A DNA stretch of 64,000 nt from Rosellinia necatrix (taxonomy: Eukaryota; Ascomycota; Sordariomycetes; Xylariales; Xylariaceae): positions 5,208,001-5,272,000 of the forward strand of contig JAGYVD010000003.1 in the NCBI GenBank assembly GCA_021209875.1, read 5' to 3'. Of the stretch, positions 1 through 64,000 are shown in pieces; position 1 is the stretch's first letter, and every line of letters begins with the position of its first letter. Both the position numbers and the translations under genes were made by a program. The notes beneath the pieces were generated by a model, which ran no database searches, was not told the DNA's origin, and worked only from the letters and a program-made list of their open reading frames with translations.

Positions 1-3
1 TAG

Positions 4-186
4 ATTATGAATTGGCATCCCATCAGATCCCCGCTGTTTCGCATGCCCACTTTCGAGTGGCCCCTGGCTCGAGGTCTGTGGTGGTCGAGTGTGATACAGC
101 AGGCTTGGTCAACGGTCGATCTGAATTGGTTAGCCGGCAAGGCTGTTGCAGATGACTTGATCAAAGAGGTTCTGGCAGGCGAGTAA
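4..186 (+). CDS. 3' terminal exon of an unknown gene (partial)
   Basis: The window opens with an AG that could be a splice acceptor (bases 2-3). It is followed by an open frame running to a TAA at 184-186. From the ATG at 7 it would give 59 residues rich in tryptophan, ending in an amphipathic helix-like stretch around ADDLIKEVLAGE. The length and the acceptor at the edge suggest the last exon of a gene lying mostly outside the window, but a short independent ORF is possible. No family is recognised. Confidence 0.35.
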   Translation: MMNWHPIRSPLFRMPTFEWPLARGLWWSSVIQQAWSTVDLNWLAGKAVADDLIKEVLAGE

Positions 187-683
187 GGGCAATGTGTCAT
201 ATGAAGCGTTTGGAGTATGGCTTGATGACGCATTTGAATGCAGGTAGTATTAACCCGTATCGTTATGCTCTCGTCAGACTAACCCTGACACTAGCGGGTT
301 ATCAACTACGAAGTGATTCACGAACTACGCTACGACTATAACTGCGTTTTGAGGATGAGTATAGTTAGAAGCAATGTCCAGGTGGTAATCACCGCTGGAT
401 CGTGAAGGGGAGCGTCCGAATAACGCTTTGAATGTGCCTCTACCGGCTTTTCTGACACTGTGGCCAACGGCGATCTGCAGGAACCAAGCCGGTATCATCT
501 ATTCTTCAATGCTTCGATACAGGGTTCTGCGTAGTTATGGAACGGCCAGGGGAGTTTGAGTACATCTTCTGGCTAGAGGCCGAGCTTGGTTCCGCCACAC
601 ATTAAGAAAGCTCACCCCCCAAAGAAAGATCAGCACTCTATTGAATAAAGTAGGCTTGGATGTAGGTAAGACGGGGAAAAGAT
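187..683. other. Intergenic, nothing seen
   Basis: About 500 bases of AT-rich DNA separate the left-edge exon from the convergent phosphotransferase-like gene. No credible ORF, RNA gene or clear repeat was seen. Confidence 0.6.
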
Positions 684-1493
684 TTAGGCAGTGCATGGAA
701 AATTGAAGCAAGTAGTTTCCTGACGTTTTGCCTTTGCTGTCATCTCATATTTTTCCGAGTGAGAATTCATTTTCCAGTAAGGAAGTTCTAACGCTTGCGG
801 GAAAAAGCCAGCCGTTTCCCAGTCAATAATGCTGACAATCTGGAACGTCTGAGGGTCCACAAGGATGTTCTGACGGTTTAGGTCTGTATGACAAAGGACG
901 TATTCATCTGTATCCTTTGGCATAGATGGCCAAACCCGTTTCTCTTTCCAGTCCCAAAACCGACGCGGGGGTATCACCGGCAGCTCTGGGTTCGGGTTGC
1001 CCATAAAGCTCCGGCGTAGATGCCGGAGTTGCGGAAGAATGTCCGACTCAAGTTGGGCGGTAACCTTCTTGATCGCGGTTGGGAGGAGCGACTCGTCGAC
1101 ATGATTCAACTCAATACCGTCTCCCACCATAGCAGTCTTCAAATACACTAGCCCGTTCTCTTCCCAGAGGTCAAGAAACTTCGGCACGGGAATCGTAGTA
1201 TGTTTTGCAACGTACTGAAGCACGGCAGCTTCGTTGCGCAAGCGATCAGAAATATAAGGATTGATCGCCGGGTGGCCGAAGATATCTAGACCCAATTCAT
1301 CTTCGTGAGGCTGCCTTTTCACGAAAACCTTCCTTGTGAAGTAATAGCAAATTTCTTGTGTAATGATCGTTGCGATCGTCGCTCCGTCTGTTGGTGCTAA
1401 CGACGGAGGAAACCTGTCAGCCAGAGGACAACGCGACTGGAGATCCTCGGCATGTTGTTTAATGTTTTGCAGATGCTGACTGAGAGGTTCCAT
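684..1493 (-). CDS. Aminoglycoside phosphotransferase/choline kinase-like protein
   Basis: A single open frame of 269 residues. Its C-terminal third has the catalytic signature of the phosphotransferase enzyme family (kinase-like fold): HTDLNRQNILVD, the catalytic loop with H, D and N, is followed by IIDWETAGFFP, which holds the metal-binding aspartate. The N-terminal half has a typical lobe with the phrase RNEAAVLQYVAKHTTIPVPK. Fungal genomes carry many such paralogs and their substrates are generally unknown, so no antibiotic role is implied. The tail after the DW motif is short for the family and ends in a Cys-rich stretch, so the model may lack a small 3' exon or be truncated. It lies at the edge of an AT-rich, gene-poor stretch. 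Confidence 0.75.
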   Translation of the reverse strand: MEPLSQHLQNIKQHAEDLQSRCPLADRFPPSLAPTDGATIATIITQEICYYFTRKVFVKRQPHEDELGLDIFGHPAINPYISDRLRNEAAVLQYVAKHTTIPVPKFLDLWEENGLVYLKTAMVGDGIELNHVDESLLPTAIKKVTAQLESDILPQLRHLRRSFMGNPNPELPVIPPRRFWDWKEKRVWPSMPKDTDEYVLCHTDLNRQNILVDPQTFQIVSIIDWETAGFFPQALELPYWKMNSHSEKYEMTAKAKRQETTCFNFPCTA

Positions 1494-2478
1494 ATTTAGT
1501 TGTCTGTGAAGGACAGCATTGGAAGGATGGTGTACGAAACTGGGTGAACATCTTCAAGCAGGAAATCCCTTCATTATAATTAAAGTTCGTTTCATCTTGC
1601 TTCAGCAAAGGGTGCATTAGTTAGGTGCCATCCTATTGATTAGTACTACTAATATAGGAAGACTATGTGTAGTGTGTAGGGAACCCGCTGCTACTAAGTG
1701 CCAAGACGCTAAGTGTATGTCTGTGACTTGTCACTCCCTCCGACCTTCACCATATAGTTCGGATGCCTTAAGGCGGTTGTATAGTCTCATTTAATCATTT
1801 TGGGTAAGTTAGTAGCTCGATATGTAGCTAGGCACTAAGCGCTGGTACCTGGGGGTTTATCAATGAGCACAAGCCGTTAGGGATTTACTCATTTTATGCT
1901 ACGTAAAGACTGTGTTACTAGGAAGCATGTCGGCTCGCTCCCACCCCTTCCGTCACTAGAGATGAGAAGTATAGTGAGAATAGAAGATAGAGAAATTCCC
2001 GGCAAACGTAACGATTTTCGCAAGTCTTTGCGTAAGATTGCCACAGGTCGGGTAAATCGATCATCTCCTTCCTTCTCGACCTTTAAAAAGTTCAAGACCT
2101 ACAGCAGAAGCTCTTCCGCTTCGTTAACTGCCTTGAATGCTTCTGTCCGAGTCACTAGAAGATGTACTGCACTAGACTGTCTCGGAAACCTTCGCGGGGA
2201 CCGGAGGACATATGCCACTTTGGGCTACGCGCAATCGTTTCTTACGCTAGGAAGAGCTGATCAGTTGCTACCATCCATTCCATCCCGGCGCTTCACTGGC
2301 CGAAACAGACTGGTCTCAGTGTCCCAATAACTATAAATTTACCCCTAGCTAACTAGACTATAGCTATAACACTAAAAATCGAACGAGTAGGCTTCGATAA
2401 GGGCCTTCGCAGTATGTCATAGTTTGCCTGTTTGTTCTATGTGGCCGCCAACGTACATGAAACAACAGAAGAATGCTA
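1494..2478. other. AT-rich intergenic DNA with a doubtful ORF
   Basis: An open frame on the plus strand at 1896-2330 (144 codons) has Ser/Arg-rich content, no recognisable domain and no supporting context. An antisense frame overlaps it. I treat both as chance ORFs or decayed repeat DNA. Confidence 0.4.
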
Positions 2479-2754
2479 TCAGATGACCGACAGCTGTGAC
2501 AGCTTCTCAACAAGGTCCATATTCATGACGCTGTCTACCCGCTGTTCGTCTCGGCATGGGCTAAAGAAATCGCACGTCCCGAGCCGGCAGACATAGTGCA
2601 AGCGCCCTGCCGCAGTTTTGGATCTCCCAGACACTTGAAGTTTGCACGAACTTCCGCAATCGCACTTCGGGTTCGTAGGGTCGTTACCACGCTGGTCGTT
2701 AAAGACTAGGAATTTTGCCACAAGGCTGGCATTTGTAGTACGGTCACTCTGCAT
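2479..2754 (-). CDS. Small GRF-type zinc-finger protein
   Basis: A 91-residue protein. Its middle fits the GRF zinc finger: a CDCG start, about 20 residues, then GRLHYVCRLGTCDFFSPC with the GR-x-hY-x-C and C-x-FF pattern that names the family. The four presumed zinc ligands are the Cys residues of CDCG/SSC, YVC and TCDFF. GRF fingers bind single-stranded nucleic acid in proteins such as topoisomerase 3 and APE2. Here the finger stands nearly alone, with a short acidic, helical tail. Free-standing GRF mini-proteins occur in fungi, often near mobile or repeat-rich DNA; that last point is a general impression, not shown here. The position inside a gene-poor AT-rich block makes decay or transposon origin possible. 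Confidence 0.55.
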   Translation of the reverse strand: MQSDRTTNASLVAKFLVFNDQRGNDPTNPKCDCGSSCKLQVSGRSKTAAGRLHYVCRLGTCDFFSPCRDEQRVDSVMNMDLVEKLSQLSVI

Positions 2755-5700
2755 TCCCGTTGCGGTTGGACAATCATGTGACGAAGAGCCTGCCTACACC
2801 GCCACGGAAGTGGCATGAAGGTGGCTCTTCCGAGGGTAGTGCCAGTTTCCGCTCGCTTTTTATGCCGGACGAGTCAAACAAGACCTACTCGCCTATATTA
2901 GCAATAACGGATGACAAATAAATTGTGACAGTAGTGTGGAACGGCTTGGCAATTGAGCCAGGAATCCCCATCTTGGGGATCTCTCAAGCAAAGGATGCAC
3001 ACATGCAAAGTGCAGTTCCGATGCCGCACTTGCAAGCGCTACGCGCGCGGGGCAGGAACGACCCTGGGGATCGTTCTTACCACGTGATCAATGTACATAA
3101 ATACCCGTGGCTCACTACACCAGATAGAAGCTTCCTAGTAAATTCGATCATCCGTACCAAACATTCCCAGAGTATCAACACGCTTCTAGTGATCAATGAA
3201 TCTTCCCACAGATCGATCCACACCTCCGTCAAATAAATTATTATCATTAATTACACTCAATCTGCTTGGAAGCTTAGGCATGGGGTTTTGCGTGTGGGGA
3301 GGGAATCAAAGGGTTGGGGTTCTTTTCTGAGACACAATAAAAGCTGTGGTGCCAGAAATAGCGTATTCGCACCTAGAAGAAGAAATAGCTGAGACGCCGG
3401 GCGTGGTAGCTAAGTGGAGTAAGATGGTCTAATATACGAGAAGAGTGAACTCTTTGTTAAGCGGTGTTATTTGAAACCTATACTCGGCCCCGCGAGAAGT
3501 TGAACATCGGCCTCAGTTGTTATAAGGAAATGGACAAGGCTAAGTTTTTCAAATCAAGGTCACATAGCAGTATAGGTGGGCATCTCAGCGACTTGGGACG
3601 TAAATAAATTTGCATTTCCTCCTCAAACTGTACTGTACAATGTATGGCTCTAGGAGCTGTGGTTTGCTCTGGTAATGCATGGTCCCCGTCAATAAATCAA
3701 GTTTTAATAATATCGAGCAAAGCCTAAGGCATACCTTCGTAAAGAAGCTGTCACATTCCATGCTCTTTCCCCCTAAGCACAATCTCATTTTCATTGGTTG
3801 CCATGTCTAGTCGTTTGCTATTTCTTTTTCCTGGTGGCACTATCGCATAAGTGCACACTAGGCACCGACACCGGGTAGCGCCTAGCCAATTGGTTCCTCC
3901 AAAGCGCGAGATGATGGCGCCGCGTGATGCATTATTCAGCCCACGTAAAGCAAGTGCCTCCACAATGTCCGAGACTGTCTCAAACATATAAAGTGAGCAA
4001 ACTCTCATGTTTTTTGAATTTAATATCTAGTGATCTCAAAACGCCAATTCGGAGTGTTCAATGACAATTCCGTTGTCATAAAAAGATAAATGTGCCTACA
4101 GTACCGTTTCGCTGTCTATCCTACGTATTTTTAATGTCCTACTTAGCCTTACTTGTCTTGTAGGCAGATCCTGGTCCCGTTTGTTTTACATACCGGCTGC
4201 CGGCCGTTTGAAACCTCTCTGCCAAAAGCCTACATGCAAGGAACAGGGTAGAATTAGTCGGTGAGAGTTCAGATACTGGGGTTATGGTAAATGTAGGGTA
4301 AGAAAGCTTACCGTTGTAAATATGAGTTGTGATACTTTCCAAGGCAACCCCCCGGTATTATAGATCTAGACTCGGGTCGCTTTACTCTATTAATGTTATA
4401 GCTTGTGATGACGTAGCGGATATAGTGAGCTTCAATGTGTGGCTAAAGACTGATGGCAACCGTACGCTATACTATCGCTGATTAGTTGATGGCATGGGCT
4501 GGTTCAGATCGGGTGTTTTGCAACTTGGTACGCCGAGAATAGAATGCAGTGATGTGTCACAACTCAGTCATTGATTGTTGAGTGGCGTTCTAGCTTGTTT
4601 GATGATCGAAAATTGTTAACTACAGCATGGTGTTGGAAGACGAGCTACGCACTGGTAGCTGCTGACCGGCTGCAGGCCATCATGTGTATATTATGATATG
4701 TGACTGCCATCCACCTGCACGGAGGCCTGCTAAAACATCAAATTCTATTGCTTCTTAGCCAGTCGATACAAAATGACGACAAGTTTGGTGTGTATCTGTA
4801 GAAGTTGATTGGGTTCGAGAGGCACTACTCTGGTGCAGGTAACCCATACGTGTAATAAGCTTGTTTGTTTGGCTTCTATTTGTGGGCCTATATTGTTCCT
4901 ATAGGATATAGATGAAAACTTCTTGATAGGACACAGGGTTCATATATCATAATACAATGAACATTATAGATAGTTCATCAATACTCGTAACATATTTACC
5001 CAGTAACCAATAGTGTGAAATAGGGTTTTCACGGAGTGAATAGATAAGCTTGTTTGGATATATGTCATATGGAGAGTGTCTAGAGTGAGGTCTAGTCACT
5101 AGAAAGTAGCAGCTGGGTCGCAAGTAGATAGCTGAGTATAGGTATAGGGCTCAACATCATTGATTCCTGGACCTACCATCTAAGGTGGGAGCCCTTCAGT
5201 CCTTATATACACCAATATGCCTGTAGAACTACATCGTAAGGTAGCTGGTACCTCATCATATGCTTTATCTACCTGACACCTAGGCGCGAGTAAAGCTTGG
5301 AGAATCTGACATTGCAATTGCTGTCCCACACCGCCAAAAAGTCGGATGAGCCGAAAGGTGGGCTCCTCCAGATTGAGGGGCGTGTGCGTGTAAGTTTCTA
5401 TTGCAAATCTGTTTGTGCGTTACGGAAGGTGTACAAGTGAGTGTTCGAGTGAGTGTGTTGGCCGTCTAGTGAATATATGAACTCGTTCTGGCAAATTTAG
5501 TTGAATGGGTTATCTAAAGCTCAATGGGGTGTTCGATTTATCTTTAAACCTTCGTCGACCTTTCCATCTCCGGAAATCTCAAGGGCCTAGAGGGTATAGT
5601 TATACTAAGTTCAGCCCTACAACTACTGGGGGCCTTACCGAAGGCTGGTCCAGCCCAAGGCAGAATGATTTGTGCATTAGCGCATGGCGCCTCATTCCTC

Positions 5701-6848
5701 CTACAACACCACGATATGGGGCTATTTCGGAGCCATTTTCTCAATATGGTAACTCAAGCCTAAGTCTACAGATCAACTGAGGTTGGCACATACTTACATG
5801 CATGTAGAGGAGTAATTGAACCTCTAACTACACACCCACTCATCATTTGCGCGCGATTACTTAGATAATTTTATACAACTAAAATAATTTAACGAATATG
5901 GGCCTAATAGCGATATGGCTTATATTGATTTATAATATTTTATATTACTTATTAAATACTACTGGTTATGTTATTCTAAGTCTATTATTTGTTAACTTAT
6001 TTCAGATACTTACCCACTATCTACCTAGTATTTGTTGCGGGTTTGAATCTTAGGTAAGTGGAAACGCTATATCAACCGTTAGCTGTCACGTAAATATAGA
6101 TAGCCTTGCTATGTGAGCCTCATAGCCACTGTTACAATGAGCCACCCCTAGGCCTTAGCGCGGTCTACAAGACCTTAGTCTGGAAGATCATCGACCCCTA
6201 CGATCTCTATGCATATATATGAATATCTCGCTACCTTGGATGGCTTAGGTCTAGTTAATGCGATCATCTGTAAATATTATCCGGAGATCACTGTCGTTGA
6301 TATCCCGTGAAATCTACCCAATAAATTCATCGCCAGATCCATTCCTGTCATGTTAGCGATCTATTTTAAACCATCATTCACTAGCAACCCCGCTCTCCTT
6401 CTAACTAAGCTATTACCAACCCACTTAGAGCTAAGTCGCTAAATAATCTATTACCTCAGTTACTCGCCGTTGGCCATGTCACTTTCTCATACATATTTTT
6501 AGACCAAAAGGTGCAAGGCGGAATCTCGTGTGCTCAATTACTTGTAGCCTCTTACTAGTAGGCAATAAGCCAACCGCAATTGTAAATACTATCATGATAG
6601 CATCCGCCCAAAAAAGAACAAAAAAAACAATAAATCAACACTTGCTTGTTTCCAGCCCAGCCCAACCCCCAATCTATCAAATGAGTAGTTCCTCGTAAAT
6701 GGTCACCTGTATCCAATAAACTGTATCCGTAAATCTGACAGCTGTATTTGTCATATGCGAGGATTCTTCTACTCCTCCAACTGGGGTTAGCTATACGCCG
6801 ATACAGGCAAAGGTTTTCTCTCGGAGACTCACAGAAGTTATAGATGTC
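2755..6848. other. Gene-poor AT-rich block, probably decayed repeats
   Basis: Four kilobases with only short ORFs. Base composition is AT-rich and TA/TAT-rich compared with the GC-rich genes further right, which is what repeat-induced point mutation (RIP) leaves behind. A stretch around 5015-5290 is related to one at 49350-49610 (listed separately). Short open frames such as 3751-4008 (-), 4139-4342 (-) and 5505-5780 (+) have no recognisable domain. No intact transposase, reverse transcriptase or terminal repeats were found. Confidence 0.55.
5015..5290. repeat. Degenerate dispersed repeat, copy 1
   Basis: This stretch aligns by eye with 49350-49610 on the same strand. Shared landmarks come in the same order: a GAGTGARTAGATARGCTTGTTY block, GGGCTCA, ATTGATTCCTGGACC, a TATATACACC stretch and a CACCTA..GCGAG-like end. 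In the first block the differences are transitions (G to A, C to T in this copy), as RIP would produce. It could be part of a solo LTR or a MITE. The ends cannot be fixed by eye. Confidence 0.5.
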
Positions 6849-7184
6849 TTAACTTTTGACACCGGGTTCGGAAATACTCAAGTTGCCGTTCGCATCCTTT
6901 GCAATGACAGGGAACGAACTGTAGTCGCAGTGTGTCGCCTCCCGACCGTGTTCCGGACACGCCTTACACACCACCCAGCCTCCATAGTTGTTATCTGTGC
7001 CGTGACCCGGAATGTAGTGAGCTAAAGTGCCACAGACTTTGATCTTCTTGCGGCAGCCTTTGGCGGCGCAAACATCTAGCTTATGGGAGTGGTTTCCATG
7101 GGCACATATGCGGCAGGTCCCTTTCAGGCTTGAGGTTATCATATTGTTGAATTCTTTTCTTTGGATGTTAGCTATAACTATCAA
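6849..7184 (-). CDS. Small Cys/His-rich hypothetical protein
   Basis: A 111-residue open frame with nine cysteines and several histidines in knuckle-like spacing: CRICAHGNHSH, CAAKGC, VC, CKACPEHG, then HC. The pattern could bind zinc, but it does not match a family I can name. The first residues may not be real; the second methionine, before ITSSLKGTC, is an equally good start. It stands alone in AT-rich DNA, more than 1 kb from any other gene, so it may be a leftover of a mobile element or a lineage-specific gene. Confidence 0.35.
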   Translation of the reverse strand: MIVIANIQRKEFNNMITSSLKGTCRICAHGNHSHKLDVCAAKGCRKKIKVCGTLAHYIPGHGTDNNYGGWVVCKACPEHGREATHCDYSSFPVIAKDANGNLSISEPGVKS

Positions 7185-8383
7185 AGAGGAGCTTTGAGTG
7201 CCTTACTCCTGTCTGGAAAAGGGTAGTTTATTGGTGACGTAGAAATTAACGCTCAAGTAGCTTAACTAGATAAACCGATACACTTCTGTTGGGTTAAGAT
7301 ATCACTACCATCCCCAAGTCAGGGCAGAATAGGTGATATATATATTCTCATAACCTTAGCATAGGCGCCGTATCACTAAAGTCTCGTAAGGTGTCTTCGT
7401 GTTTAGTCATGCCAGCCTATTACCGTAATCTCAAATTTTAATTGGTATTGTTGAGGTCCGTTATTCGTGATGCGCAACAACAGGTTTTCTTAATCTCCTT
7501 CCCGAATATATGTTTGCTCCCAAGTCGGTCTCCCGCAATTATCCGTCATGGCGAGTAGGCCTACCTATGCTACAGGATTAGCAAAGCGCTTCTTAACAAG
7601 TCCCCATTGGCCATCAGTGAGCAACCTAGAATGAGTGGTCCGAGACTGAAGCCTGGCTACAAACTTCTTCCACCACCGGCCTCTCGATTAGATGGGAATG
7701 TTCTACGAAGGGCGAAGGCAATTACGGCAATAGCGAAACATCATTGCGCTCCATGGCGAGTGACCTGGAGAGAAACGAGACTTAGATCACCACCGGCCAG
7801 ACCGGGGCTGTAGGTATCGCAAAACTGCGCACATGTTCATCACACGCGCAAACGTAGCTCGCGGCTATTTTATTTGTTGGTGAAGAAATACACATCACTT
7901 GCGTAGTTCATTAGTAGGGATATAACTGGTAGTATAGGTACCCTAAGGTGGTGTGTACAACCATAGGTAGGAAGCGTGGCGGGTTACCTAAGCAGATATC
8001 ATAACAGTAGTACCGTAATGCTGTTACCTTAGTAACCCTTCCCGAAACACTTGTAAAAGACCACAAGGTACTACCATTGCTAAAAAATAGGTGGGGCGAC
8101 AATGATTGCTGTAGGCACAATGACTCCTATCACTGTTCCTCAAGGGCGTGCACCCAAAGGTTCCGCACCTGCGTCCGTTTGTCTACCCGACCAACTAAAC
8201 CTCCTCGATCGCCCCATAGCACTTTACATCGTGATTTTGACGAGTTCATTTAATCAGGATATATGCATGCGGTAGCTTTTGTTGTGTTATGCGCTACATT
8301 ATCTCCCACCCAGAACGCTCAATCCGAACTACAGCATACCATCAATTTTCCCCCTTCGGCGTTCTTTCTTGTCTCCATCCCCA
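7185..8383. other. Intergenic, nothing seen
   Basis: About 1.2 kb with short ORFs only. It marks the transition from the AT-rich left arm to GC-richer coding DNA. It must contain the promoter of the 612-residue orphan gene, but no clear element was recognised. Confidence 0.5.
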
Positions 8384-10222
8384 ATGGAGGACGCTCTTCG
8401 GCCGACTGATGAAGCCTTCAAGGCTTTCTACGAAAAAGGTTACGAAACCTGGTTTAGATTATGGAGAAAAGCGAGCCAAGACCATGATCTCCCGGAAACG
8501 TGCCTGCAGTTCGAGGACGTCTTCCCGCAGCACCCACACCTCCCTACCGGGCTACAACTAGGCGAATACGGAATGGTTAACGCCAGAACTACGTGGTTTG
8601 CGTCTCAAGGATGTTGTGATCTCCCTTCCTTCGAGCTACGCTTTCAATCGTTCGCCGGAGTTCACAAGCCCCTAGCCATAGGCTTCGAACAGAAACCTAG
8701 CTCTCCATTTCCGAGATGGCTCGAGGTTCACGACCACCTCGCAGTACTGGTACTTGCGTGGGCATATGTGCTGTCCGCTCGCTGGGCGGAAATCATCTCT
8801 CAGGCTTCTGGGCCCGAGTATCTAGAAAGCTTGGCGCCATGGGAAGGAACGACGATCCGAGACGACCAGAATAACAATGCGCCGTCGGTTGTGATAGACA
8901 TAGGAAACGCAAATCACAACGCAGCACGATGGTGGTCCGCGGTCCTGGCGCCAGGGTGCGGCTGGAAAGTGTCTGCCGCTCACAAAAATTCCCGACTAGC
9001 ATCCCCATGGTCCCTTATGCTAGATCCCCAAATTCGATTCGTCCTTGCCGGCGAGGCTTCCACCACAGACTTTATGCCTTCCTTGCCCGCAACGTTCACA
9101 GGCGCGATCGGGTATATAGAAGACTACGTTGCCCTTCACGACGCAAGCAGACAAAACCGGGTCGCGTTCGCTACCGCGCTGCTCTTGCCACTGGCCAATC
9201 TAGATGGTAGAAAGGTCGTGCTCCCTGTGCCCCAGACCTCCCACACGAAACCGTCGGAGGGGTCTCTATCACGAACCCCTATATGGGGTAACGACTTGCG
9301 CCAATTCGACAGGCTACTCACCCTAAGTTGCAATGCACACGGTATGAGGGCCATCCTGGGCAGCGTCTTCTACGAGCCCAACATCCCTTCCCACGTGTGC
9401 GGAGCTTGGCTGCAGGGCACCTTGGCCCTTCTGCAATCAGACCTGGCCCGAGATCCTGATGTGCTAGCTCGCATGTTCTTCCTTCGCAGCCCGCATCTGG
9501 CCTGCCTCTGGCTGGGGGGCGTCGTGTCGGGAGCGCACGTGCCGTTCGTCCGGAATGCCGATGCGCTGCTCGGCTTCAACCGGATCGACCTCCACGCGGC
9601 GGCATGGACGGAGACGCTCCACTCCTTCATCCAAGAGCCGGTCTCCAGGCTGTCCGCCGACACGACTTTGATTTCTCGCGCCGACGAATGCCGGCTCATG
9701 TATCTCTCGGATGAGACGCATCGGGATATCCCGCCGATCTTCCCATACCCTCCCCTGGGGGATATCCCGCTCCACGATACCGACTTGGGCGTCCGGGCGC
9801 ATGCCCACTGCCCGGGGACGCACGGTCTGATGTATTCGAGCATCGCCTGGCCATGCGAGAACGGGAGGCAGGAGATCCAAGAGGCCCCCCCCCGACTTCC
9901 TCTCGCGGGCCGTGAGCCGGATGCGGACGCCGCGCTCGACGAAACGCCCATCACGATCAATTACGAGCGCTTGGATCGCGAGATGGACGAATCCGAGCCG
10001 GTGACGCGCAACATCTTCTGCTGGATGCGAGATGCCGACGGGTTTCCGGTCTCGGAGCGGGACATATATCGCCACGAGTGGATTTGGGGTTGGGATTCGG
10101 ACGATGATTGCTCGAGCCTTCATCCAGAAGGCGATGGCATGTCTACGGCTGGCTGGAATATACCCGTCCGGGCCGGCCGGTGGCAGTCCCGAGTAGCCAC
10201 AAAACGTTGCAATTCACTGTGA
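8384..10222 (+). CDS. Large uncharacterised fungal protein, 612 aa
   Basis: One long exon coding 612 residues. I chose the ATG at 8384 because the frame upstream of it opens only with a non-ATG codon. No signal peptide or clear membrane segments are present. The protein is rich in Trp, Leu and Pro; the N-terminal third has a conserved-looking helix (RWLEVHDHLAVLVLAWAYV, about residue 110), and the C-terminal 150 residues are acidic and polar. I do not recognise a domain. Its length without introns, its GC-rich codons and the absence of internal stops argue that it is real and expressed. It may belong to the large fungal families of unknown function that sit near subtelomeric or accessory DNA, but this is inference from its position beside the AT-rich arm. 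Confidence 0.75.
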   Translation: MEDALRPTDEAFKAFYEKGYETWFRLWRKASQDHDLPETCLQFEDVFPQHPHLPTGLQLGEYGMVNARTTWFASQGCCDLPSFELRFQSFAGVHKPLAIGFEQKPSSPFPRWLEVHDHLAVLVLAWAYVLSARWAEIISQASGPEYLESLAPWEGTTIRDDQNNNAPSVVIDIGNANHNAARWWSAVLAPGCGWKVSAAHKNSRLASPWSLMLDPQIRFVLAGEASTTDFMPSLPATFTGAIGYIEDYVALHDASRQNRVAFATALLLPLANLDGRKVVLPVPQTSHTKPSEGSLSRTPIWGNDLRQFDRLLTLSCNAHGMRAILGSVFYEPNIPSHVCGAWLQGTLALLQSDLARDPDVLARMFFLRSPHLACLWLGGVVSGAHVPFVRNADALLGFNRIDLHAAAWTETLHSFIQEPVSRLSADTTLISRADECRLMYLSDETHRDIPPIFPYPPLGDIPLHDTDLGVRAHAHCPGTHGLMYSSIAWPCENGRQEIQEAPPRLPLAGREPDADAALDETPITINYERLDREMDESEPVTRNIFCWMRDADGFPVSERDIYRHEWIWGWDSDDDCSSLHPEGDGMSTAGWNIPVRAGRWQSRVATKRCNSL

Positions 10223-10304
10223 TGGAACGTTGGTAATGTCAGAGTAGATAGAAACCAGGTAGCGAATGATCTACATATTCTAAACACTCGTACTCGCATA
10301 CGGC

Positions 10305-10354
10305 CTACTAAGCAGACATGAGTACTAAGCAGGTATGAGTACTAAGCAGATATG
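10305..10354. repeat. 17-bp tandem repeat, about 3 copies
   Basis: Unit AGTACTAAGCAGGTATG occurs twice and is preceded by a related 16-base copy. It lies just 3' of the 612-residue gene and does not code. Confidence 0.8.
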
Positions 10355-11939
10355 AGGAGGTCATATTTTGTATAACCAAATGAAAAGGGTCACATTGATC
10401 AACGCCCTTCGGATGACTCTCAGTAGACTATAGGCCTGGGCCCAAATTGCCGCTCAATAAATACCACTTCAGTGCAAGTTATTGTTATCCTTATACCTAG
10501 GTTTCTCTAGTGTAGTCAGCTTTCTCAAGTTTACCAAAACATACTTTTCGAGAGTTCAGCAGCAAGGGGGCTAGATAGCCTGCAAAGAAACGTGATACGG
10601 GCAGGGCAGGGCAGTCGAAGCGGATATATCCTAAGTAGTCACTAGCCCAGCTAAGCGGCTTTGCAAATGTAAGTTACGGGGGAATCCGGGACTCTCTAGA
10701 CGACTATAAGCGCCTTTGACGCGAACATAGCAATGACATTTCCTAGCATGCCTCCATGAAGGGATGTGCTCCGCCTCGGTGGACTCTTTCTGCCTTGAAT
10801 GTTGCTTGCTAGTACACTAGACGCGGGCCGAACCGACACGCTAGCTACAAACGGCTTGGGCAGACAGACCAAGAAGCCCCCGTGGTATAGCAAGGCCCAT
10901 TGTTGCCCAGCATTGGCGCGCCCGTCTGTTGAGATCTCGAAAGAATGTCTAGGCACACGGATGCAGTCACCCCTTCTGGGGGGGATAGCGTACTATCGAT
11001 ATGATGACTGGGCTTGGCTTGTGACCCGAAAGACTGCCGTTTGACCATGCTGTCTGCTATCTTTATCATGAGCTCTATTTTTTCCCCTCGCAAATGAGGG
11101 AACCAAAGGGATATTCCACGGCAAGCTGATGTAGTTATGTCCAACGTAACCTTGAAGCATTCGCACAGCAGATCGACAGTCAAAAGCAAACATGAACCTG
11201 CCTAGGTATTTCTACCGTGCCCGTATGCTCAAAATCCTCTCCCAGTCAGCGCTCGTCAGGGGGCTAAAGTATTTCGTTTTTATCACAACTGCTTTTTTTT
11301 TCAAAAAAAAAAAAAAAAAAAATAGGATGGGGGCCAGCTTGTGGTTAAAGTGGCATAACACAATTGTGTCTAATTTTTTTTTTTTTTCGAAAGGCAGCGA
11401 GCCCAGTCAAAAAGGATGCAGTAGTAGGGATGTCCTCGTAAAGGCCATCACAGGAGGGTCCAAGAAACCGTGAGAGATCCCACTATAAGCTTTATTGTTG
11501 CTGGAATTAGGGGCCGGGGGTTGGAAATATATTACGTCCGCAACATGTGCAGAACAAAATAAAAAGCCAACCTATCCTTGATGTGAGGAGCAAGAGAGTG
11601 TAAGTTTAGACTGCTACCATGATAGCAACAAATGGAGATTGGATCTTTTAGGGTGTGGTACCAAGATGCAAATGATTGCCACCATTTCGCAGCACCCTTG
11701 TCTTGTAGAAGGACGTTTGTCGGACATGTGGCAATTAGTCACCATTCGTAGATCAAGAGCTTGACTTCTCTCTGAGACCCAGCCGTCGCCTACGACTCCA
11801 TTCCGGATACCAAACCTTCCAATCTCAGAAAAAGCTCCCGTATCAACTTTTCGTCATCATCATCATGAATGCAAAAACATAGGTATTATCATAGATTGAG
11901 CATACGGGGGTATAACTATCTCACGACACGCATGCCGTC

Positions 11940-11967
11940 CACACACACACACACACACACACACACA
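11940..11967. repeat. (CA)n microsatellite
   Basis: About 14 CA units shortly downstream of the sugar porter stop codon, probably in or near its 3' untranslated region. Confidence 0.9.
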
Positions 11968-12014
11968 GGGGCTTGTTCCCATGCGCTACATATCCAAAAA
12001 AACGTTTTAATAAC

Positions 12015-13879
12015 CTAAGAAGCAGTCTCCTTGCCCTCCTCCATCTCGTCTTCCTTCCTGGACTTCGTATGGAACTCAGCGTGCACGGCCTCGCCAGCGC
12101 GCTTGCGCTCCAGCACGGCTTGGACCTCTGCCTCGAGGCGGGAGCCGCCCTTCTTGGTCTTCCAGGCCGCGGGTGCGCCCTTGGCGAAAAGTAGCTCGAT
12201 CTCCTCGATTGTCTTGCCGCAGGTCTCCGGGTATGTCAGGAATGTCTGGACCGCGGAGGCCACGCACAGCACGCCGAAGATGATGAAGATCTTGTACTGG
12301 ATGTTTTGGAAGGCCGGCGGCGTGAATAGGCCGAGGGCGAAGTTGAACAGCCAGTTTGCCACCGCCGCCAGGGACATGCCCGTGGCGCGCGTCCCAAGCG
12401 ACCAGACTTCGGCGGCGTAGATCCACGCGACGGGCGCCAGCGTCAGGGCGTATATGATGATGAGGAGGTAGCTGAAGGCGATCACGGTGTGTGAAGCGGG
12501 GCCGGAGACCTTGAAGGTGACGTTGGCATTGCCGTCCACACCGCCCGGCACCGGCTCGGAAAAGCCACCGAGTACACCGCCGATGACGAAATGGCAGATA
12601 CCCATTCCAATACCACCGGCAATAAGAAGTGTACGACGACCGGTACGGTCAATGAAGAAGAACATAACCGACGTGAAACTAAATAGATCAGTATGGGTGG
12701 CGAAGAGCCAGGGAAGTTGTGAAAAACTTACATGATGAAGAGGGCATATTGAATGCCAGCGGCGATAAGGTTGATGTTACCCTGGAGACCAGCGATTAGG
12801 AAGACGTAGGTGAGATAGTACACAATAACATTGGCACCGCTCAGTTGCTGCAGAGAGGTTAGCTATGGTGATACAACCAACCAGAGCGAGGGACGGTTAA
12901 ACTAACCTGCCAAGCCTGGACACTCATGCCTGCTACTGTTCGCTTCCACATGCCGTTTACGAAGAATTTCCTCCAGCCTTGGACGCTCTCGCGCTCGGCT
13001 ACGAGGACGGTGTAGATTTCCTGCCACTCAGCAATGACCAGAGCATCATCCTTGTTGCCGCCAGCTTGGATGTCGGCGAGTGTTTGGATGGCTTCTTCCT
13101 CGCGACCCACTTTTGCCAACCATCGGGGGGATCGGGGGAGGAACGGCAGACCGATCATGAGCAGAACGGCGGGGATGAACTGTAAGCCCCAGGCGGTTCG
13201 GAACGAGGCGGGGCCGGCAATGAAGGTGCAGCCGTAACTGGCGAAGTACATGATGAAGATACCCCATTCGATAGCGAGCTGTTGAATGATAATGATGCGT
13301 CCTCGAGATTCCTACATCTGTCAGACGTGTTCAAGAGAGATTTGAGGATATTTAGATACTTACGCGCTTCGCGATCTCGGCGAGGTAGACCGGGACTTGT
13401 GATGAGGTGATGCCGACACAAACGCCGTTCAAGACGCGGCCGGCAATAAGTGAGGGGACACCATTCGTGGAGACCTGGACTGCGGTTCCAATAAGCCACC
13501 AAAAGCATGCGAACATGATACTGCTCGTTTATTAGCCCTGCCGTCGGGATGTCATAGAATTTCTGCTCACCTATCGCGACGGCCGAACTTGTCAGATATC
13601 GGACCGGCGATCAAGCTCCCCACTACGGAACCGGCAGCCAGACCTGATCCAATGGCGCCCTGGACAACACCCGAAGGGTTGCCAAAGTACTCGATATATT
13701 GGGGCGAAACGACGATAGCGGCGATCGAAGAGATATCGAAGCCGAAGAGCATACCTCCCACCGTGGCGATGATCGCCACGAAGTAGGTATTCGCTATGAT
13801 GATGATGCTGATGTCAGCTAATGGTAACCGTCGATGATCCGAACATGCTAGACTTACTGATTTTTGGGAGTTTAGCCAT
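12015..13879 (-). CDS. MFS sugar porter (hexose/quinate-type), 6 exons
   Basis: Plasma-membrane sugar transporter rebuilt from six exons: 13858-13879, 13571-13793, 13364-13520, 12907-13311, 12732-12847 and 12015-12678. All junctions are GT-AG and the sum gives 528 residues, normal for the family. Signatures in order: GGMLFGFDISS in the first helix, SDKFGRRDS in loop 2-3, QQLAIEWG, a PRSPRWL block (usually PESPRWL), FIDRTGRR in loop 8-9, an IYAAEVW variant of the PAE motif, and YPETCGKTIEEIE at the end. The 22-nt first exon codes only MAKLPKI plus one base. The substrate is not deducible; the closest known groups are fungal monosaccharide and quinate permeases. A 10-bp tandem repeat lies about 0.4 kb upstream. 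Confidence 0.93.
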
Positions 13880-15854
13880 CTTGAAGGCGAGGGAGTCTCC
13901 CAGAGACTCTTCACAATCGCCGAGAGAGCCTTTCGGTGAGGATCTGAATGGGGAAAAGTGTGAACGGTGATAGTAGAGAAGAGATCGAGGAGAGATTCAA
14001 CCCTGGCCCGCATCCCCAAGATCTCTCGGAGCGGAGGCGAGCTCTCATATACCCATCCCCCGTCGTACCATGTGGCGCGGGTTACATGCGTTTTGGATGG
14101 AACCCAACCACCCGCCGCGCGGGCGGGCGGGCGAGGGACCACGACGACCAGCTCCTCGGGCAAGAGAGGTCCCCACCCGTCCCCTCCCAGAGGCAGGTTT
14201 GACGCGCTCGCTTGCATCCTGGGGCTAGGGTTCGGGGCAATGTGGTCGTGGGATAGGGTGTCCTATGGCCTCCTATGGCCTCCTATGGCCTCCTATGGGG
14301 CCATTTCTGAGCCGGCGCCGCAAAATAAAACGGCCAGGCGAGCTGCCATAGGTGCGGAAACTCTGCACGGCGAGGCGAGAGAGCCAGGTCAACGGTCTCG
14401 AGCGAATTGCTGGGCTTGTTCGAGGCGCAGGGATCCATTGACAAATGATACCCATACTCCCCCGGACCCGACGCTCGATGCTACCAGATCCCGACTGTAA
14501 CTATCCGTTTCGGGGCAAGAGGCAGTTGGTCGATCTGGGTTGTGATACCAGTTTGTTTCCGGGGCCCCGTGGGTTCAGCGAGGTCTGGGGTTGAGCTCTG
14601 AAGAATGCGGAGACCGGTTGGCTGCCGGTACGCTCCCTCTTGCTCTTAGTGTAGTTATCATGCGGCGTCCTTCAGCTAGTTCATCGATCCGACGAGCTGA
14701 TTGGTGCGCATAAGCTATAGGCCCCTATAGCAAGGCCCGAAGTGCCGAACCAGGCCTGAATCCTTCGGGCGACATGTATGCGGGTATGTACAAGTATCTT
14801 GGCCATATTCATTATAGTCAACAATACTTGTGCAATCCGCACGGGCACGGTGCTTGTGGCCTGTGTTGCCGTCCAATAAGGCCATACTTACTTTTCAAGG
14901 TAGTATCTGACGAGGCGATGTTTGACTGGCGCTTGGAGAACGCACAGGCTCCCACTGACTCAGACCAGCTTCAACAACATCATCTCGTGGTCGTGTCCCT
15001 ACTTACCTCCCTAGGTACATGTAGGTAGGTATTCTGAGCGCTGAACTCTCGAGGGCTACTTTACCCGTTGCCGTATGGCTGCGAGCGGCTAACCCCTCTA
15101 GGCAAAGTGAGAGTCGATTAAGAAAGCCCACGGCAATTGGCTCTTATGCATGAACGGTAGTTACAAGAGTTATTCTTATACCAGTAACTCTTGGGAGGGT
15201 TGCGTCCGGTAACGAGATGGACCGCCTTACACCCTTACACCACCTACATACATACCTCAGGGTAGGTAGTAAGTAAGCTACCTACCTACCTACTTACCTA
15301 CTTAGGTAGCTAAGCTCTGCGCATATGACCTCTGACGACTTGCCAAGAAACAGAAAACAGAGCTTCCTCCCGTCGCATACCGAACCCCTGCCATAGCTGT
15401 TCCCCGCATCTCCGCCACACCGTCTCTCACGGAGAGAGGCGAATGCGACATTGGCGAATGCACTTTACCGTAGCCGTAGCAGAGGGTAAGCAGATATGAT
15501 AACGAAACCGCAGTTACACTAATCGTATAGTTATCGGGGGATGTCTCTAGCACTAGTAAATGTTCGCGAGCAGAGGCAAGAAGCGGCCGGGGAGCCGCCG
15601 AGTGACACATATTGATTGGCGTCGTCTATCCACCTGATCACTGTTGTGCTAGTCTAGATGGTCCGATCCACGAATAAGAGAGCACCAAAAGGTATTGGGG
15701 GTGGCCTTTGGAGAATGCAGAATCCTTCGAAAGCAGGGCGGTGCGACCGGATTGAATTACACTACAATATATGTATCGATATTGTTTCATGAGGCTTGCC
15801 CAGCTACCAACCCACAGCAACCAGCCATCTAGCCATCGTCGCCTCGTCACCTCG
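13880..15854. other. Intergenic: sugar porter promoter and microsatellites
   Basis: The first few hundred bases (13880-14300) must hold the sugar porter promoter. They include the tandem repeat at 14261-14300. Further right, 15240-15310 is a CCTACCTA/TAGGTAGG cluster of the kind found throughout the intergenic parts of this window. No gene is supported. Confidence 0.5.
14261..14300. repeat. 10-bp tandem repeat, 4 copies
   Basis: TCCTATGGCC is repeated three times exactly, with a fourth copy ending in GG. It lies about 380 bp upstream of the sugar porter start codon. The half-site CCTATGG is nearly palindromic, so it could bind a regulator, but a simple expansion is as likely. Confidence 0.85.
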
Positions 15855-16594
15855 TCACCTCGTCAAGGATCCGGGTGGGGGAAGAGCCTCAGGACCGAAG
15901 GACACGGGAAGTAACTGAGGGGTTTCGTTCGGTTAGTCTGCGGTTGTGACTCGTTCGAGCTTAAGTAAGACGGAGGAGACTTGCCTGTTCGAGACTCATG
16001 GCGATATAGTTATCATCCTTGTCGAACATGATGACAGGGGCCTTGAAGTCACAAAACTCCCGGATGCTATGGCGTGGTCGCAAATAGACAGATCAGCATC
16101 ATATAGTACTCTGTGTTGACGGGCCCCACTCGGGTCGCCCAGACAGGAGACACGGGAGACACAGGAGACAGACAAGGCATGTACACCCTTTTTTGTTTTA
16201 TTTATTTTTAATATTCTTCTGTGCGGAATACTCACAATTGGCGGCACATGCCGCACGGGCTAGCCGGGGGAGCGATGTCGGTGGCGACGGCGACGGCCTT
16301 GATCTTACGGTGGCCCTCCGTCACGGCCTTGCCGAAGGCCACACGCTCAGCACAGGTGGTGACGGGATACGAGGCATTTTCCACGTTGGCGCCGTTGAAG
16401 TAGGCACCGTCGACGGAGACCAGGGAGGCGCCGACCCGGAACTGGCTATACGGGCAGTACGCGGTGGCCTTGGCCCCGACGCAGCGCCTATGGAGCTCCC
16501 TGAACTCGGCCTCGGTAATATTATGCTCTCTGCAGGTGGCATCGACCGCGACCGGGTCAGCGCTGGACTGGGGCTGGGGCGCCGAAACCGACAT
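15855..16594 (-). CDS. Cytidine deaminase
   Basis: Converts cytidine and deoxycytidine to uridine and deoxyuridine in pyrimidine salvage. Three exons (16236-16594, 15985-16066, 15855-15914) give 166 residues. The zinc site is complete: TCAERVA (ligand Cys81, catalytic Glu83) and PCGMC (Cys114, Cys117). Substrate residues lie in NGANVENASY. Exon 2 supplies the FIREFCDF block after the PCGMCRQ motif. The second intron uses a GC donor (CAG|GCAAGT) rather than GT; splicing it restores the family ending LLPVSFGPEAL, while read-through gives a stop nine codons later without that ending. I placed the start at 16594 because the frame upstream reads into untranslated DNA and the family begins near here. 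Confidence 0.93.
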
Positions 16595-17972
16595 TCTGGT
16601 AAGTGTTGATGGAGGGGGTGCAACTCCGAAGCTACAGAGCAAAGTTGTTGATTGAAACTGGGAGATCAAGCCAGGTTCTCGTAGAACCGAGGCTCTTGTC
16701 CCATTCCATTCAGCGTTCTCCGTTCATTGGGTATCGACCCAATAGATGCCCATATGACCTGTAAGCTATCTGAGATAACTAGCCCCAGCACAGACAAATT
16801 TGGAGAAGCGGGGGTGCTGAAAGCCGTGGAATGCACCGCTAGCCGCCGAATCATCTACATACCACATACCCCCAGTGTATCAATTACCATTGTTGAGAAT
16901 CGCCATGGAAACGCGCTGAAGGTGGTCCAATTAGTTTTGGCCGTTATTCTTCTATTTTGTTAGTCTCTTCGCCTTTTCTTAATCACAAAAACTTCCACTC
17001 TTTATGAATCATTAAATGATAAACGAGCGCCGACACCGAATAACATCGCCGAGAAGAGGAAACGGGAAAACAAAATGAGAGATGAGAGATGAGAGATGAG
17101 AGGTGAGAATAAAGGGAGAGAAACGTCAAGTTCCATCGCTTGAGACCCTTAGATTATCTACCAATCGGTCAATGAATGCTGCGGGCCCAATCGGCGCCTC
17201 TCTATACAAGCCCAAACTTTATTGTTGAGGAAGCCCCGAAAAGGGTGTGACGTTGTGAAGAGCAAGGTAAGCACTTACACTCACCTGCCTCTCACCTAGG
17301 TACCAACGGCTATTATAGGTGCTTGGCTATAGGCCATCGCCATCATAACCACAGCAGCCCTACAGATTACAGGTTCGCAAGCTGCAATTGGGGCAATTGC
17401 GATGTAGATGAAACAAAATGAACGATGAATCTATCGTTGTCAAACGTGCTAACCTGGTGATGCCAACACTGCTTTTTTCTTCGCGCATGGCAATCCCATC
17501 TACCTCGTAAGCGCAGTGACGCCAGGTAGACGATCGTCCGAAACCTGGAAGCCAGAATGCGGGCCAAAATCAGGTTTTCGGGACGCGCTCTCACACCACA
17601 CCCTGACGTCAACCCCAGCGGCGCACCGAGCTGGACACACCAGGATGCCGCATGAGGCATTGGCTGTCATATATTTATGAGGCAGGGTCTCACGAGTAGG
17701 GTAGAATAGAGGGAGGAATATGACATAGGTCGTGTCAATCTAAAAAAAAAAAAAAACCAAAAAAACGAATTACAATGCAATTGTCAGCGAAGATAGTATA
17801 GAAAACGCCTATCTATAAAGCGTGCACCTGTATAACAGCAGCAGCATCACCAACATCACCAACATCACCAACAACATCACCATCAGCACCATCAGTGTCA
17901 TCAGTGTCATCCACCAGCGTCATCATCAACACCCACCACCACCACCACCACCGCCGCCGCCCCCAGTGCACC
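16595..17972. other. Intergenic, divergent promoters
   Basis: About 1.4 kb between the divergent deaminase and the tubby-like gene. It contains a GAGATGA repeat at 17075-17108, and CAT/CAC/CCACCA trinucleotide repeats at 17835-17960 just before the plus-strand start. ORFs here are short and unsupported. Confidence 0.5.
17075..17108. repeat. GAGATGA short tandem repeat
   Basis: Four to five copies of a 7-8 base AGAGATG unit in the deaminase / tubby-like intergenic region. Confidence 0.75.
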
Positions 17973-18641
17973 ATGCCTCACCCTTTCCACCCGGACGACT
18001 TCCCCATCAACACCTCGGCGCCGCTGCGCCCGACGCGGACCTTCTACCTGCGCAGCGCGATCCACTTCAAGACGGACGCGCAGATCTACGAGCTGACGGG
18101 GCGTCTCCGGCAGCAGCAGCAGCAGCAGTCGTGGGACGGGTTCAGCCACGCGTTCCTCGACGAGACGTCGGCGCTGGCGTCGGCGCTACGGGAGTCCGGG
18201 GCGGCGCCGACGTACGCGGTGGGCAGCTGCGGCAACATGATGCGGACGATCAAGACGATGACGGACGCGCGCGGCGACAAGGTGTGCGACCTCAACATCA
18301 CCTTCGTCTCCTTCGACCTGTCCACTGTCCGGTTTCCCCCCGGTAGCCCGCACTCGCGGCACCAAGTCGAGATGTGGCCCGTCGGCGACAAGGGTGATGA
18401 CGACGCCAAGCACGAGGCCTTCGTCCGCCACAGCGTCCCGTACTTCTGGGACATGACCGCCGGCCGCGTCGGCGTGCTCTACAAGGGCCTCAGCCAGCGC
18501 CGCGTCGAGATCGGGCGCGTCGCCGGCTTCGGCTTCGATAAGGACGCCGTCCTCGTCCTGGACGGCGACGAGCTCGATGACGTCGTCGCTATCGCTACCT
18601 GCATCATCCTGCTGAACGGCCGCAACGCCATGGACGCCTGA
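17973..18641 (+). CDS. Possible tubby/LURP-one-related fold protein
   Basis: The uninterrupted frame gives 222 residues from the ATG at 17973. The earlier in-frame ATG at 17895 would add a His/Thr repeat stretch coded by CAC/CAT microsatellite, so I prefer the later start. No signal peptide is seen. The order of elements resembles the tubby C-terminal-like / LURP-one-related fold: a beta-rich body with RTIKTMTDARGDKVC, then GRVGVLYKG, and a final hydrophobic helix DDVVAIATCIILLNGRNAMD. In the true fold that helix fills the barrel. A glutamine run (six Q) interrupts the N-terminal part. The family call rests on pattern only and could be wrong; no function is offered. Confidence 0.65.
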   Translation: MPHPFHPDDFPINTSAPLRPTRTFYLRSAIHFKTDAQIYELTGRLRQQQQQQSWDGFSHAFLDETSALASALRESGAAPTYAVGSCGNMMRTIKTMTDARGDKVCDLNITFVSFDLSTVRFPPGSPHSRHQVEMWPVGDKGDDDAKHEAFVRHSVPYFWDMTAGRVGVLYKGLSQRRVEIGRVAGFGFDKDAVLVLDGDELDDVVAIATCIILLNGRNAMDA

Positions 18642-19115
18642 GTTGGGGATTTATCGCCGGCTCCGTCCCCGTTGGGGATAAACGGCTCTCTTCTCCAAAC
18701 CGCAGTTCTCTTTTTGTGGGATGTAATATTTTTTTTTTTTTGTTGTTAGGTGCAGAGGATGGGGAAGGGAAGGTATAGGGAAAGGGGGAAGGGGGCAAGT
18801 GTTCAGGTGGTTCGGCGTTTTGTTTCCAGGAAAATTTGGTCGTGTATATCTATTACCGATCTATAATTGCAACTGTACCATGTCTGTCCGAGTCATATCA
18901 TCTATAATCTTACAACGATTGCTCTGTCATCTCTCGTCTTCAGCATGTCTCTAAGCGTGACCGTCGTTCTCATCGCCTCATTAATTTATGGCCAAAAAGC
19001 AGGAAGAAAAAAAGAAAAAAAAAAGGACCGGCAATGAATTATTATGCAACCCGCAAGATCTAGAAACCCCACTCCCGCGCCGACGCCATCTCTCTCTCTC
19101 TCTCGTGGTTTCAAA
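18642..19115. other. Convergent 3' flanks, nothing seen
   Basis: About 470 bases between the 3' ends of the tubby-like gene and the alpha/beta hydrolase. It contains a T run near 18728, an A-rich stretch near 19010 and a short (CT)n at 19089-19102. Confidence 0.6.
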
Positions 19116-20354
19116 TCATTCCATCCCCCAGAACTCGTAGATCGCTTTGAGCGCGCCGTCAGGGTGCGTGAAGGGGAAGTTGTGTGCGCCGGGGACGATG
19201 CGCCAGAACACGTTGTCGCGGCCGCCGAGGAGGGGCAGGGCGTCCTCTTCGTAGTCCTCGCGCTGGATGAGGTTGTCGTCGCGGCCGATGAGCACGGCGG
19301 TGGTGCCGGGGCGGCGCCGGGATAGCCGACGCCAGTACGGCTGCTGGTCCATGAGCGGCGCGTGGCGGATCGTCGACATCATGGCCGGCACGAACCCGTC
19401 GTTGTGGTCGAGGGACCAGTGCACGTAGTCGACGACCTCGAGCTCGAACGGCGTCGGAGGCTCCTGCGTCGCGGGCGGGTCCACGGCCTCTTGCACCGCG
19501 ACGTCGACGAGGCCCTCCTTCCCCCCACCGGCGGCCGTCTTACTGCCGGCGGCGGGCCGTCGCTTGGATACGGCGTTGTCGATGGGCTTGCGGAGTCGGC
19601 TCTTCGTCATCCACGCTAGGAGGCGCTCCGGCACGAGCCCCGACGTGAACACCAGCCGGCTCATGCGGCCGATGTTCTCGGGCCGGATGACGCCCGCGGG
19701 CGAGAACAGGACGAGGGACTCGACCATGCCCGGGAAGGTCGCGGCGAAGTTGACGGCGATGCCGCCGCCGAGGGAGTAGCCGACGAGGCTGAAGGCGTTG
19801 TCGCCCGTCCAGGGCAGCGGCGAGGAGGCGAGGACGAGCAGGATCTGCGACACGAAGAGCCGCGTGTCGTAGGGCAGGTCACCGGGTGCGTCGCTATATC
19901 CGCGGCCAAAGAGGTCGAACAGCATCACTCGACAGCCCTTCTCCGCCAGCGGGTTCGCGATGTCCGATAGCGTCATGCACGATGTGCTGATACCATGGAT
20001 GAAGAGGACCTTTCGCCCCTGCTCGGGCCCGAACTCGTAGACTCTTATGTTCCCATACTGCCATATTGTCCGGTTAGAGGCAGTGTTCATAAAGACGGGT
20101 GATGCACATACCGGCGTGACGACGTCTCTCGCCCCGGGGAAGTGATCTATCGTATAGACGACTTTGGCCAGCTCTTCCTTCGATAGCTTCGGCACGGTTG
20201 TGGTTAGGACCCCTGGGATGATCTGGGGTTTCCCCGGCCAGAGCGCCAAGCGCGTGAGTGAAGCCAGCACCAGGGTGGCGAGCACGGTCGTGGCGACAAC
20301 GGCCGTGGTTGTCGACTCGCCCGGCGAGCCGAGGCACTTAGCAACCGTGTCCAT
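19116..20354 (-). CDS. Membrane-tethered alpha/beta hydrolase
   Basis: A serine hydrolase of the alpha/beta fold. Residues 16-40 form one hydrophobic segment, likely an N-terminal membrane anchor. The body has the oxyanion motif HGIST, the nucleophile elbow GYSLGGG (Ser about 176 after splicing), IGRDDN with the acidic residue, and GAHNFPF with the histidine. The frame is open throughout, but 20058-20111 looks like a 54-nt intron: donor GTATGT, branch CTAAC, acceptor GGCAG. Its length is a multiple of three and it has no stop. Removing it joins DVVTP to YGNIRVYEFGPE, the usual family spacing, giving 394 residues. A Pro/Ala/Lys-rich loop near the lid is extra. Substrate is unknown. Confidence 0.88.
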   Translation of the reverse strand: MDTVAKCLGSPGESTTTAVVATTVLATLVLASLTRLALWPGKPQIIPGVLTTTVPKLSKEELAKVVYTIDHFPGARDVVTPVCASPVFMNTASNRTIWQYGNIRVYEFGPEQGRKVLFIHGISTSCMTLSDIANPLAEKGCRVMLFDLFGRGYSDAPGDLPYDTRLFVSQILLVLASSPLPWTGDNAFSLVGYSLGGGIAVNFAATFPGMVESLVLFSPAGVIRPENIGRMSRLVFTSGLVPERLLAWMTKSRLRKPIDNAVSKRRPAAGSKTAAGGGKEGLVDVAVQEAVDPPATQEPPTPFELEVVDYVHWSLDHNDGFVPAMMSTIRHAPLMDQQPYWRRLSRRRPGTTAVLIGRDDNLIQREDYEEDALPLLGGRDNVFWRIVPGAHNFPFTHPDGALKAIYEFWGME

Positions 20355-21251
20355 GTTGTTTTGTGAAGTTTATTAGTTGAGGATGGCGGATGGCGGATGG
20401 CGGATGACGGATGGCAGATGACGCAGGGTACAAGTCAAAGCCCCGGCTTACCTCGGCACACTTGAGGGTGACCGAGGGATGGTGTGAATTGGCCGGGTTA
20501 GTATGAGAAAGATAGACGGTATTTAATGCTGGATCGGAGAAAACTAGAGGCATCCCCTTTGGCAGGCTACACAGATAAGGGATGCTGCAAAGAACAAACT
20601 CATACCTAGGTAGTTAGTTAGTCACCGTCACTGTTGGGTGCCAACTGTCCAACCTGCTGAACGCTAGGCGGTTTCCAAGGCGGTTTCCGGGGTCCAGATC
20701 TAGGGCTGATGGTGTTTTATTGTTTTATTGCATTAAAGGCTATTTTGTAGCCCTGTTTATTGAGTTATCAGTGTTTCACGTGGCATAGATATGATGTGTA
20801 CCTGAAGGGTGTCCGTCCACCAGCCAGCCCAGGGAACACCTTCCCCAGCACTCATCACCTATGATGGTCACTCTTAAGAACTAACTATTTCGATCTGTTT
20901 ATATGCCTGCCCCCACCCCCATATCAAATAGTACTACCTACCTACTATGTACATACGCATCATTGCTTTACTACGCTTTTGGCTCGTCTTTTTGAAGGTC
21001 CTTAGCTAGCCTGGCCTGGCTATATTAGAATGGTCAGCCGGGTTACCCAGATGGAAAAAGCCCTTCCGGAGGCATCCACTGGCTACAGAGGGGGATCGTA
21101 CACTAACGCTAGATCTAACCCAAAGCCCAAAGCCCAAAAGATAGCAGTGTGGCCGCTAACTACGACGCGTAACCTGACCAAGGCTAGTTCAAATACGCTG
21201 ATTACAATCCAATCCACCAAGGGGGCCAGTAGGTATTTCGTATCACGGCGT
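20355..21251. other. Intergenic, hydrolase promoter region
   Basis: Contains a GGATGGC repeat (20381-20422), probably in the 5' leader of the hydrolase. The rest holds no credible gene. The plus-strand ORF starting at 21030 overlaps the HET gene antisense and is rejected. Confidence 0.5.
20381..20422. repeat. GGATGGC tandem repeat
   Basis: Five to six imperfect copies of a 7-base unit within 70 bases upstream of the hydrolase start codon, so likely transcribed in its 5' leader. Confidence 0.8.
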
Positions 21252-23451
21252 CTATATAATTGTAATGGTATAACGGCCGTGGCAATCTCGCCCATGCGAT
21301 GGCACCCCATCATTGCCAGGATCGCCCATCGCCCCCATAAAGGCACACATCATTTCCCCATCCGGGCGACAGATCTCGTCGTCATGGCACTCGACCAGGC
21401 GCGCGCCCATTCCATACGTCCCCGGTTGCTTCTGTTCGCCGAGCCTCTCTGCCAGGGGAAGCCGTACAATGTCGCCCTCGATTTGGAACATTCCTACCCG
21501 TTGATACACTCCCCATGCCGGTGTGTTGGAGGCCAGGAGAAGACCTTGGATCTTATGTGGATAAGCACACTCGCGCTCGTGAAGCAGCGGCAGAACGAAA
21601 CACTCGCGAAGCACTGTCTCCTCAGTTTGCTCATTCACGTCGTCGTAGTCGGTAAATATCAGAATCTTGACCTCTTCCTCCTGGAATTTGGAGAACATAT
21701 TTCCCATCGCATGCGCGATTCGAGTTTTCCATGGCTTAGGGTCCTTCGGGATGTGCTGATCGAGAACCCCCTTCTGGTGCTCGAACAGAGGATATAAATA
21801 TCCGTTTAACACCAGTATTCCTCCTTGTACTTCGCCATACTCGTCTGCGCCCACCGGGTCGGTGGACACCTCAATGATCTTTGGTACTGTGACGAGACAC
21901 TCCCTACATCCCTGACGACGGATATTCCGATCTTCAACATGCTCGGTAGTATTGACAGACGCCCAAGACCAGGTTGGCGCGCGGTAGTCTATTGGGCGTT
22001 GATGCGCATCTCCTGAGCGATACCAGAGGAGGTCCTCGAGAAGAGTGTGTTCCCAGAGCCCAGCGAGGTACCTCGACCTTCGCACGTTTCCGAACATGCG
22101 TGCCACTCCCGCAATAGCTATAAGCTTATCTCCGGGTACTGTAAGTGCACAGAGAGTGTACTTGCGAGTGACAAGTCTCCATAGCTCAAAACAGTTGTCT
22201 TCTGTGACGCTGGCCGTGGAGAGGTTGCGGAAAAGTGAATAACCTCGTCGACTCTCCGCCGGGAAATGTTTCAGTCCCTCAATCTCACTTGTAAACCCTT
22301 CCGCACACCGGTAGAATATCTGCTTTCCCGTAAACATCACAGACCGGATAGCAAGAAGCCGTTCCTGCAAAACCCAGCCTCGCCCATAAAGAACCTCCTC
22401 CTCGAGGAAGCCACCGCTGGCCCAGTACTCATCGTCATTCTCAGTCCATTTCTCATACCTAGGCTCTTCAGGCGTTCCTATTTGGACTATGTGCGGGAAG
22501 AGCAACACCGGATCTCTTGATCCGAACATTGGATAGTGGCAGTTCCTTGAAGAGACGGCTTCAACGTTGAAAAGCCCGTTCTTGTACACGAGACTCATGG
22601 TTGCGCTTTCCTGCCGCCAATCATCTCGGCTATCCTGCATGATACACTGACCATAGAAGACACTATATCAGTTACAAGCTTGGACTCCAGTCCACACCAC
22701 TGAGATAACATACTAATGAATCAATCCAGATATACCGGACTTTGAGGCCTAACGCAATATTTATAGAATCCATGTAGAGCTTGGGGATATGCTCCAGAGG
22801 AATTGATTTCTTGAGCTCTTCCATATTCTTGGTGGTAAGCTGCAACGGTTGTTGACCTCCCCAGCAGTGACTCAAGGTGATGTAAGGTCCTATTAAGGGC
22901 GTCTCAGCTGGTTCCACAATCCGCAATTCGACGACCTCATTCACGACAGTCGCCTGAAGGAGTCTTGTAGGATACCAATTGGCGGACGCGACTTGGCAGC
23001 GCGGGTGACTTTGTCGACAGATCTGTATTTGCTCACTTATGAACCCGAAGGCCTCCTTGCTGTCCGTGCTCTGGCCAAGGATAGGTCTAGGTAAGACATC
23101 AGTCTTGTGAATCTCGGCGCATTCAAATAAGCATCCGACATCATCATATGGATATGCATCCTCAAGTAGCCGGCTTGTCGGATGCAAGGACGAAGAAAAG
23201 CATTGCACGTGAAAACTGTCTTCATCGCAGGCAACTGTCGTCTTGAAATCCGGATACAGCATCTGGAAACCATCCATCGACAATTCGCTTTTATCGATGG
23301 CAAGCTTGAAGTTGTACATGATCTTCATACACCACCAACATCTCGCCACTACGCCATCAACAAGGTCGGATGGCTTATGGTGAAGCCATGGGTTGCCCAA
23401 TCGACGTTCATGAAATGCCCTCCGGCATATATCGCAACTTTGGGCCTCCAT
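21252..23451 (-). CDS. HET-domain (heterokaryon incompatibility) protein
   Basis: Two exons (22714-23451 and 21252-22646) joined by a GT-AG intron give 710 residues. The intron falls inside the HET domain core: exon 1 ends with IWIDSL and exon 2 begins CIMQDSRDDW, which together form a hallmark HET block. Exon 1 also has the opening block YITLSHCWGG (about 190-199). HET proteins trigger cell death when genetically different hyphae fuse, and the domain is distantly related to TIR. The N-terminus has a CDICRRAFHERR...CWWC cysteine pattern before the domain, and the C-terminal 350 residues are variable and unassigned. The start at 23451 is chosen because the frame upstream is a Phe/Tyr run from T-rich leader DNA. 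Confidence 0.92.
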
Positions 23452-23935
23452 CAGACGAAGAGGCGCCGGCCACCTAAAGAAGAAAGAAAATAAAAAAAAA
23501 TAAAAATAAAAAAGATGATTAAAATAGAGGCGCTCTTCGGCGCTCTTACTCTTGGAAGGCCTAGATTGGTAGTTTCTAAAGCTACGCCGTTCATAAGGGA
23601 CCAAGATAAGTGGCTGCTCTTGGCCGCAGACTACCCCGCCATTGGAGTCACCCTTGATCCCAAATCACAAACCCCCTGGTCTAGGCCTCCTAACTAATAT
23701 CCGAATAGTTACAAGGGCTGTATATATAGCCATTCTACTAGCACGTCTTTCATTTGATTCTCTTTTTTTCTTTCTTTTTCCTGTCGCGGTGTGGTACACC
23801 ACAGTTGTATTGTAAATTCTGACTGGATTAACCCCGTCGACTTTCTGTGACGGCTGCCTTATCACAACGCTGTATTTTTTACCCTTCACTAGGTGCTACG
23901 TAATCTTGAAAATTCATGGCCATGTATATAATGTG
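23452..23935. other. Intergenic, nothing seen
   Basis: AT-rich spacer between the HET gene start and the tannase 3' end. It holds A-rich runs at 23488-23520 (HET leader) and nothing gene-like. Confidence 0.6.
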
Positions 23936-26089
23936 TTAATTCACCCACCATGTGAGAATCACAGCCGACACAGTCAACAGCGTGACGCTTGACTTCCATG
24001 ACAAGTAGTGGGCTTCGCCAGTCGAAACAGGACTGATATTGACATCGCCACTTTCCACCCAGCCGTCAGTCTCGGGCTCGATAATGGGGTTAAAAATGAA
24101 AGGAAAGGGAAGGGAAGGGAAAAACTCACCCGCAGCTCCAGCTCTCCGCATCGTCGACGTCGCCGTCGCCGTCCCAGTTCGCCATCTGCGGGTAGGGGCA
24201 CAGCGGCCGCTGCCTGAGGACGCCCGAGGAGGCGTTCGTCGGCTGCGTCCAGGTCGTGGCCACGACCCGGTCGACCGTCACGTTCTTCTCCACCCAGTCC
24301 ACGAGCGCGAGGAGTATGTCGTGCTGCGCGTCCCGGAACCCCGGGACCGACCAGACATCGTCGCCGAGGACGCTGGCCTGGGAAGGGGCGCCGAAGGCCC
24401 AAGGCGCATCTTTTTTTTTTTTCCCCGCCGGGAATCGAGTGATCAGCAAAACGAACGGTCTGGAATAAACCTCCAACTACAAGTTTTAGGAGTGGATTTT
24501 GGGTGGGGAGACAGATGATGCCCACGTTGGGTTATTCACTCCATTTGACAAATGGATTTTTTTCTTTTTTTTTAAAAAAAAAAAAAAAACAACAAAAAGA
24601 AGATGAACGAAACACAGTTAGAAGCCACATACATACCTACAGCCGTCGACCAGCAATGCTGCATCCCGGGGACCATGAAGTACCTGAAGAACTCGGCCAC
24701 GGCGGTGGCGTTGCCGCCCATGGCCCCGACGACGCGGTCGTAGTACAGGTTGGACCCCTGCGTCGGCACGAGGCCGTCGGCGGCGCCGTGGTACATGAGC
24801 ATGCGGCCGCCGCGGTCGCGGAAGGGCGCGAGGTCGTAGACGGCGGCGGTGGCGTTGCCCGGGTCGCGCGCGTCGGCGAGCGCGACGAGGGAGTCGTCGA
24901 AGTCGGCCAGCGCGAAGGACGCGTTGTCGAGCACGAAGTAGCGCGCGTACCCGATCCCGTACGGGCTCGCGTCCGAGTAGTTGAGCACCGCGTACATCTG
25001 CCGCTCGGAGCCCGGCGACAGGCCCTTGTACAGCAGCTCGCCCGCCGTCGACGATGAGTTCCAGTCCCCGTACACGTTGCGCAGCGTCTGCGCCTGCGCG
25101 CCCGTCAGGCACGCGGACCGGTTCGCCCCCGGCCGGTCGCACGACAGCGCGCCGCCGAAGTCCACGTCGCACTGCCCCGGCAGGCTGATGATGCCGTCGG
25201 CGACGCCGTCGGCGCCGTCGCACTGGCGCACGACCTCGTCCGCGACCGCCGGCAGCAGCCGCCAGTCGATGTGCTTGGGGTCGGTCGCCGGCCAGTTGTA
25301 GCGCGCCGCCTGCACGACCCACGGGTTGAGGTGGCTCGTGTACCAGGCGGCGGCGCCGACGACGACGCCGTCGAAGCTGTCCGGGTAGCTCTGCGCCTCC
25401 CGGAGGCCCTGCCGCCCGCCCGTCGAGCAGCCGCTGTAGTACGAGTGCGCGGCCGCTCGCCCGTAGTAGGCCGCCGTCAGCGCCTTCCCGAGCGTCACGG
25501 ACCCGTGCATCGCGCGCCAGCCCCAGTCGGCCTTGGCCTCGTCGTCGCCGAGCGCCCAGCTCAGGCTCGCCGTGGCCGAGTCATGGCCCGTGTCCGTCGA
25601 CACCACGGCGAACCCGTAGTGCGCCCCGGCCCCCATGTCCATCCAGTTGATGCCGCCGCCGAAGCCGCCGTTGCCGACGGCCAGGAATCTGCCGTTCCAA
25701 CCCCCTTGTGAGTCGTCGTCGTCGTCGTCGTCGTCATCGTTGTCATCTGGGAGGAAGAGCCCCAGCCGGTACGTCGACGTCGTGGAGCTCGCCACGATCA
25801 CCGTCACGGCGCACAGCGCGGGCAGGCCCGTGGGCTGCGTCGGGTACGCCAGGTCCGCGAGCCCGTCGCCGTACGTGCTGCCGGCCGCGACGGCCACCGC
25901 CCGCTCGATCTTTGCGTTCGTCGGTAGGGCATCGGCGAACGTCAGTGCGCTGCAACTTACGCTGCTGCTGCTGCTGCTGCTCCTACTACTACTGCGCTGC
26001 CTCTCATCGTGATCCGACGATGCGGCGGCCGAGACGACAAGCGCGGCGAGGGCGATGCCCACTGGTCGCCCCAGACCGTAGAGATGCAT
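23936..26089 (-). CDS. Secreted tannase / feruloyl esterase family enzyme
   Basis: Extracellular esterase of the tannase family, which splits tannins or ferulate esters of plant cell walls. A signal peptide covers about residues 1-24. The CS-D-HC triad is present: Cys221-Ser222 in GCSTGG, Asp438 in ADGLVP, and His478-Cys479 in MQHC. Exon 1 is 24637-26089 and exon 2 begins at 24409 (AAAG acceptor after a run of A). The frame can end in exon 2 with a TGA at 24126-24128, giving 578 residues with the normal family ending. That TGA sits inside a perfect GTGAGT donor; splicing to 24050 adds 37 residues with a hydrophobic tail, giving 615 residues. I extend the feature to include it, but the shorter form is possible. 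A Ser run and a nine-Asp loop are microsatellite-coded. Confidence 0.9.
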
Positions 26090-27036
26090 TTCAAAGCCAC
26101 CGCCCTTCCGGTAGCCGTCCTTTATTTTTTTTTCTTTTTCTTTTTTTTTTTATTATCCTCGTGATTGGTTTCGCTGCTTACTTGCGGACGGTGGTGGTAT
26201 GCCGGACGGGCATCTACGAGCGTTGTTAGGACGAGAGACTTGCGGAAACATTTCGGAGTTCCAATTGCCAATTTCCATTTATATATTTATATATCATTAG
26301 GTATAACTAACTAACTAACTAACTAACTAATTGACTAGTTATATATAGCATTTACTTAGTTGGTACTCTATCTATGTACTGTGCCGACGACCCCAGTTTC
26401 CCGGTACCAAAAAAAGAAAACCCCCTCGTCCGTATGCACGCACGGCTTGTTGTTCAGGCCGGTATCCGTGGTTGATAAGAAGCCGTGCCATGTCTGGTGC
26501 CATGTCTGGTGCCATGTATACCCAATCATCGTCGTCACTGTTGCACTCGGAGCTTAGCCATGTCCGACGATCTTTCGCGATCCGGAACCCCCCATACGAA
26601 TGATAGTGTAGAGCGCCACGCTGGGGACCAAAGTTCCCAAAAACCCGCGCATGCAACCTCCCTACGCCTTACTCTAATCAGATTAATGGCAGGGGTTTTA
26701 GCCTAAGGCTCTCTTTTGCATCCATCAATCAATAAGCCCGGAGAGGCACGATCATTCGACTTTAGTCTACAATCTCGACTTCGCGGATGCGGGCTCGGAT
26801 ATGGGTTGGAAATGAACATATGCTAGTCATTAAGAAATTAAGAATATAGATACTTTTCTTTGTACGGATCAAAATACCTCGCGAATACACTTCCCAGTCC
26901 GTGCTTACTACCCTGAAATGTTAACACACGAGCAAACCCAACAGACGGCGACCCATACCAACTCGGTCCCCTTTCCCCTCCCCTTTCCCCCCCTTCCCTT
27001 TCCCCCCCTTTTTTATTTTATGTTATTTTATTTTAT
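26090..27036. other. Intergenic, nothing gene-like
   Basis: Holds T-rich leader DNA of the tannase, an ACTA repeat near 26305-26330, three copies of a 12-base TGCCATGTCTGG-like unit near 26486-26520, and C/T-rich DNA just downstream of the DAL5-type transporter. Confidence 0.55.
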
Positions 27037-28909
27037 TTAAAGCGCATAGAGTCTAGGCTTAGTCCCCTCCGGTGCGGCCGCCAGGATGGCCTTGTTCCGG
27101 GCGGCGTAGAAGAAGCGCAGGCCGAGGGCGCCGAGGGCGACGAAGAACAGCATGGCGGCGTTGACGCCGTGGCCGGTGGGGTAGCCGCGGGCGGCCTCGT
27201 CGGCCTTGTAGATCCAGACGCCGGGGATCTGGCCAAGGCCGGCGCCGATGCTGACGTTGAGGGCGACGGCGAGCCCGATCGAGGCCGTGCTCCACGTGTT
27301 GGACGTCAGCCAGCCCAGCATCGGCGGGATGCACGCGAACGCGCCCGACGTGCCCACGATCAGCGTCCCGTACCGGCTCGCGTACGCCGTCGCCGGCAGC
27401 AGCGCCGACGCTAGGAACCCCGCCGCCCCGGCCGCCGCCGCGCCCGCGCAGTGCAGGCTGCGCGCGTTGAAGTGGTCCCCTGCCCAGGCGTTTAAGATGG
27501 ATACGACTATTATCATTATCATCCCACGGCCCCCCCCCCCGGTCCCAGTCGGTTAGCATGCTTTCTTATTTTATAACCAACTACCAAAAGTTCATGTGTT
27601 TCTCTCCCCCCGTTGAACATGGGAAATGGGATTCCTTCCTTACCGTACGCGATGGCCCAGGGGGGCACGGTCAGCAGCTGCGCGTGGAGGTCCTTGTAGC
27701 CGAGCCCGGCGACGATGGAGGGCGTGAAGAGCGAGAGGGAGCTGAAGGGCAGGGAGACGGCGAAGTAGATGGCGTAGTGGCCGTAGAGGCGCCAGTCCGT
27801 CAGGGTCTCGCGGGCGTCGGCCCAGGTGAGCGCCGAGGCGGACCCCTTGGAGCCGTCGACGAGCAGGCGCCGGGCCGCGAGCCGCCGCTCGTCCCCGGAC
27901 AGCCAGCCCGCCGTCTCGGGGTAGTCGGGCAGCAGGAACCAGACGAACAGCGACGACAGCACCGACGGGATCCCCTCGAGGATGAACAGCCACCGCCACC
28001 CCGACAGCCCGCGCACCCCGTTGATGTGGCCGACGCCGTACGCTATCGCCCCGCCGAACGCGCCCGCCAGCGTCGCGCTGGCGAGGATGAACGCCACCCG
28101 GACGCTGCGTTCGTCTGTTTTATACTATTTTATATTAAAAAAAAAAAAATTTCGAAAATCGCGTTAGCCGGTGTAACAAGGCTTCCAGCGCGGTTTCAAC
28201 ACAGTAGCATTTTCCTGTAAGCGCCGGGGGTGGGGGCGGACAAGGGTATTCATTTACTCACCCAGAAAGTCAAGTAGTAGACCAGACCCGGGAATAATCC
28301 GCTGTAATAACAACCAAGTCAGGAAATTCAATTCGTCCCAATCTTTTCCCCCCTTTTTCCCTTGCGTTTTTTATTTTATTTTATTCATTTTTTTTTCTCA
28401 TTGGGAACTCACGCTTCAAACACGCCGAGCAGGAAACGCACGCCGGTGATCTGGGCGTAGCTGCGGACGCCGCCGATGCCGATGGTGATGAGGCCCCAGG
28501 AGCACATGAGGAAGGCGAGCCAGCGCGAGGGGCGGAAGCGCTTGAGCAGGATGTTGGAGGGCACCTCGAAGAGGAAGTAGCCGATGAGGAAGATCATCAG
28601 CGCGATGGTGAACTGGTAGTTGGTCGTGTGCGTCTCCGTCTGCATGTCGTTGCCGGTCGACGAGTTGAGCACCTTGGCGTTGCCGATGTTAGACCGGTCC
28701 AGGTACGCCAGGAAGTAGATGGTCGCGCTCAGCGGGATGATGCGCTTGTCCTGCCGCCGCAGGAGAGCCCGCTCGGCCGCCGCCTCCCCCTCCTCGTCGG
28801 ACGCGAGCGCGGCCGAACCGGTGGTCTCCTCGGCATTCTGGCCCTCCCGCTCGTCGCTGAAGGGCTCGCTCTGCTTCTCGATGTCTACGGGCGAATCCTG
28901 TCCCGTCAT
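27037..28909 (-). CDS. DAL5-type MFS transporter (anion:cation symporter family)
   Basis: Membrane transporter of the allantoate/nicotinate/vitamin permease group. Four exons (28413-28909, 28262-28301, 27644-28124, 27037-27506) give 495 residues, the usual size. The family block YFLAYLDRSNIGNAKV lies in helix 1 and loop, followed by FEVPSNILLKRFRPSRWL. Exon 2 is a 40-nt micro-exon coding GLFPGLVYYLTFW, the helix 4 motif; missing it would break the protein. Exon 3 holds GWRWLFILEGIPS and the LLPDYPET block typical of the family. The N-terminal 60 residues are acidic and polar, likely cytosolic. The substrate cannot be read from sequence. All introns are GT-AG. Confidence 0.92.
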
Positions 28910-30887
28910 TGTGAAGGTCGACGCGCCTCTTTTCTCTTTTTGTTTTTATTTTGTTTGTTTTTTGTGTTCCCCTCTATTTTTATTGTGGCACACAAAAACT
29001 TCGACAAGAAGGTTGGAAAGCGAGTTGTTTGTTTATTCCCCGTCTTTGTATGTACCCTTGTCTTATAAGAGCTAGGTTCCCTAGCCGGAACCAAACATTC
29101 TCTCATGTGGCAGCCAAATGCAACATGGCGCCGCGGAACTATCGCCCTGGCCATCGGCGATGATTAACCTTATCTATCCCAACCTGGCCACCAATTCAGT
29201 CCCTTTCACCGCCAGTGCGAGTCTTTGGGCGCTGTCGGTCTCGTGGTATATGATAATCCCTGCGTTCTGTAGCATTGACACAGCAGACTACCGGGGCATT
29301 GGCAACGCGACCAATCACGGCGGCTTGGGTAGCATGGGGCGCGGCATATGCTGCGGGGAAGATGAATTCTTATAGGAGCTGGGAGCTGAAAAAGCATAGC
29401 TCACGTCTGCAGATCCCAGGGGGGGGTTGGGTTGGGAGGCCGAGAACAAGACGCTGACTCGATACTTATCTTGTCGATATTAAAGGGAATCTCACGCCCT
29501 CAACCTCCCGGCAATTATTTCATTCGGGCATGATTAATAGGCATGCAGCCTATATATAATACTTGCGTATCAGATGGAGGCAAAGTTGATAAGCGGATGG
29601 AAATATCGCCGCCATGCCGCCGCTCTCGGAAACTGAAGAATTGCGCAGAACATTGTTACTGTTGATCTCATTTGTCACCTCCCAACCATCAACTCACTTA
29701 GCTCTGATCATCATCCTTTTATTCCTTCGAATATTTTAAAAGTATAATAACTGCCCGTTGCACTCAACTGCCTGGATCCATTCTCTTTCCTTGCGCCTAT
29801 AATAACTGGTGTTATGACGACACTGACGGCACTGACGGCACTGACGGGTAAGAAGTGCGGATTGTATCTGGTTTGAAAACAGCAATAGTTGGTTACCTTA
29901 GCTGAAGGTTACCTTGTGCACGATTTGATACTACTGTGTGTACTACCCGGATACTGAAGCACCTGTTGCTCTGTGCCACTTTACATAATGAGATAGCCTC
30001 ATTTCCGATGCCCGTTTACTTCGTCTCAGGAAATTCGCCGCTTCTTCATCTCGTGAAGCCCCAACCTCACGTTTCCTCGTCCCATTCCCGGCCAAAGTCA
30101 TACGGTACCCGCAGCCTGGGACGGCCATGACGCCGGTCTAGATAAATCTCTTCACCCAAGCATCCCACCCTCTCTCCATTACATAATTAATTAACTTGCC
30201 GGTGCGTAATAGAGCGCCTTTACTCATCTTCGTTAGCAAACCGGTACGACCCCGGTATGCGAGAGGGCGAAGAAGGCGAAGAGGGAACGGAGAAGCAGCG
30301 CAAACACGGTCATCTCAACCAAAGGAGACATGACAGCAATCAGGCTCTGACGTAAGAACCACCCAACGCCAACGTGAAGTTAAGTACCTAGGTTAGATGG
30401 TGCCTTGTCTTGTCATCAAGCACAAGAAAATACGAGACCAATATACGCCGCATCCTCGCCAGGACTCAACCAAGTGGCGTGGCTCCTCGCCCCGGGCATC
30501 ACCGTAGCCAATCCATCCACAAAGTCCTGTCACAGCTCGAGGGCTAGCCTTTGGATTTGGTCCTAGTGGCCACCACGTGTAAGCTGAGCCGTTGCTTCCG
30601 AGGGGGGCGATGCTGCGACGAACCTACCGTAATTTATTAATTTCTTTTCCTCCTTCCGTAGTTTGTCTTAACACGAGAATGATCACGGGAATCGGGTAGG
30701 CTACTAGTAACTCTGGGCCAACATGTTATGATTATTCAACAATACGAGGAGGATGGATATAAATTAAATTCAATCCTGCTCTCGAACACATGTCAACGAT
30801 TATCCCGCTTCTCCAGCTCTCGATCAAATCCCATCGTGACTCTTCTACCTCGATATATCATCGACTGCTAAAAGGAAAACATACAAA
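28910..30887. other. Large intergenic region
   Basis: Two kilobases between the divergent transporter and AA1-like genes. Contents: T-rich leader of the transporter, a CACTGACGG tandem repeat at 29821-29847, and probable promoter DNA of the AA1-like gene. ORFs at 29118-29375 and 29936-30130 show no recognisable content. Confidence 0.5.
29821..29847. repeat. 9-bp tandem repeat CACTGACGG x3
   Basis: Three exact copies in intergenic DNA about 1 kb upstream of the AA1-like gene. Confidence 0.85.
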
Positions 30888-31520
30888 ATGAAGACCTTCG
30901 CGCTCCTCACCTGCCTCCTACTGGGCGCCACAGCCACCCCCCGTCAAGCAGAGGCAGGCCATCACACAAGCCCAAGTCAGCGGCTTCGCGGCCAGCACGA
31001 ATCCCAACGGTGACGGTGCCACGTAAGTGATTCCCTTCCCGCATCCCCATCCCCATCCCCATCTCATCCTCCGGTCCCCCGCCTTGCCTTTCCCCCCTTG
31101 TCCACGCCAACCCTGCCACGGCATTGGCCCATAACCCTTATCTCGGGCTGACGACGCTCTTTTCTTTTTTCTTCTTTTTTTTTCCCCATCCGTAGGATTG
31201 CGTACGACTTCGAGATCCCAGGGGTCCTAGCCACGCACTGCACGTACGCGGACTCGACGTCGGGGTCGAGGCTGCCGGCCGTGCCGCTGACGACGCGCTG
31301 CGACGATCCGGCCGTCCGGTGGCAGTTCCGCCAGGACCCGTCCATCCCGGGGACCGAGGGCCGGTACCGCATCGTCGTGGTCCGCTCGCTGCCCGACTCG
31401 GCTGCCGAGGAAGCCGGCTTCTACGAGTGGCCCGCCAGCGACTTCCCGCTCGTCATCGGGGGCGTCGAGGCCGAGACCGTCTACCAGGGCGCGTCCGACT
31501 TCACCATCGACCTCTCTTAA
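30888..31520 (+). CDS. AA1-like (Alt a 1-type) secreted protein, frame-broken
   Basis: A small secreted beta-barrel protein of the AA1-like family (Alt a 1, PevD1 and Hrip1 relatives), known as fungal allergens and plant-elicitor effectors. Exon 1 (30888-31022) starts with a clean signal peptide, MKTFALLTCLLLGA. Exon 2 (31196-31520) carries the family core with its cysteines and ends at TAA. The reading frame of the signal peptide does not continue into the mature part: the switch falls at a run of six C (30937-30942), and one extra base would explain it. Followed literally, the start frame stops before the intron. I regard an assembly insertion as more likely than a pseudogene, because both parts are otherwise intact and the splice sites are good. 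Confidence 0.75.
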
Positions 31521-31900
31521 AAAAAAGTCCGTCGAGGCAAAGGAGGGAGAGTTTGGTGTGGTTTTTTGAGGGATAGGGATGGGGGTAGGGCGCGCGTTCT
31601 AAATCACGGGGTAGAAGGAAAGGAAAGGATAGGAAAGGAGAGGTGCGGCGGGAGATAGACAACAACAACATTGCAGCTCGTCAGGGGCAAAATACCCTAG
31701 ACTTCGGAATTGGTTCTTTAGACATGACTTTCGCGAGAGCAATAATACATCACCTACGCCTTCCACGGGGCACCAACTGACCGCCCTTCTCCTAGTGACT
31801 GACAGACCAAGCCAACACGCATATAAGCCAAACCCAGCCCCATCGCTTTGTATATACATCCCGCTCCTCCCAACACTTGACCCCCTTCCTGTCTACTGCC
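31521..31900. other. 3' flank of AA1-like gene
   Basis: About 380 bases, purine-rich just after the stop codon; nothing gene-like. Confidence 0.55.
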
Positions 31901-32554
31901 TTACCCGAGCGCCGGCGTACTCGGCTGCAACAAGCTCCGCGGCCTCGGCCGGCGCTCCGCCCGAGATCCCACACCGGCCTCCACGCCCACCTCCACCTCC
32001 ACCTCCGCATCCGCATCCGCATCCGCATCCGTCACGCCCACGGCCGACCCGCCATCGCCCCGCCGCATCGACGGCTCCTCGGACCTGGTCCGCCTATGGC
32101 GCCCCCTCGGCCGCGCATCTGCTGACGCCGACGCGGCGCTGAGCGCGGCATAGAGCGACCCCGGCGCGAGCGCCGCGCCGCCGCTCCCGAACCTCGACGA
32201 CGTCCTCTTCGCGCCGCCCTCGCCGCCCCGGCCCCGATGCTGCTGCTGCTGCTGCTGCTGCCCCTCCTCCCGTGCCGACCCCTTCTCCTCCTCCCGTATC
32301 GCGGATAGCGGCGGGAACGCGAACGCCGGCAGGCTAAGCGGTCGAAGGCCTTTGGGTTGCCGCGGCGGCGGTGGTGGTGGTGGGGCGTTGGCGGTTTCGG
32401 GTCCTTCTCGCGACCGGTCCTCGCCTGGAGGAGGAGGAGGAGGGGGGAGGAGGGTGATCCCATTGCGTGACGGCACCCTTCCCCTTCCCCTTCCCCTCCA
32501 TCCATCGCCCATTCCCATCCTCCCCGTCTTCAGCGCCATACCCCCACATGCCAT
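31901..32554 (-). CDS. Doubtful low-complexity frame downstream of the APH-like gene
   Basis: An open frame of 217 codons with Pro, Gln and Asp-Ala/Glu-Val runs coded by microsatellites. One segment, LSLPAFAFPPLSAIREEEKG, and a Ser/Arg segment RTRSEEPSMRR look like ordinary protein rather than translated repeat. It could be a C-terminal exon of the phosphotransferase-like gene at 32746-34449, reached through frame changes, or a separate gene, or noise from GC-rich DNA. A second frame at 32334-32810 contains LDWWMLWREAV, which also looks protein-like. I cannot decide. Confidence 0.25.
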   Translation of the reverse strand: MACGGMALKTGRMGMGDGWRGRGRGRVPSRNGITLLPPPPPPPGEDRSREGPETANAPPPPPPPRQPKGLRPLSLPAFAFPPLSAIREEEKGSAREEGQQQQQQQHRGRGGEGGAKRTSSRFGSGGAALAPGSLYAALSAASASADARPRGRHRRTRSEEPSMRRGDGGSAVGVTDADADADAEVEVEVGVEAGVGSRAERRPRPRSLLQPSTPALG

Positions 32555-32739
32555 TCACACGGTCTCCGCCAAGGGCAAAAGAATCAATCTCGTCCCCCCC
32601 ACCTATCTCCCCGACCCCGGTGCCCTCCCCGGTATCCCGGAACGGCCGCGGCGATATCTCCGTCTTCCCCCACCTTCGACACCGCTCCCTGCGCCTCCGC
32701 AGCCGCCTCGCCCAATCGCCACTATCACCACCACCACTA

Positions 32740-34240
32740 CCACCACTACCACCGCCGCCGCCGCCGCCGCCCAAGACCGCCTCCCGCCATAACATCCACC
32801 AGTCCAGCACGGCGCCGCCGGGGCCTCACCTCCGCCGCGCAGCGCCGGCTCAGCAGCGCCTTCCACTGCACGTCCTCGGGGCAGCGGCACAGGCGCAGGG
32901 CGGCGCCCTCGGCCCAGACGGGTAGGACCGCGGCGTGCGCGAACCCGTCGATGCCGACCACCTCCACCACTTCTCCTCCTCCTCCTCCTCCTCCATTTCC
33001 CTCGCCCTCGCCCTCTCCTTCGCCACTACCACTATCACTACCACTACCGCTACCGCTACCGCTACCGCTACCACCGACGACGACGACAAGGATGTTCATA
33101 CTCGACAGGTCCCCGTGCGTGAGCACGCACGGCGCCGACGCGGGCATGCCGTCGCGCAGCGCGGCGCGCGTGCGGGCGCCGACGCCGCGCGCGCGCAGCC
33201 CCGCCTCGACGGCGCGCCAGAGCGCGAGGTCGGACGCGAACGGGCCGAAGCCCACCTCTACCCCTACCCCTACTTTCACCCCTTCTTCTTCTTCTTCTTC
33301 TTCTTCCACATCCACAGCGTCATCTACTACCCCCCTCCTCCTCCTCCTCCTCATCCTCCTCCTCACTCCCCGGACACCAACACCAAGGAACGGAAACAGC
33401 TGCCCGTGCCCGCGCACAGCACCGTCGCCACCACCACCATCACCACCACCACTACTACTACTACTAGTAGTACTACTACTACTACTACTACCGAAACCGG
33501 CGATCCGCCCGAAGCCGCGACAGGCGCGCCTCCAGGTGTCGATGTGTCCCGCGACCTGGTCCGCGACGCGCTCGCGGGCCGCCGGGGACAGGTCCCACCA
33601 GACGTCGCGGAGGCGGCGGGACCCCGGCGGCGGGGCGTCCTCGATGGTCAAGGCGATGGCGGGGCGCGAGCCATCTCCATCTCCATCTCCATCGCCATCG
33701 CCACCGCTGCTACCGCTACCGCTACCGCTACTACCGCTGGGTTCGGTCCAGGCGGCGCGGAGGCGGGGTCGGGCGGGGACGGTCGGGGCGAGGCGGCGCA
33801 GGATGTCGATGACGACGACGGCTGCTGCTGCTGCTGTGGACGACGATGACGATGATGATGATGAAAACAGCGGTTCTTCTTCTTCTTTTTCTTCTTCATA
33901 TTCGTTGTTTGAAGAGTAGTAATGATGATGACGAGAGTGAGAGTGAGAGTGAGAGCGGTCGAGGGCCTCGTGGAGGACGAAGCGCGACCCGATGCGCCAC
34001 GTCTGCGACCGGGCCGAGTTGTGCGGCTGCAGCGCGAGGCGGCTGCGGAACGGCGCCGAGGCGATCGCCTGGTGGTAGGAGGTGCCGCAGGCCGGGCAGA
34101 GGTCGCGCACGTCGCCGATGTCGAAGTAGTCGTCGTCGTCGACGATCGTGGCGTCTCCGTTGTTGTGGCCCGCGGTGCCGGGGTCGGGGGTGTCGTTTGT
34201 TATTGTTGTTGTGGTAGTGGTGGTGGTGGTAGTGGTTTGG
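32740..34240. repeat. Cluster of coding microsatellites
   Basis: On the plus strand: ACC/CCG repeats (32723-32770), CTC/TCC (32970-33000), TACCGC-type hexamers (33020-33075), TTC (33283-33306), CTC (33330-33365), CAC and TAC (33430-33492), CCATCT/TACCGC hexamers (33675-33738), GCT and GAT (33820-33865), GAGAGT-type repeats (33935-33958), and GTG/GTT (34200-34235). Most lie in the reading frame of the phosphotransferase-like gene. Confidence 0.85.
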
Positions 34241-34449
34241 TGAAAACCGTCGGTATACAGACGACGGCCGAGAAGCCAGTCTAGGATCCGGCTGGTGTTG
34301 GACGTGCGCTTCGGTTCCGGGCGACGATCGTGGTGATCCGGCGTCCTCTCCGTGTCCTGCTCCGGCTCGCCCGGTCCGCCATCGCCGCGCCTTGCGGTGC
34401 CGGCATCGACATTGTCGGGAGACCGTGCGGCGGATGCCACTTCCGTCAT
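32746..34449 (-). CDS. Phosphotransferase (APH)-like protein riddled with microsatellite-coded inserts
   Basis: An open frame of 567 codons with the kinase-like phosphotransferase motif VLTHGDLSSMNILVV, followed after a Gly-Ser/Gly-Glu insert by VVGIDGFAHAAVLPVWAE, where the metal-site aspartate is followed by GF. Early parts of the fold are visible as LCPACGTSYHQ, WRIGSRFVLHEALDR and TIEDAPPP. Between these blocks lie runs of Thr, Ser, His-Ser, Glu, Gly-Asp, Arg and Val-Gly, nearly all coded by trinucleotide or hexanucleotide repeats. The last 30 codons are Arg/Gly-rich and probably wrong: a GTGAGG donor-like site sits at GCGGAG near 32830, and a protein-like stretch continues in another frame. 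Substrate is unknown; other fungal copies lack such large inserts as far as I know. Confidence 0.65.
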   Translation of the reverse strand: MTEVASAARSPDNVDAGTARRGDGGPGEPEQDTERTPDHHDRRPEPKRTSNTSRILDWLLGRRLYTDGFHQTTTTTTTTTTTITNDTPDPGTAGHNNGDATIVDDDDYFDIGDVRDLCPACGTSYHQAIASAPFRSRLALQPHNSARSQTWRIGSRFVLHEALDRSHSHSHSRHHHYYSSNNEYEEEKEEEEPLFSSSSSSSSSTAAAAAVVVIDILRRLAPTVPARPRLRAAWTEPSGSSGSGSGSSGGDGDGDGDGDGSRPAIALTIEDAPPPGSRRLRDVWWDLSPAARERVADQVAGHIDTWRRACRGFGRIAGFGSSSSSSTTSSSSSGGGDGGGGDGAVRGHGQLFPFLGVGVRGVRRRMRRRRRRGVVDDAVDVEEEEEEEEGVKVGVGVEVGFGPFASDLALWRAVEAGLRARGVGARTRAALRDGMPASAPCVLTHGDLSSMNILVVVVGGSGSGSGSGSGSDSGSGEGEGEGEGNGGGGGGGEVVEVVGIDGFAHAAVLPVWAEGAALRLCRCPEDVQWKALLSRRCAAEVRPRRRRAGLVDVMAGGGLGRRRRRRW

Positions 34450-35351
34450 GTCTCTCTCTCCTTCAGGGGCCCGCAGTCCCAGGCTCTACGGCGTAGCGGT
34501 GTTTCCAAAGCTCCGCGCGCATGCGTCCCCGGCGTCGTGCATCGAGGAATTTCTGTTTGAGGCATTATTATTTCAGCATCTGCCTGTAACGAAAGTACCC
34601 TTCGATCCGGGACCTCCTTTTGTTCCCATCCCCAAGCCACGTCCGTCTCGCGACAAAGAGGGTGTACCGGAAGCAGGCGATCATTATTCATCAAGGAAAA
34701 AAAAAAAAAAAAAAAGCACGAAGAGTAAAACAAGTATCCAAGATATCAACGCCCCTGGTTCTAATAAGTAGTGTAAAGGAACCGATTCCCAATCGTGAGT
34801 GAGCAATGCATATTTGCGCCAAGAACTGGTAGGGATGAGAGGAGAAGGATCTGGATCAAAGTCGTGCAACGTTAGAAACAGTGTCTGATTTCAGAATAAA
34901 ATTTTCAAAAGAAAACTGGGAAAAAGATTTTTATAGCTGAGAAGAAGCGATGTAATTAAGGTATTTAACCAAACCCCAAGCACACTCGCCTAAAACCGAC
35001 CCCCTCTCCCCGACTCCGACCGACCATGTAAGTAAGTGTTCTTCTCTAGGTAAGTAATTGAAGTGAAGTGTGTAAATCCATATAAGCCGCCGCCCACCGC
35101 GCTGCAAAACGCCTCTACACAACCATCAAACCAGGCTCTACGGCGACCAAAAGGATGCGACGTGGCATGTAATATAACCATATAATAATTTCCAGGCCGA
35201 GAAGTAAATAAGGAAGCAAAGTAGATAAAGTAGGGAGGGTATGAATTAGGGTGTAGGTAAGAGCGCATCGACAAACGTCTACGAGTTCGTTCAAGACGGG
35301 AGGAATCACGGTATCCCGGCCCTGGACCCCCACCATCTAGAAATCAAGGAT
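34450..35351. other. Intergenic, nothing seen
   Basis: About 900 bases with an A run near 34697-34714 and AT-rich DNA. Short ORFs only. Confidence 0.6.
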
Positions 35352-36883
35352 TCACGTTTTCTTTTTCGTCTCGGCCGGCATGGTTGGCTTCTTCTCGGCG
35401 ACGATGCGGTAGGTGGTGGTGGACAGGCGGCGGGCGTCCATCTCGACGAAGGCGGCGCCGTCGAGGCAGAGGCGGTCGAACAGGGTGGTGAAGTGGCGCG
35501 GCAGGGCGCGCAGGCGGACGAGGCCGTGCAGCAGGCGGCGGACGGAGCGGAAGTAGACGTCGACCTTGGCGATGAGCCCGGCCTGGAGGCCGTCGAGGCT
35601 CGGGTTGTCGGAGCGGCGCACGTCGAACCCGGCCCCGCGCAGCGCCGCCTCGAGGCCCGCCGGCGTGGGCGTCCCGACAGCCCCAATGAGCGGCTTCACG
35701 CGCGCCATCAGCGCCGCGTGCGACGGGTCCGACGCGTCGTACGCCGGCAGTCGCACCCAGTCTAGCAGGAGGAACCGCGCGCCCGGGCGTAGGACCCGGT
35801 GTATCTCGCGGAATAGCGCCGCCGGATCCCGGCAGAGGCTGAGTGCCTGGATTTCGTAGAAGGCGTCGAACGACTCGTCTGCGAACGGCAGGGGCAGGGC
35901 GTTCTGGTCATGCACGAGGAACTCGTTGTCGAAGCCCATCTTCGCGTTGTATTCTCGCGCTTGCGCCACCTGGTCCGCGTCGACTTTTGACACGACGGAA
36001 AACAGAGTCAGCAATCGCATTCTCATTCTCATTCTAATTCTCATTCTCATTCTCAGCAAGACGTGGTGGCGGTTCTGGGGCGTCTACGGGGCGCACACCC
36101 AGAATGAAGTTGTAGATGGCCCTGATGTCACATGGAACCCTCTACCGAATCGGCTGGCATAAAGGGCTAGACAGCAATGCGGATGTACTCACTATTGATC
36201 CCAGTGACTCTGGCGCCGCTGAAACTCGTCATGTGGGCGGCGACGCGGCCACGACCGCAGCCGAGGTCGAGGACGCGCATTCCCGGCGCGAGGCCGATCT
36301 CGCGGGCGATGGACTCCTCGCAGAGCAGCTGGTTGTCGCGCACCGAGGCCGTGCGGTTCATCAGCGGTGGGATGTACATCTTCTCGACGTCGCCGAGGCT
36401 GCAGAGGTGGTTGATGACGGAGTAGTACGCGGCCAGGGAGCGGCCGACCTGCTCGCGGTAGTCCGGGCCCAGCGCGGCCGCCATGGCCGCCTCGTCGGCC
36501 CAGTCCAGGTTGTAGATCTTGTACGAGGCCATGAAGTCATCCACCTCCTGTGGCGTCAGGCCGTGGATGCGCCTGAAGGCCCGCACGAACGTCTTGAGCC
36601 GGTTGGGCGACGCCGAGCGGTCGACCACGTAGCCATCCTCTCCGTCTCCCTTCCCGTCTTTGCGTGCCTTTCCGGACGGGCTTTTTCGCGAGAGGATTTG
36701 TCGTCTTCTGACCATTGGTTTTTCTAGGCTGGTGTCGTCGCTAATCCGCGAGCTGTCGCTGCTATCATTTCGGCCGTTGCCAGGGGCAAAGGCTTTCGTG
36801 GGATCCAGGGCGACTCTTTCCCGTCCTTTCACGTGTACATCGGAAGTTGGCATGGTCACCGCCACTGCCATTGTTGTTGCCAT
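35352..36883 (-). CDS. Sterol-methyltransferase-like SAM-dependent methyltransferase
   Basis: Class I methyltransferase resembling sterol 24-C-methyltransferase (Erg6). Two exons (36193-36883, 35352-35983) give 440 residues. The SAM-binding motif I is VLDLGCGRGRVAAHM, followed by the acidic-loop region VTGIN|IDADQV, which spans the splice site exactly as in the sterol methyltransferase family. Motif II/III parts are LPLPFADESFDAFYEI and VLRPGARFLLLDW. I used the ATG at 36883 because the frame upstream opens only with GTG. A role in ergosterol synthesis is not proven: the N-terminal 90 residues are long, basic and disordered, and secondary-metabolite C-methyltransferases share this architecture. 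The intron contains an ATTCTC hexamer repeat and the 5' leader has (CAG)n/(CAA)n repeats. Confidence 0.88.
36019..36054. repeat. ATTCTC hexamer repeat in intron
   Basis: Six units, one with a T to A change, inside the single intron of the methyltransferase gene. It lies only about 35 bases from the acceptor on the minus strand (as GAGAAT), so expansion could affect splicing. Confidence 0.85.
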
Positions 36884-36889
36884 GATCAC

Positions 36890-36920
<31 letters not shown>

Positions 36921-37143
36921 ACCGCTGCTACTACTGTTGTTCCTGTTCTTGTTCTTGTTGTTGTTGTTGTTGCTGTTGTTGCTGTTGTTGCTATTGTTGA
37001 GTATCCGTAAGTACCACAGAACCCGCTCGAAATTCACCCATTTATACACGCATATACTTATACACGCACATACACACGCACAAGCACAAGCACACACGCA
37101 CGCACACACGCCACACGTGCCCAATTGAAGTGGAAATAAATGC

Positions 37144-37173
37144 GAGGCTTGTCGAGGCTTGTCGAGGCTTGTC
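37144..37173. repeat. 10-bp tandem repeat GAGGCTTGTC x3
   Basis: Three exact copies in intergenic DNA. Confidence 0.9.
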
Positions 37174-37281
37174 AAGTAAACATAATCCCTATATCGCACC
37201 CCCCCTGCCGTTATGATTCGTCGGCAAATAGATGCACAAGTGCTGCTTTTCTCGCCTCGTGTTCGCCTCGTGTCCGACGCA

Positions 37282-37326
37282 AGTGTTCCGACGTTGAGTG
37301 TTCCGACGTTGAGTGTTCCGACGTAA
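37282..37326. repeat. 15-bp tandem repeat AGTGTTCCGACGTTG x3
   Basis: Two exact copies and one with an altered end (GTAA). Each unit contains TCCGACGT with a CGACGT core, so clustered binding sites are possible. Confidence 0.9.
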
Positions 37327-39228
37327 GTGTTAAGAGGTAAGGGAGAGAGAGCAAATACACTTTCGGCAATGCCCCTGGCTGAGACGGCACGGTTATTATA
37401 CTAAAGCACCGCTCGCATACGTACTGTACTGTACTGCCCGCATAAGTACTACTCGCAATAGAGTTTCGTAGTACTTGCACCCTTCCGACCTGTTGGCTGA
37501 CTGGCTTTGGCTCGGGTCCGCTTATTGTATGTCCGAATCGTCCGACAGCTCTTTTGTTATACACACCCGGGTCTCATGTGCATCACGGGGTTCTGCCCTT
37601 TCAACCGTTGGCTTACAAAGCGCCTGGGAGTTTTCCGAATCCATAATCCATTCCACTTGACCCGCCGTTTCGGCCTTTCGGGGTGCAGTGATCCTTTTTT
37701 TGTTGTTGTTGTTGTTGGAGTATCGGCCGTATGTCACCCTGTCACCCTGTCCCCCCGGCCCCTCTCTCTCTAGGTTTTTTTTGGGTGTATTATTTCTTTT
37801 TTTTCTTTTTTTTTTTTTCCCCTCTCTCTTGATCGATTCGTCTTCTCACAACAGAGTATTATTTTGCATCAATAGGAATTCAATTCGCTTCACATTAGAC
37901 AACAGTGTGTCTATGACGTCTGTTTACTCAATAACCGCCTCGATGAGGGGGATGAGTGTGCTCTGGCCCCCAATCACGTCAGATGGTACGACATGCAAGG
38001 CTATACTAACCCCCTCATTTTTTTTCTCTTCATCTTTTGAGTCATCCGCGATGTCGGCTAACATCGATGGGTAAAGTCCCTATGTAAGTCCCGGGTCTTC
38101 CGGAACTTACATAAGCAAGCCTTTCCCTTCCATCGCGCATTCCGACAAGACGTCGTGTCCTAGCCCGTCGCAGTGATATCTCCGGGAGGGGATACTCGTG
38201 ATTTATGTCGTGACTGATGTTGATATAAAGATAATATAAGTAGGCATCAAGCGTCGAAGGTGACACGAAGACCAATATAACCTTTTTCTGTACTTCTCCT
38301 TGCGCGCTGTTGGGGCATTTACATCCCGCCCTCGGAACCGGAAAGAGTCGCAATTCGACGAGCTTGGCTTAGGCGAGCACAACGAAGGGAACACCTAGCT
38401 TAGCTAGCCCAGGTAGGGGTCATCATTTAAGCCTTTCCAGGGTAAAAACCGGGGTCGGGAACTGCGTTGATCCTTTCCTAACCAGGAAGGATATAGGGAA
38501 AGGTGCCGTTAAGGCAATCTTAGAGTCAGAGTTAGGGACAATGTCGTGCAACGGGAGATAAATGGGTCGCGCAATGCCGATCATTCGGGGTCACTTTATT
38601 CTATCCGAAGCGCGTTGCTGTTACCTACCTACCTACCTACTCCCGGTAGTGCTCAAACGAAATGCCGCGGATGACGGAGGTAAGATCCTTTTTTCATTTC
38701 TAACCAAGGCACTTGTTGACAGTTGTCTACCGAGTTACACTACTTTAGTTAGCATTAGTACCAAGGCAAGGCTTGCTCGATAGGCCATCACTCACACTTG
38801 ATGCGTCAAGACCTTTGAGACGGATACTGCAGGCCAAAGTGATTTTTGTGTGTGCTAAAAAAAAAGGGCCGGGAAAGGCGACTATAGAAGTGAAGTGTGC
38901 AAACCTAATGCTGGTGCCTGCGTGGTTGCCAGCAAAGAGGCGAAAATCGGTATTTGTACCGTCTATCGAGTCTAAACAAGATGCTAGATCACAAAGGAAC
39001 ACGGGACGAGGGAGCGACGTCAAAAAGAACATATTTACATTAGAAGACTAAAACATTAAACATATAGGGCGATGCAGATAGGTTTCCGAGGACATCTGCG
39101 GCACGGGATAGGACGAAGCGTTGGTGGACATTATTGACTTTAATCTAATAACCATTATAAATCGACTAGGTACGCTTGTTCTATCCCTATGCCCAGACGC
39201 CATGCGAAATCACCCAATCCATATGCAA

Positions 39229-40629
39229 TTAAAAGAGACCAAAGAAGAGCGCGGCAGCGGCGACGAAAACGCCGGTGGCGCTGGCACGGACGATGGCACC
39301 ACCAGCGGTAGCGATGGTGCTGGTGCTAGCAGGGCCAGAGCTTGTCGTGGTGGCCGGGTAGCCGGCGGGAGTGGTGACAGGATAGGTGGGAGCCACCGAG
39401 TAAGAAGTCGAGAGGGTTGGGATGGCAGTAGAGTAGCTTCCAGTAGGGTAGCCCTCGCCGCCGGTAGGGTAAGTCTCACCAGCAGTGGGGTAGCTATCGC
39501 CGCCAGTAGGGTAAGTATTACCGCCGGTAGGATATGGGACGGAAGAGCTCTCGCCGCCAGTGGGGTAGTTGTCACCGCCAGTAGGATAGCTGTCGCCACC
39601 AGTAGGGTAAGGAGCAGAGGAGCTCTCACTGCCAGTAGGGTAGCTGTCACCACCGGTAGGATAAGTGTTGCCGCCGGTAGGATAAGGGGCGGAGGAGCTC
39701 TCGCTGCCAGTAGGATAAGGGACCGAGGAGCTCTCACCACCGGTGGGGTAGCTGCCACCACCAGTAGGATATCCCTGGCCGCCAGTCGGGTAAGAATCAG
39801 ACGAGCTGCTGGTGGGGGTCACCACGGGGTAGCTCCCAGTAGGATATCCAGTGGGGCCGTTGCTGTAGGACGTGGTTGGGTAGTCGTCGTCACCATCCTC
39901 AGGTGGGCACTCGTCCTCGTCATCATCGTCCTCAGGAGGGCACTCATCATCGTCACCGTCTCCGGGATAACCGGTGGAGGTGGGGACCGGGTAGCTGTGA
40001 GTGGGATAACCGGAGGGACCGTTGCTGTAGGTGGCAGTGGCCGTGGGGTAGCTGCCGGTAGGGTAATCATCGTCACCATCCTCCGGGGGGCACTCGTCCT
40101 CATCGTCGTCATCCTCAGGAGGGCACTCATCGTCATCACCGTCTCCCGGGTAGCTAGTCGAGGTTGGGACGGGGTAGCTGTTGGTCGGGTATCCCGACGG
40201 GCCGTTGCTGTAAGTAGCAGTAACGGTGGGAGTGACGGTAGGGTAGCCAGTCGGGTAGCCATCGTCACCGCCTTCGGGAGGGCACTCATCCTCGTCATCA
40301 TCGTCCTCGGGCGGGCACTCGTCATCGTCACCATCGCCGGGGTAACCGGTAGAGGTGGGGACCGGGTAGCTGTAAGTCGGGTATCCGGAGGGATACGCGC
40401 TGTAGCTGCCGGTGGGATAGCTGCTCACGGTGGTCTCGGGAGGGCACTCGTCGTCATCGCCACCGGTGGGATAAGTCCCGGTGGGGTACTCGGTGGGATA
40501 ACCGACGGGGTATTCGGAGGTCTCATCGGGGCACTCATCGTCGTCCGGGATGGACGAGTACTGCTGAGTGGCGCTCACGGCAGCAACAAAGAGGGCGCCG
40601 GCTCCGGCGTACTTAATTAGGCGAACCAT
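39229..40629 (-). CDS. Repetitive GPI-type surface protein with ECPxE and YPTG repeats
   Basis: A single frame of 466 residues. Residues 1-20 are a signal peptide. The last 25 residues (GGAIVRAS, then a hydrophobic tail ending GLF) look like a GPI-attachment signal, so the protein probably sits in the cell wall or membrane. Residues 25-250 contain eight copies of an acidic DECPPE-type motif (first copy DECPDE); every cysteine (33, 62, 105, 116, 169, 180, 230, 241) lies in one. Three near-identical units of about 60 residues combine GYPTxSYPVPTST with two acidic motifs. Residues 255-400 are YPTG repeats spaced by GG[DEN] or SESSSAP. Abundant Ser/Thr suggests O-glycosylation. I do not recognise the family. 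The acidic cysteines could bind metal or form disulfides; this is inference. Confidence 0.88.
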   Translation of the reverse strand: MVRLIKYAGAGALFVAAVSATQQYSSIPDDDECPDETSEYPVGYPTEYPTGTYPTGGDDDECPPETTVSSYPTGSYSAYPSGYPTYSYPVPTSTGYPGDGDDDECPPEDDDDEDECPPEGGDDGYPTGYPTVTPTVTATYSNGPSGYPTNSYPVPTSTSYPGDGDDDECPPEDDDDEDECPPEDGDDDYPTGSYPTATATYSNGPSGYPTHSYPVPTSTGYPGDGDDDECPPEDDDDEDECPPEDGDDDYPTTSYSNGPTGYPTGSYPVVTPTSSSSDSYPTGGQGYPTGGGSYPTGGESSSVPYPTGSESSSAPYPTGGNTYPTGGDSYPTGSESSSAPYPTGGDSYPTGGDNYPTGGESSSVPYPTGGNTYPTGGDSYPTAGETYPTGGEGYPTGSYSTAIPTLSTSYSVAPTYPVTTPAGYPATTTSSGPASTSTIATAGGAIVRASATGVFVAAAALFFGLF

Positions 40630-43600
40630 TGTTGCTTGAATTCAAACGAATGAATGACTAAGTGAGAGAAAGGGGAAGAAGAGGAATAAGAGGAAGGGGA
40701 ATGAGAAGAAGAAGACGTGAGCGATGGACTGGCGAGGTGAAGACGATAGGCGGACAGTGACGGGCGACGGCCCAGTTAATAAACAAAGCCGGCCATCGTG
40801 GACCATCGTTGGCCACCGCTAGCCACCGCAGGCCAAGACCAGCCATGGCACGGTCCCAAACCCGGATCTGTGGACGTGTGGATGCGTGGATGCGTGGTCC
40901 TGGTCGATGGTGAGTGGTGGGAGTGCACACTACGGATAGGTCAGCTAAGGGCCAAGCAAGCTAAGCTCTACACTACATCCGCAACACACACTACATGATC
41001 GTGGGTCATCCGCATCGTATTGATCTGATCTGGTCGTGTAGGCAATGTAATGTAAAGTCTGCAAGCTGGGATGTGCGAGTGTGCTTGCTGCTATTTTTGC
41101 TTCTCGTAGGGTCAGCAGGATCTGCGCTAGTCTTCTTCTGCACCCCATAGTATCGAGTGGAGTTGTTATTCTTTTTTTTTTTTTTTTGCTCCACGGTGAT
41201 TCTCCACCCGTCGGATTGTCGGGCTTACACCTACTTCGTACACTTAATTAACGATATAGTACAGCGGATAGGTATCAGGCACAATCTCACGCTGCAGATG
41301 TACCTCCATAGCCTATTCTCTTCCGTTGGTGTACCTCACGTCCCCCTGTCTGTGTAAGGTTCCCTCCTTAAAGAGCCTAGTGTGTCCAAGACTAAGCCTC
41401 ATCCTGCCTCGGATGCCACGCGAACTCGTGCTCTCCTTCTCTATACAGCCGCACCCTTGCCGAGCACAGTCGGCCTGACAGGGGCTGCGGAGAGTACGGG
41501 CAGGGGGTTGACAGGGGGAGCAGGTGGCCAGAAGCTGCCAGTGAAATTAGAGTTGATGCCCGGTTTGGCAACCGCTCCTCCTGAATGTCCAATTTCGTTT
41601 GTGCAGTAGCTGCACTTCAAGCCTTCCAAGAATGGTGCTTGCGGTACGTACCTACTGAGTAATGTACACTACGTACATAACATACACTAGTACTGTACGG
41701 AATAACTCTATGTAGGCGGCAGGCACAGCGGCAGTGGACCGCACTCCGTGGGCTTCTGTGGAGATTGCCTGTTCTATGATTGGCCCTATCGGTCGAGTAC
41801 GCCGTGTAAGGTCGTATGCCCAGACCAGCCAGACTATTGAATTCATCTCCTTGGCTGCAGGGCTGGTGGGTGAGGCCGGATCAGTTACAACTTTGCTGTA
41901 GTAAGACGAGACATTTCTGTCACGACGTCCTCGGAAAATCGCAAAAACACACTCGGCCTGTCTGGGTTCACGATGTTTGATCACACCAGATCACCGACAC
42001 AGGAGGATGACAGAGGAAACGGGACATCAGGAATTGCAAGTTGGGTTGTAAAACGTCTGAGTGTACCTAAGTAGTGTAAGTCTGCTGCACTTATCATTCC
42101 CGCCGAAAGTCGCAGTTGATATTGGTGTTGTTTGCGCTACAAACGCGACCGATTTAGCTCTCGTGGGGCCCGGGTCCTCGTTATCGTGCCATAGTCCTCA
42201 CGCTAGATATTCTCTTTAGCGAGGAGGCGCCGACGCTTGCTAGTTATAAGCTAGCATAGCGTAGTGTAGAGTGATATAGGGGAAATGCTCTGTTGTGTAG
42301 TGCAGTGCAGTGTAGTGTAATGTATAGTATCGGTTACCTACACCCAAGTAATAGAGTCATGCGGAAATCGCCATGGCCAAGCTTGTGAAGTCAGCCTCAT
42401 CATTTCCTTACTATTGAATGGCGTCGCCCGTGCCCCCTCGTTCGTTGTTTGTGCATCTTTTGTTGTTTGCCGTTTATGAATCATCGTCCACTTCCTCAAA
42501 ACACAGGTATTTCACATACGATGGGTGGACGTCATTGAGTCAGATGCGGGTGCGGATGCGGCTTCAACGGCTTAGGCAGAATAAGCGACACACGAGGTTT
42601 GCTGCAATACGACACTGACTATACCACCAGGTTAGGTAGGTCTATCAACAGCGTCTTATGAGGGATAGACACTGAGCTCCTGTTGGATTCGATCGTGGTG
42701 GCTGCTGGCACAAGGAAGCTCCCCCTCCTCTCCCCCCCTGGCTGCTGACAGGAAGAGACGCCATACGAGCCACACCCGATTAAACAGTGCCCCACTTGTC
42801 TGACTCCTAAGACACACAGCTGAACTTGAAGCTGGGGTAAAAAATGAGAGAGAGAGAAAGGCTAAATGGATCGAGCTGGGATTCGGGTACCGAACAGATG
42901 TGGCGGCGGATCCGTCCCAGGCCACATTTCGTTCACATGATATCTGGACCAGTAATAACAAGTGCCTAATAGCATCTATTGGCACAGTCAGATATCCAGT
43001 CATTTATCGTGTCATCTATAAGTAGTACTTCACCGTTCTCTTACGATCAGTCACTAAAATCTCATGACAACCTCGCATCCCCTTATCCTAACTCCGAAGT
43101 TTGTACGAAGTTCGATGTTATTTTCTTCGAATGAAGCCCATAGCTAGGCCTATCCACGGTAGGTCAAACTAAGCGTGGCATTGGAAAGCATGTCAACCAG
43201 GTAGTATATTGTCCCTATTCTATAGTAATAGTAATAAGGATAGGTTAATATCGCAGGGTGTGCAATTTAATGATTGGGTTCTACTCTTAACTAGGCTAGC
43301 ACTCGCACGGACCAGTCCGGCCAGGACCCCTATAAAGGGCCCTGTTCGCGACGCGTTCGTTGCGTACGGGTTTTCCTTCGTCACCTCACTTTTCCACCTC
43401 CCACGAAGGGGGTGGTTTTTAGTGGTGGTCGGGAGGTTTTTTGCCCACCCGCCGTCCCTCGATTCGGTGGTGCCCAAGGGGCCGGAAGGATGGAAGGGAG
43501 GAAATTATTCGGGCCTTTTTAGTAGCGCTATTCTAGTTCGGGCAGCTATTCGAAGCCTAGCGTAGGTGGCCAGACCTCCCCCGGAGGCGCACTGCACCGC

Positions 43601-43962
43601 TAGGCCTTCGTTTAGAGGCTCACGCTCTCCCCCAATATACGCGTTCTACCAACCTGTGCGTCGCCTTGTAAAGTGTAGACCAGTGTAAGGGGCGGCATTG
43701 ACAATGGCATTCTGTTCGTTATCCCGGACGCCCTACACTTTCCAGCCGCTTACCGAAATTCCCGAATCCACCTCCCCACCGCTCATCATGGTGCAGAACT
43801 TTTAACAAGCCTGGTTGACAGTCTGTACCAGGTAGGTCATTGAAAACCACTTGTGTGATGTTGCTTAATGGTTTATATTTGACCCACTGTTGAACAGTAA
43901 CTGACTCTTGGCTCACCTGCTCTGAGTGGTGACCTATGGCCAGATGTGGCACAGTCTTCAAC
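40630..43962. other. Gene desert of 3.3 kb
   Basis: Upstream DNA of the repeat surface protein, then a long stretch with short ORFs only. Contents: GGATGCGTGG-like and TGTAGTGTAG-like short repeats (40870-40900, 42290-42325), a T run at 41170-41186, and a GC-richer patch at 43290-43480 containing TATAAAG. A plus-strand ORF at 43209-43565 (118 codons) gives an unrecognised hydrophobic/Gly-rich product. The patch could be part of an old LTR, but no terminal repeats were found. Confidence 0.45.
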
Positions 43963-45112
43963 TCAAGAATTGTAGAGAACTTGGGCACGGAGCCGTGATA
44001 TATCCACATGTGTGGCCTTACAGCATCCACCAACGACGATGCTGTGCCAGCAACCGCGGCTTTGTGCTTGGGTGACGATCTTGGCAAGTTGCTGCTCCCA
44101 CGAAGGCTAGATACAAACTCAGTGACCGATATCAGCCTCTATGGTAGCATAACCGCTCGTAAACTAGGCGAAACCGGCTACTTACCTCCTTAGCTATTTC
44201 GTTCAGCCCTGGGGGTCGTTTCCATGTTTTGGTGGCAGTATCATAGACCTCGCCGTTCGTCCCATCTGGGTATAAGAGTAAGCTTGGCCAAGCCCGGAGA
44301 TGACCACTCTCTTCTAGAAGTCTCACGCCAATTTCGTAGGCACTGACCAACTGAGGGAGCTCGGCTATTTTGGTACAGTTGATACCGATTCCCCACGGAG
44401 GATCGTTAGAGTATTCTAAACTTAGTAGGGCACGGATTACTTGGCTCACGCTGCTTCCATCTGGAAGGACGTGGCCAGTGCCCGGAAACACGCAAGATAT
44501 CCAGTATGGAACCCCTCCAAGTGGGCCGGCAGCGGCCGCATCCGGCGACTGTGAAGCAAGGGGCACAGTAAGCTTCCGTATGGCAAGTATTTCATCGACC
44601 CGCGGGACCGTCTCAAAGGCAACGAAATCAACTCGATCATCAAGCCGCGGGATACTGGCAAACAACCTCATACGGTCCGCATGCCAGCGAAACAGCTTCT
44701 CAACCGAGTCGTGTTCATCATCGTACCGGGCGGAGTACTCCTGACTAGGCGTCATGACGGCGCCATACGGCCCCAAGCTCAGGGCGATCTTCGTCGCCGG
44801 CTGCTTGACCTGTTCAACAATGGAAACGGCGGCATCAAGAAATTGAGGGATCTCGGCACGCAACACGCCCTGGGGGAAAGAATCTGTCCGTGTACGCTGA
44901 AATCCCTCGACCGAGACCTGGTATGTGGCGGTGAGCAAGATATCAACAGGAACCTGGGCGAAATCACGCTGGCACGACTCGAGGGCGCCATGGCCCGAGA
45001 GAAGGAGGTGAGAGGACCAAAGAGGCGTGGCCTCTGTAAACTGGACGTTGTACTTGTCTTCCAGGGACGTGCCCAATCCACCGTCGAGGAACAGAATAGG
45101 CGTCGCGGCCAT
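43963..45112 (-). CDS. Homocysteine S-methyltransferase
   Basis: Transfers a methyl group from S-methylmethionine or S-adenosylmethionine to homocysteine, recycling methionine. Two exons (44186-45112 and 43963-44106) give 356 residues. The start FLDGGLGTSLED is the typical beta-barrel opening. The zinc site is complete: Cys246 in GINCTK and the pair Cys337-Cys338 in VVGGCCK. The second motif lies entirely in exon 2, so the intron (donor GTAAGT, acceptor CTAG) must be removed for an active protein; unspliced reading ends within about 17 codons. Length and motif order fit the eukaryotic Mht1/Sam4 group. It stands alone between long intergenic stretches. Confidence 0.93.
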
Positions 45113-46722
45113 GCTGGATAGTCGAAGTTTATCAAGGGGGGCGAAGTTTATAGAGAGGGGCGTTAAGGGCGCTCAGGGGCGTACAGAAAGCAGGCAAGTT
45201 GCAACTCTCTCTCAGCTTCCATTGTGATAGGACAATTCTGTGATGGTTGCCAGTCTAGCGGGTCTCTTTCTCCAGCATCGCACAATCACGCCACCACCAA
45301 CAGGAACCTTGGCGATGACACCAGTGGCACAGTGTCTATACTGTGGCGTAGTACGACAATACAGTGTTATAATCACTGTCTGGTACAATCTAGGAGGACT
45401 TGTCGAGAATTTGGTGCTGAGAGTAGTCTGGTACACGTCACCGCCGTCGCCCGGCTTCTCGGCAATCAGCTCTACGGCGGATGTGGAGGAAACAAATAAA
45501 AAAAGCATCGAGCTTGCACGTCGGCGATTCATGCAAAACAGCCTGGTATTCCAGATGTACATACTTATGTAAGTACATGGTGGCTTACATCTAAAGTTAC
45601 CTAACCCCGCCTAAGGTGTGTCAACATTCCTACCTAGCGGGTCGTCTGGCCGGTGCTAGAGTGCTGGAGTAACCATAACATAGTGGCTGGGTAAGTAACT
45701 AGCAAGCCGTACCCAACCACCTCTCTTGAGGTTAGGTAGCTACTGCCAAACGTAACGTTTGGAACTGTCGACGGCTCGCCGGCACAAGACACAACGAGCA
45801 TCGGGTGTCCGGCACAACCATGAGCAGGTGCGAGCTGAGGGGGTAGGTAGCACCATGGCATATCTCATAGGTAACTACTACCTAATGTCAGCTACTCACT
45901 GTGGTGGCATTTGTAGTATAGAGTATAGCAGCATGCAAACCTCCACCAACTGAATACCCTCGTCGGGCTTTTCTTCTCTTTTTAAACCCAGTCTAGAACG
46001 ATGGAATGGATAATTATTGCTCTACACTACACCTAGTGTACACACCATCTGTCTGCGCCACAGACGTCCTAGCTCTTTAGATTGATCACACCACCTCGAT
46101 TCTTAGTCCAGGTGATAATACAAGACCAAGGACCAAGCGACTATCCAACTTTGCTGACCTCTTCGGGTTTATCCGACCTGGGAAGCCACCTTTCGGATGA
46201 CGACCTTTTCCTGACTTGAAGTCCTTTATCGCCCTTTGGACGTTCGCCGACTTAAGGTTCGCTCCTGAGGTTATACTATCACTCCCGGTACTTACCTACC
46301 TACTTAGTAGGTAGTAGGTATATACCTAGCCCAGATACTTGAGTAGATTGGTAGTGCTTATGTGCTAGTCGCCGGCCGATACCTACTCACCAGCGCATTA
46401 ATTAGTCCCTCCCTCCCCCCCGATTGTCGCATTGGTCGCATTGGTCGCATCGGCCGTATTGCCCACCCGACACGCCCCCAAACAGCCCAACCCGCACGCT
46501 TGTGGATCGGCTTGGCTTTCATCATCCATCATCGACACGGATACTACTCACTTCCCTGCTCCGTCTTGGCCGAGACAATCTGCCCGGATCCGGTCAGTAC
46601 CAAGCCGCCAAAGCGCCGTCGCTGTCGCCGTTGCGTCACCCTGACGGTTCGTCTGCCGCCCCGTCGCACGCGCGCCGTCGTCTCCGGTGTCACGGTTCTC
46701 CGCACATCCACCATCCACCACC
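45113..46722. other. Intergenic, divergent promoters
   Basis: About 1.6 kb between the homocysteine methyltransferase and the C2 gene. Includes TAGGTAGG-type repeats near 46290-46322, a TCGCATTGG repeat at 46427-46454, and C/T-rich DNA before the C2 gene start. No gene is supported. Confidence 0.5.
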
Positions 46723-48606
46723 ATGTCGTCGGATCCCCATGCGATAGGTAACACCGACAACCTGCAGCAGCGTCCCAGCGATACTCCCTTGCCGGACCCT
46801 GCCGGAGTCCCTCAACATGATGGAAATGATGGGATTGATGGAAACCATGAGAGGACCCCCCCGCAGCGTCGTTCGACCATGATGGATAAATTCAAGGACA
46901 GGAAGGAAAAATTGAAAACAAAGGCAAACCCACCTGGTGGCTTCGACTCGACCCCCATTCCCGATGCGCCGCCTGGCTATACCGTCAGGTTCACCTTCCA
47001 TCGCGCGGAAAACCTGCCTGTTGCCGATATCAGCACAGGCGCCTCGGATCCCTTCATCACCGCCACGCTTTCCACGTCGTTGCCCAAGCGACACAAGGAG
47101 GATGCCGATCTCTGTTATCGTACACGCACAATCCGACGATCTCTGGAGCCGCACTGGGAAGAAGAATGGATTGTCGCAAATATCCCCTCGTCCGGCTTCA
47201 GGCTCAAGTGCCGCTTATATGATGAGGATTGGCCTGATCACAACGATCGTCTCGGAAACGTCACTATTTATGAGACCAACATCAGTGAATCTTGGCAAGG
47301 CTCTGCACCGCCGGGAAAGGTTTACGAGGTCAAGAAGCGTATGGGCAGCAAGCGAGCATACGCTCTGAAGGCTGCTACCACTGCCTTCCACAAGGGTGTC
47401 TCGATGACCCCGAGGCTATATATCAGTATTGTGTGCCTCGGGAAGTCAAATCCACCGCACGGCCAAATATATACCATCGGCCCTACCTACTACTTCAAGC
47501 ATTTCTCTCCTATGATTGGGCGTATGATGGGCATCAAGGTTAACAAGGATGAGGCCGACGATGCCGAGGGTCATGATAACCCTCCGAGCACCGGGGCAGA
47601 CGGTAGTAACGCTGAAAAGAGTAACTCGGAGAAGAGGGCACAAAAATATGACTTCCAGGCCAACGAGATCCAATTGGCTGGCCCCGTACCACCAAAACTT
47701 TACCATCGCTATGTTGAGTTTAGGCCCATTATCGGCCTCCTTTTCCAAGGCGCTGGCCTTCGCGGCCGTATCCTAAACAAGGCTTTACATCACCAACACG
47801 AACGGATATATAACTTCGATAAATCGACCGAGTGGGGTACATTCGAACCGTGTTCTGAAGAGGCAAGCCTCCAATTCTTGAAGATGGCGCATTTTGACGA
47901 AGGCGCCCGCCTCTTCACCTATATCATTACACTCGACGGTCTCATGCGCTTCACTGAGACGGGCAAAGAGTTTGGTATCGATCTTCTAAGCAAACATACT
48001 ATGCATAGTGATGCCCATATATATATTGCCTGTTCCGGGGAGTTCTTCATCAAGAAAACAAAAAAGCCCGACAACGCGCATGGTATGGATTCTGGTCAAC
48101 CAGCCCACTCCTCCAGCCAAGCGGCCGAATGCAGGTCGCACAAAGAAGCGTCACCCGCGAATCCAGATGATTATCACCTTATCATCGACAATGATAGCGG
48201 TACCTACAGGCCGGATAAGTCGGTTCTACCAGACTTACGCGCGTACCTGGAGCGTAACTTCCCCGGACTACATATTACGGCGCCTGCATGTGACGACCCA
48301 GAGCATCAGAAGCTAAAGGAAAAACAGCGAAGTCTCAGGAAGAAGGAGGGCCATAACGTTAGAATGGTTCTCAACCGCAGTCCCAGCGCCAGCTCTTTTA
48401 GTTCTAGTGACATCAGTGACCTAGACAATATGGAGCGAGCAGGCGAGGAAGGGCGGAAGAGTAAAAAAGAGCGTGCCTGGGAGCTTTTAGAGGAGCCAAG
48501 GCGGATAAAGGAAGCAATTAATGCCCAATCTAATCACTCAAACGCCGCCCCGTCGACCTCTCAGGCTGGCGACGCGCACGTGGGCAGCAATAGCAACACG
48601 ACTTAA
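46723..48606 (+). CDS. C2-domain protein of unknown function
   Basis: A single exon of 627 residues from the ATG at 46723; the in-frame codon further upstream is GTG. After a disordered, proline-rich start comes a lysine-rich helix (KFKDRKEKLKTK), then a C2 domain at about residues 83-190. Calcium-loop acidic residues are visible in DISTGASDPF and YDEDWPDHNDRLG, with TIRRSLEPHWEEEW between them. C2 domains bind membrane phospholipids, often with calcium. The rest (190-627) has conserved-looking blocks such as FRPIIGLLFQGAGLRGR and LFTYIITLDGLMRFTETGKEFGID, typical of a fungal family I know only as uncharacterised C2 proteins. The C-terminus is charged and Ser-rich. No membrane helix is clear. 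Confidence 0.88.
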   Translation: MSSDPHAIGNTDNLQQRPSDTPLPDPAGVPQHDGNDGIDGNHERTPPQRRSTMMDKFKDRKEKLKTKANPPGGFDSTPIPDAPPGYTVRFTFHRAENLPVADISTGASDPFITATLSTSLPKRHKEDADLCYRTRTIRRSLEPHWEEEWIVANIPSSGFRLKCRLYDEDWPDHNDRLGNVTIYETNISESWQGSAPPGKVYEVKKRMGSKRAYALKAATTAFHKGVSMTPRLYISIVCLGKSNPPHGQIYTIGPTYYFKHFSPMIGRMMGIKVNKDEADDAEGHDNPPSTGADGSNAEKSNSEKRAQKYDFQANEIQLAGPVPPKLYHRYVEFRPIIGLLFQGAGLRGRILNKALHHQHERIYNFDKSTEWGTFEPCSEEASLQFLKMAHFDEGARLFTYIITLDGLMRFTETGKEFGIDLLSKHTMHSDAHIYIACSGEFFIKKTKKPDNAHGMDSGQPAHSSSQAAECRSHKEASPANPDDYHLIIDNDSGTYRPDKSVLPDLRAYLERNFPGLHITAPACDDPEHQKLKEKQRSLRKKEGHNVRMVLNRSPSASSFSSSDISDLDNMERAGEEGRKSKKERAWELLEEPRRIKEAINAQSNHSNAAPSTSQAGDAHVGSNSNTT

Positions 48607-50997
48607 TTGATTTTCATTGCTTGATTTTCGCATATTACGCTTTATTTCCTACCCGCACTACCTAAGGAAGTGTCGATCGACGGGTTCACACGCTAATTCT
48701 CGACGTTTTCGGTTGTCCGCGCTTCGCCTCTGGTATAAAATGCCTTTCAAGGCCCATTCGCATCTTACTAGGCGGTTTTCCAGCCTAGATATAATGTAAT
48801 TCGAGTATGCCTTATACCCATTAAACCTACCAAATCTTTATTTTTAACTTGGTCTTCACGGCCTTATAATTGTTATTCTTAGTTCTGGCATTAGTTATTA
48901 TAATGTTATCATCTAAGCACTCGATCGTGTGGAATGATGGCATATGCGGATTTTAGTTGTACTGGTTACTTACCTTAATAGTAAACTGTGCTTCATATTA
49001 TTGTCACACAGTTAGTATGATGCTCGCGGGCAGCGTATAATTGTAGTATGCCGCAGCAACCGAACAAGTAAAACATCCACCATTGTCCATAATTGGCAAG
49101 TCACGACACACTTTAGGCGACAGTTCCTAAGAACGAATGACTTACATGTAATATATATAAAGCAGGAATTACGTTGAAGCGATATAAGATGGAGAATTGA
49201 ATAACTCAATGCCCATGTGATGCTGCTGAAGAATTCAAGATATTTTTGACGCCCTCGCTTATAACTAATGCTCAAAAGATGACTAGGGAACCGCAATAGC
49301 GCCCATCGAACTGTGTCGGACGTAGTATTAAGATCTCGGGTCGTTGCCTTGTGTCAAATGGGGGAATCATTGAGTGAGTAGATAGGCTTGTTCGAGGCGA
49401 TAGGGGGGTGTAGGTGTTGTATTCAGGGCTCAATAGGATAAGCAATTGATTCCTGGACCCTTTAAGGCCCCCTTGGATCTTGAAGGTCCCTATATACACC
49501 CAATTCCGATGCTACAACCATCCGGGGTGTCGGGTAGTGGCTAGTAGTGTCATAGTCGCACCTAACACCTTGCTTGATACCTGCTTGCGAGAGGTGGCTA
49601 GAGAAAGTAGAAGCAATGCCTAACTTCTGTCTGTGCTATGGAAGCAATACTCGGCTCGGCGGATGATCTGCCAATAAAACCTTGTTAATTAACTCATGCA
49701 AAGTACTACGGTAATATGCTTAGAGTAGGTGGGATTTATATATTCTTCCATTCTTGTCTCTTATATAGAGGAAATACTGAGGGGATTATTCATCTCTAGC
49801 CTTCGATTAGTTATGACCATAAGTTTGGGTTCGTGGAAGAAATTAACATTTCAGTAGAAGTATACCTGCATTTTGTAAGGTTAGCAAAGAATAGTTGAGT
49901 AACATGCCTACCATAGTTGGTTTAGGAGGCCAAAGTCTACAAGTTGGTTATCGTGTCACACGAACTTAGCGCTGCCATTATACTCTACCACTCATCAACC
50001 CAAATCCTAGATTCAATCAAATTGAATGCGTGTAACGTATGACGTAGTTACAAGAAGCTGTCTGTTAACTACCTGTTTCGCGGCGCTAAGTAAGTGGTTC
50101 CGAAATCCACTTACACTAGGTAGGCAATTGCCCGACGCGCCGAAACCACATAAGGTGAACTAGTTCTATCTAGTGGACGGTATTCTCCCAGAAGAGAATG
50201 GAGGAGGATACGCCGAGGCAGATTATAGCTCTTGAGATCTTAGTAAATTCCCTATTAACGACGGAATAGAGTGAAAGTAACACATAGTACCTATAATTCT
50301 TTATCTGCTTCTTGTGGACAACAACAGCAACGACAACAACAGCAACAGCAACAGCAACATCGACCGACCAGGCATCGAACTCAGTGCAACTACCTACTTA
50401 GGTACTCATAGCATCACGAGTAATGCTGTACAAGAGCCCCAAAACGGTGCCGAGAAGGCAGTCAGACGACGATCAGCTTCCACAAGCAGGCGTGCCAAGT
50501 CTCCAGTCCATAATGGCGACCTGCCCAAGGCGTCGAGATGCTCTGTGCGAAGCGCTCAGCGAGCTGCCCGAAACGAACGGCTTGGCAATCCTTAGCTCGT
50601 TTCTAAACTGACCTCGCCGCATACCACCTGCGGAATCCTCACATAGTGCCTGTGCCGATCATACGTGATCCCCATGTCGTCTACAGCAATCACTGGCCAA
50701 GCTTTGCTGCGCGAGCCACCACGTGTCGGTGTATGGCTTCAACGCAGGAGATCGTCACTCGTCACATAGACCCGCATAAAGGAGATGGGCGAGGGGGGGT
50801 CGAAGATGCTTAAAATATAAACACATATATATAAAGGTAGAAGAGGGAGAATGAGCAGTCGAGGGGATGGATTCATACCGGACGTTTGAACAAGCCTAGT
50901 CTGAAAGACGATACCAAGCCGTCCGTCGCCGCACCGCACTTTGCTCCCGACCCTCCTCGCTTATACGCCACCCACCCGCCCGTATCTTCAAAACAAT
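48607..50997. other. AT-rich intergenic DNA with decayed repeat
   Basis: About 2.4 kb, AT-rich to about 50.2 kb, with the second copy of the dispersed repeat at 49350-49610. A CAA/CAG trinucleotide stretch is at 50320-50360. The final few hundred bases must contain the NLP promoter. ORFs at 50314-50611 are repeat-rich and not convincing. Confidence 0.5.
49350..49610. repeat. Degenerate dispersed repeat, copy 2
   Basis: Relative of 5015-5290 in the same orientation, with the same order of shared blocks. In the GAGTGAGTAGATAGGCTTGTT block this copy keeps G and C where the other has A and T, so it appears less mutated. The element type is unknown. Confidence 0.5.
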
Positions 50998-52278
50998 ATG
51001 GGCGTCTCCGCGAAGACCGTGCTCGTCGGCGCCGCGGCGCTCGCCCTGTCCGCCAGCGCGTCTACGATATCGACGGATTTCCGATCCATCTTCAAGCGGG
51101 ATCCGCCTAAGGCGCTCCCCGGGTGCGCCACGGACGCGGAACGGAGATGGCAGCCAGGTAAAATAAAAAAAAAAGCCCACCACCTCTTCTCTCCCGAAAC
51201 GTTCAGCGAGCTTATGCGGATACGTAATATCCATGCCGCTGCTGTGTCATGCCCGAGCTCTTTTTTTTTTTCTTTTTTTTTTTTTTTTAAATTTTTTTTT
51301 TCTTCTGGCTCACCAAGTTATCTTGAACAGCGATGGACTTCGACACGGACGGGTGCTATAACTCCCCCGCGATCGACGCCGCCGGCAACGTGGCGACGGG
51401 CCTGAACTGTGGCGGCGCGAAGAACGGGAACTGCCGTGACCTGTCTGACCTGCAGAACAACAACGCGTACTCGCGGGCGCGGTGCAACAACGGGTGGTGC
51501 GGATATATCTACGGTAAAAGCCCTCCTTAAAAAAAAAAAACCCTCCCCCTTATCATCCCAACCCCTTCCCCACCCCCAAGTCTAGGGGTAAAATACAAAA
51601 AAAAAAAAAAAAAAGACTAAGACTAGAGGATACCCTTCTTCACACAGGATACTACTTCGAGAAGGACCAGTCGGTCGACGGGTCGTGCGGCGTGGGGCAC
51701 AAGAACGACTGGGAGCACATCGCGGTCTGGGTCAAGGACGGCGACGCGATGCCGTCGTACGTCGGCGTCTCGCAGCACGGCAAGTACCAGGTGAAGCCGG
51801 CGTCCGAGGTGCGGTTCCAGGGCACGCACCCCAAGGTCGTGTACAACCAAGACGGCATCCTGACGCACGACTTCCGCTTCGCCAACGCCGACGACGACAA
51901 CATTGAGAACCATACAGGGCAGTGGTTTGTAAGTCCTTTTTTTTTTACCCCGATCTCCGCCTCCCCCCCTTCCCTCCCTTTCCTCTTCCTTCTTCACTCA
52001 CCCACACGCCAAGACCATACCCATTGGAATAGCGGCTAACGTGATGAATGATGATGATAAACTCGCGCGTGTGTAGTTCGGCGATCTGGTCGGCTATCTC
52101 GGCTTCCCCCTCGACCGACCTCCGCGACAAGATGCTCAACAACGACTGGGGCAGCGCGCTCCCGGACATCCGCGAGGGCGTGTACGCCGGCAAGCTCGAG
52201 GCCTCCAAGGGCGGCAACAGCATCCCGACCGACACGAACGTGGACGGCGAGGGTTCCCCTGGCCAGCCCAGCTGCTAA
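50998..52278 (+). CDS. Necrosis- and ethylene-inducing-like protein (NLP), frame-broken
   Basis: Member of the NPP1/NLP family, secreted proteins of plant-associated microbes; some members damage plant membranes, others are not toxic. Four exon-like segments have GT-AG borders: 50998-51157 (signal peptide), 51331-51513, 51648-51928 and 52077-52278. The third carries the family heptapeptide in the variant form GHKNDWE, where many members have GHRHDWE, so one histidine of the usual motif is replaced. Four segments and the Cys pairs fit the family. The last segment changes frame at a run of five C (52106-52110), consistent with one extra base. The gene as given is therefore not intact; assembly error or recent loss are both possible. 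Intron 1 contains a near-continuous T tract. Confidence 0.85.
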
Positions 52279-53030
52279 TGCCACCCCACACTACCTGGAG
52301 GTTGTTTTTTTTTTTTTTTGGAGAGGGGGAAAAAAGGGGACTTTTTTTTTTTTTTTTCCTTGGAAACGGATAGGCACGGTTGGATCGATTTCTCCGCGTG
52401 CCGCGGGTACGGTTGGATACACCGGACTTTCTTGGACAGTTGTAGATCTTCCTTTTGTAAGGTGTAGATCGATTACCAGTTCTGCGGCCTATTGCAGTGT
52501 TTAAGAGAAGCTCTCTAAATGATTCGTCTCCATCTGAGCCGTGCTAGATCGGTGTAGTAGCTCCCTAGGGTAGTAGTAGTAGTAGCTCCTTGGGGTCGTA
52601 GAGCTGAGAAGTGTCGTTTTGTAAATTCATACAGGTAAATTCGAGAACTTCAGCGCCCCCGTTACCGTGCCGTAGGCTAAGTTGATTTGTAGATGATAAA
52701 TAAACCGCGAGACTGGGGCCTACTTAGCAGACAACATGCACGCTCTTGTGCAACGATTCCTATCTTGATCGTTAGGTTTCTGGCTGAAGTTGTCGACACT
52801 GACACACCTGTTTGTGATTAGGCCTGATGATGGGCGGCCGTAGAGGACATCGAGTTTCACAAAGGTACTTGAGTGATTTAGACAAGCAGAAACATGATAC
52901 ACAACCGAGAGATGTAACGATAAAAAGCATCGCAATATATTTTAATCCTTCCTTGGGGTATCAATTATGGTACAGATGGAGTTAGATCTCGTGATTTATA
53001 GGGGAAATCGGAATGGGAATAAATGGCCAC
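52279..53030. other. Convergent 3' flanks, nothing seen
   Basis: About 750 bases between the NLP and ALG6 3' ends, with T runs at 52303-52319 and 52342-52358 and a TAGTAG repeat near 52572-52583. No gene. Confidence 0.6.
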
Positions 53031-54988
53031 TTAGGTAGTTTTAGCCTTCTCCTTATGAGCCTTAGGAAACAACCCCGGGACGATGCCGCTGTCCTGTATC
53101 AGTTTCCATAGACACCACAGATAGCAGAGGGCAAACCCAGCGAAACCAACGCCAACATTGGCAACAACCCATAAATCTGGTTTATCGGCTGGGGGTACGT
53201 AGGCTCGCTCCATAACGTGCCAGGCAGCCATAGCGAGGTAGAAGAGGCCATGGGTTACAAATGTCGCCCATTGCACTATAGAACTTTGACCTTTCTGGAA
53301 GTATGCGCTCATGGAGGTGGGAGGCAGACCTAGCAAATACGCCCAGAGGAGTGTGAATACGGCATAGGGGATGCGCAAATCGACCCGTTGAAGTAGTGGG
53401 AACATTGTCCATGCTCCCAGGATATTTGCAAACCCGACCCACGATCGTACCTCTTTACCCAAGCCTTGCTTACCGGCAAGAAGGAGAGTCATGGGGAGAA
53501 GCGGGAGGAGAACGCTCTTCTCATGGACCTGGTAGCTGAAAAGGAAGAAGCCCCATGCCGTAGCGGCAAAGCCGTAGGGCAGGAGCTCTTTACGAGGCCG
53601 AAGAAAAATGACGCCGCATGCTGGTGAGATTACAGCGAGAGTGGCGAGTAGAGAAGCCCGTTGAAGGAGCTCAGAGGGATATGCGCGTAGTTTGATCACT
53701 ACGTTCGCCGCACACCAGAAATTGGCAACCTTATCCTCGAATAAACCTCGAGCAAAGGGGAATACTCGGTGTATCATCTGAACCATCTGCTCAACTACCG
53801 GGTAGTAGGGAGCGCTCGTGTCGAGATAGGGAGAAAGAAATGTTAAAATGGGGAGTGGTCCATGAAGCCCCTTGAGGTCCGGCTGAGAATCAATGCCCTG
53901 GCTCGCATCGTGGAGGGCGCCAAGGACAAATGGCAGAACCAATACCACGAAAGAGGCCGCGGTTACGGCTGCAATGCCAAAGAACCGGGGTATATTGATC
54001 CGAGGCAAAATGCTGCTGCCCAATAAAAAGGCGAAGACAACTGGGGCGTAATACAGGGCCATCTGCTTGAAACCGAGGGCGGCGACAAAAAAGATGGACG
54101 CCCACATGTATCGCCCAGCTAGCATGCTGGACATACTAGCAACAACAAAGCCGAGCATGACGGTATTGTACTGGAAGTGGACATGGTCGATGAGAATGGT
54201 GCCTGGCTGCATCAGGATGGCAACAAGCGCCAGAGACGCAGGCCATTGGGCAACACCGAAAAGCCGGCTATACCTTCGAGTGAAAACGACAACGGCCGGG
54301 ATGTAGATCAGATATTCGGACACAATGACCGTGGCTCTCATGAATATCTTCAGTGTCGGGTCGTCCGAGCCTCGCGACGTGTAGAGAGCGAACCACGAAG
54401 GGTCGATGAGCGAACCGATGCGACCGAGCAACCAACTGTGGTATGCCGTGAGAGGAGGATAATCGAGCCCCCACCATTGCAGATCGTGGAAATACCATTG
54501 GGAGATGGGGAGTTGGGTAGTGATTTCCATCCAGTGTCGCTGAGCTTCGTAGTCGCCGAACATGGGAGGTTTACCGAAACCTATGCGGACAGAGGGCCAA
54601 AGTCAGCACACGAGACAAGAACAGGGTCGTTAAGATCGAGACAAAGAACAACAGCAGCAAGAGGCACAGGAACGAGAGTCACAGGGCCAAGAGCCATAGG
54701 GCCAAGAGCCATAGGGCCACGGAGATGGAGAGAGAGAGAGAGACAGTAGACGAACCAGAATACCCCCATAAGCCAGCGGCCCAGCGGAAGAGGCCGGCGG
54801 CCATGAGGATCAACGGCAGTATCTCCCATTGCGAGAGGGAAGACCGTGCAGGCCATAGGATCGCCTCTAGGGGGGAAGGTGGGAGACCTGACGAGGGCTT
54901 CGGGCTTGACGTTGGCATCGAAGTGAGCTGTCTTTTTCGGCTTGCGCCGGGGCTTGTGCGGCGACGACATGGCCGAGGCAGAGGCCAT
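53031..54988 (-). CDS. ALG6: ALG6 alpha-1,3-glucosyltransferase, with a one-base frame break
   Basis: Endoplasmic-reticulum enzyme that adds the first glucose to the Man9GlcNAc2 lipid-linked oligosaccharide for N-glycosylation. Exon 2 (53031-54580) carries the luminal-loop signature MFGDYEAQRHWME and LDYPPLTAYHSWLLG, then many hydrophobic segments; the length fits ALG6. Exon 1 (54756-54988) codes a basic cytosolic N-terminus and the first membrane helix, QWEILPLILMAAGLFRWAAG. The frame of the start codon and that of the helix disagree: they switch at a run of six G (54870-54875), where one base too many explains it. The exon sum is then a multiple of three (593 residues). The intron donor is a weak GTTCGT. 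ALG8 is the only close alternative. It is divergent from PalC. Confidence 0.92.
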
Positions 54989-55712
54989 GGTCACCGTGAA
55001 TTGGGAGGGATGAACCAGGTCGAAAATGGCATTTAGATCAAGACAGGAGCGTTTTTTGTCCGGGTAACTAAGCCAAAAAAAAAAAAAAAAGGGAAAGGAA
55101 AAAAAAAAAGAAGGGAAAAAAATACAGGCACGATACGTAGTTAGATGTATGTATGTATGTATGTATGTTGGCGAACTTTTGACTCGTTGCCTGTGGTGGG
55201 CACTGGTTGTGCCACCTATCAAGATCGATAAAAAAGGTATGAATAATTAAACCCAGAAATGAACAATTGGGGAGCTTGTGTCCGGGGAAGCTATTATTAG
55301 CGTCTCTGTCTCGAGTTGTAGCCCCATACCTTAACGTTCACACATTGGCATTAGGTAGGTAAGGTAGGTAGGTAGGTAAGATAGGTACTTATTCAAGTAG
55401 ATATACTTACGCTGTAGTGTAGTAATTGTAGTATATAGAAGTACCTGTATTAAAATTATACATGTAAGCTTGGGACCAGTACTAGGTGTTTTGGCACTAG
55501 GTAGGGGTAGCTGGAGTAACCTCCGGCACCCATTATGCGCTGTAATGCCCCCCAAATATGTATTTCTTTGGAGCATCAAGATGTCACCCAAGTATGCGCC
55601 CTCTTCCTCTATTTGCACATCCCACTAAGTTAGCATTATTCCCCCTGTCGACCCATTTGAACTAGGAAATATCGATATTTTTACCTGTGCAGTTATATAT
55701 TTTATATACGAT
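54989..55712. promoter_or_regulatory. Shared divergent promoter region of ALG6 and palC
   Basis: 720 bases between two start codons facing away from each other. Contains A runs (55076-55120) in the ALG6 leader, a TATG repeat at 55147-55168, GGTAGGTA repeats (55350-55380) and a TATA-like TTTATATACG about 15 bases before the PalC ATG. No PacC site (GCCARG) was noticed. Confidence 0.5.
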
Positions 55713-57207
55713 ATGCCTTTTCCATTCGCCCTGCCCACCACATCATCATTCTCCTTCTCCTCCAGCTTCGCGAGCGAATCGCACCCCTCTCTGCCCCTCA
55801 ATGCTAGCACATCTCGAGGTGTTGTGAGAGACGCCTTGAAAAGGTATAAGAGACTCCCCCCGTCGTCACAGGAGTCCACTCTCCCATCCATCATATCGAA
55901 GTTGGACGCCTACCTGCCCTACGCCTTCGCCATCGACGCTGGCTTGAGTCGTGCGTCCCAACATGGGGAGGAAATAAACGTTGTCCTGACATCAACGCCT
56001 GTCATACAATGGCGCCCAACCATATCCGACAACGTGGTGCCTGGGAGGGAGGTCCCCAAGGTCAAGGTCCAATCTTTGGAATATGATTTGTTCTTCATGC
56101 TATCGACGTTGGGCTACGCCCGCACCTTACTAGCTCGTGCCTTACTACGTCCCCTATATCTCACCTCCGGCGCTTCAATGAGCCCTGAGGAACGCGAGGA
56201 CGCTATCAAGAACGCCACAAAGCATTTAATAGATGCAACATCAGTCCATATCTACGTGGCTCGTCGTGCCCAGGCTCTGTCAACCACTCCACCATGTGCA
56301 GATATCGCACACCCCACGGCTGAAACCCTAGTCAGTCTGGCTCTTGCCGAGGCTACTCTCCTTGGGGTCTTAAAGGACGATATACATTCGGCAGAGGTAG
56401 CCGAGAATCGGAAAGATAATCCCCAGTACCAGCAATGGGCAAAAGACAAGGAAGCCCGCGAGAACTTCGAATCGCGCATTCGTCTATGTGCGCACCTATG
56501 TCTGGATGCCGCGCAACATGCCGAGAATGCTTCCGCTTGCTGGCGAGAAGCAGCGGGGAAAGGCACAACAAAGCTCCATCATAGTTTAGTGCGATATATG
56601 GAGGCCCTTAAGAAGACCAGTCGCGCGAAAGCCTGTCGGTTCTTTGGCATTGACGCCGAACGATCTGGCCAGATAGGTACTGCGCTGGGTTGGTTGGAAT
56701 GCGGCCTTGAAGAACTGAGAGACGCCAAAAAGGGGCTAAGCCTCGGTCGTCTTGGGAAAGACTGGTCGGAGATGAGAGAGGATAAAAAAGTGGAAAAGGG
56801 CACAAATTGGGGATCAGACGCCGGAATGATGGAGGAGACCCGAGTTATTGAGTCCTTGAAGCAGAAATGGACGACATTCAATAGTGTACATTTCCCGATA
56901 CCTCTCTACCCTCCGCGCCGTACGATAGCTAAAGAATATTTAGATGCTTGCACAAAAGATACCGTCGACTACAACACTCCGGTCAAACATTCCATCCGGT
57001 AGAGCCCTCTACCGCGCCAAGGATATCAAGCCTTTCCAGCCGCCCAACCTTCCAAGGCAATCTCTTGAATCCATGCGTGCGCTCCCGGACCGGGCAGACG
57101 ACTACGAAGGAGACGGGCCCAGCTCGGACGAGGATGAAAGCACGGCCGTTGGGGCACCGGGTACACCCGATAACTACCGTAGTGAGAGCACCAGGATCTA
57201 TTATTAA
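55713..57207 (+). CDS. palC: pH-response regulator PalC (BRO1-like domain), with a one-base frame break
   Basis: PalC is a BRO1-domain protein that links ESCRT-III to the Pal/Rim alkaline-pH signalling complex at the plasma membrane. The opening MPFPFALPTTSSFSFSSSF and the next block SRGVVRDALKRYKRLPP are characteristic of PalC. The BRO1-like body includes LEYDLFFMLSTLGYARTLLARA and ends near LKQKWTTFNSVHFPIP. The start frame stops at 57000-57002, but the family C-terminus, with IPSGRALYRAKDIKPFQPP and an acidic SSDEDE tail, continues in the next frame to 57207. The two frames differ by one base, switching between about 56960 and 57000; the total length is one more than a multiple of three. 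Corrected size is about 497 residues, normal for PalC. The function is broken only if the extra base is real. Confidence 0.9.
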
Positions 57208-57724
57208 CCTAGGAATAAATGAACACAACAACTATGAGTACTCTCCCGCAACTCCCGAACGAGGCGGAGCGGCCAATGAGTATCAACGCTACCGCTTTTT
57301 GCGTTCTACGCCGGTAATGAAATGAATAATAAGCTTTAGAAACGAACCTGCATGTATTTCTTTTTTATCGTCCTGCTCAAATATACCATCTGTCAGAGAG
57401 TACGCCTATGGGGACCTAACTAGCATATCCGTAGGTATGGCGTTTTATTTAGACCAGCAATCATGGTAGCTAGGTAGCATGTAAGAGTACTACACAGGTC
57501 ACAGGCAGGGGTAATGGATTTCACAAGTTTTCCCACAATTCTCCTTCTAACTTGCGAGATATTCCCCTAATCTGCGCCGGGGTTAGTTTGCAATAGATAT
57601 CCCCCCCCCCTCTCCCCCTATCACAGTGAAACGAATATGGTAAGGGTTTATATTTATCACTATCGTTTAGAATAACCTTTTTGTTTGGCACACAGCATTC
57701 CAGAATACCAGTGCCTATCATTCA
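57208..57724. other. Convergent 3' flanks, nothing seen
   Basis: About 500 bases between PalC and the RBR ligase 3' ends, with a run of C at 57601-57610. Confidence 0.6.
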
Positions 57725-59448
57725 TCATATTTTCCCCACGTCGGGAGGAGACGGGCCAAACAAACCGAACATCAGCAAAGCAAAGCCGTTCGAACAGCCT
57801 AGACCAAACCCCCGAACTCCGTTTAACTCGTATCCCCTATCTCCAGCCCCCAATCCATAGCCAGAGCCTCCCCTCCCCCCCTCCTCCTCCTCCTCCAGGC
57901 TCTCAGCAAACCAAGCATCGATATCCTCGCCGCCCTCGAGCTCCGCGATCTCCTCGTCGTCGAGCAAGCGGTTGCGCTCCGCGACGACCTCGCGAACCCA
58001 GCAAAGCTCGGCGGCCCCGCGCCGGGCGACCTCGCGGGCCTCGGCGGCCGCGGCGTGGCGGGCGCGGCGCTCGCCTTCGTCCATGAGCTCCTCGGCGATG
58101 GCCAGCTCCTCGCGGGCGTGGTGGCGGCAGGCGTCGAGCTCGTTGCGGGACCACTTGCGCCAGGCGCGGAAGGCGGCGTCCATCTTGCGGCCGAGGTCGT
58201 CCCGGGCCCTCCGCGCGCGCTCCTCGCGCCCGTCCCGGCCGCCCCAGAACGCCCGCAGCTCCGCGGCGTAGCGCGCCTCGATGCGCCGCCTCGGCCAGCC
58301 GCGCGGCGTACTCGGCCCCGAGCGCCGCCTCGCGCGCCGCGATGCGCGCGTCCGTCCCGGCCCGCCGCGCCGCGCGCTCGCCGCCGTGGGCCTCGAGCAG
58401 CCGGCGCAGGCCTCGTCGGCGCGCGCGCGGAGGGCCCGCGCGGCGTTCCTGGCGGGCCCGCACCGCGGCCTCCTGGGCCCCGTGCAGCGTGCCGAGGGCG
58501 GCGCGGAGCGCGCCGAAGCGCAGCATGACGGCGCGCCGCCTCTCGCCCTCGCGGGCGATGCGGGCCTCGAGCTCGCGGGCGCGCCGCTCCTCGCGCGGCG
58601 CGCTCCCGGCGCAGGAGCTCGGCCTTGCGGGCCGCCTCGCGCTCGAAGGCGGCGACGAGGCGGACGGCCTCGAGGGCCTCGGCGCGCTCGCGGGCCTCGG
58701 CCTCGGCGCGCTCGCGGCGCAGCGCCGCCGCCCGCGCCTTGACCGCCCCGAGCTGCTCCATCGTGCACGCGCACCCCCGCCAGCGCGCGCCGCACACGTA
58801 GCAGAACTCGGCCCCGCACCGGCACGTCATGTGCTGGCACGCCTCCCGGTGCTCGACGTACGCGCCGCAGCCGTGGCACCGCTGCCAGCCCTCGGCCGCC
58901 GCGAGCTCGCTCGTGCGCGCGAGCTCCCAGTCGCGCGGGCAGATGCTACCTCCTCCACTCCCACTCCCTTCCCCTCCGCCACCGCCGCCGCTACTGCTCC
59001 TGCCGCCGGGGTCCTCGTGCCGCGGCCCCCGGCACGCGATGCACGTGTAGTGGCCCTCGACGCAGCGCGCGACGCCCTGCGCGGCGATGACGTACTCGGG
59101 GCGGATGAACAGGCTGCAATCCGGCCGGCTGCAGTACACGCGCTCGGCGGCCGGCAGGTCCCACTCGCGCGCGCGCTCGCGGTACCGGTCCCGCTGCCCG
59201 TCGTCCGCCGCGTGCGCGAGCACCGTCGCGCGCGGGATCGCGCCCAGGCAGCACCGGGGCGGCCACCGCTGCTCGTTCTCGCACGCCGCCGCCACCAGAC
59301 GCCCGAAGCAGGGGCCGCAGTAGTGGTGGCCGCACGACGGCGCCCGCACCGTCGCCGAGGGCGCGAAGTCGTCGAGGCAGGAGACGCACTCGCTGGGAGG
59401 GCGGGGGGGGGGTTATGGTAAGCTTCCTTTTTATATGTGTGTGTGTGT

Positions 59449-59479
<31 letters not shown>

Positions 59480-60335
59480 GTAGATATGTATAATGTAATG
59501 GGGAGATGGATCTAAAGAGTTTGGATAGATGGATGGAACGGACTTACACTTCCGGCTCTTGGAGCGAGGATGTCGGGGTCGTATTTTCTCCCGTAGCCTT
59601 CTTGATGAGATCTATCACGAACCGTTTCCTCGCCGAGAGTGTTACTAGCTCCACTTGTGATGAACTCGTGAGAAGTCTGTGTCGGGCCGCTCCGGCCGCG
59701 CTGGATTCCCCGTGCTCCGGGCTGCCGTTCAACTTCCGGAATAAACTCATCAAGGTCCGCTTCCGAGGCCGTTTCGGTAACTCGGTTAGGAAGCTTGTCG
59801 CACCGCCTACCGACCCGGCAGCGTCTTGCTCCGAGCCCGGCGGCTGCTGCGGATTATCGGTTCCGGCCGTGTCTCCATGCGCCGGGTCGGCGATGCTCTC
59901 GGGTTGTTTCGCCCTGTCGTCTTCTCGCCCGGCCTGTTCTTCCAGTGCGTGCCTAGCTATCTCGGCCTCCAGCTTCCGCTCCTCTTCTTCACGTATCCGC
60001 GTCTTAATTCTGTCGATGGACTCCTGCACGATCCGCAGCACTTCGTCTGACTCTATATCCCCGGTATATCTCAGGCCCTTAGGAGGTGGGTATTTCTCCC
60101 AGTCGACGGCGAGCAGGTCGGGAGGCGCCTCTAGGGCGGCAGTGATCTCGGCGTTGGCCGCTTTGATGGTTTGTTCTATTTCTTCTTCTTCTCCATTTCC
60201 GTCCCATTCAGTATCGACGACCTCTTGCTCCTCCTTTTCCTCCTCCTGCTGCTGCTGCTGCTGCTGCTCGACCGATACATCGTGTGCAACCGATAGTTCC
60301 TCCGTGGGGGAGGGCGCTTGCTCGATGATGATCAT
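57725..60335 (-). CDS. RBR (RING-between-RING) E3 ubiquitin ligase, frame-broken C-terminus
   Basis: Exon 1 (59548-60335, 262 codons) is acidic with Gln/Glu runs and a coiled coil. A GT-AG intron follows, and exon 2 starts at 59392 with RING1, CVSCLDDF. The IBR region follows, then RING2: CHGCGAYVEHREACQHMTCRCGAEFCYVCG, containing the active-site cysteine region that takes ubiquitin from the E2 before transfer. After RING2 comes a long Ala/Arg/Glu coiled coil coded by very GC-rich DNA. The frame of the RBR domain loses its helical pattern near 58590; the pattern continues in a second frame, and from about 58290 in a third frame that ends at 57725 with an acidic tail. At least two extra bases would restore one chain. 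The N-terminal half and domain call are firm; the C-terminal sequence is not. Confidence 0.85.
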
Positions 60336-61755
60336 ACGGGTACTGTTGATTAGCTAAAAGGGGTAAAAAAAAAAAACGGACTACGAATGATAGTGTGTCC
60401 TATTCGACATCTAGTTATAGTCGGTCTTATATCCAATCCCCAATCGTTCGTTTGTTGGAGAAGTTGAAACCATGTGTCGTTTCGCCAAGCATCGGAATCA
60501 GTGTAGATTGGATTGAATCCCTTGCTTCAATTTAATATATAGTTATATCCGCTTACACCAGGGAATCAGCGTCCTACGTGAAGCTTGAAATGATCCGACA
60601 GAAGAAATCAATGGCTGGCTTATCACGAATCGATGGGGAAATCGAATCCGCGAGGGCGCATTTCTTGACCGGTGAGGTTGACTACACGATTGGTCGATCA
60701 GCCCAGCGTTGGACATGGCCATCCTTCCGACCAGTCAGCCCCAATCACCGAGTGCCATGTTCATCGTCAGGCGGTGGGGAGCGTGCACAGGCGTTCGCGA
60801 CTGGTTAGCCGTGTCGGCTAACCGGTAGGCTCCTGCCTGGGATGGAGGGTATTGCAGCTTCAGCTGCATTGGGGGCTGAACTACCTTCGGTCTCCCTTAC
60901 GGCTAAGTACTAAGCGGGAGTGCGGGGGAGGAGGAGGCTATGTCCATGGTAGAAGTGGGATGAAACAGCCCCTCGAAATCCGAGCTTGCATCCATATTCG
61001 ACATTTTTCATGTCCATTTCCATTTCCGTTTCCATTTATATTTTCCGCTTTGTCCCACCCCCAATAGTAGATGGAGTCGTGGCGAACGTCGATCTGCAGC
61101 AAGGGATTGTTAGTTTAACCAAATTCGCTTACCGAACATGATTCCAGGCGCCATGGTCCGTTAGAAAAAGCATTTAACACCCGAGAATCCCCGGCAGAAA
61201 AGGGCCGTTTCAAGAGGCACCGAACATCTTCGAAAGGATAAAAGCAAAACAAGACAAATAAACAAAACAAAATAAAATAAAATAAACACACCATTCATGC
61301 ACTGGCTTCTGCACCATACTTCGGACAGCCCGGCAGAACGTAGCACGTATATCAAACTATCATGTATTCGTAACACCTTCGAAATTGATCATCTCGAGGA
61401 GTGTCGGAGGTGTCCGGGCCCCCCCACGCACGTGTCTGCCTACAGGGTTATGATTGATGGATGTCGATCCTCTTTAGTTTCTCCTTAAAACTAACTCCTT
61501 ACCTAGGGTAGGTATAACTACTGACTGTATGTATGCCTAAAATAAAAGCCCGAGTGGCACAGTAACTTTAGGTTAGTTACATGTGTAGTGGTGATAAAAT
61601 GCTTGGCAAGGCAATTAAATACCTAGTTCAGGTGCCCTGCTAGCAACGTTGCTAGCTCCAAACCGAATCTAGAATGTAGACTTACATCCAGCCACACTAC
61701 AGGAGATTTGCCTTCTCTGTTCCATATACCACCGCAGAAAGCGCCGGTAGGGCGG
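60336..61755. other. Intergenic, nothing gene-like
   Basis: About 1.4 kb between the RBR gene start and the hydrolase 3' end. It holds an A-rich leader near 60365, a CATTTCC repeat (61010-61037), and AAAATA/AAACA-type repeats (61250-61285). ORF 60578-60808 has no recognisable content. Confidence 0.5.
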
Positions 61756-62962
61756 TTATAATTTGGCATTGCCCTTCGCGAATTCAACCTTGTTGGTGCA
61801 GACACCAACGCCTTCCAGTTCAACTTCGACGAGATCCCCGTCTTGCAGCCACAGCTTCGGGGTCCTCCCCATTCCCACGCCGGATGGAGTGCCCGTGAAG
61901 ATCAGGTCGCCGGGGAGAAGCGTGTGCCCTTTGCTGAGAAACGAGATGGTCGTCTTGACATCGAAGATCATATCGGCCGTGTTGCTCTCCTATGTCACGT
62001 CGTTAGCGATACAACACCACACCTCCCTCCCTCCCTCCCTGTTCCGGTCCCGCTTACCTGGACCGTCTTGCCATTCAGACGCGTGCTGATCTTCAACGTC
62101 TGCGGGTCCCGGATGACCTCGCGGCTGACGATGCCTGGTCCGTAGGGCGCCCAGCCGTCGAAGCCCTTGCCCAGGGACCACTGGCCGCCGCCGCGCTGGA
62201 TCTGCCAGTCGCGGTGGGAGACGTCGTTGCCGATGGCGTAGCCGAGGACGTAGTCCAGCGCCTCCGACTCGGAGACGTCGGTGCAGGCCTTGCCGATGAC
62301 GGCCACCAGCTCGCACTCGTAGTCGAGGCCCGGCGAGTCCTGCGCCTGCCGGTGCACGGGGATCGGGTCCGTGGGGCCCGCCAGCGAGGTCACCGGCTTG
62401 TACTGCACCGGCACACATCGTGTCAGTTCAACAACCTGCTGTCATCCGTTTCGGTTATCGCGGTGGTACACCTACGAATAGGACGGGATATTTTGGAATT
62501 GGAAGGCCGGACTAGTTCAACCACTATTATCAGCCCCTGGGTCCTTCTTGGAGACTCTCGGCAGTCGGGTCAATGACCGCCGCCCGTGGGCATTCTACCT
62601 CTTTTGCGTGAAGGGCATAGTTGAGACCCAGGCATCGAACAGTCTTTACATCCTCGAGGGCCAACGGTGCTAATAAGAGCCGTACGTCGGCCACTTGATC
62701 TGTGACTTCGTGCTTCCCGAAGACGTCGCCCACGATGATCTTGGCTTTCTTCGTCTGGGCAATGTCTGTCGCGCCTTCAGGTAGGATCGCATCTCCATAG
62801 TATACCTTGCCATTCCTGGCGAGGAAACGGACGAGTCGCTATAGTTACCAGCTGCGTCAGCAAAGGGCACCCGAATATCGCAATGCGATATAATAATAAA
62901 GGTAAATAAAGGTAAATAAAGGAGGATGAAGGCAAATAACACCGTACCGAGAATGCGGGCAT
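61756..62962 (-). CDS. Fumarylacetoacetate hydrolase family protein, 5 exons with micro-exons
   Basis: FAH-family enzyme (fumarylpyruvate/oxaloacetate-type hydrolase or decarboxylase), likely metal-dependent. Five exons (62948-62962, 62599-62838, 62476-62511, 62058-62402, 61756-61989) are all in phase 0, and the total gives 289 residues, the normal length for the group. The first exon codes only MPAFS. The third is a 36-nt micro-exon coding SGLPIPKYPVLF, joining GLNYALHAKE to YKPVTSLAGP; all three blocks are family signatures. Metal and active-site regions are YECELVAVIGK, GNDVSHRDWQ and LIFTGTPSGVGMG. The substrate is not identifiable: members include human FAHD1/FAHD2 relatives and bacterial catabolic hydrolases. 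Unspliced reading across the introns meets stops quickly. Confidence 0.93.
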
Positions 62963-63854
62963 GACTATCAGAGTCGTCCAGGCGCACACAGGGGCAAAAT
63001 GATAGACGAGGGCTAGGCTCTTCGTCAGAGACGACCAAAGACTGCAACGTCAATCAATACTAGTCAGTCAACAGGTACAATAGGTACAGAATAAGAACCT
63101 TGGAAGTCGTCACAACACGCAGCATCCATAACCATAGGTAGAGACATAGAGGAGGCAGCCTTCTCTTATGTTTGTAGGAGAATAGACGGGGTTTTATCGG
63201 CGTCAGCAACGACGACAACCCGTCGGAGACGTTTAGCCTATCAGCAGTTGATCAAGCCTGCGCACGCCTGCACGCCTGCACCGGACGGACAATTATGCCC
63301 GTCTTGAAGTTGTACGGTATGTGCATATACCTGAATTACTCCACACGGCAATACAGTTCACGATTGGGGATCCGAAAGACTATCACGGCCCCTACCCGAC
63401 TTCCCTATTAGTAGGTACCTACCTTTGTGATCCATAGCTCTACCTAGGTAGGCAGGTAGAGGGCGAATTTTTGAGTTAAGGGGTGGCGCTGTATACCTAG
63501 TACCTAGGTAGTGACTAAGTAACCAACCTTAGGTACAGACACCTAGATTAGACGTCAATACTACTACTACTACTACTACACGATAGGTAGGGTACAAGTG
63601 CATAACTACGGGATGGGAACCGACAGAGGGGGTGGACCGGAAGTGGGACCGAGGGGTGGGTATAATCGAGGTGGGGAGGGGGGATTTCAAATGAGGAATA
63701 GCTCAGCCAGAAGAGGAAGGCGGTCATATTTTGGATTGGCAGAAAACTCCATTTCCGGGGGACATAGCAGGGTGATAGTAGCAAGATAGCGCAAAAAAAC
63801 GTTACCACACCATTCAGCATCCCCGAGGCGGCAGTGTTGTCAACACATTGCAAA
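62963..63854. other. Divergent promoter region with microsatellites
   Basis: About 890 bases between the FAH-family gene and the right-edge gene. Contains CTACCTAGGTAG-type repeats at 63410-63545 and a (CTA)n run at 63558-63580. Confidence 0.55.
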
Positions 63855-64000
63855 ATGGGTCCAGCAAAGGCCAATTTGAAGCGCAAAGCTTCAAATATCG
63901 AAGCCAATACTGCTGCTGCCACTGCTGCCGCTGCTACCCCCGCTACTGCTGCGCGAGTATCCGGCGAGCTTCATGAATCCGACTCGGACGACTTTGGCGA
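63855..64000 (+). CDS. 5' end of an unknown gene (partial)
   Basis: From an ATG at 63855 the frame is open to the window edge (48 codons). It codes a lysine/arginine-rich start (KANLKRKAS), an Ala/Thr run from GCT/ACT repeats, and an acidic ESDSDDFG stretch. This resembles the disordered N-terminus of a nuclear protein, but no domain is visible within the window. Confidence 0.5.
   Translation, partial: MGPAKANLKRKASNIEANTAAATAAAATPATAARVSGELHESDSDDFG

What the first reader, a model, noticed from the sequence alone, without database searches (positions are those of the whole stretch)
39229..40629. Surface protein in which every cysteine sits in an acidic ECPxE motif
Eight cysteines, all within (D/E)ECP[PD]E, are spaced in pairs inside three roughly 60-residue units, followed by about 20 YPTG repeats and a GPI-like tail. 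I know of no family with this design. The even cysteine count and dense Asp/Glu suggest either metal (calcium, copper, zinc) binding at the wall or disulfide-linked polymerisation. The near-identical units indicate recent internal duplication, so allele length probably varies among strains.
Basis: partly seen in the sequence, partly recalled or inferred. Interest (0 to 1): 0.8.

Follow-up and report, generated by a model that had tools for sequence, protein, structure and literature searches.

The report
Fungal surface protein with acidic cysteines
A fungus that is probably the white root rot fungus Rosellinia necatrix or a close relative carries a gene for a floppy, strongly acidic surface-type protein in which every cysteine sits in the same short acidic motif; the motif may bind metal ions or cross-link the cell wall, which is untested.

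Summary
A 466-aa ORF on the MINUS strand (39229-40629) has 8 cysteines, all in DECP[PD]E: two single sites, then three twin sites in units of 61-64 residues. It has a signal peptide, 20 YPTG (15 after the cysteine part) and a GPI-type tail. No Pfam, NCBIfam or PDB-sequence match; AlphaFold2 suggests disorder (mean pLDDT 40, only two sequences).

One named homolog was found, in Xylaria nigripes (43%). Its ends are conserved; its five cysteines all follow Asp/Glu, but only one keeps the exact motif.

"Recent duplication" is not supported: units are alike in protein but diverged at synonymous sites (dN 0.07-0.08; dS 1.1, 1.9, one saturated).

New: the codon pattern for DECPPE occurs nine times in the 49-Mb genome, seven here and two in another secreted protein. 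In that protein's family the last cysteine is often acid-flanked (75 of 115, other cysteines 28 of 563).

Best reading: a GPI-anchored, disordered, polyanionic thiol head on a YPTG stalk, most likely binding metal or other cations; disulfide cross-linking and selected filler are serious rivals. New variant of a known kind.

The parts
39229..40629 (-). Whole coding sequence, 466 codons plus stop, no intron needed
   Evidence: full-length homolog P0002
40567..40629 (-). Signal peptide, about residues 1-21 (cleavage site placed by eye, no predictor run)
   Evidence: R3/K6 then hydrophobic stretch; 20 of 22 residues identical in P0002
40522..40539 (-). Single site 1, DECPDE (Cys33)
40435..40452 (-). 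Single site 2, DECPPE (Cys62)
40180..40371 (-). Unit 1, residues 87-150, twin site Cys105/Cys116 (40306-40323, 40273-40290)
39997..40179 (-). Unit 2, residues 151-211, twin site Cys169/Cys180 (40114-40131, 40081-40098)
39871..39996 (-). Unit 3 (shorter), residues 212-253, twin site Cys230/Cys241 (39931-39948, 39898-39915)
39439..39846 (-). YPTG-rich stalk, residues 262-397, 15 of the 20 YPTG
39232..39351 (-). GPI-type tail, residues 427-466, ending in a hydrophobic stretch (judged by eye and hydropathy, no GPI predictor run)
   Evidence: last 16 residues mean hydropathy 2.17; 26 of 40 residues identical in P0002

Best explanation
A GPI-anchored hyphal surface or wall protein. Shown by sequence: targeting-type sequences at both ends, an acidic cysteine-bearing N-terminal part, a Tyr/Pro/Thr/Gly stalk, and selection on the protein sequence of the units. 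Inferred: GPI anchoring, O-mannosylation of the stalk, and exposure of the head. The head is probably a disordered polyanion (computed charge about -55 at pH 5) in which each thiol is flanked by carboxylates. I think it most likely acts as a mixed thiol/carboxylate brush that buffers or captures cations (soft metals at Cys, Ca or other hard ions at Asp/Glu) at the hyphal surface. Architecture about 0.85; cation/metal binding as the main role is what the confidence below refers to.
For: All 8 Cys are in DECP[PD]E. Between units, changes are almost only synonymous. In the X. nigripes homolog 5 of 5 Cys follow D/E and 4 of 5 fit [DE]C..[DE], while CP is kept at 1 of 5: thiol next to carboxylates is what persists. 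In the family of the other motif-bearing secreted protein the last Cys has at least 4 acidic residues among 10 neighbours in 75 of 115, other Cys in 28 of 563. Head charge -55 at pH 5.
Against: No binding test. No CxC or CxxC; nearest Cys are 11 apart, sparse for a metal-thiolate site. The homolog's Cys do not line up position by position with those of the target. The acidic flank of the last Cys is absent in 40 of 115 family members, e.g. the Trichoderma rows. No iron, copper or zinc gene was recognised among the 8 neighbouring ORFs scanned.
Confidence: 0.38

Rival explanations
1. Cross-linker: the cysteines form disulfides between molecules (perhaps with the secreted contig 9 protein that bears the same twin motif), tying wall proteins into a network.
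For: Twin sites in two secreted proteins of one genome. The homolog has 5 Cys, and 5 Cys after residue 18 is the commonest count in the contig 9 family, 39 of 116, so an unpaired Cys is plausible.
Against: Like-charged acidic chains should repel, and acidic neighbours slow thiol reactions (general chemistry, recalled). Cys counts in the contig 9 family vary from 4 to 10.
Confidence: 0.25
2. Selected filler: an acidic, hydrophilic spacer or charge layer in which the Cys has no special chemistry; the composition is selected, the motif is a frozen repeat.
For: Low-complexity composition, disorder, weak conservation between genera (97 of 201 aligned residues in the Cys part, 47 residues gapped).
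Against: Cys never occurs outside the motif (8 of 8), and the acid-Cys bias is independent in the homolog (5 of 5 Cys after D/E; 1 of 20,000 shuffles reaches 5).
Confidence: 0.25
3. Heme capture by Cys-Pro motifs at the surface.
For: Cys-Pro motifs are described as the best explored heme-binding motifs (PMC6356037, passages).
Against: The same paper reports that a negative net charge of the nonapeptide appeared to inhibit heme binding; the surroundings of all 8 Cys are strongly acidic; the homolog has CP at 1 of 5 Cys.
Confidence: 0.03

Closest known systems
Hypothetical protein GGS21DRAFT_73229 of Xylaria nigripes (P0002)
   Same: Signal peptide (20 of 22), stalk (77 of 123 aligned) and tail (26 of 40) are homologous; Cys all follow D/E
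   Different: No three-unit ECPPE array; exact motif at 1 of 5 Cys. Its annotated N-terminus has 65 extra residues before the shared MVRLIKYAG start
'Lustrin A-like' / 'extracellular serine-threonine rich' secreted family (contig 9 protein L011:3854-5026:-; Rosellinia necatrix P0005)
   Same: Twin DECPPE followed by Thr-rich and YPVP/YPTG-like sequence; 48% over 62 residues, E 2e-4 for one comparison of biased composition (done with P0005)
   Different: Different N-terminal four-fifths with its own conserved Cys, no GPI-type tail in the reading used (ends QRRHALY)
Repeat-bearing GPI-anchored fungal wall proteins in general (recalled kind)
   Same: Signal peptide, Ser/Thr/Pro-rich repeats, GPI-type tail; another YPTG-bearing protein of this genome, L048 on contig 2, has the same layout
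   Different: L048 has no ECPPE; I found no described wall protein with this motif in the paper searches
Synthetic surface-displayed (Glu-Cys)n phytochelatin analogues (recalled; PMC4791364 seen as listing and start of abstract only)
   Same: Glu-Cys chemistry at a cell surface
   Different: Engineered, far denser in Cys, no Asp clusters or Pro; an analogy of mechanism, not kinship

Membership tests
GPI-anchored fungal wall protein (broad kind) | N-terminal signal peptide | tested here: met
   By inspection and hydropathy, conserved 20 of 22 in P0002; no SignalP available
GPI-anchored fungal wall protein (broad kind) | C-terminal GPI-attachment signal | tested here: inconclusive
   Hydrophobic end after small residues, conserved 26 of 40, predicted helix 453-463; no GPI predictor or experiment
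GPI-anchored fungal wall protein (broad kind) | Found covalently in the wall, O-mannosylated | not testable with these tools
   Needs wall proteomics
'Lustrin A-like' secreted family | Conserved N-terminal ITSCAPTVTNCP module and full-length similarity | tested here: not met
   Only the ECPPE/YP segment aligns to any length; all 8 Cys of the target are in the acidic motif, so the module's Cys are absent
Metallothionein-like thiol proteins | Clustered CxC or CxxC | tested here: not met
   Nearest Cys are 11 residues apart
Metallothionein-like thiol proteins | Measured metal binding | not testable with these tools
   Needs titration
Kex2-processed repeat precursors | Dibasic sites between repeats | tested here: not met
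   Only R3, K6 and R448 in the protein

The most novel reading that the evidence does not exclude
The acid-flanked cysteine ([DE][DE]CPx[DE] and the looser [DE]C..[DE]) is an undescribed extracellular module that otherwise different Sordariomycete surface proteins use as a thiol/carboxylate site for metal capture or metal-gated cross-linking; this fungus has amplified it to eight copies in a GPI-anchored protein and to two in a secreted protein that may work with it.
Probability: 0.25. Interest if true: 0.6.

Novelty: new variant of a known kind. Interest (0 to 1): 0.4.

Why it matters
If the motif binds metal or forms wall cross-links, it would be a short, recognisable sign of metal or redox chemistry at the hyphal surface of Xylariales and related fungi, and would suggest a function for a widespread secreted family that is named only by a mollusc nacre protein. 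As it stands it is a well-defined, selected motif without a tested role.

Tried and rejected
Recent duplication: rejected by synonymous divergence.

A genome-wide family of such proteins: not seen in this genome. The looser DNA pattern for [DE][DE]CPx[DE] gives 45 sites, 10 in the two genes and 35 elsewhere, against 39 for the backwards-read control. I read the frame around all 35: 27 (L017-L042 and L014) and 8. For the ten loci recounted the frame holds one motif each; for the rest I judged from the stretch printed. None looked like this protein. One (L033) has four acid-flanked Cys close together, one of them exact, but no signal peptide that I can see.

Kex2-processed precursor: rejected. 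Heme: argued against by charge. Spurious ORF: the + strand has a 499-codon frame over the same stretch; the minus-strand reading is preferred because it has a full-length homolog and selection on its protein sequence.

Tail-only protein search: 678 candidates, none at E <= 10; it did not return the Xylaria homolog either, so it says little. The whole-protein search scored only the 7995 candidates sharing most words; its other two hits, P0003 and P0004 (E 0.0021 and 0.12), look bacterial to me, share only YPTG-type repeats and were not counted as homologs.

Paper searches: 'ECPPE' anywhere (2 papers, listing only, neither on fungal walls by title); Xylariales wall repeats; lustrin A with fungal wall (listing only); Rosellinia wall GPI (listing only); acidic/metal wall proteins and wall disulfides, listings only. 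None showed a description of the motif, but no full text from these was read. Both AlphaFold2 jobs were low-confidence, so no fold search was run.

Full report
OBSERVATION. The finding is a minus-strand ORF at 39229-40629 (466 aa). All eight Cys lie in DECPDE or DECPPE: single sites (Cys33, Cys62) and three twin sites 11 residues apart in units starting at residues 87, 151 and 212. Tandem Repeats Finder sees a 183-base period, 2.8 copies, 78% matches. There are 20 YPTG, 15 of them after residue 261; 76 Asp/Glu; and only 2 Arg, 1 Lys and 1 His. The head (residues 21-260) has a computed charge of about -55 at pH 5 and the stalk (261-442) about -9. Shuffling residues 22-426 20,000 times never gave 8 strict motifs (mean 0.009). 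The repeats are related, so these are not eight independent events.

IS IT A GENE. The ATG follows CAAGCAACA after a pyrimidine-rich stretch. The one named homolog returned is a 529-aa Xylaria nigripes hypothetical protein (E 1.8e-54, 43%). By segment, identity is 20/22 in the signal peptide, 97/201 aligned in the Cys part (47 residues gapped), 77/123 in the stalk and 26/40 in the GPI-type tail. A second search with the last 69 residues alone returned nothing at E <= 10, not even the Xylaria protein, so its silence means little. Pfam, NCBIfam and PDB-sequence searches were empty. AlphaFold2 with two sequences gave mean pLDDT 40 and one C-terminal helix; with so thin an alignment this suggests disorder without proving it.

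ORGANISM. The genome is 49,113,603 bases in 12 contigs. The other motif-bearing protein is 95% identical to a Rosellinia necatrix protein. The published R. necatrix R18 assembly is 49.1 Mb in 11 contigs (PMC10796067, one section and passages read). I infer R. necatrix or a close relative. No R. necatrix entry was returned for the target itself; because only part of the candidates was scored, absence is not shown.

THE UNITS ARE OLD. Over 45 codons the three pairs of units have 22, 14 and 18 synonymous codon changes and 6, 6 and 3 non-synonymous ones; NG86 dN is 0.07-0.08; dS is not estimable (saturated), 1.1 and 1.9. Part of the non-synonymous count comes from the poorly aligned end of that stretch. 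In the 27-codon core, 19, 13 and 10 nucleotide differences cause 2, 2 and 0 amino-acid changes; random changes would cause 13.0, 9.4 and 7.6 on average, and none of 2000 simulations per pair was as low, also with transitions only. The units are kept by selection on the protein, which removes the basis for predicting recent length variation; length variation itself was not tested.

WHERE ELSE THE MOTIF IS. The codon pattern for DECPPE gave 9 exact sites and 0 in the control: 7 in the target and 2 in a 390-aa secreted protein on contig 9 (L011:3854-5026:-). DECPxxE-type codons gave 12, of which 8 are in the target, 2 in the contig 9 protein and 2 elsewhere (control 3). The looser [DE][DE]CPx[DE] pattern gave 45 sites, 10 in these two genes; the other 35 match the control count of 39, and I read the frames around all 35: none looked like this protein. 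The contig 9 protein has 119 hits at E <= 10 among 7991 scored candidates, named by sources 'lustrin A', 'extracellular serine-threonine rich protein' or hypothetical; the named genera in the strong hits are, as I recall their classification, Sordariomycetes. I used 116 of the 119 (P0005-P0120; the three weakest dropped). In 115 the last Cys lies in the last 40% of the chain. It has at least 4 acidic residues among 10 neighbours in 75 of 115, against 28 of 563 for the other Cys; it is preceded by D/E in 57, followed by Pro in 46, and both in 31 of 115. Among other Cys 95, 284 and 39 of 562 are so. So 'followed by Pro' is not special to the last Cys; the acidic flank is. Many rows are close relatives (Fusarium, Colletotrichum), so counts are not independent. 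Examples: DECPPEE in Xylaria arbuscula, DDCPPEE in Biscogniauxia, DECPADE in Colletotrichum, EECDTTT in Fusarium without Pro, and STPCPTD in Trichoderma without acid. The model of this protein from 27 sequences (itself and 26 of the 119 hits) is low-confidence too (mean pLDDT 37). Target and contig 9 family align to any length only over the ECPPE/YP segment (30 of 62 identical, E 2e-4 for one comparison of biased composition, done with P0005). Shared descent of that segment and convergence are both possible.

WHAT IT PROBABLY DOES. Shown: selected acidic-Cys units and conserved ends. Inferred: GPI anchoring, O-mannosylation, exposure of the head. In the Xylaria homolog all five Cys have acid at -1 (1 of 20,000 shuffles reaches this), four of five fit [DE]C..[DE] (0 of 20,000), yet only one keeps CP; the alignment there is gapped, so the Cys are not position-matched. 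A thiol next to carboxylates is what persists, which I read as favouring cation or metal coordination (0.38) over cross-linking (0.25) and filler (0.25). Heme is unlikely, since negative net charge was reported to inhibit heme binding to such peptides (PMC6356037, passages). Nothing here tests function.

VERDICT.

Noticed in passing
L011:3854-5026 (contig 9, minus strand): Secreted 390-aa 'lustrin A-like' protein with a twin DECPPE; its best database hit is Rosellinia necatrix P0005, also with two.
   Followed up: yes
L033:1096-1920 (contig 4): 274-aa ORF, no signal peptide that I can see, with four acid-flanked Cys in about 35 residues (DDECQDD, CKDD, CQDD, DDDCPAD) followed by EAPVEAPV repeats.
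   Followed up: partly
L048 frame 685-1629 (contig 2): Another signal-peptide, YP-repeat protein with a GPI-type tail; it starts with an ITSCGPDVPDCP module like that of the lustrin A-like family (ITSCAPTVTNCP), and has no ECPPE.
   Followed up: partly
P0002, residues 1-65: The annotated start of the Xylaria nigripes homolog is probably 65 residues too far upstream: the shared signal peptide begins at residue 66.
   Followed up: partly
window:39121-40620 +: A 499-codon frame runs antisense to nearly the whole gene, presumably a shadow of the repeats.
   Followed up: no
window:24572-26089, 44132-45112, 46687-48606, 53031-54563, 57823-59349: Neighbours by Pfam: tannase/feruloyl esterase, homocysteine S-methyltransferase, C2-domain protein, ALG6/ALG8 glucosyltransferase, IBR-domain protein (8 ORFs scanned); no obvious functional cluster.
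   Followed up: partly
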